Assembly: GCF_022201045.2 (NCBI RefSeq)
Contig: NC_068558.1
Location: forward strand, 1,922,001 to 1,986,000
Reading direction: 5' to 3'
Source of the DNA: Citrus sinensis
Taxonomy: Eukaryota; Streptophyta; Magnoliopsida; Sapindales; Rutaceae
DNA length: 64,000 bases
Shown here: positions 1 through 64,000 of the stretch, in pieces
Position numbering within the stretch: the stretch's first letter is position 1
Layout: each line of letters opens with the position of its first letter
Program-made: the position numbers and the translations under genes
Notes under the pieces: model-generated
Told to the model about the DNA's origin: nothing
The model's input: the letters and a program-made list of their open reading frames with translations, nothing else
The model's database searches: none

Positions 1-2680
1 ATCATGCAATGTCAGCGTCATGCAGTCCAATATATATAAATAAACTAAATAAATTAATAAAGCTTCCGGAATATTAAGTTTGATTATAATAAAATCATCC
101 GAATTTCACCTGGATGTTTATAATTGGGTTCATTTTGGGACCACCTTTATGTTGTGAGAAGACGCAGGGTCAACTGAAGAGGGAGTTTCATTAATATGTA
201 CACACACACACACACACACACATACAAGATTACATTATTTAAACGTGATTAAATTTTATTACATGTTAAGTGATAATAATGTGCAACTTTATTTTCAACC
301 AAAAAAAAAAGAAAAGTGAATGTATTAATTAATAATTGGAGGGAGTTGATCATGTCATAAAGAGGGAAGGCTTTGCTAATTGTGTTGTCTACTTGTGTTT
401 ATCTGGTACTGCTTGTAATTTTACAGTAACAGTCATCGATATAATATATTTTTTCTAATTAATCTGATTATTGCATGCTTTATTACTCAGTTGCGTGCAG
501 CCAAACTGATCTTAGCTAGCTAGGTTAAATTTAATTAATTAATTAAGTAAGAACGTAAGCAAATGTGTTAATTCGTAGGTTCCAAGTTTAGATATAAAGG
601 CACAGAAACGTTAAACTTCAAAAATTATCGAAGCATGCATTTGTGATGTGAACTTTAATTTTTACTTTCATTTCATGCATTACGTGGCATATTATCTAGA
701 TTTTCCAAATTAATTTATTTCCATTCAAATGTTTTAAATATTTTTTGATATTATTCAAAACTGAATATTAAAATAATTTCAAAGAAAATAAAGAGAAATA
801 AGAGGAGTCGTATAAAAACATTAAGACTCAGCCTGAATCTCCTGAACATCAATTTAATTTTGTTTATAAAATTAAAAATGTTCGTGTAGCTCGAAGAATT
901 TGAATGGTATCGATACCTATTTACTTCAAACAATTGACTTCTTGGAAATAACTGTGAAGACCAATTGATAGAAATTATGATTAGAATAAAACAATTAGTC
1001 TGTGCATGATCTTGGTGCTTTAACCAAATATTGAGTAGAGATCACGTTTGATTAATATCCAAATTGAAACTAGCTAAGATAGTTATGGACCGTTTTGAGT
1101 CATTGGCTCGATATTTGGATTAATCAAGCAATTAGCTTGCTAAATTAATTAGTAGGTCAATCAAGAGGGTGTCAACATTGCCGTTCTACTCTATATATAT
1201 ATATAACTTTAAATCATCAAAATAAAACCATGCCATTCTGTTATATATATATAACATTAAATCATCAATCATGCGCTCATTGATGTGATGGCTAATATAT
1301 TTAGCTCAAAAATTAGAGTATAAATTAGACTTTTATTAAATGCTCCCGTTAATAAAAATTCTTGTATTTTATTGAATCGTATTTGTCAGCAAAAATTTTA
1401 TTTGAAACGACATTCTCCAGTAAAACTACATCCTGAACCTCTTTCACACAAGCATCTATTTGTCATTAAACACGACAATCAAACTGCTAAAAGCGCATTT
1501 GAAATTGAGTTTGGACAGCTATATATTAAAAGTTACAGTAGTAAAATATTTGGTAAATACTAACTATTGTAACTTGAAATGTATGTTGATATAATTTTTC
1601 ACTTATATAATGGAAAATTTATTATATCTTAAATAATTTTATCAAAATTATTATTTAAAATTTATATTTACTATATATTACTAACTTTTGTTTCATAATT
1701 ATATTTTTTTTCCCATAGCAGCTGTAGCTTAAAAGTTACAGCATCTCAATCCCAAACGCACCCTAAAAATCATCGAGATGAGAAAATCGAAGCCAAAAGT
1801 AATGAAATAATATTGCTTAATGGTCTTATGCTGAGGAGGAATCCTACTAATAACGTGGTGGTGCAAACATTACTTCAGCAGTATTCATATTAATTATACA
1901 TGAACTTGATTTAATATTAATTCGCTACAAAATGACTTATGACTCATCTCCTTTTTCAATCACAAGGATAAGATAGATCAACATTGTCATCTCTTGCTCT
2001 TCTAATTTGCCCTAACTCTATATATTTTTAACTTGTTGGCAAACAGAAATTAAACCTAAACCTAATCTCGGTGTTTGCAACAGTAGGTTTCCTTCCACGA
2101 AATGACAAAGGTTGGCACTCCTTGTTGTTGGAAAATGATTATGAGTATTATTTATTCATCTTTTCTCCAATCCTAATGCAGGACTCCCTTAGTCTCTTTC
2201 AGAATCATTGGCTAAATTGTGGTCATTTAGATTAAAGTATGAATTTTTGTTACTCACACGCATTTAGATTAAAGATACAAATATATATTTGCAAAACTTG
2301 GAATATTAATTTTTCAGAGAGAATCATCTACAACCTCGTTAATTAGATGTGACAGGCTTATAAGTTTCCGGTTAGAAAATTTTAATTTTTTTAATTCCAC
2401 TCAAAAGTGGTGAAGGCTTAGCTTCCAAATGGAGTTTTCAAAATGGTTTAAAGTGCTATTCGGTCCATGCATGCTGTCACATATCATCAAGGCACAACGC
2501 CCTCTTCCGAAAATGGGATGACAAGTAGTGATTTGCGTAATAATTAATGTGGCTTGCAACAGCAGATTTTGAAAGAATAAACCAGATGCATTATCGTGAC
2601 CAAGTGCGATCCATGCATTCCTCCTCCAATCTTTAAACAAGCATGAAAGATGGTGCGGCCAGTAACGTTGACTATCACTG
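1..2680. other. AT-rich intergenic stretch, no gene seen
   Basis: No open frame here resembles a known protein, and the longest ones are short and made of low-complexity codons. The stretch holds a CA microsatellite at about 200-222, several TA-rich runs and one MITE, listed separately. The last 300 bases before the HMA-fold gene are less AT-rich and probably belong to its promoter. Confidence 0.6.
1491..1763. mobile_element. Small Harbinger/Tourist-like MITE, 273 bp
   Basis: The right end read inward on the minus strand is GGGTGCGTTTGGGATTGAG. The left end read inward on the plus strand is AAGCGCATTTGAAATTGAG. The two match once four G-to-A and one T-to-C change are allowed. Both ends also carry an AAAGTTACAG block further in. 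The element is flanked by TAA on each side (1488-1490 and 1764-1766), the 3-bp target duplication typical of PIF/Harbinger elements. It has no coding capacity. The class is inferred from the ends and target size only. Confidence 0.6.
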
Positions 2681-2688
2681 CTATAAAT
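2681..2688 (+). promoter_or_regulatory. Probable TATA box of the HMA-fold gene
   Basis: CTATAAAT lies 110 bases upstream of the start codon at 2798, a normal distance for a plant gene with a leader of about 80 bases. A second possible element (TGTATATACA) lies near 2724. Confidence 0.45.
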
Positions 2689-2797
2689 TGATCTCTGCTC
2701 ACGAGCCAACAGGCAATAGGCAATGTATATACAGTAAACACTACTCTTCTTTAATCCCTTCGATCATTCATTTCCAGTTCCATATATCCTCAGTAAA

Positions 2798-3290
2798 ATG
2801 GCTCGGGTAATAGAACGAAGTCCCTCACTCTCTCTCTCTCTCTTTCTCTTTTCCTTTCAACACACACACACACAATTCTTCTAAATATATTTCTTTTGTT
2901 GTCTTGTTTGATGATATGAATATTACACCGCTATTTTTGCAGGTGGTGGTGTTGAAGATGATGACAATGAATGATGAGAAGACAAAGCAGAAAGCCATTG
3001 AAGCTGCAGCTGACATTTATGGTACAACCGAACAGAGCCATTCATCGCGAGCTTCTTGTTACGCTATATTTTCTTATGATTTTGCTTTTACTAAATTCAT
3101 TGCTTCTTGCGTAACAGGAGTAGATTCAATTACAGCTGATCTCAAAGAGCAGAAGCTGATTATTATAGGAGATATGGATGCGGTTGCTATTGCCAAAAAA
3201 CTGAAGAAAATTGGAAAAATTGAAATAGTTTCGGTTGGCCCCGCAAAAGCAGATACGAAAGAAGAGGAAAAGAAAGATGATAAGAAATGA
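2798..3290 (+). CDS. HMA-fold protein without metal-binding CxxC (HIPP-like), 86 aa
   Basis: Three exons: 2798-2806, 2943-3021 and 3118-3290. The first holds only M-A-R, and the joined product then reads VVVLKMM. This is the betaalphabetabetaalpha ferredoxin-like fold of heavy-metal-associated domain proteins. VVVLKM is strand 1, DEKTKQKAIEAAADIYGVDSI is helix 1 into strand 2, and KLIIIGDMDAVAIAKKLKK is strand 3 into helix 2. The usual M-x-C-x-x-C loop is replaced by MMTMNDEK, so this copy should not bind metal by thiols. The tail is a charged run of K, E and D and ends KKDDKK with no CaaX box, so it is not prenylated as classical HIPPs are. Such CxxC-less members are common in plants and some have been linked to immunity, but no role can be read from sequence here. 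Intron 2 is 96 nt and open in frame. It is convergent with the XRI1-like gene. Confidence 0.85.
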
Positions 3291-3757
3291 TACAAGTGTT
3301 TCATTACAATATTGGACAAGCTTCATAATAACAAATGCTTTGTCAAGAAGCTGACTATTTCTTCAAAGTTTATGCCAAGCAAACAAGACCATCAGTGTTC
3401 AGCATTACTACTCTTCCACTTCATGTAAAATAATACGTAGACATCAATTAAATTTGTTCTCATGAATGATGCCTATCGAGAAAATAAGCCAGATTGAATA
3501 GACAAGATTGTTAACATTAATGTCTAAAATCAAGGTCACATCACATTATCCATGTCTATTTGACACCTAAAATTTCACTCAGATGCATGAACAATTTACT
3601 CAGACTTATAAGTCCCAAAAAGAGGGGAAGGAAAAAATCATTGCTATCTTCAATGTTAGATGGCCCTGGATAATAATACACATACCCCTCAACTAAGAAC
3701 ATTATGGGGCAAAGAAAAGGGGCCACAAAAAGGGAAGTTTGAAAGACACCTATCTCC

Positions 3758-5976
3758 TCAACCTTTGGTTCTCATAATTGTGATGCTGCCTTTTCCTCCT
3801 TCGGTGTGAATTTTAGTTTTACCAACAACAGGCTTCCCAGAAAAAGCTGAAGTAGGATAAGCTGAGGGATCATCAATATTTTGTTTTGTCTTTGAACCTG
3901 GAGAGTGGATCCGCTGGTTTATGTCATTCAAAGTAACATCTCCATGGATTCCACATGGCTTAATAAAGGCAAATGGATAGGCAACTGAAGAAGCTAATTT
4001 AGTCGGGGTTCTTAACAAAGACTTTCTACCTAAAGAGAACAGAAAAGTGAGTTAGACATAGTCTTTTGATGGTACTTTTTATTCAAAATCCATAGAAGAG
4101 AAACAGAGCAGATCAACAAAGAACAAAAAGAAGACAATCAGATCAACTACAGGAAGCTGCCATGTTAAAGCAATATAACAACTCTAAGGAGGAACGACGG
4201 CACGTATTTGTATTCAGAATATGACACACATCAAAGTGTAATTGGAATAGACAAATACCTTTAAAAACAACATTTCGAGGAGTTCTAGTAACCTGCTGTT
4301 GAACCACATTAGTATTACATGTGGGCAGTGAATTCGTTGAATTGCAGAACTCTACAATGTTGAACCACTTTTGTAAGCTTAACAATACAGAGAAGAGCGA
4401 GTGCATATGTTTGTTTGTGCACAAAATAACGAGAAATAGCACTAAATGTTCAAAGAGAAATACAATCTCTCATACCTGAAATATCAATTTGTATATCAGA
4501 TGCCTCAGAGAAGTTCCTGTGCCTCACATGACCAAAGCAATCAGAATATAGTGGAATGGCAGTTAAACAAAAAAGCTATAGTCCAAAGAAGCATACATGT
4601 CATCAGGGGTGAAAGTCATCTCCGGATCATTAAGGCATTCAGCAATCCACCCTTCAAATGAATCTAGGCCATCGCAATTGGAGGCAGACAAGCCTATTAA
4701 AATATGTTGCATTATGATCAGAAAACACAAAGTAAGCATTCAAGATTATAACTGTACCATAATTGATCTTGCCAGATACGAACCTGATAACCCAGTAGTC
4801 CACTGTGACACTCCAGGAAAAACTTCTTCAACTGAGTCCTCCCTCTCCTAGAAAGAGAATGAAGAACAAAAATATTAGCAACATTGATGGTACAGGTAAC
4901 GAGCTCCTTCCATACATGATCAGATAACTAAAGCCAATTCCATAAAATTAATGAACAGGGCATGATGCCAATGTAGAATATCAGAAAGGGAAGAGCAGTC
5001 CTTCATTTACATTTGATTTTTGGAATGCAGATGGCATCTCATCACAGCAGAGGGAAGAATCTAATACTTGAGGATCAAATTGCAACATCCGACGCCTCTT
5101 TGCTTGTGAATAAGTCTCCCTATGTTCTTTTGGGTCCTTGCTCATTTTACCTGAATCCAGTATACCATATCAATCAAACAATTTGCAACAACTCGGCCTT
5201 TCACCAAACCAAAAAACATGCGCAAAAACCAAAGAATGCTGGAAAAAAATCTACCGCTATGGGTGGCCTGGTATGCCAAATCCCCACATGACTTAACAGG
5301 AGTTGTTTCATCATCGAGCATATAGGAAAGATCTTCCTCATTCAGAATCACTTCATTGAATTGGGATCCCGACATATCTGCAAACCAAAACAAACAATTA
5401 AGTAAGAAGCCACATGCTCAGGCATGGACACTCTCTTTCTTATATTAATCATTCGAATCACCGAGAATGGGATGAACTCACCAAAATTGGAACCTTTCTG
5501 GAGACAAAATTCCTCTCCTTGCCAATTCCAAGACTTGCTATTACCAGTTCATGAAGTAAATTGATTAGAATTATTAATCACCAAACACATTACTAATGAT
5601 AGATGATTAGTCTCTATGATTTTGCACTTTCTAAGATTTACCCGGCAAAGCTGCTATCAAAAGGCATTTAGGTTACAATTTAAAAGATGAATACAAGTTA
5701 AACTAAATGCAATAATAGATTCAAGTCATTCAGCAACGATAATTAGTTTGATACTGAAAAAAGACTCAGAGAAAAATTATTTCTCAAACCAGAATAAGAA
5801 AAAAAAAAAAATATATATATATATAATTAAAATTAGCGAAGAGCATAAAAAATAAAAATCAACACTTTAGGAGAATTTACATACCTGTCCCCCGGATTTG
5901 AGCTTAAAGTGCCGGAATAATCCATCGCCATATTGTCATCACCGTGACTATCAATTCTATTTGCAGACATTCTCAT
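3758..5976 (-). CDS. XRI1: XRI1-like protein (X-ray induced, meiosis/DNA repair), 325 aa
   Basis: Nine exons, listed high to low: 5976-5885, 5537-5482, 5377-5255, 5150-5011, 4847-4784, 4693-4597, 4516-4476, 4351-4259 and 4029-3758. They sum to 978 nt and every junction is in frame. Landmarks of the XRI1 family seen here are WNWQGEEFCLQ near the N-terminus, LSYMLDDETTPVKSCGDLAY, KRRRMLQFDPQ, a glycine/tryptophan stretch EGWIAECLNDPEM, VTRTPRNVVFKG, and a conserved C-terminus containing FIKPCGIHGDVTLNDINQRI and EGGKGSITIMRTKG. Arabidopsis XRI1 is induced by ionising radiation, is needed for meiosis and interacts with MND1; the biochemical activity is unknown. The start could be the Met at 5976 or the one two codons later (5970). 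A stop codon lies upstream in frame. The name is by recall of the family, so paralogue identity is not certain. Confidence 0.85.
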
Positions 5977-6099
5977 ATATTTCTAACTTTTGTTTTCCGT
6001 TTCTCCCTCGTCTTCTCTTCCCACTCTAAAAGAAGCGCAAGCACTGACTGACCCACTTACCGACAACCAACGGCACTTTAAGCAGAAAAAAAATATAAT

Positions 6100-6940
6100 T
6101 TTTTAGGGTTTTATCGTGCAACTTCCTTATTTTTTTACAGCTTCACAAAAACCCATATAGTTTCTTCATTTGTATTGAATATGTCCTTATTTATTCCCAA
6201 CATTTTTGTTTTTTGGAATTTAAATTTTTAATCGCTAGGGATATACATTTGGTGGCAGGATAAATACGTGGGATTAGACTCTCTCTCTCTCTCTCTCTTT
6301 TTCCCCAATCTAATCTCATGTTCGGATCATTTTGAGATTGGGAATAAGAAAAGTATGTATCAAAATAAGCTAAAAATCTATCTCATAAGAGTCATAAGAT
6401 AAGTAGTTTAGGGTAACTTAAACATTTTAATTATTAAAAAATTATAATAAGTGATGATATATAAATTCATACAAATTAATGCGACTTAAATTCATTAATT
6501 GGATGAAAATATAAAATATTAAAAATAAAATTATATTACATCAATCAATATGGCGATGGATTAAAAAATTGCATATTATAATTCATTAAAAAAATAATTA
6601 ATAAAGTTTTTTAAATATAACAATTTCACAATTATAAAATAATTTTATTTTTTATTATTAACAATAAAATTGAATTTGTAATATAGTTCAATCCTATGTT
6701 ACACAAAACAAAATATAATATAGTATTAAAAATTATATAATTCAATTTCATCTAAACTGTTGTTTTAGGCTTTCAATCACTTCCACAGGTCAAGGACCTA
6801 TTAATTAGTGATAGAAAAAGTAGGTACTTATTTGAGAAATCGTGTAAGATTAGGAATCTGATACTAATTTCTCATTTTTCTTTTTCTTTTTTTTTTAAAT
6901 TTTAAACATTTATCTAATCGTGTGCCTACTGTTGTTTTAT
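6100..6940. other. Intergenic, AT-rich, no gene seen
   Basis: This stretch holds a CT microsatellite at about 6279-6298 and a half copy, at about 6445-6535, of the MITE family that is complete at 37851-38037. I see no coding signal. Confidence 0.5.
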
Positions 6941-7440
6941 TTACCCTGAGGTACGCGCATACTGCACTCGCGCCATTATAGTGTTCGGAAAACGCGGGGG
7001 TATGTTGGGTAATTTAGGGAGCAATATCCAATCTAAGGAGATATTTTTGCTGATGTGTCAGTTACAGTAGCGCGCGTTGTTGGCCCACCCTTACGCGCGA
7101 AACTGTAGGGTCAGTTTATAGGGGTCGAGGGAGTGGCGTTGACTGGGTTTTATAATGGATATGGTCTTTCGGGCGCTATATAAGGGAAAAATGTATATTT
7201 AGTGGGGTTTGATGGTTTGGTTTCATTTTCTATTTTTTTACGCGAAGGATCTGACGGCTAGCATTAAAGATGCAGAATCTAGAGTTTGCTCGTAACAGAT
7301 TTGTTGTGTGCGGCAGATATCTGGCCCTTTATTATTTAGTCAATACTCAATAGGGTAAGCAGGGGCCCCGTGGAGCTCAGTTTGTTGGATCTAATTAAGA
7401 TACAGTCGGCTATAGCTTACCTTTCCCATATGAAAAGTAA
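6941..7440. other. CpG-rich island of unknown nature
   Basis: About 500 bases are clearly richer in G, C and CpG than the flanks. They contain repeated GCGCG blocks and a 13-of-15 inverted repeat around 7065-7110: ACAGTAGCGCGCG pairs with CGCGCGAAACTGT across a short loop. A TATA-like CTATATAAGG lies at about 7176-7185. No open frame of note begins after it and I recognise no RNA gene. It could be the end of a decayed DNA transposon or an orphan promoter. Confidence 0.35.
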
Positions 7441-9520
7441 CACAGCAGAAAGATCCACATAAGCTGCAACTTTACATTTTCTCAATTTGTTTGACAACAA
7501 ATGATAAATATCCTCTCATCATTTGAGCTTTCGTGAGTTTTTAAAAATATTATATTATTTATTTTTAAATTATATTATATGAGTAATATTTAATTTTTTT
7601 ATTTTTTTATTTATTAACTATCAATCATTCACTGATATTTTTACTCATGAAAAGATCAAATCATGAGAGAATCTTGATCCGATGACAAAACATATTTTTA
7701 AATATCAATAACAAGAGTTTTTCTTAGGCCCTTATTTATTAATTTATTTTTTAGGTAATCCCGATTTATCTTGTTAAGTCCTTTAAACTTATCTTGACTT
7801 TTCTTGAATCATGATTAATTTACAATACTTCCAACAGGGAAAATATTAGGATTAATCACAAAATATCAAATAAAATGAATTAGAAGCTTATCTCAATTTG
7901 ACCTTATCAAGCCCGTGAAAGATTTCTTGGAACGTGGAGATTTGATTCATTTGAAGTTTGAATAACTTTTTTTTTCTTTTGTTTACCATATATTACTATT
8001 CATTAACGTTACAATCCTCGGAATCAAATTTTGCAGTTTTAAAATATACCATGATTTACTAAGTAGAGATTGAAAATTGACATTAAATAAAAATAAGATC
8101 TAATGCATATACGAGGCATGAATTCATTCCATCATGTCATGATGAAGAAAAAAATAAAATTTACCTAATGATTATAAGTGTTTATTTAATTATATAAATT
8201 CCTTTTAATTTTTTTTTAACGTTGTATAGTTATTTTTTGAGTGGAGCTTTTGAAGATTAAATAAATTATTTTAATTCTTATAACAAAAGTTCAAATTTTA
8301 GGATCTTGGAGTAGAGGTTGAAAATGTTTTTTTTTTAAATAGTAGAATGTTTAAAATATCTTTTATTTATTTGACAATATTATTTCATTAATTTTGTGAC
8401 ATAACTTTAAAAAATTTGTTTATTAAAGTAATTTTATAATTTTTAATAAAAGTTCTCATTAACAATTAAATAAATAATTTTTTATTTAAATAAAAACTCT
8501 ATTTATGAAAACTCTACTATCAAAAAGTCTATTTAAATAATTTTAAAAAAAAACTTTACCAATCAGAACTAAGTGCCTAGAGAGATTAAAACTCAAATTA
8601 TTTTCCAAACGCTAGCTTAAACCAGATGTAATAATTGAAAGTTGATGAAAAACCACAAACATGATCAAAATTAAGTTCTGTTTAAAGGAATTTACAAGAA
8701 ATTTCAAGGCATTGAACTAATTGAAAGTTGTGAGCTTTTAGCTCAACTAACCAATTCTATGATTTATTTCATCTTTATTTGCTTTCCTCTTTCTCGTCAT
8801 CTTTTCTATCCTCTTTCTTTTCTTTTTAAGCGCGCCACCAGACAAAATTTCACTTTTTCCTTTAATTTTTCAAATTTTTGCATCCATACTCCAATTGTTG
8901 GACAAAAAATAATGGGTCGAACTAAATCCCAAATAAATATAATTCTGACAAAGATTACGACAAGATTTGGCAAAAATTCTTAAGAGTTGTGATATTTTAC
9001 TTCTTCATTTTATTTCACCAGCCTCTATTAATATTTTTTGTACTAATACTTATAAATTTACCCTTATATGAAATGATTAAAAGAATAAATAGCTTTTAAG
9101 TCCAACTACATGGTAATTTCTATTAATATCTGTTTTAACCAATCCAATTTCTTAAACCCTATTTTTTTTTTTAAATTATTATCTCTTCTCCAATATTGTA
9201 TACTCTTCTTTTGTAATCATGTAAAATATTAATTTATATTACTCTATAAAGGATGGTGAAGAAGTATCAAATCTTTTTTTTTAAATAATTATGCCAACGA
9301 TGGAACGTTTAAAAAGAAAGAGAGAGATTATAGTGATTTTAAGAAATTTTTTTAAAATAGATTTTAGAAGTTCTATACGGTGAGTGCTTGGAAAAAAATT
9401 AAAAATCATAATAAGGATAAATTTGAGATTAAGTGGAGTATGTTGAGAGATAAAGATTAGTTTAAATTTTTTAATGGGGCTAACTAAAAATTGGGGGTTG
9501 ATGATATATAATAAATGGGT
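7441..9520. other. Very AT-rich intergenic stretch, no gene seen
   Basis: Only low-complexity A and T rich sequence is visible, with scattered short open frames on both strands that have no family resemblance. I see nothing supportable here. Confidence 0.5.
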
Positions 9521-9529
9521 CAAATATCA

Positions 9530-10015
9530 CCACTCAAATTCTTAGGAAAAACCTTCTAGGCTCCAAGGTTTCTAACCTCTTAAGGTTTTTAGGATAAATT
9601 ATCAAGATTCCTAACCTCATGGGTTATGAGGTTTCCAACCTCTAAGGTTCTTAGGTTCCAAGGTAAAATCTCATAAATTCCAAAGTTTCTAACCTTCAAG
9701 GTTCTTAAGTTCCAAGATCTCTAGAATAAACCCTCTGAAAAAAGTTCTTATGTTTCAAGGTTTTTAGGACAAACCATTTCGGATAAATCCTCTTAGGTTC
9801 CGAGGTTCCTTACTCCAACGTTCTTAAGATAAACCTCTTAGGAAAAAGCTCCTAGTTCTAAGGTTCCTAAAACAAATCACTTAGGATAAAATGTCCTAAG
9901 TACTAAGGTTTTTAAAATCCTAAGCTCTAAGATTCCTAAGATCCTAGGATAAACCTCATAATATTTAAGATTCATATGATCCCAAGATCCTAGGACATAT
10001 AACCTAAGATAAAAT
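9530..10015. repeat. Degenerate tandem tract of a CCTAAGG / TTCTTAGGATAAACC motif
   Basis: For about 480 bases the sequence keeps returning to short blocks such as AAGGTTCTTAGG, AGGATAAACC, TCTAAGGTTCC and their near-inverses CCTTAGAACC. Unit spacing is irregular, roughly 25-40 bases. The pattern fits an old, decayed minisatellite whose unit is partly palindromic. No gene is associated with it. Confidence 0.6.
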
Positions 10016-11215
10016 ACTTCCTCCTTTAACCCTATAATAAGATTGCATGATATTGGTATTATACAATTATAGTCTGATCCAATAAAGAGGAAACTCAATC
10101 CTAAGAGTAAGAGGGCCATCTTTGGTTGAAATTACCACTTAAATAAGTTGAGATAAAATTTGTACCAATGCCAATAATAGTCAACTTCTACTTCTTTAGA
10201 TCAGTTGCAATTGAATCATCTCCTATTACACAACAAGCCCCAAAATCAATTTACTAAAATAAATGACAAAGTGGCGAACACATATTATTCTTGCATGTAA
10301 CTCATGAAGGAAAATAAATAATATAGGAATATCTTTTTTTATTTTGTTTTGGCTTTAAAAGAATAATTTCGCTTAATTAAAATGTGTAATACACAAAAAC
10401 TATGATAGAAAATTAAAAAAATTATAAATGTCCTAGGACGAATATATAATTTATGGTTAAACCAATTTAATAAAACTTACTTCAATAGTTTTTAATGAAA
10501 TTTTCTTGTTTTCATTTTATGAGTAATTTTTTATTTACTTAATTAAATTAAATGAATAAATTATTTTTTGTTTAATTAAAGTTTAATATTGATTTATAAG
10601 TTTTTTTTTTATTTTTACAAATATTTATTTTGTTTGTAATTTTAAAATATCAATTTATCACTCTTATATTAATCTACTTATTTGACCTTTCATTTACTAA
10701 TGTTAAACATAATTTAGAAAATGTATGTTTGTCACAGTATTGATACTGTAATTTTAATTATGACATCACTAATTTTTTTTTAAAAATGATATAATTATTT
10801 TTGTAGGATCGTCATATTATTTCAATTCATGTGACACCAATTTAATTAATTGTTGACATTAATGAATGTTACTTTTGGGAATAACTTAACATCCATATAA
10901 AATAACTATTTCTAACCAGCGCACCACTATGTTGTCTTTGGTGTGGCTTTTACCTAACAAAAATTTTAATTTATACATTTGGTCACTCAAGTGTTCAGAT
11001 AATTATACCAATTGGCCGAGTCTACCTAATCACGGGATGTTCAGCAACCTAAGAAATCCATATTGTATGTGGGTCAAATTTGAATATCTAATTTTGCATC
11101 ATTGCAGATAACATTATCAAACTTAAAACTAATCAAACAAGGCATATATTAAATATGACAAAATATATGTTGTCACACACACACACACACACACAGAATA
11201 CTCGTTGTACTTAGC

Positions 11216-12630
11216 GTATATTGTTGAATTAACAGGTTTCAATTTATTTTGCAGCATACCAAACTTGGTACGGAAATTTATATATCTAGTCATTTTCACA
11301 AAATCATTATCAAAATTAAATATATTACAAATATTATTTATCATACTAGCCACTTATACCTATTTTGAACTAGATTACCCTTTAAAAGAACTTGATTTGT
11401 TGTGGACGATGGCCGGTTGCAGTCAATGGAAGCCATCGCTCCTGTTGATTGCGAGCGACGACAGTCATTGCTTGTGTTGGTTCGTTTTCCATCACCTATG
11501 TTGGTTGCGACTGGCTGCCGACGATGGTGGCATTCCCCATGTTGGTTGCAGGTAGAGCTACCCCCCGTGTTGATTTCATGTTGGTTGCTTTAAAGGTCAA
11601 TTAGTCCAAAATAGAGATATATAACTAATATGGTAAGAAATTTTGTAATATGGATAGTTTTGATAATAACTTTATGAAAATAACTAGATATGTAAGGGTG
11701 TGTTTGGTAACGTTTTTTGGATGAGTGTTTTTTGTTTTTCAAAAATGAAAACTACAAAACATGTTTGGTTAAACCATTTTGTAATAAATAGTAAAAAAAA
11801 ATAGAGAACAAAATATTTTTGTTCCTCAAGTTTTGTAAAGAAAACTCAAGAACGTCAAATTGACGTTCCTGAGCTCGCTGGAGAACAAAATAAAAGAGGG
11901 GAGATAAAAAGTAATCCGGGTCCACAACTATGATTTATTATATTATTATTTATTTAAATTTATTTTTACTTTATCTCTCTTTTTAGAAAAGAGTGTCACT
12001 TTTATGATTTCCCTTATCTTTTTCTTCTTCTTAATTCATCAGAGCTTTCTTCTTTCCCCCTTTTTATGATTTACCTTATCTTCATCTTCTTCTTCTTCTT
12101 CTTTTTCTTTGACCATGAACAAAGCTTTCTTCTTCCTCCCCAATGTATAAGTGTAGTATGGTTTTTTATTTTGTTATGCTAATTATACAACATTTATTAT
12201 TTTATTTTTTATTTTATTTTCTTAAAATTAATAAAATATAAGAGGGTTTCTAAAAATTATTATTGTTTTGTGAAATTTGATTTCACTTTGATTAAAATTA
12301 TAATAATAAAAGATAAAATGAATAAATAAATTAAAGAAAATTTATTTTATAAGATATTCTATAAAAAAAATTATATTTTCAGACAAACAATCAAATACAT
12401 TTTTACTGTTTTTCACATTTTCAAACAAACAACCAAACAAATTTTTATTGTTTTCATTTTCATATGCAGTTTTGAAAACACAATACCAAACAAATTTTCA
12501 TTTTAAAAAACATCACATTAAAAACATCATTTTTTTTCTCTAAAATAAGAGTTGAAAACACTAGTTAAAAAACATTACCAAACGCACCCTAAATTTCCTA
12601 ACTTTGATAATCAAAACCTAATTAAACTCA
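11216..12630. repeat. Long inverted repeat (foldback) interrupted by a MITE
   Basis: The left arm spans about 11216-11392. The right arm is about 11588-11691 and continues after the MITE at about 12590-12630. On the minus strand the right arm reads ATCTAGTTATTTTCATAAAG, against the left arm's ATCTAGTCATTTTCACAAAA. The match then runs on through TTATCAAAA, ATATTACAAA, CTATTTTG and CCTTTAAA. The spacer (11393-11587) is unusually GC-rich and repeats TGTTGGTTGC-like blocks. A structure of this kind is usually a non-autonomous foldback DNA element. No coding region is seen. Confidence 0.65.
11696..12589. mobile_element. PIF/Harbinger-type MITE, 894 bp
   Basis: The left end is GGGTGTGTTTGGTAACGTTTT and the right end, read on the minus strand, is GGGTGCGTTTGGTAATGTTTT. 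These are near-identical terminal inverted repeats of about 21 bp. TAA lies directly outside both ends (11693-11695 and 12590-12592). Subterminal copies of ACCAAACAAATTTT appear on the right side, and CT-rich runs with an internal duplication lie around 11990-12140. There is no transposase. The opposite arm of the surrounding inverted repeat preserves the empty target site, which supports the borders. Confidence 0.8.
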
Positions 12631-13356
12631 GTATGCTTCACCAATGGTGCGTAATTCTTATATATTACACAGAGATTTGGAATCCAAAATTGATATGTGT
12701 GGCTCTATTTAACTATTATTGGGGTTCTGTAACTTAAAAGTTATGCGTGGAAAAAAATATAATTAAAAAATAAAAATTAATAATGTGTAATAAAGATGGC
12801 TTTTAAATAATAATTTCAACCCAAATTATAAAGATATTAAGTTGTCCAGATCAAATCAATTTAACTTTTAAATCACATCACATAATATTCACTAAATGCT
12901 CTAGCGCTAAAAGCTACAGCTGCTCCGGCCGCGGTCCTCCAATGAAATGGCATTTTCATGCAACTCTTGTGCGGAATGACTTGTATAACAGGAATTGCCA
13001 GCGGTGGAGGGTTAAAGGCTTTTGTGGGAGAGTTTCTGGAACTTAGTTTTGTCGCATGCTTTGGTCCCCCCTCGTTCTACGGTTCTAGATTCCACTTCCA
13101 TTATACAACAGCAAATAATATCAATTTAATTAAGAAAATTGACTTAAAGTCGTCACCCTGCATAACAGAAGGTGCATTGCAATTTCAACAATTTTGACAT
13201 ATATATATTATGACAGACAAAGACTAGACCCCAGCTATCAATTTCAAGGGCAGAAATAATGCCAAACAGCAGATTAATCATGCAGCAGTACTCATGCCTC
13301 CGGGACTTGTAAAAAAATGCTCATAATGCTTGCTAGCTGAGAGCTTGAGCTAGTTG

Positions 13357-16300
13357 ATGAACCTTTTATCAAATCAATTAACCATGCAGCGATTTTGCAG
13401 TTCTGGACTTGTTAGACACTTTTCAGAGGTGCTAATTACATTATGGCGGTGGCGGCCCCGTGTCAAAAAGAATCTAGGAACCACCACAACACTGCTACTC
13501 TTTCTTCCACTCCTCATAGCTACTGCTTTCATTTCTTCCTTATGGAATTCTGATACTGTAAGCAATACCAACTTACAGCACTTGTTTTAATTTTTCCTGC
13601 ACAGATATATTTCAATTGATTATGATCGAGTTATTTGCGTTTTCGATTATTTTGCAGTCTAATTTTTCTGTTCACAATATCTCAAGAAATAAAACGGTGA
13701 TTATCGTATCCCGAAAGCCACAAAACCGGCCACCAAAAAGAATCACAACCCCACTCAATTGTGTCAAAAACCAAACCCAAACTTGCCCAACAAATTACCC
13801 CAAAACATCTCAAACACAAAAATCAATTTCAGATTACTCAATAACACCCACATCCACATGCCCAGATTACTTTCGGTGGATCCACGAAGATCTAAGCCCC
13901 TGGAAAGTCACAGGAATCACAAGGGACATGTTAGAAAGAGCCAATCAAACGGCTCATTTTCGTCTAGTACTCGTCAACAACAAAGTATATATCCATAAGT
14001 ACAAACAATCAATACAAACTAGAGACGTTTTCACCATATGGGGCATCTTGCAACTCCTTAGAAAGTATCCCGGAAGATTACCGGACTTGGAGCTTATGTT
14101 TGACTGCGATGACCGCCCCGTCGTCCTATCACGCGACTACAGCGGGCCAAACAACAAGGGCCCACCTCCGTTGTTTCGGTACAGTGGTGATAGGTGGACG
14201 ATGGATATAGTGTTTCCTGATTGGTCCTTCTGGGGATGGTAATGACTTCTTCTTCTTCTTCTTCATCTTGTTGTTGCTCTCTCTTTTGATTGCTGGTTGC
14301 GTGTTGCGTGTGTTTTTGTTTTCGTATGGAAATTGTAGAATGCATGCATGTGAGGGACTTAAATCGACTTGGACTCTAGCTACCATCGTAGGCCACGTAG
14401 GGTAGAAGCGCACTGTAATTAATTTTGTTTTCTGATAATCAAGGGGTCCTACGCTAATGACATGCGACCAAACACAGATTATTTCACCTGAATTTTAATG
14501 CTAATGCCCCGGGATGGCAAGACATAGTTTTTTAATTTTTAACTTTATTATAATAATAAATAAATATAAAATTTTTAATATAACATAATATTGATTTCTA
14601 TTTTGTTTTATTTTTAATTATAATTGTTAATATAAATTAATGAACTAATAATTTATTATTCAATAATATTATATTATGTTTTTATTTCTTATTCTATTAA
14701 AAATATAGCAAAATAATGTATTATTTATATATTATAACAATTAATATATAAAAATTGATTATTATTTAATAAGTTCAATATTACTAATAATAAATACTTA
14801 AATAATATATAAAAATGACATAATATTATATTATTTAAATATATTACAGCAATTGATATATAAGAATTGATTATTATTTAACAGTTTAATATAACTAATA
14901 ATAAATACTTAAATAATAATAAATTCGAATACTGTTAATTTTATACTATTAATTTAAAATTAATAGTAATATAAATAATGAAATAAAATATTCGTACATA
15001 TAGTACATTTCGTAATATAATATAATATAATATAGTGTGCCAAATGCACCCAAGTTATAAATTATATTATATTTTTTACCTTGTGTTTTTTCCTTACTTT
15101 TACAATATATAATATCTTTACAATAATTTTGGAGAAATTAATGAAATGAATGAAAGAAAAACTAACCAATCTTTTATTTTATTTTATAACGAAACAAGTA
15201 TATGATCGAAAGATTTGATTGTGGGTTCTCCTTCTCCACTGATGTTTGAAATTGTGCAAGTACGTACGTACATATGATTGTCAGTCGGCTAGGTTGACAT
15301 TAATTTTCATCTAGCAATATAATTGTTTTGGGTTATTGGGTGTCAGATTTGAAATTTATGTTAGAATGCGCCTATGGAATTATTTTGGCAGGGCTGAGAT
15401 AAATATAAATCCATGGGAAAGTTTGTTGAGGGAGCTAAAAGAAGGCAACAATAGGAGGAATTGGATAGACAGGGAACCCTATGCCTACTGGAAAGGAAAC
15501 CCTTTTGTAGCTGAAACAAGAAGAGACCTCCTCACTTGTAATCTATCAGATAAACACGACTGGAATGCTCGACTCTATGTCCAAGTAATTTCTTTTATAT
15601 ATATTACTCATTTATGTTCTAAGATTCCTGGTTTTAATTTCTTTTTAATCTTTTTCAAAATGCTGGGCATGGACAGAAGTTAAATTAATTTTTAGCCCCT
15701 TAATTGCAGTCCCTAATATTTAAACTTGACTTGCTAGCCAAATAAAGCTGCTTAAAACCAATTAATTCGATCAAACCTTTGATTATATTTATTTATTGTG
15801 CATATATATATGTTTATTAATTAACTTCTGCAGGATTGGATCCTTGAATCTAAGCGAGGTTTTCAACAATCAAATCTGGCGAGCCAATGCGCCCACAGGT
15901 ATAGCTAGTCTCAGACTTAACTGATGGGTACGTTCATGAAGTCAACTTTCAACATTGACTTTTCTTGTTCACTACTTATTCATTAGGTACAAAATCTACA
16001 TCGAAGGATATGCATGGTCAGTTAGTGAGAAGTACATTCTAGCATGTGACTCTATGACACTCCTTGTAAAGCCCTATTTCCACGATTTCTTCATAAGATA
16101 TTTACAACCTCTGCGACACTATTGGCCGATAAGAGATAAAGATAAGTGCAAATCTATTAAGTTTGCCGTAGACTGGGGTAACACCCACAAGCAAAAGGTA
16201 ATTAGCTTTGTTGATTATATTATACCGATGTGATATTTTGTTAAGTAATGTGATACGCATGTCAATGGACTTTATTAGCAGGCACAGGAAATTGGGAGAG

Positions 16301-16641
16301 CGGCGAGCAACTTCATTCAAGAAGAACTGAAAATGGAATACGTGTATGATTACATGTTTCATTTGTTAAACGAGTATGCTAAGCTTTTGAAATTCAAGCC
16401 AGTGGCACCTGATGGAGCTGTGGAGGTATGCTCAGAGACTATGGCTTGTAACGCAAATGGGTCGCATAAAAAGTTCATGATGGAGTCATTAGTCAAAGGT
16501 CCTTCTATTACAAACCCGTGCACATTGCCTCCTCCGTATGAACCCAAAGTTCTTGGTGCTTTCTATCGGAGAAAACTTAATGCAATTCTACAAGTGCAGA
16601 AATGGGAGGATAGATACTGGGAAAGTTTGAAGAAGCAATAG
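13357..16641 (+). CDS. O-glucosyltransferase rumi-like (CAP10 / glycosyltransferase 90 family), 536 aa
   Basis: Six exons: 13357-13557, 13658-14238, 15392-15584, 15834-15898, 15987-16197 and 16282-16641, together 1611 nt in frame. A short basic N-terminus is followed by one hydrophobic segment at about residues 42-61, as in a type II Golgi anchor. A variable, Asn/Thr-rich stem with possible N-glycosylation sites comes next. The catalytic region starts near CPDYFRWIHEDLSPW. Family landmarks are LELMFDCDDRPVV, FPDWSFWGWAEININPWESL, YWKGNPFVAETRRDLL, YKIYIEGYAWSVSEKYILACDS, and a C-terminal helix with YDYMFHLLNEYAKLLKF. Animal relatives transfer glucose or xylose to secreted proteins. The plant acceptor is not established for this member. 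An alternative start is the Met at residue 10. Intron 2 is 1.15 kb of AT-rich DNA. The C-terminus does not end in KDEL. Confidence 0.9.
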
Positions 16642-19600
16642 TGCGAATAATATATGCATATTAATTTCTTAGGTTAGGCTTTTATTTATTCAATCATTTG
16701 ATAAAGGGTCAAATCCTACGACTCAGCAAGCCCAATTTAATTAATTAAAGAAGGCATACAGCACTTATGTTTTGCACCAAACTGTACTTATAATTAAATC
16801 AATTGCTATGAGCCACGCATGCAGCATTTTGGACCACCGGAAAGTTGTGAATGACTCATCATCATCTCTTTGCCCACAAGTGTATTAATAACGAGCTTTA
16901 TCACTGACGAATCACAGTATTTGTCTGAATTGGTCATGTGGATGAAAGGAATTGGTTTCTTTTGGGCGACAGAACAAATGAATGAAAATGATGATGATCA
17001 ATCCAGTCTCCACCGTTGCTAATATTAATATGATTATGATTTCAGTGCCGCACACAGGAGCACCTTGCGACTACTGCTTAGTACTGTTACATGCATTCTT
17101 ACAATCACGTGTGTCCATATAAATAAGTACTGAGAAAAAGCTCACAATATGATGATATTTTGCACGCAGCTGTTTTATTTTTATTTGTAGACCATCTGGT
17201 CTTCTAGTTATTAGGTTTCCTTTTCAAGTGGGGAGGAAACTTTGTCCGTGGCCATAGATTTATTGCAATCGTACGAATAAGTTTATATTTGTGTTTCCGT
17301 CCTTAAAGATTGAGACTGATAACACAGTAGGCCATACCCCTTAATTAACCTCACATTAATGCACACAGCAAATAACCTGTACAAGCCGTTTGGACGACTT
17401 GTCAGGACGACCCATTTTGGGATATACAATTGGAAATTAATTACTTGAACTAGCTATGGTGAAACTTATATATAAATGCCTAATTAAAGCCTGAACCATG
17501 AATGGTTTTGAGATAAAAAAATCTTTGTCAAGATACTTGGGCGATTAATTATGTGTTCATCTTAAATGTTGAACCAGCCTAACATGCACGAGACTCAACA
17601 GTCCACATAGAATGTTAGGTTGGCTTGGCTTCAACTCTTTGCTAGTTGTTGTGAAAAACCCAAAAAAAAGCAAAAAAGGGAAAAAAAATACAAATAAACT
17701 CTTTGTTAGTTGAGACGTTGAACGTTAAGTTCCTTTGCTAATACTCGCAATTATTGACGGTCGGTGGTGTAATCCACAAATTATGTTGATAAATATATGG
17801 ATTTGCAAATACCTTGATTATATGTAATGCTTTTAAAAATTAATTAATCGTAGCTTAAATATATGACATCAATGGAGACGTAAGCAATACGGGGAGCTAA
17901 ATTGTCGTGTTAGTTTCTGCCTCTAATAGGAAGCTTTGGCATTAAAGAATCAATTACATCAACGTTAAGTTAATTTATCAAATTATATTTGATGATTCTG
18001 GATTCATATTGATGGAACCTGCAACGGCAAGGCCACTTTAATTAGTAAGCCGGTTCCAATAAAATCATTCCAAATTTTGGAGGCATTTACTTTTGAGATG
18101 CTTCACCAAACATGAGATTTTTCTTGCTCTTGAATCCTCTTTGATGACGAATGTGACAGCTTATCCACTCCCCATATCGTTAATCATGAAATTAATGAAA
18201 AGTATAAAACCAAATGAACAGACATGATTAAGAATTTTAATAAGCCTGGTTATGCTCAATTTGGCTAAATTAAAGAAATGATTAAAAAAAAACCTATTTT
18301 CATCATTTTGTTTAGAAATCAAAGATAAATAAATAAATTGCAAATTAATGGCATAATAATAATAATAATAATGAGAAAGGTCAAAATAAAAAAAACATGA
18401 GAGTATCACTAAAAATACTCTTCTAATTTAACTATTTAAATATTTGTTTGTTTAATTATTTGACAAATAGAAAAGTTAAAAAAAATAGTCATATTTTAAA
18501 AAAAATAGTCAAAATTTTTTCTCCACAAAAATAATAACAATTACAACACATTTCTCCCTTTAAGAATGAGAAGATAAAAAATAATATAATAATAAGAGGC
18601 TCTCTAAATGAGATTTTTCATATGACTAAAGAAGAAAGAAGGATAACCTTATTTAAAAAATTTTATTTAAAAAGTTTTTTAGAATATTTTTCTCTTCAAA
18701 TAATAAGTAAAGAAATTTTGAGTGACGTTCTAGGGAATTTTTTTTTTTTAAAAGGTTATGAGAATTTAATCAATTTATTGTTTAGTATTAACCAAAGACA
18801 AAGTGGGTCCAGATCAAAGTCGTCACGTGGAGAGTGTTCAAGGCCAATGTGAGGAAGACAGAGGGCGCTCTCTCACAAAAGGGACCGAAAACTGTCTCAG
18901 ACGGCTCCACCAACTTCTCTTCTTTTGTTTGACTTTTCATTAGTCCAATTAGTTTGTGACACCTGTAAAGACTCATAGAAACCGAGCCTCTTCGAGTCAC
19001 AGCAGAAAATAGAATTAGAAAATGACGTGGCTCACGCTCCGGCTCCCTTTAAAAATACTCAAAAAGTGTATTTGCTTGGAAGCATAGTCAGGAAGGAAGC
19101 TTCATGCTTAAACAATCTTTCATGTCTTGTGTCACCTCCCAAACCCAAATATACAAAAACATTACAAACCAAAAAGGCAACCTCATAATAATAATGATAA
19201 TAATAATAATAATAATAATAACATCACAATACGTACATTAAATAACACTTGTGACATTCAACAAGTTGTCTCATTAATCATATGCATTTATATTAATATT
19301 ATATTCCATACCTCACCTAAGCTTGAAAGACTATGCACATTTTTTTTTGTTAGATATTAATATCCAAAATGCACTCACTTTGATTATTAATTTAATGTTT
19401 AAAGATATGCATTTAGATGCATCACATGCTACTAACAAACTGATGTTCATGGGTAACAACTGTAAACATTGAACTTGAGAGGGAGAAAATTTGTTTACGA
19501 GCTTTATTCAAAAGAAGTGTGCTTTTGCTCTCAAAAGCCACTAAACGACATAGTAAAAGCATTCAAATTTCAAACGGTCGTGGCCTTGGCTTGCTCTTTG

Positions 19601-21161
19601 GTACAAAAGAAAATCAAGGGAACTAAAATTTGATGGGGACGGACAAATTGGCCAGCGACCCTTGATTTTAGCCACTTAATGACAGCTGTTAATCTAATTG
19701 CACTGGCTTAATAAAAGTAAAACGGGGGCAGATTATATCGCGATATTTTAACGATTCATAGAAATGATTGATTCAAATTAGGTTACGGCAATGTCACGTG
19801 ATAACCGGCGCAAATACCGGAACGGCGATTGGCCCGCTCCCGGCTCCCTACTACGGCTGCTAACGTAAAATAAAATTGTTTCTCTTATTACGAGAGTTCT
19901 GAATTCATCTTTTTTACTATTACAAGAGTTTTTCATTGGCCAAATAATCTGACATTCTTAAATATAAATATAATTGTTGTTTATCATATCTACAATTACT
20001 TTTTCTTTTATTATAATAGACAATAATTTTAATATATCATTTTTGTGTTTTTTTTTATAAGTCACCCATTTAAAAAGAAAAAAAAGATACAAGATGTTGT
20101 TTAAAATCATTTCATATGGATATATTTTTATTTATAAATAATATAAAGCTTTTTTAAAAAATTAATCGTGTAAATTTAACATTAATGATTCATTGATAAT
20201 GAACATAATTATAGAATGGTTCAAAATAATTTAATTACTTTTAAATATGCTGAACTCTTGTTTCATCATAATTTGAATTAAAATTTTTGTTATTTAATAA
20301 TTAAAATGTATATATATTTGTTTCTTCGTTTAATTTGATGGATCATGGATCCACATTACTAATATGGGATAAAAATTCTCTCATAATATCAGTTCTTATA
20401 AGTTTTTATATTTTTACGAAATTAAATCACAAGAGAATCTTATTCTCCCGTTGGCACGGACTCTCACATTATCATAACACCCGAGATCTCGTTTTCTCGT
20501 CTCACGAGATTGACGCTATTGAAAAAAATAAAGCAACAGCCACCCTGTTTGTTAATGCAATCATTATTAGCAGAGAAAAAAAATCTAATAGAAGCATGTG
20601 TAGAGCTCCAAAAGCAAAAATAATCGTCCTACCATTTTAACTCAAACTTACAGAAAGCAGATCAACAAAACTCTTTGCATTTTCCATTTTGTACTTCAAT
20701 TATCCATTATTTGATTTTTCTGTTCTACATTTTTTTTTTAATACCTGGAACAAGAAGATCTTTATCTTCTTTAGCTAGTAACTAAAACCTCTCTTTGAAT
20801 CCAAGTTTCTCTCACATCTCCTTTTGTCCTTTAACTTGACATATCTGTCTTGTGTTTACTCTTTCAACGGATTTGCTTTCATGGGTAGTTGCAAAATCTT
20901 TGATTTAAACTCACAAAAACTGTACTAAAAACTTTATCTGGTTCTTGTTAACAAGGGCAGATTTGTAGTACATTATTGAACTTTAAGTCAGTTTCAGAGT
21001 TTTAGTGTACTGACATTTGTCTTCATAAACACTAGTATCCAAGTCATTTGATTTTTCTTTTTCTTTTTCCTCTTTTGAAGTTTCTTTAATGAGCTCTTGT
21101 TTTGAGTCTTGTGGTTTCTAGAAGACTATTGGGTGGTAAAAGTTAGAATCTTGAACTGAAA
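16642..21161. other. Intergenic, no gene seen
   Basis: The first 1.5 kb is of moderate composition and may contain regulatory DNA. AAT/TAA microsatellites lie at about 18355-18372 and 19185-19222. A CACGTG G-box occurs near 19795 in a short GC-rich patch (19780-19860). The open frame at 20335-20640 has no protein character. The last 450 bases upstream of the LRR kinase are T-rich, as plant leaders often are. Confidence 0.5.
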
Positions 21162-24100
21162 ATGAGATCATACTCGTCACTTGAGCTTCTGTTTGTTCTC
21201 TCTGGAGTTCTTTTTGCAACCTGCAATGCCTTTGCTACAAATGAATGTAATGTTTCGTTTGTTTACTTTTTGTCTTGCCTCAGATCTCGAATCTTTTGAT
21301 TGTGTTAATTGTTCTCTTTTTCCAACATTTTCTTAGTGATCAAATAGTCTATTAGCGCTGTTGAGGTCATGTGATCGTAATTTTACTAAATGGGAGTTGC
21401 GTATTTTCCTCAGTTTGGGCTCTTACAACATTCAAGGAAGCAATATATGAAGACCCCCATCTGTTTTTGTCCAACTGGAATGCCCTTGATGCAGATCCTT
21501 GTCATTGGACTGGCATTGCTTGTTCTGATGCTAGAGACCGTGTTCTAAAGATGTAAGAGATGATTTGTTACTCAGTTGTATTGTGGTACTTCTTTGACTG
21601 GACTTCAATAGATACGCATAGTTTGGTTAAATACATGTTTGGGAGAATCATGCCTTACCGATTTGTATGAGGATTTTGTTTTGTAGAAACATCTCTGGAT
21701 CATCTTTAAAGGGATTTCTTGCGCCAGAGTTGGGTCTGCTGACGTACTTGCAAGAGCTGTAAGCTCTTATTTATTTTTGTCTTTTCCTACCGGCTGAAGT
21801 ATTATACTTTTTTACGGTGATTGAGGTTTAATATCACACTTTCTTGTCTTGTAGAATTCTGCATGGGAACAATTTGATTGGGATAATACCTAAAGAATTG
21901 GGCTTGTTGAAACGTCTGAAGATCTTGGATTTGGGGACGAACCAATTAACAGGTCCAATTCCTCCAGAGATTGGGAACTTGACTGGTTTGGTGAAAATGT
22001 AAATGAAATTTATTGTTTGTTCCCAAAGAACTGGATTTTGTGCTTCGCACTCCTTGAATATTTTAACCGGTCAACGTACCTATGTTGCAGAAACCTTCAG
22101 TCTAATGGGTTGACTGGGAGACTGCCTGCCGAGCTCGGTAATTTGATTTCTCTTGAGGAACTTCATCTAGATAGAAATAGGCTTCAAGGCGCTGTTCCTG
22201 CTGGCAGCAATTCCGGCTACACAGCTAACATTCACGGAATGTAAGTAGATGATTCTTGCTTTCAAGGTAGTTAATTTGGTTCTGATAGACTGATCAAGGC
22301 AAAGCATGAGCATTATTGGCTTTTCAAACTCTTTAGATGTGCTTGTGTAGCATATTTGTGGGCAGAATCATGCCATATTTGACAATCTGAAATTAATTTC
22401 AAAAATGGGAAAGGTTGCCAAGTATATAATTCCGTGTTAATTATTTTCCTGGACTTAGTTAACTAGTCAGACGCTATTAGCTTCCTTTTCTTTTTTACTT
22501 CCTCAGTGTTACATATTTTGGCAGGATTCTAAGGATATTGATAATTTTTATTCATAAATGATAGCTTTACTTGTTGAATTAGTGGCAATGTACTGTACTA
22601 GTATGTGTAATACTTTTGTGGCTCATCCTTATTTGGAAAATTACGTCATTCTAAGCCTTATTGGATGGTTTTAGTTTCCTAATAAATTTTCTTGAAATTT
22701 ATTTCTGGTGCAGGTATGCCTCAAGTGCAAACCTAACTGGCTTGTGTCACTTGTCTCAGTTAAAAGTTGCAGATTTCTCGTACAACTTCTTTGTTGGAAG
22801 CATACCTAAGTGCTTGGAGTATCTTCCAAGGTACCTGCACCTTTGTGATAGGGCTTTCTGTTTTTTTTTTTTTTTTTTCAGTTAGCTTATTTTTGCTCTA
22901 CTTATATCTTGTAGTACAAGCTTTCAGGGGAACTGTCTACAGAACAAAGATCCCAAACAACGTGCAACTACTTTATGTGGTATGCTAGGCTTCATTTCAC
23001 ATTTGGGTTTAGTTGGGATGGAATTTAAGATGTCCTACTCTGCAGATAAAAATGCTGATTTCACTTCCGTAATGGAATATATTTTAAATTTTATGTATTT
23101 AATTTGAAATACAGTCACCTAGTTGTCTAGTTGAAGTCTCCAATACTTTTCTTTTCGATATGGCCTAACCATTCAATACCAATTAACAAAATTCCTCTTC
23201 TAGGTGGTGCTCCTCCTGCCAGAACCCGTGCTGGATTAAGCCCTAAGCACCAAGCAGCTGAAGATGTGTCCAAGCACCAGTCTGCATCAAGACCTGCCTG
23301 GCTTTTAACTCTTGAAATAGTGACTGGAACCATGGTGGGTGTTCTCTTTCTCGTTGCTGGTTTCACTGGACTTCAGAGATGCAAGAGCAAACCTTCCATA
23401 ATAATCCCTTGGAAGAAATCGGCTAGTGAGAAGGATCACATATATATAGGTTAGGCACCTTACTTGGCAATTAATATGTCTGCTTCAGTGCTACTTCAGT
23501 AGTTTATTGCTCAAGCAAAAAAATTGGTTAAAATGGTGGGATTGTCGTACAGATTCTGAGATCTTGAAAGATGTGGTGAGATTCAGCAGACAAGAGCTGG
23601 AAGTAGCCTGTGAAGACTTCAGCAACATCATTGGCTCTTCACCAGACAGCTTGGTCTACAAGGGCACCATGAAGGGTGGGCCTGAGATTGCTGTAATATC
23701 CCTCTGCATTAAAGAAGAGCATTGGACAGGCTATCTTGAGCTCTATTTCCAGAGAGAGGTAATTACTCATCCTTAACTGCAGGAAATTTTACTGTAAAGC
23801 TTCCATGAGAGAGTACCAAACACCTAGCAAAAGTTATAACTTGGAACAATCAAGCTTTCGGTTGTATGGACTTTCAGGTGGCAGACTTGGCAAGAATAAA
23901 TCATGAGAATACAGGAAAGCTGCTAGGCTATTGCAGAGAGAGCTCCCCATTTACAAGAATGTTGGTTTTCGATTATGCATCAAATGGAACTCTATATGAG
24001 CATCTCCATTGTAAGTCAAGTTCCTTGTACATAATTGGATTGTCTATGATGTTTCCTTAGATTAAACCTCAGCAACCAATGTGGATGCAGATGGTGAACG

Positions 24101-25005
24101 ATGCCAAGTATCTTGGACACGGCGTATGAAAATTGTAATAGGTATTGCACGTGGACTCAAGTATCTCCATACAGAACTTGGCCCTCCTTTTACTATATCA
24201 GAGTTGAATTCTAGTGCTGTATATCTTACTGAAGACTTTTCTCCCAAGGTATCCCCTCTGTGTTTATCTTTTCTGTTAGTTTCAAGTATAATATGCTAGT
24301 ATTTTCTACATAATTGAATGAATGTTTTAGCTGAAGTCACTTTTGGCTTGTTCATTACAAAAGAATCTACCAAATGCTAGAAACAACATTTCTTTAATTA
24401 TATAAACATTGTTTTTAAGAACATCTTTTGACTTCTGCTGCAGTTGGTCGATTTTGATAGTTGGAAGACAATTCTTGCAAGATCGGAGAAGAACCCTGGC
24501 ACTCTTGGCAGCCAAGGTGCTATCTGCATACTTCCAAGTTCTCTTGAGGCACGGCATTTGGATGTCCAAGGCAACATTTATGCATTTGGTGTGCTTCTGC
24601 TGGAAATAATCAGTGGGAGACCTCCATGCTGCAAGGACAAAGGGAACTTGGTAGATTGGGTATAATTCATGAAGCTTCTGAAATTGAATATTGTTTCTAT
24701 TCATTCTCTAATTATTGCTTGAGTTGAAGCTAACACCAAAAACTTCTAATATTTGGCAGGCTAAGGATTATCTTGAATTGCCAGAAGTAATGTCATATGT
24801 GGTGGATCCTGAGTTGAAACATTTTAGTTATGATGACCTCAAAGTTATCTGCGAAGTGGTGAACTTGTGCGTCAATCCAGACATCACCAAGCGACCATCC
24901 ATGCAGGAATTGTGCACAATGTTGGAGGGCAGAATTGACACTTCTATATCAGTTGAGCTTAAGGCATCATCTTTGGCATGGGCTGAGCTTGCACTTTCAT
25001 CATGA
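21162..25005 (+). CDS. LRR receptor-like pseudokinase (At1g63430 / At5g41180 type), 658 aa
   Basis: Thirteen exons: 21162-21246, 21414-21552, 21687-21758, 21855-21998, 22091-22240, 22714-22830, 22915-22979, 23204-23449, 23553-23758, 23878-24010, 24091-24248, 24444-24659 and 24760-25005, together 1977 nt in frame. The order is signal peptide (about residues 1-25), an LRR N-terminal cap with DADPCHWTGIAC, and about four leucine-rich repeats, for example LKILDLGTNQLTGPIPPEIG. A juxtamembrane linker follows, then one membrane span at about 290-312 and a cytoplasmic kinase-like domain. The kinase lacks the key residues: the VAIK position reads EIAVISLC, the HRD loop reads TISELNSS, and DFG is replaced by VDFDSW. 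It should be catalytically dead and act, if at all, as a scaffold or co-receptor. LRR introns fall at the repeated phase-2 position typical of this family. It is convergent with NOB1. Confidence 0.9.
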
Positions 25006-25819
25006 TTGAATTGATGCTAACACACCGTAGATTAGATATATACGATTGTATTACTCTCTATTCCTTTTTCTACCTGCGATTTCTCGTCGTCCTTGTAAAT
25101 GTTGCTGAAAGAAACATAGAGCTTCGTGTGTGACAAAGTCTACTCACTGTATACCATTTGGATAATCAGTAAGAAAAGTTCTGAAATCACAATATAGTAA
25201 AAAATTAGGTCTTGCTCAAGGGCATTAACTTGGTCGCTCTGGTTATATATTTTCTCTAATCTTTTTATTTTGTACAGTTCACCGACTTGTGAATTCTCTC
25301 TAATGCAAGACAGCATTCACGATGATGGGTTGGTCAGAGTTTTCCTTCCACAACCCGGAATGGTGATTTGATTGTGCTTATGCTAAATTAACGAAAAATA
25401 AGCTTATTTTAGGATAAGGTAATCACGAATAATTATACCACTTTTTGTTAAAAAAGGCTGGGAGGACATTCTGCCTGATGGGACAAACATGTGATCCTCT
25501 GATACAATTTTAAGCCGAAAATTGGAGTTATGTAGATTGAGATTCCGGCCTTCAAATAACAATTGCTCTGATGATTCCTGGGCTAGCTACAATACAAGCA
25601 CTTTCTTCCATTGGTTTGTTTTACCATCATAACAGTACTACCACATAGTAACCAAATCAAAATTGTACTATGCTGGCAGAAAATTTATATATATGGCTGA
25701 CCTTTAGATCTCAGTTCAACAACTCTTGATGAATCAAGAAGTGCTAAGTACTGAAAATGTAACTATTAGATAACGCATTTTATCCCTGAAAATGAAAAAC
25801 AAAACTGAAGTAGAAGAAA
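25006..25819. other. Intergenic between two convergent 3' ends
   Basis: This should hold the 3' untranslated regions and polyadenylation sites of the LRR pseudokinase (+) and NOB1 (-). I see no gene or repeat in it. Confidence 0.5.
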
Positions 25820-28405
25820 CTAATGTTTAGGATGGGAGTAATGATTGTCATTTGGATTCCTCCTCCCACTGAAAACTGCCAATGCCTTTCTTATGGGAGG
25901 CTGCAGAGGAGCTCTTTTATCAGTATGATGTTTGAATATATCATCAGAAGTGAAGAAGTTGTCTCCCTGGATAATGAGTACAAATCAGCATCACACTAAA
26001 TTTAACACAAACTAGCATTTACACAATTCAAAATTCAGGTACAACAAAACCAGAGGTGCTCAAACTGAAGGTAACTAGAACAAGGAAAAACCACTAACCT
26101 CCTTATTTACTTTCTTCTTGTTTCTAGGATAAAGGTACTTTTGTGGAAGTTGATCTTCACGTAAAATTAGATTCTTTGTAATGGCATCCCTTCCACCTTG
26201 GGGCATAGGTAGTGAAAACTGTAAACAGCCAAATGTCAAGCCACACAGTGGATAAAAGCTTGCAAAACTGCTCCAGTAAAAAGTATCAAACTGTACAATG
26301 GTTTCTAGGATTTTGATAACTAGGTCTCACAGGAACATTAAATTTGACAAACAATGTAAATGAAGCTTACGGACAATAAATCAATACACAACCAATTTAC
26401 AGTTGAGAGTCTTGAGAAAAGAGTTTACTGCTTATCCCCTATAAAGATATACTTACTTTTGTTCCACGCAGCGTAATGCGAGGCCGACGAGATGCTAATA
26501 CAATTCCATTTTCACCGACTGTAACAGCTACCTTGCGTAAAGTGCCACCATTTCCACACTTTGGGCAGAAAATCCTCCCAATTTCAGCAGTGATAGTGTA
26601 GCAGGCATGGCATTTCAGTATCCACCTGGATATACAGACATATCAAGATAAGCATAAACACCGGTGAGATACGTATTTCATGATTAGACTTTATACAAAT
26701 CACCAAGGGGAATGGTGAAGAAAAAAGCTTTAAACATTTGTCAACTATATACCTATGTAGCTGGCGGATCTGCATTCCTCCGGGTGCCAGTAAGCGTAAA
26801 CCCATCTGCAGAATAACATTTTGCATTGCGTAGTCACCAGTTATACAGGCAACAGTGGACTCAGACAAGGATCTCAACATCCAACTCTGTTCACTGCATT
26901 CATCATCCACGTATGATACATCAACAATTTCATTGTTCTTGCTTGAGATCTCCATTTGATCTACATTTTCATTGGTGGTATCAACTTCACCTCCTTCAAC
27001 AGTTGAATTTCCATTGATATCAGAAGTTGCTTCCACCACGGGGGAAATATCAGAATCATGAGTAGTAGAACAAATGTCAACTTCATTGCCTTCCGGGAGA
27101 GCCTTCAATGAATCTTCTTCAAGCCTCATTTGCTTTAAAATTGAGGAAAGTTCTTCACTGCCGCTCGTCTCTGTTATCTCACTCTCCTCAGAAATCCCAT
27201 TTGTATCACGAGCTTCTTCATCGCCCAGATGCAACTGCTGCTCTAGGTTACCAGATTCATCAACATTGTTGCTATCATCACCCATCTCCTTCTCTTGCTG
27301 ACTATCTTTGTCAGTTAATGATTCATAATATTCACGCCTTGCTTTTCTTCTAACATACCTTCTATGAGTACTTCGGCTGACAGCAGGCATCCAATCACCA
27401 GCATCATCTTCAACTTGTCCTTGAGAAGCATCAATTCCAGCAGCCACCATCTTCTTCCCTTCGATATTCACCTCAATCTTCTTTGGCAAATATCTCCTAG
27501 GTCTCCTCAATCCATGTTCACCATCCTCTTGATTTTCAGAGTTACCCCCACCTTGAGACTCCACAGACCCATTTTCAGAATGGTAATCCCCAGCAATGAC
27601 ATTCAGATTCAGGTCTCTCAAGGGAAGGATTCTTGAATTGGTGTTTAACTTATCCGCATTGTCATTATCTAACGCTTCCCACTCTTCTAAATTGGCAACG
27701 TTAGACCCCCAACCAGGCAAATCCTTCTCCGGCAATCTCTTCACATTCACTGTATGAACAGGCGGAGGTGCATCCCTGAGGTGCTTAGTCCCATGCATCT
27801 GAGTCTCCAGTGTGCAAGTCAATGCAATAAGCTTAAGATCAACATCCGAAAGAGTCTGTAAATCACCCGTTGCCCTCGCAAACTTTATAACTGCAAGCCC
27901 CAACGAAGCGCTTTTTAATAAATTGAACAAAACAAATTAAAAAAATGAATTAATTACATTTTTTTTAAATTTCTCTAACTAAGCTCTAGTGGTGCAATCT
28001 CAGATTTTTTTTTTTAATATCTAACCAAATTGTTATGCAACAGTAAAATAAAAAATTAAAATAAATAAATGGATATTTGCCTTTATTGAGGGAATCAGGA
28101 GAAGGCTCCATGGAATCGATAGAGAACGGGATGAAGTTGAGGCGGTTGCGGGAAACGGGATCGCGAATTTCGGCTAAAACCTCCGGTACGGTAACGAACT
28201 TATCGGCGAAATTGGTGAGATTGTGAGCTCCTTGGATTATTGCATTGGCGTCGACCACAGCAACCGCTATTCCCTCTGTAGAGTTGCAGCTTTGAGCTAA
28301 GATTTCGGCGGCTGGCACCGTTTTGGTCTGGGTCGCGGCGCTTTGCGGCGGTTGTGTTTTGACTATGTTGCTCCAGCATGAGCTGGAGTTTGGGGTCGAA
28401 TCCAT
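25820..28405 (-). CDS. NOB1: NOB1, endonuclease of small-subunit pre-rRNA D-site processing, 632 aa
   Basis: Five exons, high to low: 28405-28081, 27890-26753, 26625-26457, 26218-26099 and 25966-25820, together 1899 nt in frame. NOB1 cuts 20S pre-rRNA at site D to make the mature 18S 3' end during late 40S assembly. The N-terminal PIN domain shows VVDANAIIQG (Asp52 of the acidic active site) and RDPVSRNRL. The central part is acidic and low in complexity, with the conserved LPGWGSNVANLEEWEAL. A second PIN-associated block contains SVACITGDYAMQNVILQMGL. The zinc ribbon has Cys493, Cys496, Cys508 and Cys511 (CHAC and CPKC). The tail contains GGRDAITKNLILREDQLPQK. Intron 1 uses a GC donor (AAAG|GCAAAT) rather than GT. 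The only assembly that restores the family sequence SLNK-VIKFARATGDLQ uses this site. Length is close to the Arabidopsis protein. Confidence 0.93.
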
Positions 28406-29563
28406 ACCTAGGGTTTCCGAGGGGGCGCGAGAGCGAAGAATGTAAGAGATGATGTTCTTAAAACCCTAGTTTGAATTTTTGAGGGAGTAGGGGAGGAGAA
28501 ACAGGTGTTACGATGTCGTTTCTACTTCTTTTTAAGGAAGACAAATAAAACGACAAGTAAAATGGTGCTGTTTTAACTTGTATTATTGTCCGTCCTCATG
28601 TCGTTCTGTTATTTCCTCTTTGTAAGCTATGTCGTTCATTTTGGTTGGATGGCCCAATTTTCTTAAGGCCCATAATCAACAAAACCACGAACACAGTTAT
28701 CAACGTACGTTGCAATATTCTATTATTATTGTTAGCGACTCGGTTCAGATAAGATCGCCAGGTTTTTTTTTTTTTTTTTAATTTATATTTATTCAGTTTT
28801 CATTTGTTAATTTCTCAAGGAATTGAATTCAAAAGATTGGAGGCGTTTGTGCTCATTTTGCAATAATTTTAAAATAATTAAGGAAAATCAGTGTACTAGA
28901 AAATGGAAGTCAATCAGTAATAACTGAAAATTGATTTTTGTTAGATGAATTTGTATTTTGTGAGCCTTCTTTCTTGAGAGTTCACAAGAATGTATTTCAA
29001 ATAGCGTGCTTCCTTTATGTGGTCATTAAAATAATAAATTAAAAAAATGTACAAAATAATCACTCACACATGGCATTTTGTTTGGAATTTTTTTTTTTTT
29101 TTTTTTTTTTTGGGTTTATCACAGAATATGATTGATCATCTTTCACCGGCCGGAATGGACACCCTGCTGATGATTTTAAAGATTGAACTTACTATGTAAC
29201 TGTTAATCATGAACCATATGTTACAAGAAAAAGAGAGCTGACAGCCCAAGTTAAAAGCAATGGCTAGCTACTTAAAGAAAGAGGATAAATAATCCCTACC
29301 GAGTACTGATCGAGTAGTGAACAATAATCAATCTTCTATTGAAATTGGAAACCGATCAGCGATGGATGGAGCCGTGCATAGCTCTTTTACACGAAGCAAT
29401 TTTAAAAGCAATAAAGTTTCGAAGCTTTCAGAAGGAATGCATAACAAGATTAACGATGGCAACGTACAATTAAACAAATAAAATTGACAAAGAAAAGAGA
29501 AAGGCCCCCAAATTAGCTAGACACGAAATTAATGAAGAGAGAGAGATGTGTGGCAACTGGTTA
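28406..29563. other. Intergenic, promoter side of NOB1 and 3' side of the ADF gene
   Basis: Long T runs occur at 28761-28779 and 29091-29111. I see no gene. The first 150 bases are probably the NOB1 promoter and leader. Confidence 0.45.
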
Positions 29564-30498
29564 TTAGAGTGCTCGTGATTTAACAATGTCCAAGCTCATC
29601 TCGCTAGGATCAGTAGCTTGCAACTCGACTTGAACCCCATCCAATTCTCTTCTGAACCTATCTTTTGAACTAGCATACAACATTTTACTCCTGATCCTTG
29701 ATGTATCTGGAGACCTGCAACAATCGGTATTACTTGATTAAATTAACCCGTATAATAAAATACTAAAATTGGTTTATTATAAACGTACCATGCAACGAAG
29801 AAAATCTTGCTCTTTTGGCAATTCTCATCAGTGGTGAAATCGAAATCATAGACGGCGTAGCGGCACTCATCAGCTGGCAAACTGGCAGTGAAATCCTCGT
29901 AGCTTTCATTAGGTTCTCCCAGTTTCTCGACGGTCACCTGTTGAATTTTTTCCTCTATTTTGAACACAATGAATCGGTAACTCCGCTTTGCTTTTAGTTC
30001 CAAGAACTTCAGCTTACACTCATCATGCACAGCCATCCCCGATGAGGAATTTGCCTGCATGTCCCCATAATATCCCGACCCACACGCACACACACATATA
30101 TATAAAACAAAAAAATAATTAATTATATTTAATTTGTCAAGATATACATATAATGAAACCTAGCTAACCCATTTCATCAATATAGTTAATTAATTGTTTC
30201 TTTGAGAAATTTGGGAGTCGCATGTTACAAAGTCTGCGACATATGGGGTTGCTGCAACAACCAATACATATCTAACTTGGCAGATCAAATTGCCTGGCGT
30301 TAAATGCATGAAATCAAATTTGAAAAACAAAGAAGATATCGGCAACATGCACTGTGATTGAAATGTTCTTACAGAATCAGACAAATTCTTGATCATGCTA
30401 CTGGCCATATTACTACCTAACCACATGCATGCGATTTTGTATCTACAGCAACAATTAATCAAGAAACCAAAAGATTGAAAAGATGAAACACATACCAT
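29564..30498 (-). CDS. ADF: Actin-depolymerizing factor, subclass II-like, 139 aa
   Basis: Three exons, high to low: 30498-30496 (the start codon alone), 30054-29789 and 29714-29564, together 420 nt. An exon 1 that consists only of ATG is the classical plant ADF gene structure. ADF binds F- and G-actin, severs filaments and speeds turnover in the cytoplasm. The single ADF-H domain begins [20 protein letters not shown]. The serine near position 6 is the usual phospho-regulatory site. [31 protein letters not shown] and the long actin-binding helix [17 protein letters not shown] are all present. The ending [12 protein letters not shown] and the [10 protein letters not shown] stretch resemble the pollen and root-hair group (Arabidopsis ADF7, 8, 10 and 11) more than ADF1-4; this subgroup call is inference. 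Intron 1 is 441 nt. Confidence 0.93.
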
Positions 30499-30719
30499 TT
30501 TGCCACTAATGAGAGAAATCTGGATTTGAGAAATGTGAAAGGAAGAAGGAAATAGGGGCAAGAGAATCAAAGTGAAAATATGTTAGTAAAAAAGAGAAAC
30601 GAGATCCTTCTTTTCTGGAGCTATGAGAGGTGCACATTTGAAGATGTCCGAAATAGATGGACGCAAGACAAATATTAAGGGAGGAATTGCTGTTTAGTTT
30701 TTCTGGGCAAATCATGTCC

Positions 30720-32800
30720 ACAAATTCTATTTTACCTATTTTAATCCAAACTCATTTGGCCGAAGTGATTTATCCATCAAGCACATGAATGCCCCTGTGA
30801 TATAAGGTCAATGGTAGCGGATATTTTACAACTTCAGCAAAACGTGCATGTAGAGGGGAGGAAAAAGTTTCATAAGATTAACTGCGATCTTGATTCTTGA
30901 AGGCGTCATCTCTTAGGGATATTAAGCAAAGAAAAAAAGTTAATTTATTAAATCACCCTTAAAAGTAAAATAAAAATTAAGAAATTTTGTATGTTATTAT
31001 TTTATTTTTATGATTAATTTGATAAATTTTTTATAAAAAATTATTAATAAAATTATTATAAGGATATTAAACATTTCTTTAAGTTGGTTGATATTAATTT
31101 ATCTATAAATAATTATTAGTAAGATTGTTGTCAGGTACAAAAAATACTAGTTCTATCATACTTATATCTATTAGTAATTTGCTAACAAATAATTATTTTT
31201 TAATTTACTAATTAATTTTTTTACATAAATTAATCAATATTAAGAAAATTTTTGCAGGAGTATTATTGTAAAAAAAACTAAACAGATAGTTAAATAAAAA
31301 TAATATTAACTTGTGTTTAATCAAACCACCTCAATGTGTTTTACTCACATGAAAATTATATATCGGTGATACTTGCATCATCTTACATAAATTTTTTTAT
31401 TGAAAAAGACAACTATCATGACCATTTAATCAAACAATATACACACAATTGCTAAACTCTCCCACAACTCGAAAAAAGTTGGAAGCTGGTCTTTAAGAAT
31501 CCTATGATGGGTTCTTTTAAAATAATTATGAGAAGCAAAAACTGAAAGAAAAATGTTTCACGTATATGAAATAAGAGTAGGTGTTTTGAAATCCCTTAAA
31601 TTTTCTCATTAAATCTATTTTTTTAATTGAAATTACCTTAGTAATTAAAGAATAAATTAATTTCTTATTTTGAATAGAAATTTAATTAAACACTTAAATA
31701 AATTATTCTTTTAATAAATTTGTTACATCCGTCTCATTTCATAGTTTATATTTTTGTATTTATAATTTATATTTTAATTAAAAATATGTTTTTTTTTAAA
31801 AAAATTGTAAGAGTTTTTTTTTTTTTTAATTTTGTACCCTTCTGATGTTGAATAGTGGATACAGTTTTTTGAGATTTTGGAGTAACTAATTGCAAAAGTC
31901 AGAGTTGTTCCCATAATTTTTTTTTGAAATTTTTTTTTTTTTGAGTTAGAGACCATTTTGATATGGATGATCAAATATGTTGACCCATCAATGTGATATC
32001 CAAATTTTTTAAGGTAAAAATAATAATAAGCTTTGTGAAGTTTCAGGAGCTTATTTTTTTGACTAGTGTCAACTGCTATCCATTCTGATAAGCTAAAATT
32101 ATCGTTATGCCAAATTGAAGGATAGATGGTAGTCATCTTCTCATAAAATTATTACTTTTGTTTAATCAAACCATCCCAGTGCTTAGTCATGGGAATTTAT
32201 TTATCTTTCGTTTTTGTTTTGTTCTTAATGATTATTGCATTTATTTAAAATGTTTGATAAACTTTACCATAACTAATTACTTGACAAGAAGTAAGCTTTC
32301 TTGCATGATCTTTAGGCACCTTATGAGGTGGATTTTACTGTGGCAAATGTAGATTTTAGTCATTACATTAATTTGTTAATTATTAAATAATTTGTTAATT
32401 ATTACCTATTTGAGAAAATTAAAAATTACGTCTTATATACTATAAATATATTTTATAAATACAAAAATCAAAATAATTTTAGTATTATTTAATCAAAAAT
32501 ATTTTGTGATAACAAATTAATTATTTATGTTTTAGAAATAAAATTTTCATTTATAATCTGATCCAATAAACATCAAACACAAGACAATACTAATTATAAT
32601 CTAATCCGAACCTATCCGAATGTATCAATTCGGCATTCTGAGAACACCTTAAAAGAACTCTACAATTAAAAAATAAATAAAAATCAGCCCAATCTGATTA
32701 TTAGCTCAATTAAAAGGATGCCAGACACAGCTGCTCAAGCTCTCTTCATGAGGTGGCCAGAGTATATCTTTTCATGATAAAATGCTAAACTTCATTTTCA
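30720..32800. other. Very AT-rich intergenic stretch, no gene seen
   Basis: There are T homopolymers between 31780 and 31945 and no credible coding sequence. The short phrase TTTAATCAAACCA occurs twice, about 0.85 kb apart (near 31318 and 32160), followed by similar words. This may be a relic of one repeat, but I could not define its borders. Confidence 0.4.
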
Positions 32801-33061
32801 CTACCATTTATATATAGGTGCCGGCAGTAATGGCAAATTTAGCCTAAAGTTGAGCTTTAAAAAGGTATGATAATCATTCATTCTTGAGTTTCTTATTTTT
32901 GTGAATACAGAAATGGAAACTAAGGAAACAAGAAGACATATTATGTTGGCTGTCAATTTACACAAGAATCTGGCATATGCTGTCAAACAGAAATTTGACT
33001 TCATAAAACTGTAAAAATCACTGTAAGGAAAAACATTTTCCATGTACGAGGCATGCAACGG

Positions 33062-34776
33062 TCACTTTCTAAATGAATCCCACAGCACACCTAAATCAAC
33101 ATTACCTCCTGAAAGTACAATTCCTATCTTTTTACTATCTTGCCAAGCAGGATTCTTTCTGAAACCGTCTGATAAAACAGCAGCGAGGCCTATGGCTCCA
33201 CTAGGTTCTACTGCCACCTTCAGAATCTCATAACAGAGTTTCATGGCTTCTATTATCTCCTTATCCTCCACAGTAATTACGTCATCAACAAGATCTCGTA
33301 CAATTGGCCTGCACCATAAGAGAGAAAGGCATATAATAGAAATTAATTCCATAAACTGGAATTGATTTATAGATGAAGGCAGGCTGGCGAAAGAGATGAA
33401 ATAAAGTCATGAATTTCTTCACTCTCAAGACAAACGTAAGTATAAAAAGGACGAGCAGAATCAAACTTTACATTTCAGTGTGCAAGAGAAAATTTGTAAC
33501 CTTCATGCATCAATTAATTATCAAGATTGTCTTTACCACGTAAGATCTCCAAGAAAAGCTCGGAGCCCATCAGCAACAGTGTTTGTTTCGAGCAATGTTA
33601 TAATCCTGCCAGCTGCTTTAGATTGAGCTGCATCATTAGCTCCAATAGGTTCAGCAGCCAAAATTCGAATGGCAGGTTTGATGGACTTTGCAGCCAGTGC
33701 CACCCCTGATATTAAACCACCTCCTGCAATTGAAATTTTTTCAAACTATTATCATTTGGCTTCCAAAAAAACAATCACCGAAACCAAAAGTGACATGGGA
33801 CCCCAAATATGAATTGAAACTAAAATGTTGTCGAACAAACCACTTATGGGAACTATTATTGTATCAAGTAGAGGGACTTGCTCCAGAAACTCCAGTGATA
33901 TGGTACCCTGCCCACTGAGAAAACAATGCAACTCATCATAGCACATTCAAATCAATGCAAAAGTTCCAGGTTTTCCCCACACATGAATTTTGTGCAGACC
34001 ATATGCATAAAGCTTGTGAATATCCACTAATACAGCATGGAGCTATATCATTTTATGAATAGAATTCAAATAAAAATGCAAATTACCATAACAGCAATAT
34101 AGTACCTTATTATTCGCCCATCATTATATGGATGTACAAGAACTGCCCCAGTTTCCTCCAGCACCTTGGATGCGACACTCTCCCTTGAATGCATTGTGGC
34201 CTCACTCCAAATAACCTGACCACCGTAACGCACAACATTCTCAACTTTGCATTTTGGAGCATTCTTCGGTATAACTATATATGCTGGGATCCCCCGTAAC
34301 TTTGCAGCCAAAGACAAAGCTGCAGCATGGTTACCACTAGTTTTGAAGTACAATATCAGGGGACACCTAAACACTCAAATTATCATTAACCACGGAAATG
34401 CTAGTAAGCTCAGTAAAAACCTGCTATGTGTTACAACCCCTTTAATTGCTTGATCTTCATCGAGCGAAAGAACTGCATTAGAGGCACCTCTGAATTTGAA
34501 TGCTCCACTATCAGAGCAGAAAAGGAAAAGAACATCCTTAATTTTAATATTGGTGCAAGAGTAATTAATGAAATACTGTATCCACTATTTAGTGAAAAAA
34601 ATTTGTTCTCACCCCTTCTGAAAACATTCACATTTGAAGAATAGGCTTCTTCCAGACATAGAATTTAGAGTTTCCGAGGACAAAACTGGAGTCTTATGAA
34701 TGTACAGCGAGATGCGTTTTTGAGCTTCTTTTATGGATGAGAAATTAGCAGCATACTTCTCCCCGTTCGCTTCCAT
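33062..34776 (-). CDS. SR: Serine racemase (PLP-dependent, fold type II), 329 aa
   Basis: Six exons, high to low: 34776-34613, 34507-34421, 34336-34106, 33914-33841, 33723-33537 and 33308-33062, together 990 nt in frame. The enzyme interconverts L- and D-serine and also dehydrates serine to pyruvate, using pyridoxal phosphate. The Schiff-base lysine is Lys59 in GGAFKFRGASN. The substrate-binding block is SSGNHAAALSLAAKL. The phosphate-binding glycine loop is SGGGLISG (residues 185-192). The C-terminal PLP ring site is VLSGGNVDLG. The start MEANGEKYAANFSSIKEAQ is the expected N-terminus for the plant enzyme, and overall length fits. Threonine dehydratase is a relative, but the short length and absence of an ACT-like regulatory domain favour serine racemase. 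No targeting peptide is seen, so cytosol is likely. Confidence 0.92.
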
Positions 34777-36036
34777 CTCCAACTTCACTGTTAAAAACTA
34801 CTTGGGAGTTTTAATGCTTTTGTTATATGAAAATGGGCAACAAGTAAATTGTGACAAAATCGGATTTTTGTCATGCTGTCGCAAAAGAAACATCATCGAA
34901 CAGCCATGAAATTGGACAATTTAATTGGCATTTCTAGTAGCAAAGTGAAGTGTGCTACAATCGTGCAAAATAGCTAAATTGAAGACCCGTCCGTTATTTC
35001 ATTATCGCTATGCAATTGAGATTTTTTGGCAGATAACATTTGAAAAAATAACAACGTAAAAGAAATTCATAGTAGAAAAGGAGCTTAAAAAGACATAAAA
35101 TAACTCACAGCAGCTTAGAAGTCTGAATCCCGAACACGACTTTGATGATTCTGCGCGCCCACCTTCACCTCTTCCATGTCTGTAATAATATATATAACGA
35201 TGCCGTTTGGTTTGGAGGAAGGTATTTTTCACTGAAGTCCCTATTTTTTTATAAATTATAAAAAATTCCAAACTTTTTGACAACATCACATAAACGAATA
35301 GATCGTTTGATTAAGATGTTTTACAGATTACAACACCGGTGGGAATTACTTGGACATTTCTTAAACTGGAACGTTTGCATGTAATTGTTGATACGAACTC
35401 ACGAAAAGCAGATTGAATTTCTGCGCTGAACGCAAAAGATTTCGGGAGGAGGACACAGAACAGAACAAGTGTTTGCATTGCAAAGAATCTGCCACTTCAA
35501 CGCTTGCAGTTCAAATTTTCAACGCTGTGATATTCTCAGCAATTCAGGGAGTAAAAATAAGAGAACTTCACCGCATTGACAGTTTATTTTAGCTATAATT
35601 GGCTGTTGGCAATGGCAAACTGAGGTTCAAAACGAGCTACAAAAGAGAATGATGAATGCTCATTTACAGAATTCCTTCACCTATTGTTGCTCCTTCCCTC
35701 AGAATTACAGCGCATTGGACGTAAATGAAATGTAGAATAAAAACAAATTGCCAATTGGCACCGACCAAGCATAAGTTTCAATTGGGTTAGTCTTAAAAGA
35801 ACTGTTGATCTCACCTCTTCACCATATTTAATTATTTATCGTCTGGATGTGACACAAGTACTGCATCGACTTCAGTAGGCGATATCTTCTCCCCAGCGAA
35901 AGGGAAATGATATTAAGCATATTCAAGACTCGAGAAATCACTCTTAATAATTCTCGTCACTGCTGAATTGATGATAATAACAAGTGTGCTTTTTGTAAAA
36001 TATGAATGTTCAATATGGAACCCCCGCGAATACTAA
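34777..36036. other. Intergenic, no gene seen
   Basis: This holds the likely promoter and leader region of serine racemase and then mixed-composition DNA. I see nothing that supports a gene. Confidence 0.45.
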
Positions 36037-37112
36037 GGTGATGTTTGGTTTGAAGAGACATGTGTTGTTATAGAATTATATACTAAAAAAAAAAGAAATA
36101 TTTATTTTTTTATTTAGACAATTTTAGTCTTAAGTGAATAAATGTTAAACTTCCAATATTTATCATCAATACAATTCAAAAAATTAAACAGTGATTTTAT
36201 TTTGTATACTTCTATAAATAACTAATAAAAATTATTTTAAATAACATATTATATTTATAATTAAATTTTATTTAAATTTTTTATTAGCATAATTTTATTT
36301 TATTATTAATTTAAGTAATTATAATTAACATCATTTGTTTCTAGATAGTTTCTAATATAATATAAATAATTTCTTAATCACTATATTATAATTTTAAATT
36401 TTCATTTAAGGAACCAAAAAAAGCAAAAGAAGCTGCCGTACTCGACTACCACAACACCATCTCGTACAAGCTGTTGAATGATATGAAAATTATCAAAAAT
36501 TGATACTCTCTATAATGGATGAACTCATTTAATTTAAAATTTTGATATCATTTCAGATTTGTAGAAGTTAAAAAGTTTCTAAAAATTTTTTAATAGGGTT
36601 TCAACAACACACGTTGATTTTTTGACCTCAATGATAACATAATAATTTTGTTCGTCAAACGACAAGTTCAATGGGTACTAGCAGTGACACTTCACGTGCC
36701 TCTGGCGGCTATTTGACAACTATTAATTTATGTTTTTATATTTTCATATTAAATATATTTATTTATTTATTTTGATAAAAAATTTAAAAATCATTACTTG
36801 AATTTAATTAATAAAATATTTTTAAAAAAATATTAAATTGATAAAATAAAATTATAAATAATAACTATTTGATGATATTAAACAAGTTAAAAAGTTAAAG
36901 GGATAATTTTAAAAGCTTTGATTTCCAAAAGAAGATGAATTTGAATTCTTCAATTCTTGGTATAAAATTCAAATTCTACATTAGGATGAATAGTAAATTC
37001 TAATAAAATTTAAATTCTTATATATTTTTCCAACCAAACAATTAAAATAAAAGAAAAAAAATTTGAAATTACTTTCCTATTCTCTATCCTCACCTCCCAA
37101 CCAAACACCATC
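36037..37112. mobile_element. Possible PIF/Harbinger-like MITE, about 1.08 kb
   Basis: The left end GGTGATGTTTGGTT and the right end, read on the minus strand, GATGGTGTTTGGTT are similar inverted repeats (three mismatches in 14). TAA flanks both ends (36034-36036 and 37113-37115). The interior is AT-rich apart from short richer patches at about 36415-36480 and 36640-36720, which may be nested or captured DNA. No transposase is seen. The match is short, so this call is less secure than the 894-bp element. Confidence 0.45.
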
Positions 37113-37120
37113 TAAACTCC

Positions 37121-37480
37121 TTAATATGCCACCCACATATTCAAACACCTTTGAGAATCAAAGTATCCCAGATCTCCACTAAGGAACCACCCAAATTGAA
37201 AAGCAGTCTTATTAGCCTCAGGATTATTAATCCTTTGTACCATTGGGCCCTCTCTAATGCACATCTTCCCATTAACATTCGCCTTTTGGTCTACACCATT
37301 CTCGTCTGGAATCGCCATCTCCCGCCGGACCGGCTTCCCTACCGAACTAGCCTTATGCGGGCCGTTTTTAGGCAACAGTACGAACACGGTACATACAGAT
37401 ATGGCACTAGTCACAAAGCAACCAAACTCTAATCTCGGAGGCAGGTAAACTCGGCCCTTATAGAATAAGAATACATTGGT
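37121..37480 (-). pseudogene. Fragment of an oxalate-CoA ligase (AAE3-like) gene
   Basis: Reading the minus strand, about 90 codons follow the C-terminal half of the plant acyl-activating enzyme AAE3. Recognisable pieces are NGPHKASSVGKPV, EMAIPDENGVDQKANVNGK and NNPEANKTAFQFGWF, then SGDLGYFD. The last is the adenylate-forming A8-type motif (normally TGDLGYFD). Similarity starts abruptly, stops abruptly at the window's low-coordinate side, and lacks the N-terminal AMP-binding motif and the catalytic lysine region. CIREGPMVQRI replaces the usual CIRGPNVTKGYK, so a local frame change or small rearrangement is likely. The full enzyme makes oxalyl-CoA for oxalate breakdown. This copy is a truncated relic beside a MITE. 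Confidence 0.7.
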
Positions 37481-37850
37481 GTACGGCGTGATGGTTAGTT
37501 GGGCTGCTCCATGGATGGATAATGGGTTCATTGTCATTGAATGATGCAAGACTGGCCCAAAATCAAGAGTGATATAATAATTTTACATTATTTTTTTTTT
37601 GAATTACATACAACGTACATTATTTATGTATTTGGATAATAGTCATTATGAGATCTTTTAGATGAAAGTAATTGAAGTTCATAACTAACCAAGTCAAATT
37701 CATAATTTCGGTGAGCGCATGCGGCAGAAAATTATTATTACTCCTTGAACAGCTCCTGTAAAATATGGCTTAATATGGGCCATACTTGCCGACCAAGGCC
37801 TACTTGCTAAAATTATTAGCTTGGTTTTAATGACAGGATTATTTATTTAA

Positions 37851-38037
37851 GAGCGATGATACATTTATAAATTTTTGTACAAACTAATGTGTCATTAATT
37901 TATTGGTTGAATGAAAATATAAAATAATATAAATAAATCATGTGGGCCAAGAGATATTTAATTCAACCAATGAATTAACGCCACGTCAATTTATACAAAA
38001 TAAATTTATACAAGAGTTTGTGGCTATATCATTATTA
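37851..38037. mobile_element. Short MITE, 187 bp, with 9-bp or longer target duplication
   Basis: The two halves form an inverted repeat. The left arm has TTTTTGTACAAACTAATGTG and then TTAATTTATTGGTTGAATGA. The right arm on the minus strand has TTTTGTATAAATTGACGTGG and then TTAATTCATTGGTTGAATTA. TTTATTTAA flanks both ends (37842-37850 and 38038-38046), and the repeat can be extended to ATTATTTATTTAA. A half copy of the same family lies at about 6445-6535. The superfamily is uncertain; the target size suggests Mutator-like. Confidence 0.6.
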
Positions 38038-38947
38038 TTTATTTAATCATACTAAAGGTTAATGTCGACATACAATATTTTGGAATTGTTATAACTTACA
38101 AGTGAGAATAAGTCAATTATAATTTACAAAGAAGCAAAAGGGATGTTTTATTTCGCGGGCCCATTTCGTAATTGATGGATTTTTCTAAAGGTAAAAAGCT
38201 AGGGACAAAGTCATTTTCGCACTATATTGATTATCACAAATATTTTAATGGTAATTGCCCGCTTGTTACGTGCAGGTTCAAACAAACGATGCTTCTGGAC
38301 TTGGCGGGAATGTTGAAAAAAAATACTTGGGCCTTCGTTCTCAATCTAAGTAGAACTGATGTAAGGCCCAAACCGTTTTATTTTTAATAATTAGTAAATT
38401 ATTAATTATTAAAAATTCTCATAAGTTAGAAAATAGAACCAAATTATTGATTATGAAATTATCAACATCAAACAGATTCAGCATGGGCATGGCATGTGAC
38501 ATGTATTTGGCTTGACGGTCGACGCTTACTTGCGCGCCAATATTAATTTGCAACTCTGTCTTTTCAGGTTCAGCAATATTTAACTCCGGTTTAATGCGAT
38601 CCTTTTGTGGGAATTTTAATTCGTCATCGGTTAGTTTTCTTGATTCCTTTTTTTAATTAGCATCTTAGTTTGAACTTTGAACTGTTTCCAATCACAGACG
38701 AACAAGAAGAAGAATAATTAAAGGAAAGACTGTTTTTAACCAATTTTGATTGCATGGTATGTACTGATTTTCCGCTGAATAAAATTTAAAAAAAAAATTG
38801 TAATTAGTCATAATTGGATAAAATCATTTCAATTAATTATTTAAATGATAACCAGTTTTTTTTTCTTTTTCATAGGAATGATAGCCGGTTTTAAATATAG
38901 ATTTAGGACAATATTTTGTTAACAATGTGAGGAAATTTTCCTGTGAT

Positions 38948-39598
38948 TAGGGTTGGCAATCTGAGTCAGGATTCCTTTATTTGATTTGAATTGATTCAAT
39001 GTGAATTAAATGAGTTTGAGTTTAAAAAAATTGATTGGTTTAATAAGTTGGTGAATTCGATTTGATTAGTTAATTAAATTAATCAAATCCCTGTTGAGGA
39101 ATATTGATTCATTTATTCGTTTAGAATTCATTTAATATATGAGTTATAAACGAATTGAAAACGATTCATTTGTTTATTATTCTTTTCATTGAATTACTTA
39201 TTTATCCTTAAATATATACGAAAATATTTTAAAGTTTGAAGGTCAATGTAGTAATTATAAATGATAATAAATTTTAAATTTGTGGTCTTTTTATATTTTA
39301 TTTTACTTAATTTTTTTTATTATTAATTATATTTTTTGTAAATAAATTCATATTCAATTCGGTTCGTTACATCATAAATGAATAGGAAATAAATTCATAT
39401 TTGATTCAATTCGTTTATTAATTCTACTAAACGAATTAAACAAATCGAATCATATATTCACTTAATAAACGAATCGAGTCGAAATCTTGAGATTTTAATT
39501 TGATTAATAAATGAATCGAATCCCAATTAGTAAAATTTTAACCCAATTTATTTGCGATTTGATTTGAATTCAACTCATTAATTCATTTTGCCACCCTA
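38948..39598. mobile_element. hAT-like MITE, about 650 bp
   Basis: The left end is TAGGGTTGGCAAT and the right end, read on the minus strand, is TAGGGTGGCAAAATG. These are the common plant ends of hAT-type miniature elements. The flanks CCTGTGAT and CTCGTCAT match at five of eight positions, consistent with an old 8-bp target duplication. The interior is full of GATTTGATTCAATTCGTTTA-like words in both orientations. There is no coding capacity. Confidence 0.5.
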
Positions 39599-39771
39599 CT
39601 CGTCATATGAGCCTAGACATGTGCGTCCTTTGAACGAACGTATATCCAGTCGAAAATATTGAGACTGACTTTGAAAGTCAGCAAACAAAGAACTTATTTT
39701 GAAAGAACGAACTTGGACGCAATTTTATTTTTCTTCCAAAAAGTTTCCATGAAAAACTAACACTGAATTTG

Positions 39772-39926
39772 GGAGCTTGCTATGTTACACTTTCTGCAAG
39801 TAACATAGCCAATGGGAGTCTTCCACAGGTGTTGGTGCTGATGCAACCTAGGCAAGGGAGCTGTTGATACAAGGTCAAAATGCCAAGGCTGTTATTTGTT
39901 GCAGCTTCTGCAACTTAGCCGTGTCC
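39772..39926. mobile_element. Mini Mutator-like element copy 1, 155 bp
   Basis: The element is flanked by a perfect 9-bp direct repeat CTGAATTTG (39763-39771 and 39927-39935), the target size of Mutator-like elements. The ends GGAGCTTGCTATGTTACA and, on the minus strand, GGACACGGCTAAGTTGCA agree at about 12 of 18 positions. A perfect 10-bp hairpin (GCTATGTTAC / GTAACATAGC) lies just inside the left end. It is homologous, in opposite orientation, to the copy at 41816-41967. Confidence 0.75.
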
Positions 39927-40117
39927 CTGAATTTGACTTTCTATGATGATCTGACTTTGTGCCCAACATAAGACAAGGATGTGCTTTATTAGTTGTTGTA
40001 GATAATAAGACATAAATATACAATATACACAATTTTTTTTTTAACTAGTTTAGCAAGGCACGCTGTAACTCAATTTCCCTCCAATGTGTGACTACAGCTC
40101 ATATTAGCATAATCCAT

Positions 40118-40903
40118 CGGAAAATGATAAACAAACTAAAAGAAGACTAAAGGACGATAGAAACGCAGTATGGGCTTGCCGTTTCACGTGCTTCCTTAGT
40201 CTTCCTTTAGTTTTACATAGGCCCACAATAAATAATAAAATAAAAAATTTAGAAATAGAAAGCATGTCAAATTTCAACTTTTTATCTTTTCCTTATACGT
40301 TATCTCCTCCCTCTCCAGTCACTCTTTTTTTTTTTTTGTTGCTAAAATCAAGCGGTTGGAAATGCAGAAATTACCTGTGTGATAAGCGAGATGCAGAGAG
40401 ATAGAGAGGACAGGGAACTGATTTTTCATTATTAAATGCAGATGGCTCACGTTAAATGAGAGGTGAGAGATGGAGATAGAGAGGACAATAAGAAAAATTG
40501 ATTGTAAAAAAGTGCTGTTATTGTTAAATGCTATATTCACTAACGTGCCATGTTTAATTTAATTTTTTAAAATGATTGTGGCCCCTGGTTTTAATTCAGT
40601 TTTCTTTTATTAATACAAATGCAGATCGAGTTGAGTTTATCTGGTTTGGCCTCTTCGTCGGGTTTGAGTGATAATGACGATTTTAATTTTTTGTCAACTT
40701 TTTTATTTTGTCATCTCCTTTTCGTTACTTTTGGTTTCCTTTTTATTATTTTAATCTTTTCTTTTGATTGTTTTATTTTTTAAATAAAAAAAACAACCGA
40801 CAAAGGATAATGAAGTAACATACAAAGGGACACACGAAAACGACAATGGGCGCTGCCGTTTCTGTCATCCCTTTGTCGTCCGTTAGTTCAAATAGCAGGA
40901 CTC
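40118..40903. mobile_element. Mutator-like non-autonomous element with hairpin ends, 786 bp
   Basis: It is inserted in promoter copy 1 and flanked by TAATCCAT (40110-40117 and 40904-40911); the undisturbed site is seen once in promoter copy 2 near 41540. The left end contains AACTAAAAGAAGACTAAAGG and then AGAAACGCAG. The right end on the minus strand contains AACTAACGGACGACAAAGGG and then AGAAACGGCAG, so the ends are long, imperfect inverted repeats. Each end also folds on itself, with TGGGC(G/T)(C/T)TGCCGTTTC at or near the loop. The interior is AT-rich without coding sequence. Class is inferred from the 8-9 bp target and long ends. Confidence 0.7.
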
Positions 40904-41391
40904 TAATCCATATTCTTGGACAGAAACAATCAACTATTTGCAACTATTGAAGCTCTGACAGTCTGACTTACTGTGGAATTTTTTTTTTTGGAAATTTTCT
41001 TTTTTTGTGACATCACTTCTATAATTTGTCTTGATGGTTATTGCACAGGACCAACAAACCCAGATCCAGATTCTAAAAGATTCTAGAGTACCTAGGGTAT
41101 ATATAACTCTAGTGCCGTAGTTGTAATTAAAATATTCTGTATAAAAACAACAGGTGGAGTGATCAAACATACATCACAAGAAGAAGTACTTGTGCTTACT
41201 AATAATATATACTAGGTTTTTGCCAAATCAATTATTTTAATACAATAATATTTTAGTCCATACATTTGATGATGGCTCTGATGATCAAGCAAAGATAATA
41301 ATTCTTTTTTTTAAAAAAAAACCCCACAAGCATAAGCAAAGCGACACTGTTTTGCATTAATTGTTTGACTATTCTAGGTGGTTCGAGTTTA

Positions 41392-41400
41392 CTATAAATA
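41392..41400 (+). promoter_or_regulatory. TATA box of promoter copy 1
   Basis: CTATAAATA is followed by GGGGTTTCTTTTGGGCATAAACTGCGTG, the same context as the TATA box of copy 2 at 42189. It may be a spare start site: the leader downstream of it runs into promoter copy 2 instead of the splice donor at 42315. Confidence 0.55.
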
Positions 41401-41815
41401 TGGGGTTTCTTTTGGGCATAAACTGCGTGTTACAAAAGAAAGATTTGATCTCTTTCTTTGACTATTTTTTTTTAATAGTTTAGCAAGGGGCGCTGCAACT
41501 CAATTTCCCTCCACCGTGTAACTACAACTCATATCAGCATAATCCATATTCTTGGACAGAAACAATCAACTATTTGCAACTATTGAAGCTCTGACTTACT
41601 GTGGAATTTTTTTTTTAATTTGGAAACTTTCTTTTCTGTGACATCACTTCTATAATTTGTCTTGATGGTTATTACACAGTGACCAACAAACCCAGATCCA
41701 GATTCTTAAAGATTCTAGAGTACCTAGGGTATATATAACTCTAGTGCCGTCATTATAATTAAAATATTCTGTATAAAAACAACAGGTGGAGTGATCAAAC
41801 ATACATCACAAGAAG

Positions 41816-41967
41816 GGACTCAGCTAAGTTGCAGATTCTGTAACTAACAGCTGAGTCAACATTGGCCTTGCATCAGCTGAGTTTGGGTTGCTTTTCCTCA
41901 CTCCTGCAACCCGTGGAAGCGTCCCATTTGCTGTGTTACACACGGAGTCGGTACCGTAGCAAGCTCC
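41816..41967. mobile_element. Mini Mutator-like element copy 2, 152 bp
   Basis: It interrupts the duplicated promoter exactly where copy 1 reads CACAAGAAGAAGTACTTG without a break. The 9-bp flanks CACAAGAAG (41807-41815) and CACAAGAGG (41968-41976) differ at one base. The ends GGACTCAGCTAAGTTGCAGA and, on the minus strand, GGAGCTTGCTACGGTACCGA agree at about 13 of 20 positions. It is the inverted relative of 39772-39926. It adds a GTAC core at 41951-41954. Confidence 0.8.
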
Positions 41968-42188
41968 CACAAGAGGAAGTACTTGTGCTTACTAATAATA
42001 TACACTAGGCTTTTGCCAAGTCAATGATTTTAATACAATAATATTTTATTCCATACGTTTGATGATGGCTCTGATGATCAAGCAAAGATAATAATTCTTT
42101 AAGGAAAAAAAAAAAAAAACCCACAAGCAAGAGCGAAGCGACACTGTTTTGCATTAATTGTTTGATTATTTCAGGCGGTTTGAGTTTA

Positions 42189-42197
42189 CTATAAATA
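42189..42197 (+). promoter_or_regulatory. TATA box of the HMA5-a gene
   Basis: CTATAAATA lies about 30 bases before a CA-rich start region and about 125 bases before the leader splice donor GATC|GTAAGT at 42314/42315. The matching acceptor TTTTGCAG ends at 44685, so the leader would carry an intron of about 2.37 kb. Confidence 0.6.
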
Positions 42198-42314
42198 TGG
42201 GGTTTCTTTTGTGCATAAACTGCGTGTTACAAAAGAAAGGTTTGATCTCTTTCGAGCCAAGATTTGATCTCTTTCAAGCCAAGGCTCTCTCTTTATCTCT
42301 ACCTATCGGCGATC

Positions 42315-44685
42315 GTAAGTTTCTTCTTCTTCTCTAATTTTGTTAATTATTATTTTATTGTCTAACTTTTGCAAAATTTCGTACTTGATCTCTTGAGTTG
42401 CATATGTTGAGAACATATGTCAATTTATGTCTCATTTTCATCATATTCTCAAGAAACTGCTATGAAAGATATGGTTAGCTAGCTTTTAGTCTTAAATTCA
42501 ATTTCTACGGTAATGCATTCTTACGTCTACACATATCAAAATTGCTTATTGTTTACTCGTGTTTACAGTACTAGCAAGTAAGGGTGGACGAACTCAATCC
42601 GACCTCAGTGCAATCTAATTCAATCCAATCCAATCAAACTTAAATGAGTTGATTGAGTTAATTTTTTTCAATCTAATTAATGATTGAGTTAGATTAGATC
42701 CCTGTTAATGGACCCATGTAACCCAATCCAATCCGATAATAATAAAAACCATATAAAAATAATGTCAATTGTTAATTGTTTATCTCTAAACGGTTAAAAA
42801 TAATTTTGAACTCTTTTTATGCTTTTATAAAGGAGACTCTTTTTTAATTTCTCTCTATTAAACCTGACATTAATTGAATTTTCTAAATACAAAATTCATA
42901 AATCAACTTTGAATTTCCACTAAAAGTAAGCTGATAAGTATTTAAACATAACAAAATATTGTCTATTGATAGATGTTGGGTGTAACAAACAATATTTAAT
43001 GTTATAATGGAGAATTATTTTTTTTTACTATTTTAATTTGATTTTAAATATCGAATAACTTTTTTTTTAACTTCCACGTTTGAATTTTTAATTTTAATCA
43101 ACCTGATCAACCCAACCCAATACAATGATTTAAAGGTTAAATTGAGTGCCCAGATTTTTAGGTTTCATAATGCTTTTATGGAGACTTAAATTTTTGTTAT
43201 CATACATGGTGAATACAACTATACAAGGGCTCACCCACTAGACCAAATACCCATTGGTAAGGTGCATCTAGCTTTAAAAGGATAAATTAAATGGAGTGAG
43301 CTGCATCTAATTTTTCAAAGGATAAATTAATCCATAAAAGGGTTGAAACTTTGTAACGCCAATAATATCAAAATTTATGAAAAATTTTCAAATTAGATCA
43401 CTTATCGTGGATATGGGAATTGCAATACTTATCCTTTTCCAAAGGATATGGTTATCTCATAACAAGCACTTCAAAATTAAAGCTTTCGCCTTCCTCATCA
43501 TTTCAGACTGCAAAATCTTTCTTTCTTACGTTTTATTTGATATTACAAAATTACAATAGAGATTGAGCGCAAGATAGTACTTATATGTGTGTGTATATCA
43601 CCTAATTCAATCTTCAACTATTTAAGGGGAGTTTGAACACCAAGCTTCTTCTTTTCAAAAAAGATATTTTTACCATCTTTACATATATAGATGCTATTAA
43701 TGCTACCCAAAAAAAAAAGAAATTTAGAAAAAAATCGACTGTCAATTCTATTTTATTTTAAAAAAAATTAAATTTTTTTTGATATGATGAACTTAGTCGT
43801 AATTATATATTAAGATCTGTGTGTGTGTTTTTTTTTTAATATTTTAGTAACACTCTCACTTTATCAAAGTAAAAATGTCCTTATTAAAAGACAACTATAT
43901 ATAAACAACTGCTAAATTACATATAATGTAACTTATAGAAACACAAAAAAAATTACTCAAAACAAAAAATAATAACATGTAAAACAAATAGTAGGTCATA
44001 AGTAACTACTTTTAAGTTTGTTGCAAGTTCATATGATGTAACTTAACAACACCTCTATATATATATATATGTGTGTATGTATATATATAATTATCATCTA
44101 ATAAAGACATTTTTGATTTAATAAAATAAGAATATTATGAAAATAAAAAAGAATATTGATTTTTATATTAAAATTTATATTTTTTAATCTATTAGTGTGT
44201 TAAAAGTAAGATGCCATTATTAGTGTATTAAAAGTAAGATGCCATCACTATAAAATGATATTATATACATTCATTTTATCTGGTCATACATAATTACTCT
44301 TCCATAACTTTTGACCGTAAGATTCTTCGACTTTCTTTATAGGAGCAATAAAATTATTATTATTATTATATTTACACGTGTCGCAATCTGTATAAGTTAC
44401 GTTTATTTTGTTCTATATGTTATAGTGGCGGTGATCTTTTTTTTTTTGAACAGAGGCGCTGATCTTAAACGCACAGGTAGAGGGAGAAGTTGTTAACGCT
44501 GTTTAATACAAAAAGTGATCATTAGCCTTCTTTCTTTTGTGTGCGCGCGCGCGCATGTATATTTTGTATGTCAAATACCAAAATACATCCAATTAGTTCC
44601 ACAGATGAAGCCACTCATTCACATTTTGCAACTTTAAAAGCAGAAACCAATTAAATTTAAACCCCATAGGATATATATTTTGCAG
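42315..44685 (+). other. Probable 5'-leader intron of HMA5-a, with transposon relics
   Basis: The donor CGATC|GTAAGTTTCTTC and acceptor ATTTTGCAG|ACGACG fit plant consensus, and the leader exon 2 (44686-44718) ends directly before the ATG. At about 42580 the stretch AGGGTGGACGAACTCAATCC begins a hAT-like relic rich in AATCCAATCC words, fading near 43160. At about 43215-43265, minus strand, a sequence resembling a tRNA-derived SINE A box (GGTCTAGTGGGTGAG) is seen. TA and GCGC microsatellites lie near 44055 and 44545. There is no coding sequence. Confidence 0.5.
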
Positions 44686-44718
44686 ACGACGTTGGAAGGT
44701 GGTTGAAAATATATACTA

Positions 44719-47700
44719 ATGGCGACCAAGTTGTTGGCACTAGCGTGCATAAGAAACGAGAGTTATGGGAACTTGTCGCCGAGGCCACACTACCCGTCGA
44801 TGCCAAAGTACCCGAAAGGCGTGTCGGCTGAAGAGACAGCGAACGTGGAGAGCTCGATGTCAAAGGCAAAGGCTGTGTATGCTGTGATGGGTATGACCTG
44901 CTCCGCCTGCGCTGGATCCGTCGAGAAAGCCATCAAACGACTTCCCGGAATACACGACGCCGTCGTCGATGTCTTGAATAATAGAGCTCTTGTCTTGTTC
45001 TACCCGTCCTTTGTTAACGTAAGTTCTTACGTTACTCTTTTTATTTTTTATTAATATACAGCGTAGCAAGCGTTTAATATTTAATATATAATTCCAATTT
45101 TCTTTTGTTTATTTGTTATATAATTAATTACAAACTATATACATACAGTATAATGATTCAACGTCTTGTTAAACCCGGATAGGTATCAGAATTCTTTTAT
45201 TTGATTACTAAGCTGGCAGTTGCTTCTTTTTTTGGGTTTGTATTCTTCTGCTTGTGCCATGAACAAATGTTTTAAACAACTTGTTTGGTGTAATTTGTTT
45301 CTGTAATACGGATTTTTCTTTTAATGAAAAAGATAGACTCATTGTAAATTCTATTTCTTATGAATTTTCCAGAACTGGTCCTGAATTCCTTTGCTTTTGA
45401 GTCACTGGTTAGCGATTTAGCACCAGCTTGCTTTTTCTTCCTTTTCGTCCAATTTGGTGCTTTACTTTGCCTTCGCAGTTAGTTGCGGACAATTGAGAGA
45501 TACGATATGTCTGCCATCATCATTATCAGAATATCACCATCTGTGCCCTTGATCATGACATACATATAATATATTTTATACAATAGTCAATGGGTGGATT
45601 TGGGCTTGTAGATGTTAAATCATCATTGACTATGGGCCTCGGGCTATATATGCTTGCTACCCCCTGAATATTGAACTTGTAATTTGCCATTGACATCAAT
45701 AACGTGTGGTTAGTTGCATCTTTACGTTCTCTTCACAGGAGGAGACAATTCGTGAGACCATTGAGGATGTTGGATTTCAAGCAACATTAATCCAAGATGA
45801 AACATCTGATAAATCAACTCAACTATGTCGTATTGGAATCAATGGAATGACATGCACTACTTGCTCCACAACTGTTGAGAAAGCTTTGCAAGCAATTCCT
45901 GGTGTCCAAAATGTCCGAGTGGCCTTAGCTACTGAAGCAGCAGAAGTACACTATGATCCGAAAATTCTAAACTACAATCAGATTTTGGCAGCTATTGAGG
46001 ATACTGGATTTGAAGCCACACTAATCAGCACAGGAGAAGATATGAGTAAAATTCATCTTCAGGTTGATGGCATAAGGACTGATCATTCCATGAGAATGAT
46101 TGAAAATTCACTCCAGGCACTTCCTGGAGTTCACGGCATTGGAGTGGATTCTGGAGTACATAAGATTGCCATTTCTTACAAGCCAGATATGACAGGACCC
46201 AGAAACTTTATGAAAGTCATAGAATCAACTGGTTCCGGCCGTTTTAAGGCCAGGATCTTTCCTGAAGGTGGAGGGGGAAGAGAAAATCTGAAACAGGAAG
46301 AAATTAAGCAATATTATAGATCCTTCCTTTGGAGTTTGGTTTTTACAATTCCTGTTTTTTTAACCTCCATGGTCTTCATGTATATCCCAGGAATCAAGCA
46401 TGGCCTGGATACCAAAATAGTCAATATGCTTACCATTGGAGAGATTATAAGGTGGGTGCTATCAACTCCTGTGCAATTCATTATAGGCAGAAGATTCTAC
46501 ACCGGTTCTTACAAAGCATTGCGCCATGGTTCTGCGAATATGGATGTTTTGATTGCCCTGGGAACTAATACAGCTTACTTCTATTCAGTGTACTCTGTAT
46601 TAAGAGCTGCTACTTCTCCGCACTTTGAAGGTACAGATTTTTTTGAGACTAGTTCAATGCTTATATCCTTTATTCTGCTTGGAAAATATCTGGAGGTTCT
46701 CGCCAAGGGAAAGACATCTGAGGCAATTGCGAAGCTCATGGACTTAGCACCTGAAACAGCAACTTTGCTGACTTTAGACGAGGAAGGCAATGTGATAAGC
46801 GAAGAAGAAATAGATAGTAGGTTGATACAGAGGAATGATGTAATTAAAATTATTCCTGGTGCAAAAGTAGCTTCAGATGGTTACGTTTTGTGGGGACAGA
46901 GCCATGTAAATGAGAGTATGATAACTGGAGAGGCAAGGCCAGTGGCTAAGAGGAAGGGTGATACAGTAATTGGTGGCACTGTGAATGAGAATGGGGTGCT
47001 ACATATTAAGGCAACAAGGGTTGGATCAGAGAGTGCTCTTGCTCAAATTGTTCGACTAGTGGAATCAGCTCAGATGGCTAAGGCTCCAGTTCAGAAGTTC
47101 GCTGATCGTATTTCAAAATACTTTGTGCCTCTGGTAACTGTAGAATATGATTCATTATGTTCTGCATTTGTTCTATAGATACTTTTAAGTAGAGTCTTAT
47201 GAAAATGTATGCTTTCTTGTTAATAAAACAGTTCTTTTTTTTCCCCTTTTCTTTTAGGTCATCATCCTGTCATTTTCGACATGGCTTGCTTGGTTTTTAG
47301 CTGGAAAGTTCCATGGCTACCCGGAATCCTGGATACCATCTTCGATGGATAGCTTTCAGCTTGCACTACAGTTTGGAATCTCCGTTATGGTCATAGCGTG
47401 TCCATGTGCGCTAGGCCTAGCGACTCCAACTGCCGTAATGGTTGGAACTGGAGTTGGGGCATCTCAAGGAGTACTGATTAAAGGGGGTCAGGCCTTGGAA
47501 AGTGCACATAAGGTTAGCATATGCTGTCATGTTGCTCTTTGCTACATGCTACACGTACAATGACTGGAATCGGTTTCTTATGGTTGTGTGCGACAATCTT
47601 GTAGGTGAATTGCATTGTGTTTGACAAAACTGGAACTCTGACAGTTGGAAAGCCGGTAGTTGTCAACACAAAGCTTTTGAAAAATATGGTGCTGAGAGAC

Positions 47701-48818
47701 TTCTATGAACTTATTGCTGCAACTGAGGTATGCTTTATTTTCCGTGGAAATCTTACCCTTTAAGAGAGTCCGTCAAGGTTGTAGTTGCTTATAATATAAC
47801 CAATGATAATATCTGTTGCTGTCTATCTACCAGGCTAACAGTGAGCACCCATTGGGGAAGGCTATTGTTGAATATGCTAAGAAGTTTAGAGAAGATGAAG
47901 ACAATCCTCTCTGGCCAGAAGCACATGATTTTATCTCCATCACTGGCCATGGAGTTAAAGCCACGGTGCATAACAAGGAAATAATGGTGGGAAACAAGAG
48001 CTTGATGTTGGATAATAACATTGACATACCACCTGATGCTGAAGAAATGCTAGCAGAAACAGAGGGAATGGCTCAAACCGGGATCTTAGTATCTATTGAT
48101 GGAGAATTGACTGGAGTTTTAGCCATATCCGATCCACTGAAACCGGGTGCTCATGAAGTCATTTCCATTCTAAAGTCGATGCAAGTGAGAAGCATCGTGG
48201 TGACAGGCGACAACTGGGGAACTGCCAAATCCATTGCCCATGAAGTTGGAATTGAAGATGTTATAGCTGAAGCCAAACCTGAACAGAAAGCAGAGAAAGT
48301 GAAGGAATTACAGGTACAATGCAAATTATCTGCATCTCATATATGCATGTTTCGCACTTGTACGTATCGATTACATACAAGATTCATTATCTTGTTGACA
48401 GGCTTCAGGATATACCGTGGCAATGGTGGGAGATGGCATCAATGACTCGCCAGCACTTGTAGCAGCAGATGTTGGAATGGCAATTGGTGCAGGCACGGAC
48501 ATTGCAATAGAGGCAGCTGATATTGTCCTGATGAAGAGTAATTTGGAGGATGTCATAACTGCTATAGACTTGTCGAGGAAAACTTTTTCGCGTATTCGTC
48601 TGAACTACATTTGGGCTCTGGGTTATAACCTTTTAGGCATACCAATTGCTGCGGGAGCCCTTTTCCCGACTACCGGATTCCGTTTACCTCCATGGATTGC
48701 TGGAGCTGCAATGGCAGCCTCTTCAGTAAGTGTTGTTTGCTGCTCTCTGTTGCTGAAATATTACAAGAGGCCTAAGAAGCTGAATAATCTTGAGATTCGT
48801 GGAATTATGATAGAGTGA
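44719..48818 (+). CDS. HMA5: Copper-transporting P1B-type ATPase HMA5, copy a, 989 aa
   Basis: Six exons: 44719-45018, 45739-47133, 47258-47512, 47605-47727, 47834-48313 and 48402-48818, together 2970 nt in frame. HMA5 pumps Cu(I) out of the cytosol using ATP. In Arabidopsis it acts in roots in copper detoxification and takes copper from ATX1-type chaperones. Two N-terminal HMA domains carry GMTCSAC (Cys61, Cys64) and GMTCTTC (Cys139, Cys142). A third HMA-like repeat (about residues 173-240) has no cysteines. Eight membrane spans are expected. The copper site is CPC (613-615), the phosphorylated aspartate is Asp657 in DKTGT, the P1B-specific SEHPL has His696, and the hinge is [10 protein letters not shown] (861-870). 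The actuator motif [10 protein letters not shown] is intact. All motifs are present, so the gene should be functional. The second gene copy follows 3.2 kb downstream in the same orientation. Confidence 0.96.
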
Positions 48819-51800
48819 TTGATGATGATGGTTCTTGATTTAGTGCCCTGTAATGTACATATATGTTAAGGTGAGAAACACCCTTGAAATAAGTTAGCCA
48901 TCTTGTTTGTAATGACGATCTTGGCTAGAGTGGCAGTTTATGTACAGTCATTCGGTTTGTTTGCGTAGGACTGTTTAATGCTAAATGAATTTGTGGTTGG
49001 TATACTCAAGTTGTAGTTTCTTTCGTAATCGTCTCTTTTGATCCTCTCTTTTGATTCTCTCTTTCTCATTGCAAGACTGTTGGCTGCTTCGGCCCAATTT
49101 CCGAAGACGAAACAGGCTTGATATGGTAGATTTCAATTTTAAGAAGGATAAGGATTCTTTTCAAAAAAAAAAAAAGAAGGATAAGGATTAAATATATAAA
49201 GTAAGTTGTGGGGCAAATTCAGTTGCAGTTAAAAGTTACAATAGCAATAAATTCTCTTCATTTTAATGCTTTTATTCCCCCACACTTGTAAAAAAAAAAT
49301 ATGGGGAATATTGCCAAAAAAAAGAGTAATTGATTAATTTTAAAGTTATGAAACCAATTTAATTTTTAAATTATAATAACAAATATTTATTAAATATTTT
49401 AATATTATAATTTTAAATTACAGCTGTCTAACTTTAACATCAAACCGAATCTACAGCATAGCATACTAGGAATATAACATTATTGTGGGGAAAAAAAAAA
49501 GATGAAAGAGAGAATGAGAGATAGTAAAAAAGGTTGAACTATCATGACGCATCAAAATTGGCGATCATGTTGGACTTTCAAATCAACACTCCGTCGTCGA
49601 ATCATCATGAGCTTTCATTCCTTGTGCCCTACGCCAAATTCTAATTTACAAAGGAAAGAAAAGGGTATTCGTAAACCAATGATACGATGGACCCCGCTAC
49701 CCAGCCCCATAAGATTAAAAATAATGACTTTTTTTTTTAAACGAACTACGACAATCAAGATTATAACTCATATTATATGATACTATTATTGATATTTATA
49801 ATTAAACTATCACTTATATATGATACTATTATTGATATTTATAATTAAACTATCACTCATATTTACATGAGATTATTATTAGGATTGATTTTTATATATT
49901 CCTACAAAGCAGTGTCCATATTTTTTATCCTTTCTAATATTTGAGGAATGTCTACTCCACTCATATTAATAAGAAAAAAAATCGACTTTCAATCAATTAT
50001 AAGTTATAATTGGTGAGGGCAGCAGCCCAGCCACTCGGCTAAAGGCTAAGTGACCCAATGGCTTTCTTGTTAAGCCTCAGTGCCTAACAAATTTTCATTT
50101 TCGAATTTATCCCATCATCAATTTATGAGTGGAGCTTGCAATGCCCTCAAGAAATTTTATTTTTTATTTTTATATTATTTTTTATCAAATAAAAAAATAT
50201 AAGATTAAAATAAAATCTTAATTTAATTTTACTGTTATTTAGAATTTATTTAGAATGAATTTAATTAAATTATAAAAATATTTTTCTGAATAGAATTATT
50301 ATTATTATTATTAAGTAATTTACTTCTTTATTATTTCAAAATTATTTTGATTTTATCTATAAATTAATTATATCATATATGAGGATTAAAAAATATTTAA
50401 GGGTTCATAATTTCTAAATATATCTCAGTTCAGTTAAATTCATATTTTTCCTTTTATGTAAAGTGTCATTTTTATTTTAAATAGATGCTATTTAGATAAA
50501 GTCGTAAACATTGGTAGAAAAGTGATAAAATCAATGCCAACCTAATCTTTATCGGTAAGGTGAGTTTTTTTATTTCTAAGGGTTGGCGTCACAAAGCAAA
50601 ATGGCATGGTTGCATTTGGAGGATGATGGGTAGAGATGACAAAAATTCCCATGGAGATGGAGGCTTTGAGATATTTTTCTCATTTGAAGAGGGTATATGA
50701 ACAATTTTATATTTAATTTCTTATTTAGAGAAAGGACGAAAATTATTTAATATCCAATATCTTATTTATGGAGGAAATTTATATTTCTATTATTTTATTT
50801 ATATTTCTGCTAAAATTTTATAAATACATTTAAAATTTAATTTGTAACAGTGTAAATAACAACAATAATAATAACATCTAATATAAACACTTAAAGATTG
50901 TCGAAGATAACTTTGCTGATACTTTATACAGTGTGACTTTTATGGATTTGTTTAACATTGAAATTCTACTTTTGTTTAATTTCATAGATTGTATTGTAAT
51001 TTTGATGGTATGAACTTAGTTTGATGGAAATAATTTTAATTTCTTTAATTTATTTTTATGCTTTTGTGTTGATAGTACGATTTTATACTTTTACAAAATA
51101 ATATAATTAAATTAAGTTTATAAAATAAAATTTCAATTATTCGGAGATTGAGTATTCTCGATAATCCCCTCTTGTCCCCTCAAATAATTTTAAAGAGGAC
51201 GGAAAGGTAAGAGGATATGAGTAGAGTATTATGAATGGGGTACGAGGAAGTGGATCCCTAATGATGTGTATTATATAGTGGAAAAGATAAGAGAATAATT
51301 AAGATATTAAATAGAGTAGTGCTAGAGAGAGATAAGCACGAGAGAAAGACGAGAAAATTTTTTTTTCTCTCTCTCTACCCACTCATTCTCTCTCTACTAT
51401 TTTCTTTATTATTTCTCTCGTCTTTCCTTCATACTTCTCTACACCAAGTATTTTCGTATTATATATGTAAAATTCAATCATAAACTTAAAAGAAGGTCGT
51501 TTATATTTTTTAAAATGGAGCCATCATCACTCATGCATATTATAAATATATTTTGTCTCGGGTTTGGTGGAGATGATATAATAAAGTTTAGAAGCAATAT
51601 GCTAGCTTTTTCTTTCAGCATAAACAGCGAGCGTTTAGTAAACTTAGTATATTAAAATTTAAAGTTTCAGTCTGTACCTTAATTACATTTATACTTAAAA
51701 GAAGAGTATGGTGGTGGATCGATCGAACCTAGAGAAGTTTATTAATTCCACAAAAATTAAAGTACAATCAGACTCTCCACGTACTGTTTGGCGAGATTGA

Positions 51801-52037
51801 GTTATTTATTTTAGTTTAAGAATTTGCTTGTGTTAGTGTGTTACAGCGCTACATGTCACAAAACACACAGTCTCTCCCAATATTAATAAACTTTTTATAA
51901 TTTTAAAAGCAGACAGCAAACGATACGTCTTTGTTATATATGCAAGGAGAAGAAAAGAAAAGAAAGAAATTAAGCAAGTTACAAGTGATATATCATGTAA
52001 TATTAATAGGTGCGGTTTGATCGATCGGTTCCGATTA
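48819..52037. other. Spacer between the two HMA5 genes
   Basis: It begins with the 3' region of HMA5-a, then turns AT-rich. AAAGTTACA words at about 49228 and CAGCTGT at about 49423 may be ends of a small MITE of the 1491-1763 type, but no clean borders were found. A ~45-bp direct duplication, ATGATACTATTATTGATATT, occurs at 49776 and 49820. CT-rich runs occur near 51365-51420. The promoter of HMA5-b does not visibly resemble the duplicated promoter of HMA5-a. Confidence 0.45.
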
Positions 52038-55000
52038 ATGGCGACCAGCAAGTTGCTGGCATTGGCTTGTATACGAAACGAGAGTAGTAGTTATAGGGAC
52101 TTGTTGACATCGACACTCAAGTACCCGAAAGTTGTGTCGGGTCCGGTAAAGTCCTGCAGCAGAGCAATATTATTATCGGTGAAGGGAATGACTTGCTCGG
52201 CCTGTGCAGTGTCCATCGAGAAAGCCATCAAACGCCTTCCTGGAATACACGACGCCGTCGTTGATGTCTTGAATAACAGGGCTCAAGTCTTGTTCTACCC
52301 CTTTTTCGTTAACGTAAGTAATTTATAATTATAGTTAACATAACTAATGTTACTTTTAATGATCTTTTTCTTTTTTGCATTTGCATCTCTCTTTTACATG
52401 TAGCTTGTTTTGTTAGCTCTGCTGACAGCTGCTCCTGAATTTCTTAATCTTTGCTTCCGAATTACTCTTATTAGTTGAATACATATATATATATAGGACA
52501 AACTTCTTATTTTTTCAGGGCGTTTAGTTCCTCTCCAACTCCATCCCATCACTGTCGTATTTTCTGGCTTTGAGATTTGCGTTTTTGCTTTCATTTTGTC
52601 CATTTCTTGCTTCTAATTTAGGATTGCAGTTTGTGAGGTCATTTGGCAGCTGCTATACGTTTGCTATCGCATTCATCATATAATTACATACCGTATAATA
52701 ATAATTCTAAACCATACTCAGTACTCACTTCAAGAGTGGTTCGTTCTTTATTATTATTATTATTATTATTTTTACTCCTTATCCGAGATAATAAGTGCAG
52801 CCACGGTTCGAATGAATTTGGCTGGGACTGCATAAGATTGAAGTAAGGACCTCAGGTTTATTCTTGATATGAGCCCTAAACCTCGGACGCTTTAGCCCTT
52901 GTTTGACTGAAAAAACTCACTCATTTTTACAATCCATACTGACTGATACTAACGTAATTTACTCCACAAATATACTTTTTCTAGCGAAACAAGAAAACGT
53001 TACCATATCATATTCAATTAATGTGTAAGTTTTTTTTTTAATATCGTCAAGGAGGAGACAATTCTTGAGGCAATTGAGGGTGTTGGATTTAAAGCAACGC
53101 TCGTCCCTGGGGAAACAATTGAGAAATCTACTCAAGTATGTCGAATACGCATTAAGAAACTAACATGCACTTCATGCTCCTCGACTGTTGAAAAAACTTT
53201 TCAAGCAATTCAGGGTGTACAGAATGCCCATGTCACCTTAGCTACTGAAGAAGCAGAAGTTCACTACGATCCGAGAATTCTGAGCTGCAATCAGCTTTTG
53301 AAAGCTATTGAAGATACTGGATTTGAAGCCATACCAATCAGCACAGGAGAAGACATCGTAAGCAAGATCCATCTTCACCTTGATGGCCTATATACTGATC
53401 ATTCAGTGACAATGATTGAAAGTTCTCTTCAAGCGCTCCCCGGCGTTCTTGACATTGACTTGGATCCTAGCATACATAAAATTTCCATTTCTTACAAGCC
53501 AGCCATGACAGGACCCAGAAACTTTATAAAAATGATAGAATCAACTGCTTCTGGGCATTTTAAGGCCAGAATATTTCCTGAAGGTGAAGGAAGAGAAGCG
53601 CAGAAACAGGCAGAGATTAAGAAATACTACAGATCATTTCTATGGAGTTTGGCTTTTACAATTCCTGTTTTTTTAACCTCCATGGTCTTCATGTATATCC
53701 CAGGAATCAAGAATGTACTGGATACCAAAATAGTTAATATGCTTACCATTGGAGAGATTATAAGGTGGGTGCTATCAACTCCTGTGCAGTTCATTGTAGG
53801 CAGAAGATTCTACACCGGTTCTTACAAAGCTTTGCGCATTGGTTCTCCTAATATGGATGTTTTGATTGCCCTGGGAACTAATGCAGCTTACTTTTATTCG
53901 GTTTACTCAGTGTTGAGAGCAGCTCTTTCTCCATATTTTATAGGTAAAGATTTTTTCGAGACTAGTTCAATGCTTATATCCTTTATTCTGCTTGGAAAAT
54001 ACCTAGAAGTTCTGGCCAAGGGAAAGACATCTGAGGCTATTGCCAAGCTTTTGGACTTGGCACCCGAAGCAGCGACACTGCTGACTATGGATGAGGAAGG
54101 CAATGTGATAAGCGAAGAAGAAATTGATAGTCGATTGATACAAAGGAATGATGTAATTAAAATTATTCCTGGTGCAAAAGTAGCTTCAGATGGTTATGTT
54201 TTGTGGGGAAAAAGCTATGTGAATGAGAGTATGATAACCGGAGAAGCGTGGCCAGTGGCCAAGAGGGAGGGTGATACAGTGACCGGTGGCACTTTGAATG
54301 AGAATGGGGTGTTACATATTAAGGCAACAAGGGTTGGATCAGAGAGTGCTCTTGCTCAAATTGTTCGACTTGTCGAATCAGCTCAGATGGCTAAGGCTCC
54401 AGTTCAAAAGTTCGCTGATCGCGCTTCCAAATACTTTGTGCCTCTGGTAATTTTACAACATAATTGTTCTAGGTTCTGCAATTTTCTATGAATACTTTGA
54501 GGAATCTAAAGTAAATTTCCAGTTTTTTATTAATAAATATCTCTGTTCTTTCTGAGGTCATCATCTTGTCATTTTCAACATGGCTTGCTTGGTATTTGGC
54601 TGGAAATTTCCATAGCTACCCAGAATCCTGGATACCATCTTCAATGGATAGCTTTGAGCTTGCACTACAGTTTGGAATCTCTGTCATGGTCATAGCGTGT
54701 CCATGTGCTCTGGGCCTAGCAACTCCGACTGCTGTAATGGTTGGTACTGGAGTTGGTGCATCTCAGGGAGTACTGATTAAAGGGGGACAAGCACTTGAAA
54801 GTACCCATAAGGTTAGCAATGCCCTTAATGTTGCTGTTTAATACTAGTTTATTCTTATTTATTTATTTTTTCACAAAGACTTGAATTGATAACCAACTGC
54901 TCTGTTAAAAATAATGTAGGTGAATTGCATTGTGTTTGACAAAACCGGAACTATGACAATTGGAAAGCCGGTCGTTGTTAATACAAAACTTTTGAAAAAT

Positions 55001-56145
55001 ATGGTACTAAGAGACTTCTATGAACTTGTTGCCGCAACTGAGGTATTTTTTTTTTTCGGTTTTTTTGGTCTGTTGGAGATATTGTTCTTTTAAGAGAGCT
55101 GGTCATAGTCATTATTGCTTATAATGAATTGACTATTGATACCATTTGTTGCAATTCATCTTCTAGGCTCACAGTGAGCATCCATTAGCCAAGGCTATCA
55201 TTGAATATGCTAATAAGTTTAGAGAAGATGAAGAGAATCCTATGTGGCCAGAAGCTCAAGATTTTGTCTCCATTACTGGCCATGGAGTGAAAGCCATCGT
55301 GCGAAACAAGGAGATAATGATCGGAAATAAGAGCTTGATGTTGGATAATAACATTGACATACCACATGATACTGAAGAAATGCTAACCGAAACTGAAGGA
55401 ATGGCTCAAACTGAGATCCTAGTATCTGTAGACGGGGAATTGACTGGAGTTTTATCCATATCTGATCCATTGAAACCAGGTGCTCATGAGGTCATTTCCA
55501 TTCTAAAGTCAATGCAAATAAGGAGCATCTTGGTGACAGGTGACAATTGGGGAACTGCCAAATCTATTGCAAGCGAAGTTGGAATTGAAACTGTTATAGC
55601 TGAAGCCAAACCTGAACAGAAAGCGGAGAAAGTGGAGGAGTTACAGGTATAATGCAAATTACTCCGTTTCATTTATGTACGTTTTATGTTTGTTCCATTA
55701 CATTGAAGAATCATTATCCTGTTGACAGGCTTCAGGATATACCGTGGCAATGGTGGGAGATGGCATCAATGACTCACCAGCACTTGTAGCAGCAGATGTC
55801 GGAATGGCAATTGGTGCTGGCACAGACATTGCCATAGAGGCGGCTGATATTGTCCTAATGAAGAGTAACTTGGAGGACGTGATTACTGCCATTGACTTGT
55901 CGAGGAAAACCTTTTCGCGTATTCGCATCAACTACATTTGGGCTTTGGGTTATAACCTTCTTGGCATACCAATTGCTGCAGGAGCCTTTTTCCCGACTAC
56001 TAGATTCCGCTTACCACCATGGATCGCTGGAGCTGCAATGGCAACCTCTTCAGTTAGTGTGGTTTGCAGTTCTCTATTGTTGAAGAATTACAAGAAGCCT
56101 AAAAGGCTGAACAACCTTGAGATCCATGAGATTTTGACCGAGTGA
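52038..56145 (+). CDS. HMA5: Copper-transporting P1B-type ATPase HMA5, copy b, 981 aa
   Basis: Six exons: 52038-52313, 53052-54446, 54557-54811, 54920-55042, 55167-55646 and 55729-56145, together 2946 nt in frame. Exons 2-6 have exactly the same lengths as in copy a. Only exon 1 differs, by 24 nt, because the N-terminal linker is shorter. HMA1 keeps GMTCSAC (Cys53, Cys56). HMA2 keeps both cysteines (131, 134), but the preceding Gly-Met has become Lys-Leu (KLTCTSC). CPC lies at 605-607, DKTGT has Asp649 (reading [11 protein letters not shown]), SEHPL has His688 and GDGIND is at 853-858. The actuator reads [11 protein letters not shown] where copy a and Arabidopsis have [11 protein letters not shown]. 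There are no disabling changes, so this is a tandem paralogue that may have changed copper affinity or expression. It is convergent with GSTT copy A. Confidence 0.95.
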
Positions 56146-56665
56146 TGATGGCTCTGGATTTAGTGTTCTGTACAGATACGTCCAGGAGAGAATTTATCCT
56201 AGAATAAGTAATCTTGAGAATAAAGACGATATTGGCTACACTGATTGTTGATGTGCATACAATCAGTTCTTTGATGATATGCAAATGTCGGATTGTTTTA
56301 GTGCTATGAAGATCCATTTAGGAGTTATGTATTCGTCAAAATAAACAAAGGAAGGGATTTCGTTCAATTAATTTTGTGGTATACATATATATACATACAT
56401 ACATTAACCTGTTCATCGATCGCTCTATTATTAGTGTCATAGTGCGGCTTTCCGGTCGTCAGAATCTACAATGTCTACCATTGAGATTTCATACCCCAAA
56501 ACCCAAAAGAACACAATAAATATGGTACGTGTGCCAGGCTCAGTCTCATTCTTCAATCCAGTTTAGGCAGCCTCTACAAAACTAGCTTTAAACCAAGCTT
56601 CTTCAAAGAAAAGAAAGGGTTTGCAAATCATTCAACATTCTTCGCTGAAGAATTTCTCACATTTT
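56146..56665. other. Intergenic between convergent HMA5-b and GSTT-A
   Basis: About 520 bases should hold both 3' untranslated regions. A TA/CA-type microsatellite lies near 56381-56404. I see no gene. Confidence 0.5.
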
Positions 56666-59424
56666 TTAATGCAATGTTGTGTTAGAGCTAGATGAAGATC
56701 CGCTGCTAGCTCCCAATGATTGCTGCTTTTGCAGATTCTCTTTGACTTTGAAGAGGACTTCGTGCACCTCATCAAAGTGTGGTCTCGTTGCATTTTTTGT
56801 GCTCTCAATCCACTGTTGCACTTTCTTGTGTGGGCCCATTAATCCAATTCGATCTTCCTCATCCAAAAGCTAAATCCAAAAAAATACATTCCATTGCAAG
56901 ATCTCATATAACCCATACCATATGTTAAAGACTTCAAGTAAATAGAATTTTGAAAATGTTTGTCTTTAAGCCGTGTTCATAACATAATAAGCATTCAGTC
57001 AATCCATACCTCCAGCTGCATTGTTTCACACACTAGGCTGAGATCTGCTATGGATGGTTGATTGCTACCCACCAAGAACCGTCCACTCCCCTTGAGCCAA
57101 AAAGACTCGATCTTTGAGAGAGAGGAGGACAAAATTTTCTTACCTTTGGCAGCTGCTTCTGGATTCAGTGGAAGGCCAACCACAGGTGCTAGTTTATGAT
57201 TAAAAACATATTTGACTGAACAGAAAAACACATAATAAAAATCATTAGAAAATGGAAAACTTGAAAAAGTACACTCTTCAGGACATCATTGGTCATTAAT
57301 GAAGACTGTGATAGCGGCATCCACTGTTGAATCAATCCCTATCAAGTATCTGAAATGCTCTTTGCATTTCATGCTTATCATATATCTACTGCCTATTTGA
57401 TCCATGAACATATTTTCTTGTATTAAGAGCTTCCATGTTGGGCACCATCTTGATGTCATAGTTGTAAATGTTTGATGAACTTGAAATTTGGCAAGTTTAA
57501 ATAGTGTAAGAAAGACAAAATCCAATGGTGGGTTTTTAAAAAATGCTTATTTTATAAAAAATATATTAAAGGATGTAGTTCATATAAAAGAAAAACATCA
57601 TTGTAAGAAGAAATATATTTTTTGCATGATGGTTACAGCTTACAAGGTACCTGTACCCAAACGTAAATTAGAATGATGCCAATCCAGGACTGAATGAATC
57701 TTGGCTCTCTTCAAAAGATCATTGGGATACCTTAAAACATGAAACAATTGTTGGAAATAGGTGGTGGAACATATAAAATGGAACTGAAGATGGAATACAA
57801 TAGATAATTTTGATATTATTAGTATTTTTCACAATGAGAACACAAAACGTAAAGTTAACAATGTAAGTTCATGCAGTATGCATCAAGTTAAAAGACATAT
57901 ATTTAGTGTGGTTATGCATCAAGTTAACAGCAAAGCAGGTAACAAACATGGGATGCTGTTGGTATTGCCCATCGCCATCATCTCTACCTTAAAGTTAAGC
58001 ATCCATGCAGGAAGTCATGTCTTAATCTAACATTGAAATTATACCAGTAAAGTGGTCAGTAAAAGTATTGTTTATTCTTTGCCCGGACAAATTTCTAATA
58101 CCTTACCATGACCAACTCCACATCATACCTCGTGTTTAAGAAACTCAAGCAAGGAATGAAACTGAGATATTTAGTTGTTTACCTCAAACTGGTGAGCAAG
58201 TACTTACCAATGATCTGCCACTCCAGGAAATGCACAGGAGAGATAAGTAAGAATGGCATGACTGCAAAGAAATAAATAGATACATCAGTCAGTGTAACAT
58301 AAAATTTTGGTTATGACCTATTCCACCATCAAAAAAGGGGCACACAAGAGTCCTTTGAATAGACTAAAGTATTAACAAGATTTCTGAAAGACACCAAAAA
58401 AAAAAAAAAATCTCAAATTGCATAACATCATCTCTCACTCTCTCTTTTTTCTTTTTTTCTTTTTTGGGTTGGCTTTTGGCGAAGAAATGCATAACATAAG
58501 CTCTAATTTCTTAGAATTCATCAAAAGTAAGACCTTAACCTAGAGATTTGAAACGCTATTAAACATATTACCTCTCAAACAGCTTCAATCTGCCATCAAC
58601 AATAGCTGGTACTTTCGCCATAGGGTTTATGTCTGTCAAAACAGCAACAAAGCAAAGGTTACAAACTGAATTTTTTTTTTTTCTTTCCAATGTGCTATTG
58701 CTATCTCTGTGAAAACACAGCACTGGCAATTCAGTTTTTATCACCCAAAAGTTAAAGTAATCCGAAACCCCCATCACTTCCAAAGGCCTAGAAACTTTGT
58801 AAGCTTTTATACCCTTGATTTTAGTCAATAAAATAAGCAATTCCAAAATCTTATAGATGTATCAGTCACCAGTGTTCCTACACTAGTTGAGTTGGTATAT
58901 ATCATGTTCTCAATTCAACAGCTAAACACACAATACAGTAACCGTCAGTATGCCCACAATTCTCATATTTTTCTAATACGATTGTCTCCTTCAGTACAAA
59001 TTTACCATGGGTTTCAATTTTCATCAGCCAAAAAAAAAAAAAATTAATAATAATAATAATTCAAATTAACCCATTAAAATATTCAACAAATAATCATGAT
59101 CTTGATCTGTATCAGAATTTAAATTGATATTTGATACAACAAGGCTGGTCAAATGAATGATCATTAAAAGACCAGACCAGAAAGTTTTACCTTTGAACTC
59201 GGGAGAGTGTTGCTCACGGTTGGCTAACTTGACTTCAATCTCTTCAAAATCTATTCCATTGACCCTGAATACAAATAAGTGAGATGATATTAGCATATCT
59301 TAAAAGAACAGTAAAAAAGAACTTAGAAGTTTATCAAATGGCAGTGAATATAGGACTACTTGCAGAAGATAATAACAGCCCGAGATGGCTGTGACAGTCG
59401 ATCCGCGTATACTTTCAGCTTCAT
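56666..59424 (-). CDS. GSTT: Theta-class glutathione S-transferase, copy A, 247 aa, lacking the peroxisomal tail
   Basis: Seven exons, high to low: 59424-59360, 59264-59191, 58632-58572, 58261-58208, 57730-57651, 57215-57010 and 56869-56666, together 744 nt in frame. Theta GSTs conjugate or reduce with glutathione and in plants have glutathione peroxidase activity on organic hydroperoxides. The thioredoxin-fold N-terminal domain starts MKLKVYADRLSQPSRA, with catalytic Ser11. VPAIVDGRLKLFES is the glutathione-binding gamma-site region. The all-helical C-terminal domain has HSVLDWHHSNLR and GSNQPSIADLSLVCE. The protein ends TTLH. In copy B and in Arabidopsis GSTT1 the same position is followed by Ser-Lys-Ile, a type 1 peroxisome signal. 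Here the serine codon is TAA. The next codons (AAA, ATG, TGA) line up with AAA, ATC, TGA of copy B, so this is a single-base loss of the signal. Confidence 0.92.
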
Positions 59425-60466
59425 TTTGCTTTCTTTCGCTCGCTGACACTAACTACTGGCGATGTTATGAAATTGTGTTCTGTTGGTTTCAATCCTCGAC
59501 TCATGCTTATCGGGGCAAACCGGGATGATTATTTTATAATTATCATATTATTTCTTCAACAGCGGAGCCACTGACACGGAGACGCGTGCAGTTACAATTT
59601 CACTGTCTGCGCTAGTACAAATATTTTGTATGATTTTCTTCCCTCCATTATACAAACATCGTCGTGCCATGTCGTTGGATTGGATTTGATTTGGAACGAT
59701 TAATTGGACGTCCCTTGCAAAGCGACAACATTTGGACATGTCGCCTTTGCCCCGTCCGTCTTCTAGACTCTAATTTAACTGCAGTAGCCCTGTCCGCAAT
59801 ATTAAGGTGACCGCGACCGCGAGGAGGCTTCGCAGCTCACTTGTGGGTCCACACCATATGACTGTAAATCCGTCGCATTGCTTCTCTCAGTGAAATGATA
59901 AATAAAAATGGTGACCACTCTTAAGTCTCTTATCTCATCTCTCCGGAATCCGAATCCTCTCATAGCCCATAGGAAAGATGTAAGACGATAATTCAAACAA
60001 AAAAATAAATTCATTTTCAAAATGCGACCGTCACCAAACTTTCCCGTGAACGACAACGAGTTATCGTTAGGAGGTGGAAGTCTGAGCTGATGACCATGCT
60101 GCAATGTAAATATGTAATGTCAAATTTATTTCTTGATATATTTACCAACTTCAGAAACCAATATATAACTAATAATCGAAGGCCGCTTGTGAATTGTGAT
60201 TTGTATTAGCGAATTGTTACTAGTAATTCCCTTTTGGTTTAGGTAGGATCCCATATTATTATTATTATTATTATTATTGCATTCCCTTTTAACAATTCGT
60301 TGGTACGAGAATCCCCGTACAATCTGAACTTTTTAAGAAGGCTCCATTATATTTAAACATATCTGTGCCAGCTTCAAGTATCATCATTATTCAATCTCTA
60401 CAACTACAACGCTGTAGCCTTAAGCCAAGCTTCTTCGAAGAAAAGAAATGTTCTGCAAATATTTTC
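59425..60466. other. Spacer between the two GSTT genes
   Basis: It contains the promoter side of GSTT-A and the 3' side of GSTT-B, with an ATT microsatellite at about 60253-60278. Open frames on the minus strand at 59548-59739 and 59802-60104 show no family resemblance and are not called. Confidence 0.45.
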
Positions 60467-63410
60467 TCAGATTTTTGAATGCAGGCTAGTTTTATGGCTA
60501 GTCGCAGTTCCGCTGCTAGCCCCGGTTCCCAATAATTGCCGCTTTTGCAGATTCTCTTTGACTTTGAAGAGGACTTTATGCACTTCATCAAAGTGCGGCC
60601 TCGTTGCTCTTCTCGTGCTCTCAATCCACTCTTGCACTTTCTTGTGTGGGCCTAGCAATCGAGTTCGGTCTTCCTCGTCCAAAAGCTAAATCCAAAAAAT
60701 ACATTTTATTACAAGATCTCATTCGGTATAGACAGGACCCAAACCATATTAAGAGAAGAAGTAAACAGAATTCTAAACATATTTATAGTGTTCTTTAAGC
60801 TGTGATGACAACATAGTAAGCATTCAGTCAATCCATACCTCCAGCTCCATTATTTCACACACTAGGCTTATGTCTGCTATCGATGGTTGATTGCTACCCA
60901 CCAAGAACCGTCCACTCCCCTTGAGCCAAAAGGACTCTATTTTTGAGAGAGATGAGGACAAAATTTTCTCAGCTTCAGCAGCTGCTTCTGGATTCAGCGG
61001 AAGGCCAAGTGCAGGTGCTAGTTTTTTATTTAAAACAAATTTGGCTGAACAGACAAAGATCATGTTGTACAACATCAGGACATGAAAACTTGAAAAAGGT
61101 CATTGATATAACTGGAACATATGCACAAACAAAATGGCATGTTCAGTCCTAATAGCAATGACTAAAGCTAAAGAAGACAAGTATGCTCAAAGATAAAATC
61201 TGACGGGTGCTACCCAAAAATCCACTCTGCATTGGGTGACTGTGTCATTTAATCAATCCAACTATAATAGCAGCAGTTGTTGAATCAAATGCATATCAAG
61301 TTATGCAAAGCAAATTTCATGCTCATCAGATATCTCTACCTATACGATCCATGAATATATTTTTCTTGTACACTAAATCTTCCATTTTGGGCACCATCAT
61401 GATGTCTTAGTTCGAAATATTTGATGATCTTGAATCCGCAAGTGTAAATAGTGTGTGAAAGACAAAATCCCATAGTAAGTTTTCCGAAATGCTTATTTTA
61501 TAAAAAATTATTAAAAGGGTATAATTCATATAAACTAAAACACTAATCTAAGTTGAAATATATATATTTGCAAGTTGGTTGCAAAGTACCTGCACCAAAG
61601 CGTAAATTAGAGTGATGCCAATCCAACACTGAGTGAATCCTGGCTCTCTTCGAAAGGTCATTGGGATACCTTAAAATATGAAGCAGTTGTTAGAAGTTAG
61701 AACTAGGAAGCTGAACATGTAAATTGGAACCAGGTAGCAGATCATTTTGATAACATTAAAATATGTTTTAAATGAAAATACGGAACATATAGGCAACATT
61801 GAAACCTATGCGTTAAGTTAAAAGAAACATGTTTAGTTTGGTCATGCACCATGTTAATAGATACATAAAAACAGAAAAACTGATAGCAAATATGGCTCTC
61901 GATTGATGTTTTCTAATTGTCTTCATTTCTGCCCTATAGTGAAGCATCCATGTACCAAGCCAATAGCCATTCCCCGGTCTAAAATTGAAAATATATCAGT
62001 AAAATGGCCAGAGAAATCTGTTTTGCTTTAGATTTTCAGATACTATGCAAGGACCAACTCCATATTCATACCCCTTGCTTATGGAGCTAATGTAAAATGG
62101 AATACAGGAGAAATATAACTAAAACTGAGAAGTAATTACTTACCAATGATCTGCTACTCCAGGAAATGCACAAGCAAGATAGATAAGAATTGCATGACTG
62201 CAAAGAAATATATAACTACATTAGCCAAGAAATCATAAAACTTTGATTACAACATATTCGATCTTTAAAGAAAGTGGTGGCAAAGAAAGAAGGGCGTGGG
62301 GTGTGTGGTGGGGGAGGGAGAGGAAGTGGGGTTGCCGACCAGAGAGCCCTTTTAAACAGGCTAAAGTATAAACCAGACCTTACAGAGGCGAAAAATATAT
62401 TACCAAGCACTTCAAATTGCAAGACATCAGCTATAACTGCTTATAGTAAGAACTTAACCTAGAGATTCAAAACTCCATTAAACATATTACCTCTCAAACA
62501 GCTTCAATCTCCCATCAATAATAGCAGGCACTTTTGCCATAGGGTTTATTTCTGTCAAAACAGCATAAAAAATTATAAACTGAACTTCTCTCTTTGTATC
62601 CACCTAAAAGCAGACCAGCATAGTTCAATTTTTATTCCCCAAAATTTTCAGTAATCCAAAAACCCATGATTCTAATCACTTAAACTAAAATTGACCTAGT
62701 GATTTTCAAGCAAATTTATTTGGCTGGCCACCTAAGTTCGAATCTTGGGGAGATGGGGGTTAAAAAATTAATTCAAGCTTTATCCACCCTCTACCTTTAA
62801 AAAGAAGATATGAAAAAAAAATGATTCCAAACTTTTAGATTTATGACTCATCAAAGCTTTCATGCTTTCAGTTCAACAGCTAATAACATGACACAGTAGC
62901 CGTTAATCTACCCACAATTACAAATTTCTCATTTTATATAATACGATTATTTGTCTAGTTTAAATTCAACATGCATTCAGCTGACCTGACCAGCTCCATT
63001 TTGTTAACATCAAACGCAGAACTTCGATTTAACACATTAAAAATAACAAGATCCATGGGTACGAGTAATCTATCGATGGATAAAATTCAACGAATATAAT
63101 CATGATCCATATCAGAATCTAAAATGAAATAACAGGCACCTGCACAGCACGTCTCAAAAGGCTATGATTATTCACAAAGCAGTAAATTGTACCTTTGAAT
63201 TCAGGAGAGTATTGTTCACGCTTTGCTAACCTAACTTCAATCTCCTCAAAGTCTAATCCATTTACCCTGAACATAGGAGACATGATATTAAAATTTTCTC
63301 AAAAGAAAACTGAAATTCGTACAGCGTAGATGGATATGGGATTACTTGCAAAAGATTATGACAGCGCGAGATGGCTGTGACATCCGATCGGCATATACTT
63401 TCAGCTTCAT
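60467..63410 (-). CDS. GSTT: Theta-class glutathione S-transferase, copy B, 252 aa, with SKI peroxisomal tail
   Basis: Seven exons, high to low: 63410-63346, 63266-63193, 62551-62491, 62197-62144, 61669-61590, 61044-60839 and 60685-60467, together 759 nt in frame. The first six exons have the same lengths as in copy A. The N-terminus MKLKVYADRMSQPSRAVIIF carries catalytic Ser11. NPMAKVPAIIDGRLKLFES, WYPNDLSKRARIHSVLDWHH, LAPALGLPLNPEAAAEAEK and GSNQPSIADISLVCE follow the Arabidopsis GSTT1 sequence closely. The C-terminus is HSKI, a recognised peroxisome import signal in plant theta GSTs. It probably removes lipid hydroperoxides in peroxisomes. This copy appears to keep the ancestral state of the pair. 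Confidence 0.94.
62690..62815 (+). repeat. Possible tRNA-derived SINE relic in GSTT-B intron 2
   Basis: TGACCTAGTGATTTT resembles a polymerase III A box and AGTTCGAATCTTGGGG resembles a B box about 45 bases later. The sequence ends in an A-rich run with several T-to-A simple repeats near 62810-62821. No flanking duplication could be fixed. The element is short and diverged. Confidence 0.35.
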
Positions 63411-63939
63411 TTTCCTTTCTTTAGCCCAACCACTCTCAGTGCCTGCTTCTGCTTGCTGGTGAGCGTTTGCGACACTCGGTTTCAATCGTCAGCTCAGAAC
63501 TTATCCAGTTATACAAAAATACACAGCTTTTTTTTTTTTTTTTTTTTCCCTTCCTCATTATTCTTTTATTATTGATTGTTGACATGCCGTATTTGATTGG
63601 ACGGACTAATTGGACTGTGGGCTCGTGGGCCTTTACGCCAATAATTCTGGAAGGGTAATTTTTAAAAAGCTCCCTGAGGTTCGAGGCTGTTGCAAGTAGA
63701 TAGCTAAAATCGTTTTATTTGTAAAAGACTCCCTACGTTTTTGTTCCGTTTGGTTGCCGTTTGGCTAGTTAGGGGCGTTATTGACATTTTGCAATGTTAT
63801 CAGAGACTTCTCGTTTTATTGCCTTTAACACAGTGACTTGTCATTTTGAATGGGTCAAGTTCCTTTTTGATCTCGTTTTATTTATTCTCTCTCCTAAGTT
63901 TAAGTTCTTTCCCTTTGTCTAGACCCCCAAACTCTCTCA
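63411..63939. other. Promoter side of GSTT-B and a probable transposon end
   Basis: A T run of about 27 bases lies at 63521-63547. From about 63654 the phrase GGGTAATTTTTAAAAAGCTC and then CCCTGAGGTTCGAGG begins a stretch with the style of a plant DNA-transposon end. No partner end is inside the window. Confidence 0.35.
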
Positions 63940-64000
63940 ATGGCTGGTGTTCTGAACTACACTAGTGAAAATAGTTGCTCCTGCTACCTCGACCAACTTC
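63940..64000 (+). CDS. Possible start of a further gene, cut by the window edge
   Basis: An ATG at 63940 opens a frame reading MAGVLNYTSENSCSCYLDQL up to the last base. It follows a CT-rich leader-like stretch and starts in a good context (TCAATGGCT). The Cys-Ser-Cys-Tyr run might belong to a small zinc finger, possibly of a transposon gene, since the upstream DNA looks like a transposon end. Twenty codons are too few to name it. Confidence 0.3.
   Translation, partial: MAGVLNYTSENSCSCYLDQL

What the first reader, a model, noticed from the sequence alone, without database searches (positions are those of the whole stretch)
56666..60700. One GSTT paralogue has lost its peroxisome signal by a single-base stop
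The last 60 bases of the two coding regions align without gaps. Copy B ends CAT TCA AAA ATC TGA (His-Ser-Lys-Ile). Copy A ends CAT TAA AAA ATG TGA. One C-to-A change turned the serine codon of the SKI tail into a stop, and the former Ile codon is already ATG. Everything upstream, including Ser11, is intact. The likely outcome is a cytosolic theta GST beside a peroxisomal one, so subfunctionalisation by relocation. In Arabidopsis the GSTT cluster is known to make peroxisomal enzymes.
Basis: partly seen in the sequence, partly recalled or inferred. Interest (0 to 1): 0.75.

Follow-up and report, generated by a model that had tools for sequence, protein, structure and literature searches.

The report
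Citrus theta GST lacking peroxisome tag
In a citrus genome, one of two neighbouring copies of a detoxifying enzyme gene has a stop codon just before the three-residue tag that sends such enzymes to the peroxisome, so its protein probably stays in the cytosol, although early gene decay is not ruled out.

Summary
The stop is real. Copy A (seven exons, 59424..56666, minus strand, 247 aa) ends TTLH-TAA, then AAA ATG TGA; copy B (63410..60467, 252 aa) ends SLHSKI-TGA. These are the only theta GST loci the genome search found; the genome is Citrus. Plant theta GSTs carry SK[I/M] tails (PMC6540824) and both tails are validated PTS1s (PMC3427985), so loss in A is the likely direction, and A's ATG codon can be an old SKM tail rather than decay.

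The pair is old (dS 0.41) and constrained (dN/dS 0.20); long neutrality of A is unlikely. No credible PTS1 lies just downstream.

Two cautions were missed: A alone has a strong donor-like site inside exon 6 (AAG|GTAAGA, after base 57144), the best U1 match of 146 GT sites in the gene, whose use would truncate the protein; and if A dimerises with B it could ride into peroxisomes.

A mainly cytosolic enzyme is the best reading (0.55). Subfunctionalisation is not shown. It is a new instance of a known phenomenon.

The parts
56666..59424 (-). Copy A: theta GST gene, exons 59424-59360, 59264-59191, 58632-58572, 58261-58208, 57730-57651, 57215-57010, 56869-56666; 247 aa, no PTS1
   Evidence: frame open, GT..AG at all 6 introns; GST_N over the Pfam cut-off
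56666..56668 (-). TAA stop in A (codon 248) at the position of the PTS1 serine codon
56657..56665 (-). Former last codons of A, AAA ATG TGA (K-M-stop), now 3' untranslated
57138..57146 (-). A-specific donor-like site AAG|GTAAGA inside exon 6 (last exonic base would be 57144); B has GAAGCTGAG where A has AAAGGTAAG
   Evidence: strongest U1 pairing of 146 GT sites in gene A; absent from B; use with the exon 7 acceptor removes 134 nt and shifts the frame
60467..63410 (-). Copy B: theta GST gene, exons 63410-63346, 63266-63193, 62551-62491, 62197-62144, 61669-61590, 61044-60839, 60685-60467; 252 aa, ends SKI
   Evidence: GST_N over the Pfam cut-off
60467..60478 (-). PTS1 SKI plus stop of copy B (TCA AAA ATC TGA)
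   Evidence: SKI is in the table of validated plant PTS1 tripeptides (PMC3427985, Table A1)

Best explanation
Two theta GST genes in tandem descend from one gene with an SK[I/M] tail. Both evolved under constraint for most of the time since duplication. Later a single substitution in copy A turned the serine codon of the tail into TAA. A now makes a 247-residue enzyme whose body is complete but which ends TTLH and lacks a PTS1. The import receptor PEX5 (recalled biology) should not recognise it, so it should stay in the cytosol, while B keeps the peroxisomal role. Shown: the stop, the complete gene structure, constraint over most of the history, and no credible PTS1 just downstream. Inferred: direction of change, expression, localisation and activity.
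For: Sequence of both tails and gene models. dS 0.408 (0.299-0.546), dN 0.081 (0.059-0.108), dN/dS 0.199 (0.123-0.314) over 247 codons. If A had been neutral throughout, about 117 nonsynonymous changes would be expected on its branch, against 44 on both branches together; the simulated chance of no stop upstream of the last three codons is then 0.0045-0.0075, and 0.042-0.068 if neutral for half the time. With a recalled, unverified Arabidopsis GSTT1 as outgroup, 15 replacements fall on A, 11 on B, 8 undetermined, P = 0.56. SK[I/M] is the usual plant GSTT tail and the class is peroxisomal (PMC6540824; PMC10565873). SKI and SKM are validated plant PTS1s (PMC3427985). From the last exon of A to 1 kb beyond its stop, three frames, 64 stops, the only validated tripeptide before a stop is SSM at 55698, about 970 bases downstream in the span of the convergent neighbouring gene; the same scan of B gave its own SKI and one chance VKL at 59592 among 68 stops. 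Read-through would give X-K-M; of seven X tried (Q, Y, K, E, S, L, W) only S gives a listed tripeptide.
Against: No orthologue of A was available, so the direction and age of the stop are untested, and it could be private to this assembly or haplotype. Three adjacent A-side replacements (E135K, A136G, E137K; placed on A by the recalled outgroup) create a strong donor-like site in exon 6. No transcript evidence: the two theta ESTs reported for sweet orange gave no spliced alignment and were not profiled (PMC3922800). If A dimerises with B it may still enter peroxisomes. PMC10565873 itself notes a caution about the plant localisation experiments.
Confidence: 0.55

Rival explanations
1. Copy A is at an early stage of decay. 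The PTS1 stop and the new exon-6 donor-like site are tolerated because A no longer matters; B does the work.
For: Three nonsynonymous differences within nine bases (GAAGCTGAG in B, AAAGGTAAG in A) give the strongest U1 pairing of all 146 GT sites in the gene; its use would truncate the protein to 138 residues. A slight, non-significant excess of replacements on A, 15 against 11. With neutrality over only the last 5-10% of the time since duplication, a frame clean upstream of the tail is common, 49-73% of simulations.
Against: All six introns keep GT..AG and the frame is open up to the tail. The one stop lies in the 2.8% of routes that remove only the tail; a clean frame plus a stop in the last three codons came up in at most 1.1% of neutral simulations in any setting. 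Long neutrality is unlikely.
Confidence: 0.27
2. A is still partly peroxisomal because it dimerises with B and is carried in by B's PTS1. The loss then tunes how much enzyme goes to each compartment.
For: Peroxisomes can import oligomers in which only some subunits carry a PTS, shown in cell culture with an oilseed isocitrate lyase (PMC4680570). [quoted passage not shown] Plant Ser-GSTs with solved structures are homodimers, though none of these is a GSTT (PMC6540824). A and B are 207 of 247 residues identical.
Against: A:B dimerisation and co-expression are untested. PMC4680570 argues that most of a piggybacked hetero-oligomer remains in the cytosol.
Confidence: 0.12
3. The stop is an allele of one haplotype or an assembly error, and other citrus copies of A keep the tail.
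For: The sweet orange genome is described as highly heterozygous (PMC3922800), and only one assembly could be read here.
Against: The stop is a clean substitution in an otherwise good gene; I saw nothing in the flanking sequence that suggests an error.
Confidence: 0.06

Closest known systems
Arabidopsis GSTT1-GSTT3 cluster (peroxisomal theta GSTs)
   Same: Tandem theta GSTs; the class has seven exons, SQPS and an SK[I/M] tail (PMC6540824), as copy B has
   Different: Copy A here has no PTS1
G6PD isoform pair of grasses (PMC12125578)
   Same: One isoform is called solely cytosolic because of its C-terminal end (PTLA) and the other carries a PTS1
   Different: There an extra residue follows a weak PTS1 and the partner has a stronger one; here a stop removes a validated PTS1
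Subcellular relocalisation after gene duplication in plants (PMC7086175, PMC4202327)
   Same: Change of organelle targeting on one duplicate; 1,072 of 19,353 duplications (5.5%) against 2.2% at non-duplication nodes (PMC7086175)
   Different: Those are surveys over all organelles; the PTS1 list of PMC7086175 has nine tripeptides and omits SKI, so loss of an SKI tail would be missed there

Membership tests
Plant theta-class GST (GSTT) | SQPS active-site motif with Ser near position 10 | tested here: met
   Ser11 in SQPS in both A and B; feature from PMC6540824
Plant theta-class GST (GSTT) | Seven exons, about 250 residues | tested here: met
   Seven exons each; 247 and 252 aa; feature from PMC6540824
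Plant theta-class GST (GSTT) | Closest solved relatives are theta GSTs | tested here: met
   The four best PDB matches of A (1ljr, 4mpf, 2c3q, 2c3n; E about 1e-30) against 5e-17 for the next (60 of 105 matches shown). Three are named theta; that 1ljr, named only GST, is theta is recalled. B was not searched against the PDB.
GST fold by Pfam | N- and C-terminal GST domain models over their cut-offs | tested here: inconclusive
   GST_N over cut-off in both; the C-terminal models stay below cut-off in both (GST_C_2: A 20.0, B 23.3, cut-off 24.9), so A does not differ from B in kind
Plant theta-class GST (GSTT) | C-terminal SK[I/M] | tested here: not met
   Copy A ends TTLH, not met; copy B ends SKI, met. 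The class is set by sequence, so A is a theta GST by the other features but not a PTS1 protein.
Plant theta-class GST (GSTT) | GSH-dependent peroxidase activity on lipid peroxides | not testable with these tools
   needs recombinant enzyme
PTS1 peroxisomal protein | Validated plant PTS1 tripeptide at the C-terminus | tested here: not met
   A not met, B met, against Table A1 of PMC3427985
Processed or old pseudogene | Lost introns, broken frame or splice sites, relaxed dN/dS | tested here: not met
   A keeps all introns, frame and splice sites; pair dN/dS 0.20
Recent pseudogene | No correct transcript or active product | not testable with these tools
   no reads or proteomics at hand; the exon-6 donor-like site is a warning

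The most novel reading that the evidence does not exclude
The stop turned the pair into a dose-set sorting system: A:B heterodimers carry one PTS1 instead of two, so the level of correctly spliced A, itself set by use of the new exon-6 donor, would decide how much theta GST stays in the cytosol and how much reaches the peroxisome.
Probability: 0.05. Interest if true: 0.6.

Novelty: new member of a known kind. Interest (0 to 1): 0.32.

Why it matters
[quoted passage not shown] Here one base separates a tagged from an untagged paralogue in a crop genus, so a cytosolic and a peroxisomal theta GST can be compared directly. If A is decaying instead, it is an ordinary case of gene loss.

Tried and rejected
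A restored PTS1 by an alternative 3' end: not supported in the 1.2 kb read from the start of the last exon (three frames, 64 stops, one validated tripeptide, SSM at 55698). With the stricter pattern [SAC][KR][LMI] there was none in that stretch; in the wider scan of the whole gene A locus the one hit was CKL ending at 57633 in intron 5, in a frame that is not the coding frame (the frame was read by eye). Stop-codon read-through to a PTS1: rejected; of the X-K-M tripeptides tried only SKM is validated. A further theta paralogue: none found by protein or DNA search, but these searches score only the best candidates, and the GST_N family search (67 matches) did not list A or B themselves, whose domain is split over exons, so a diverged third copy is not excluded. 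Old pseudogene: rejected. Outgroup sequences: the genome sets held are prokaryotic and G000 has no relatives there, and the solved theta GSTs matched are distant, so the placing of single changes rests on a recalled sequence. For this reason I ran no scan of viral contigs or genome contigs. I ran no structure prediction, since the proteins are spliced and the tool asks for proteins that the DNA gives letter for letter. Literature: searches on plant GSTT and peroxisomes (11 of 11 papers listed; 15: 1 of 1; 26: 3 of 3; 35: 3 of 3; 49: 7 of 7), on Citrus GSTs (7: 18 of 18; 21: 20 of 33; 36: 10 of 21), on relocalisation (22: 20 of 50) and piggyback import (37: 12 of 30); no listed title or start of abstract describes this stop. 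Most subscription papers are not held. Passages of PMC11449216, PMC9328179 (which calls SKI a canonical PTS1) and PMC4138524 added nothing further.

Full report
What is there. The window lies in a plant genome of 299.7 Mb in 11 contigs. It is Citrus: a 209-residue ABA receptor read from locus L041 matches the solved CSPYL1 chain 6zuc at 209 of 209 residues, and the next species (SlPYL1) scores far lower; that 'Cs' there means Citrus sinensis is recalled. The species within Citrus was not determined. Two theta-class GST genes stand head to tail on the minus strand of contig C3. Copy A spans 59424..56666 and copy B 63410..60467. Each has seven exons with GT..AG introns and an open frame of 247 (A) or 252 (B) codons. 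A protein search with A gave 12 exon matches, all in these two genes. A DNA search with gene A gave 9 matches: itself, five in gene B, and three short ones of 35 to 53 bases on C5, C7 and C9. Both searches score only the best candidates.

The observation. A ends CAT TAA AAA ATG TGA and B ends CAT TCA AAA ATC TGA. Ser11 and the SQPS motif are present in both. The core observation is confirmed.

Direction of change. The review PMC6540824 (passages and section 5 part 1 read) says plant GSTTs have seven exons, are about 250 residues long, carry SQPS and a C-terminal SK[I/M], and are peroxisomal, citing Dixon et al. 2009, which is not held here. PMC10565873 (passages) lists Arabidopsis GSTT1-3 as peroxisomal but notes a caution about the localisation experiments. 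PMC3427985 (passages and Table A1) lists both SKI and SKM among validated plant PTS1 tripeptides. So a tagged ancestor is likely, and A's ATG codon can be read as an SKM tail that was there before the stop, without a second mutation after it. No orthologue sequence could be read here, so this stays an inference. The same review counts two GSTT genes in Citrus clementina v1.0 and one in Citrus sinensis v1.1; an old pair with incomplete annotation in one of them would fit.

Age and constraint. Nei-Gojobori distances over 247 aligned codons are dS 0.408 (bootstrap 95% 0.299-0.546), dN 0.081 (0.059-0.108), ratio 0.199 (0.123-0.314); the six introns are 54-84% identical. If A had been free of constraint since duplication, about 117 nonsynonymous changes would be expected on its branch, but there are 44 on both branches together. 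In simulation a fully neutral A is free of stops upstream of its last three codons in 0.45-0.75% of runs, one neutral for half the time in 4-7%, and one neutral for the last 5-10% in 49-73% (4,000 runs per setting). A clean frame together with a stop in the last three codons came up in at most 1.1% of runs in any setting. So A was probably a working gene for most of its life, and recent decay remains possible. With a recalled, unverified Arabidopsis GSTT1 as outgroup, 15 replacements fall on A, 11 on B and 8 cannot be placed (P = 0.56).

Is the tag rescued? In three frames from the last exon of A to 1 kb beyond its stop, 64 stops were examined. One is preceded by a validated plant PTS1 tripeptide (SSM, ending at 55698), about 970 bases downstream in the span of the convergent neighbouring gene; the matching stretch of B also holds one such chance hit (VKL, 59592) beside its real SKI, among 68 stops. 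With the stricter pattern there was none in A's stretch, and one, CKL in intron 5 at 57633, out of the coding frame, in the whole locus. Read-through of the TAA would give X-K-M; of the seven residues tried only serine makes a listed tripeptide.

In exon 6, B reads GAAGCTGAG and A reads AAAGGTAAG. The three differences replace Glu-Ala-Glu by Lys-Gly-Lys and create AAG|GTAAGA (last exonic base 57144). Of the 146 GT sites in gene A this has the strongest computed pairing with U1 (-9.5 kcal/mol; the true exon-6 donor scores -6.3). B has no such site there; its best exonic site scores -7.9 and is also present in A. Joined to the exon-7 acceptor, the new site would remove 134 bases and end the protein after 138 residues. 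U1 pairing alone does not prove use: the exon-1 donors of both genes score only -1.6. But this is the strongest sign in the sequence that A may be failing.

How it most likely works. A's product has a GST body like B's with no peroxisome tag, so import by the PTS1 receptor should fail and the protein should stay in the cytosol, beside a peroxisomal B. This is inferred from established PTS1 biology. Two things could change it: mis-splicing of A, and import of A together with B. Piggyback import of PTS1-less subunits is known, shown among others with an oilseed isocitrate lyase in cell culture (PMC4680570, abstract and opening text), and Arabidopsis G6PD isoforms may enter as heterodimers (PMC12125578, abstract and other passages). 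In sweet orange two theta ESTs were found, neither gave a spliced alignment, and theta genes were left out of expression tests (PMC3922800, abstract and other passages), so expression of A is unknown.

Known or new. Change of organelle targeting after duplication is a described phenomenon: 1,072 of 19,353 plant duplications (5.5%) against 2.2% at other nodes (PMC7086175, passages), and peroxisomal examples exist (PMC4202327, passages). The PTS1 list of PMC7086175 omits SKI, so cases like this would be under-counted there. The case is a clean new instance, not a new kind. No title or start of abstract listed describes it; three of these lists were cut at 20 and two at 10 or 12 papers.

Noticed in passing
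57138-57146: A-specific strong donor-like site inside exon 6 of copy A, from three nonsynonymous differences within nine bases.
   Followed up: yes
45706-48445 and 53298-56145: Two similar sets of open frames in tandem that look like heavy-metal (copper) P-type ATPases (name recalled, similarity seen by eye, no family search run), so a second head-to-tail duplication lies next to the GSTT pair; the nearer copy converges on copy A.
   Followed up: no
own genome, contigs C4 (about 21.0-22.6 Mb) and C9 (about 21.8-22.2 Mb): Clusters of GST N-terminal domain matches, several with in-frame stops (67 matches in the whole genome).
   Followed up: no
56870-57009 (A) against 60686-60838 (B): Intron 6 is 84% identical between the copies while introns 1-5 are 54-70%, perhaps partial gene conversion at the 3' end or a conserved element.
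   Followed up: no
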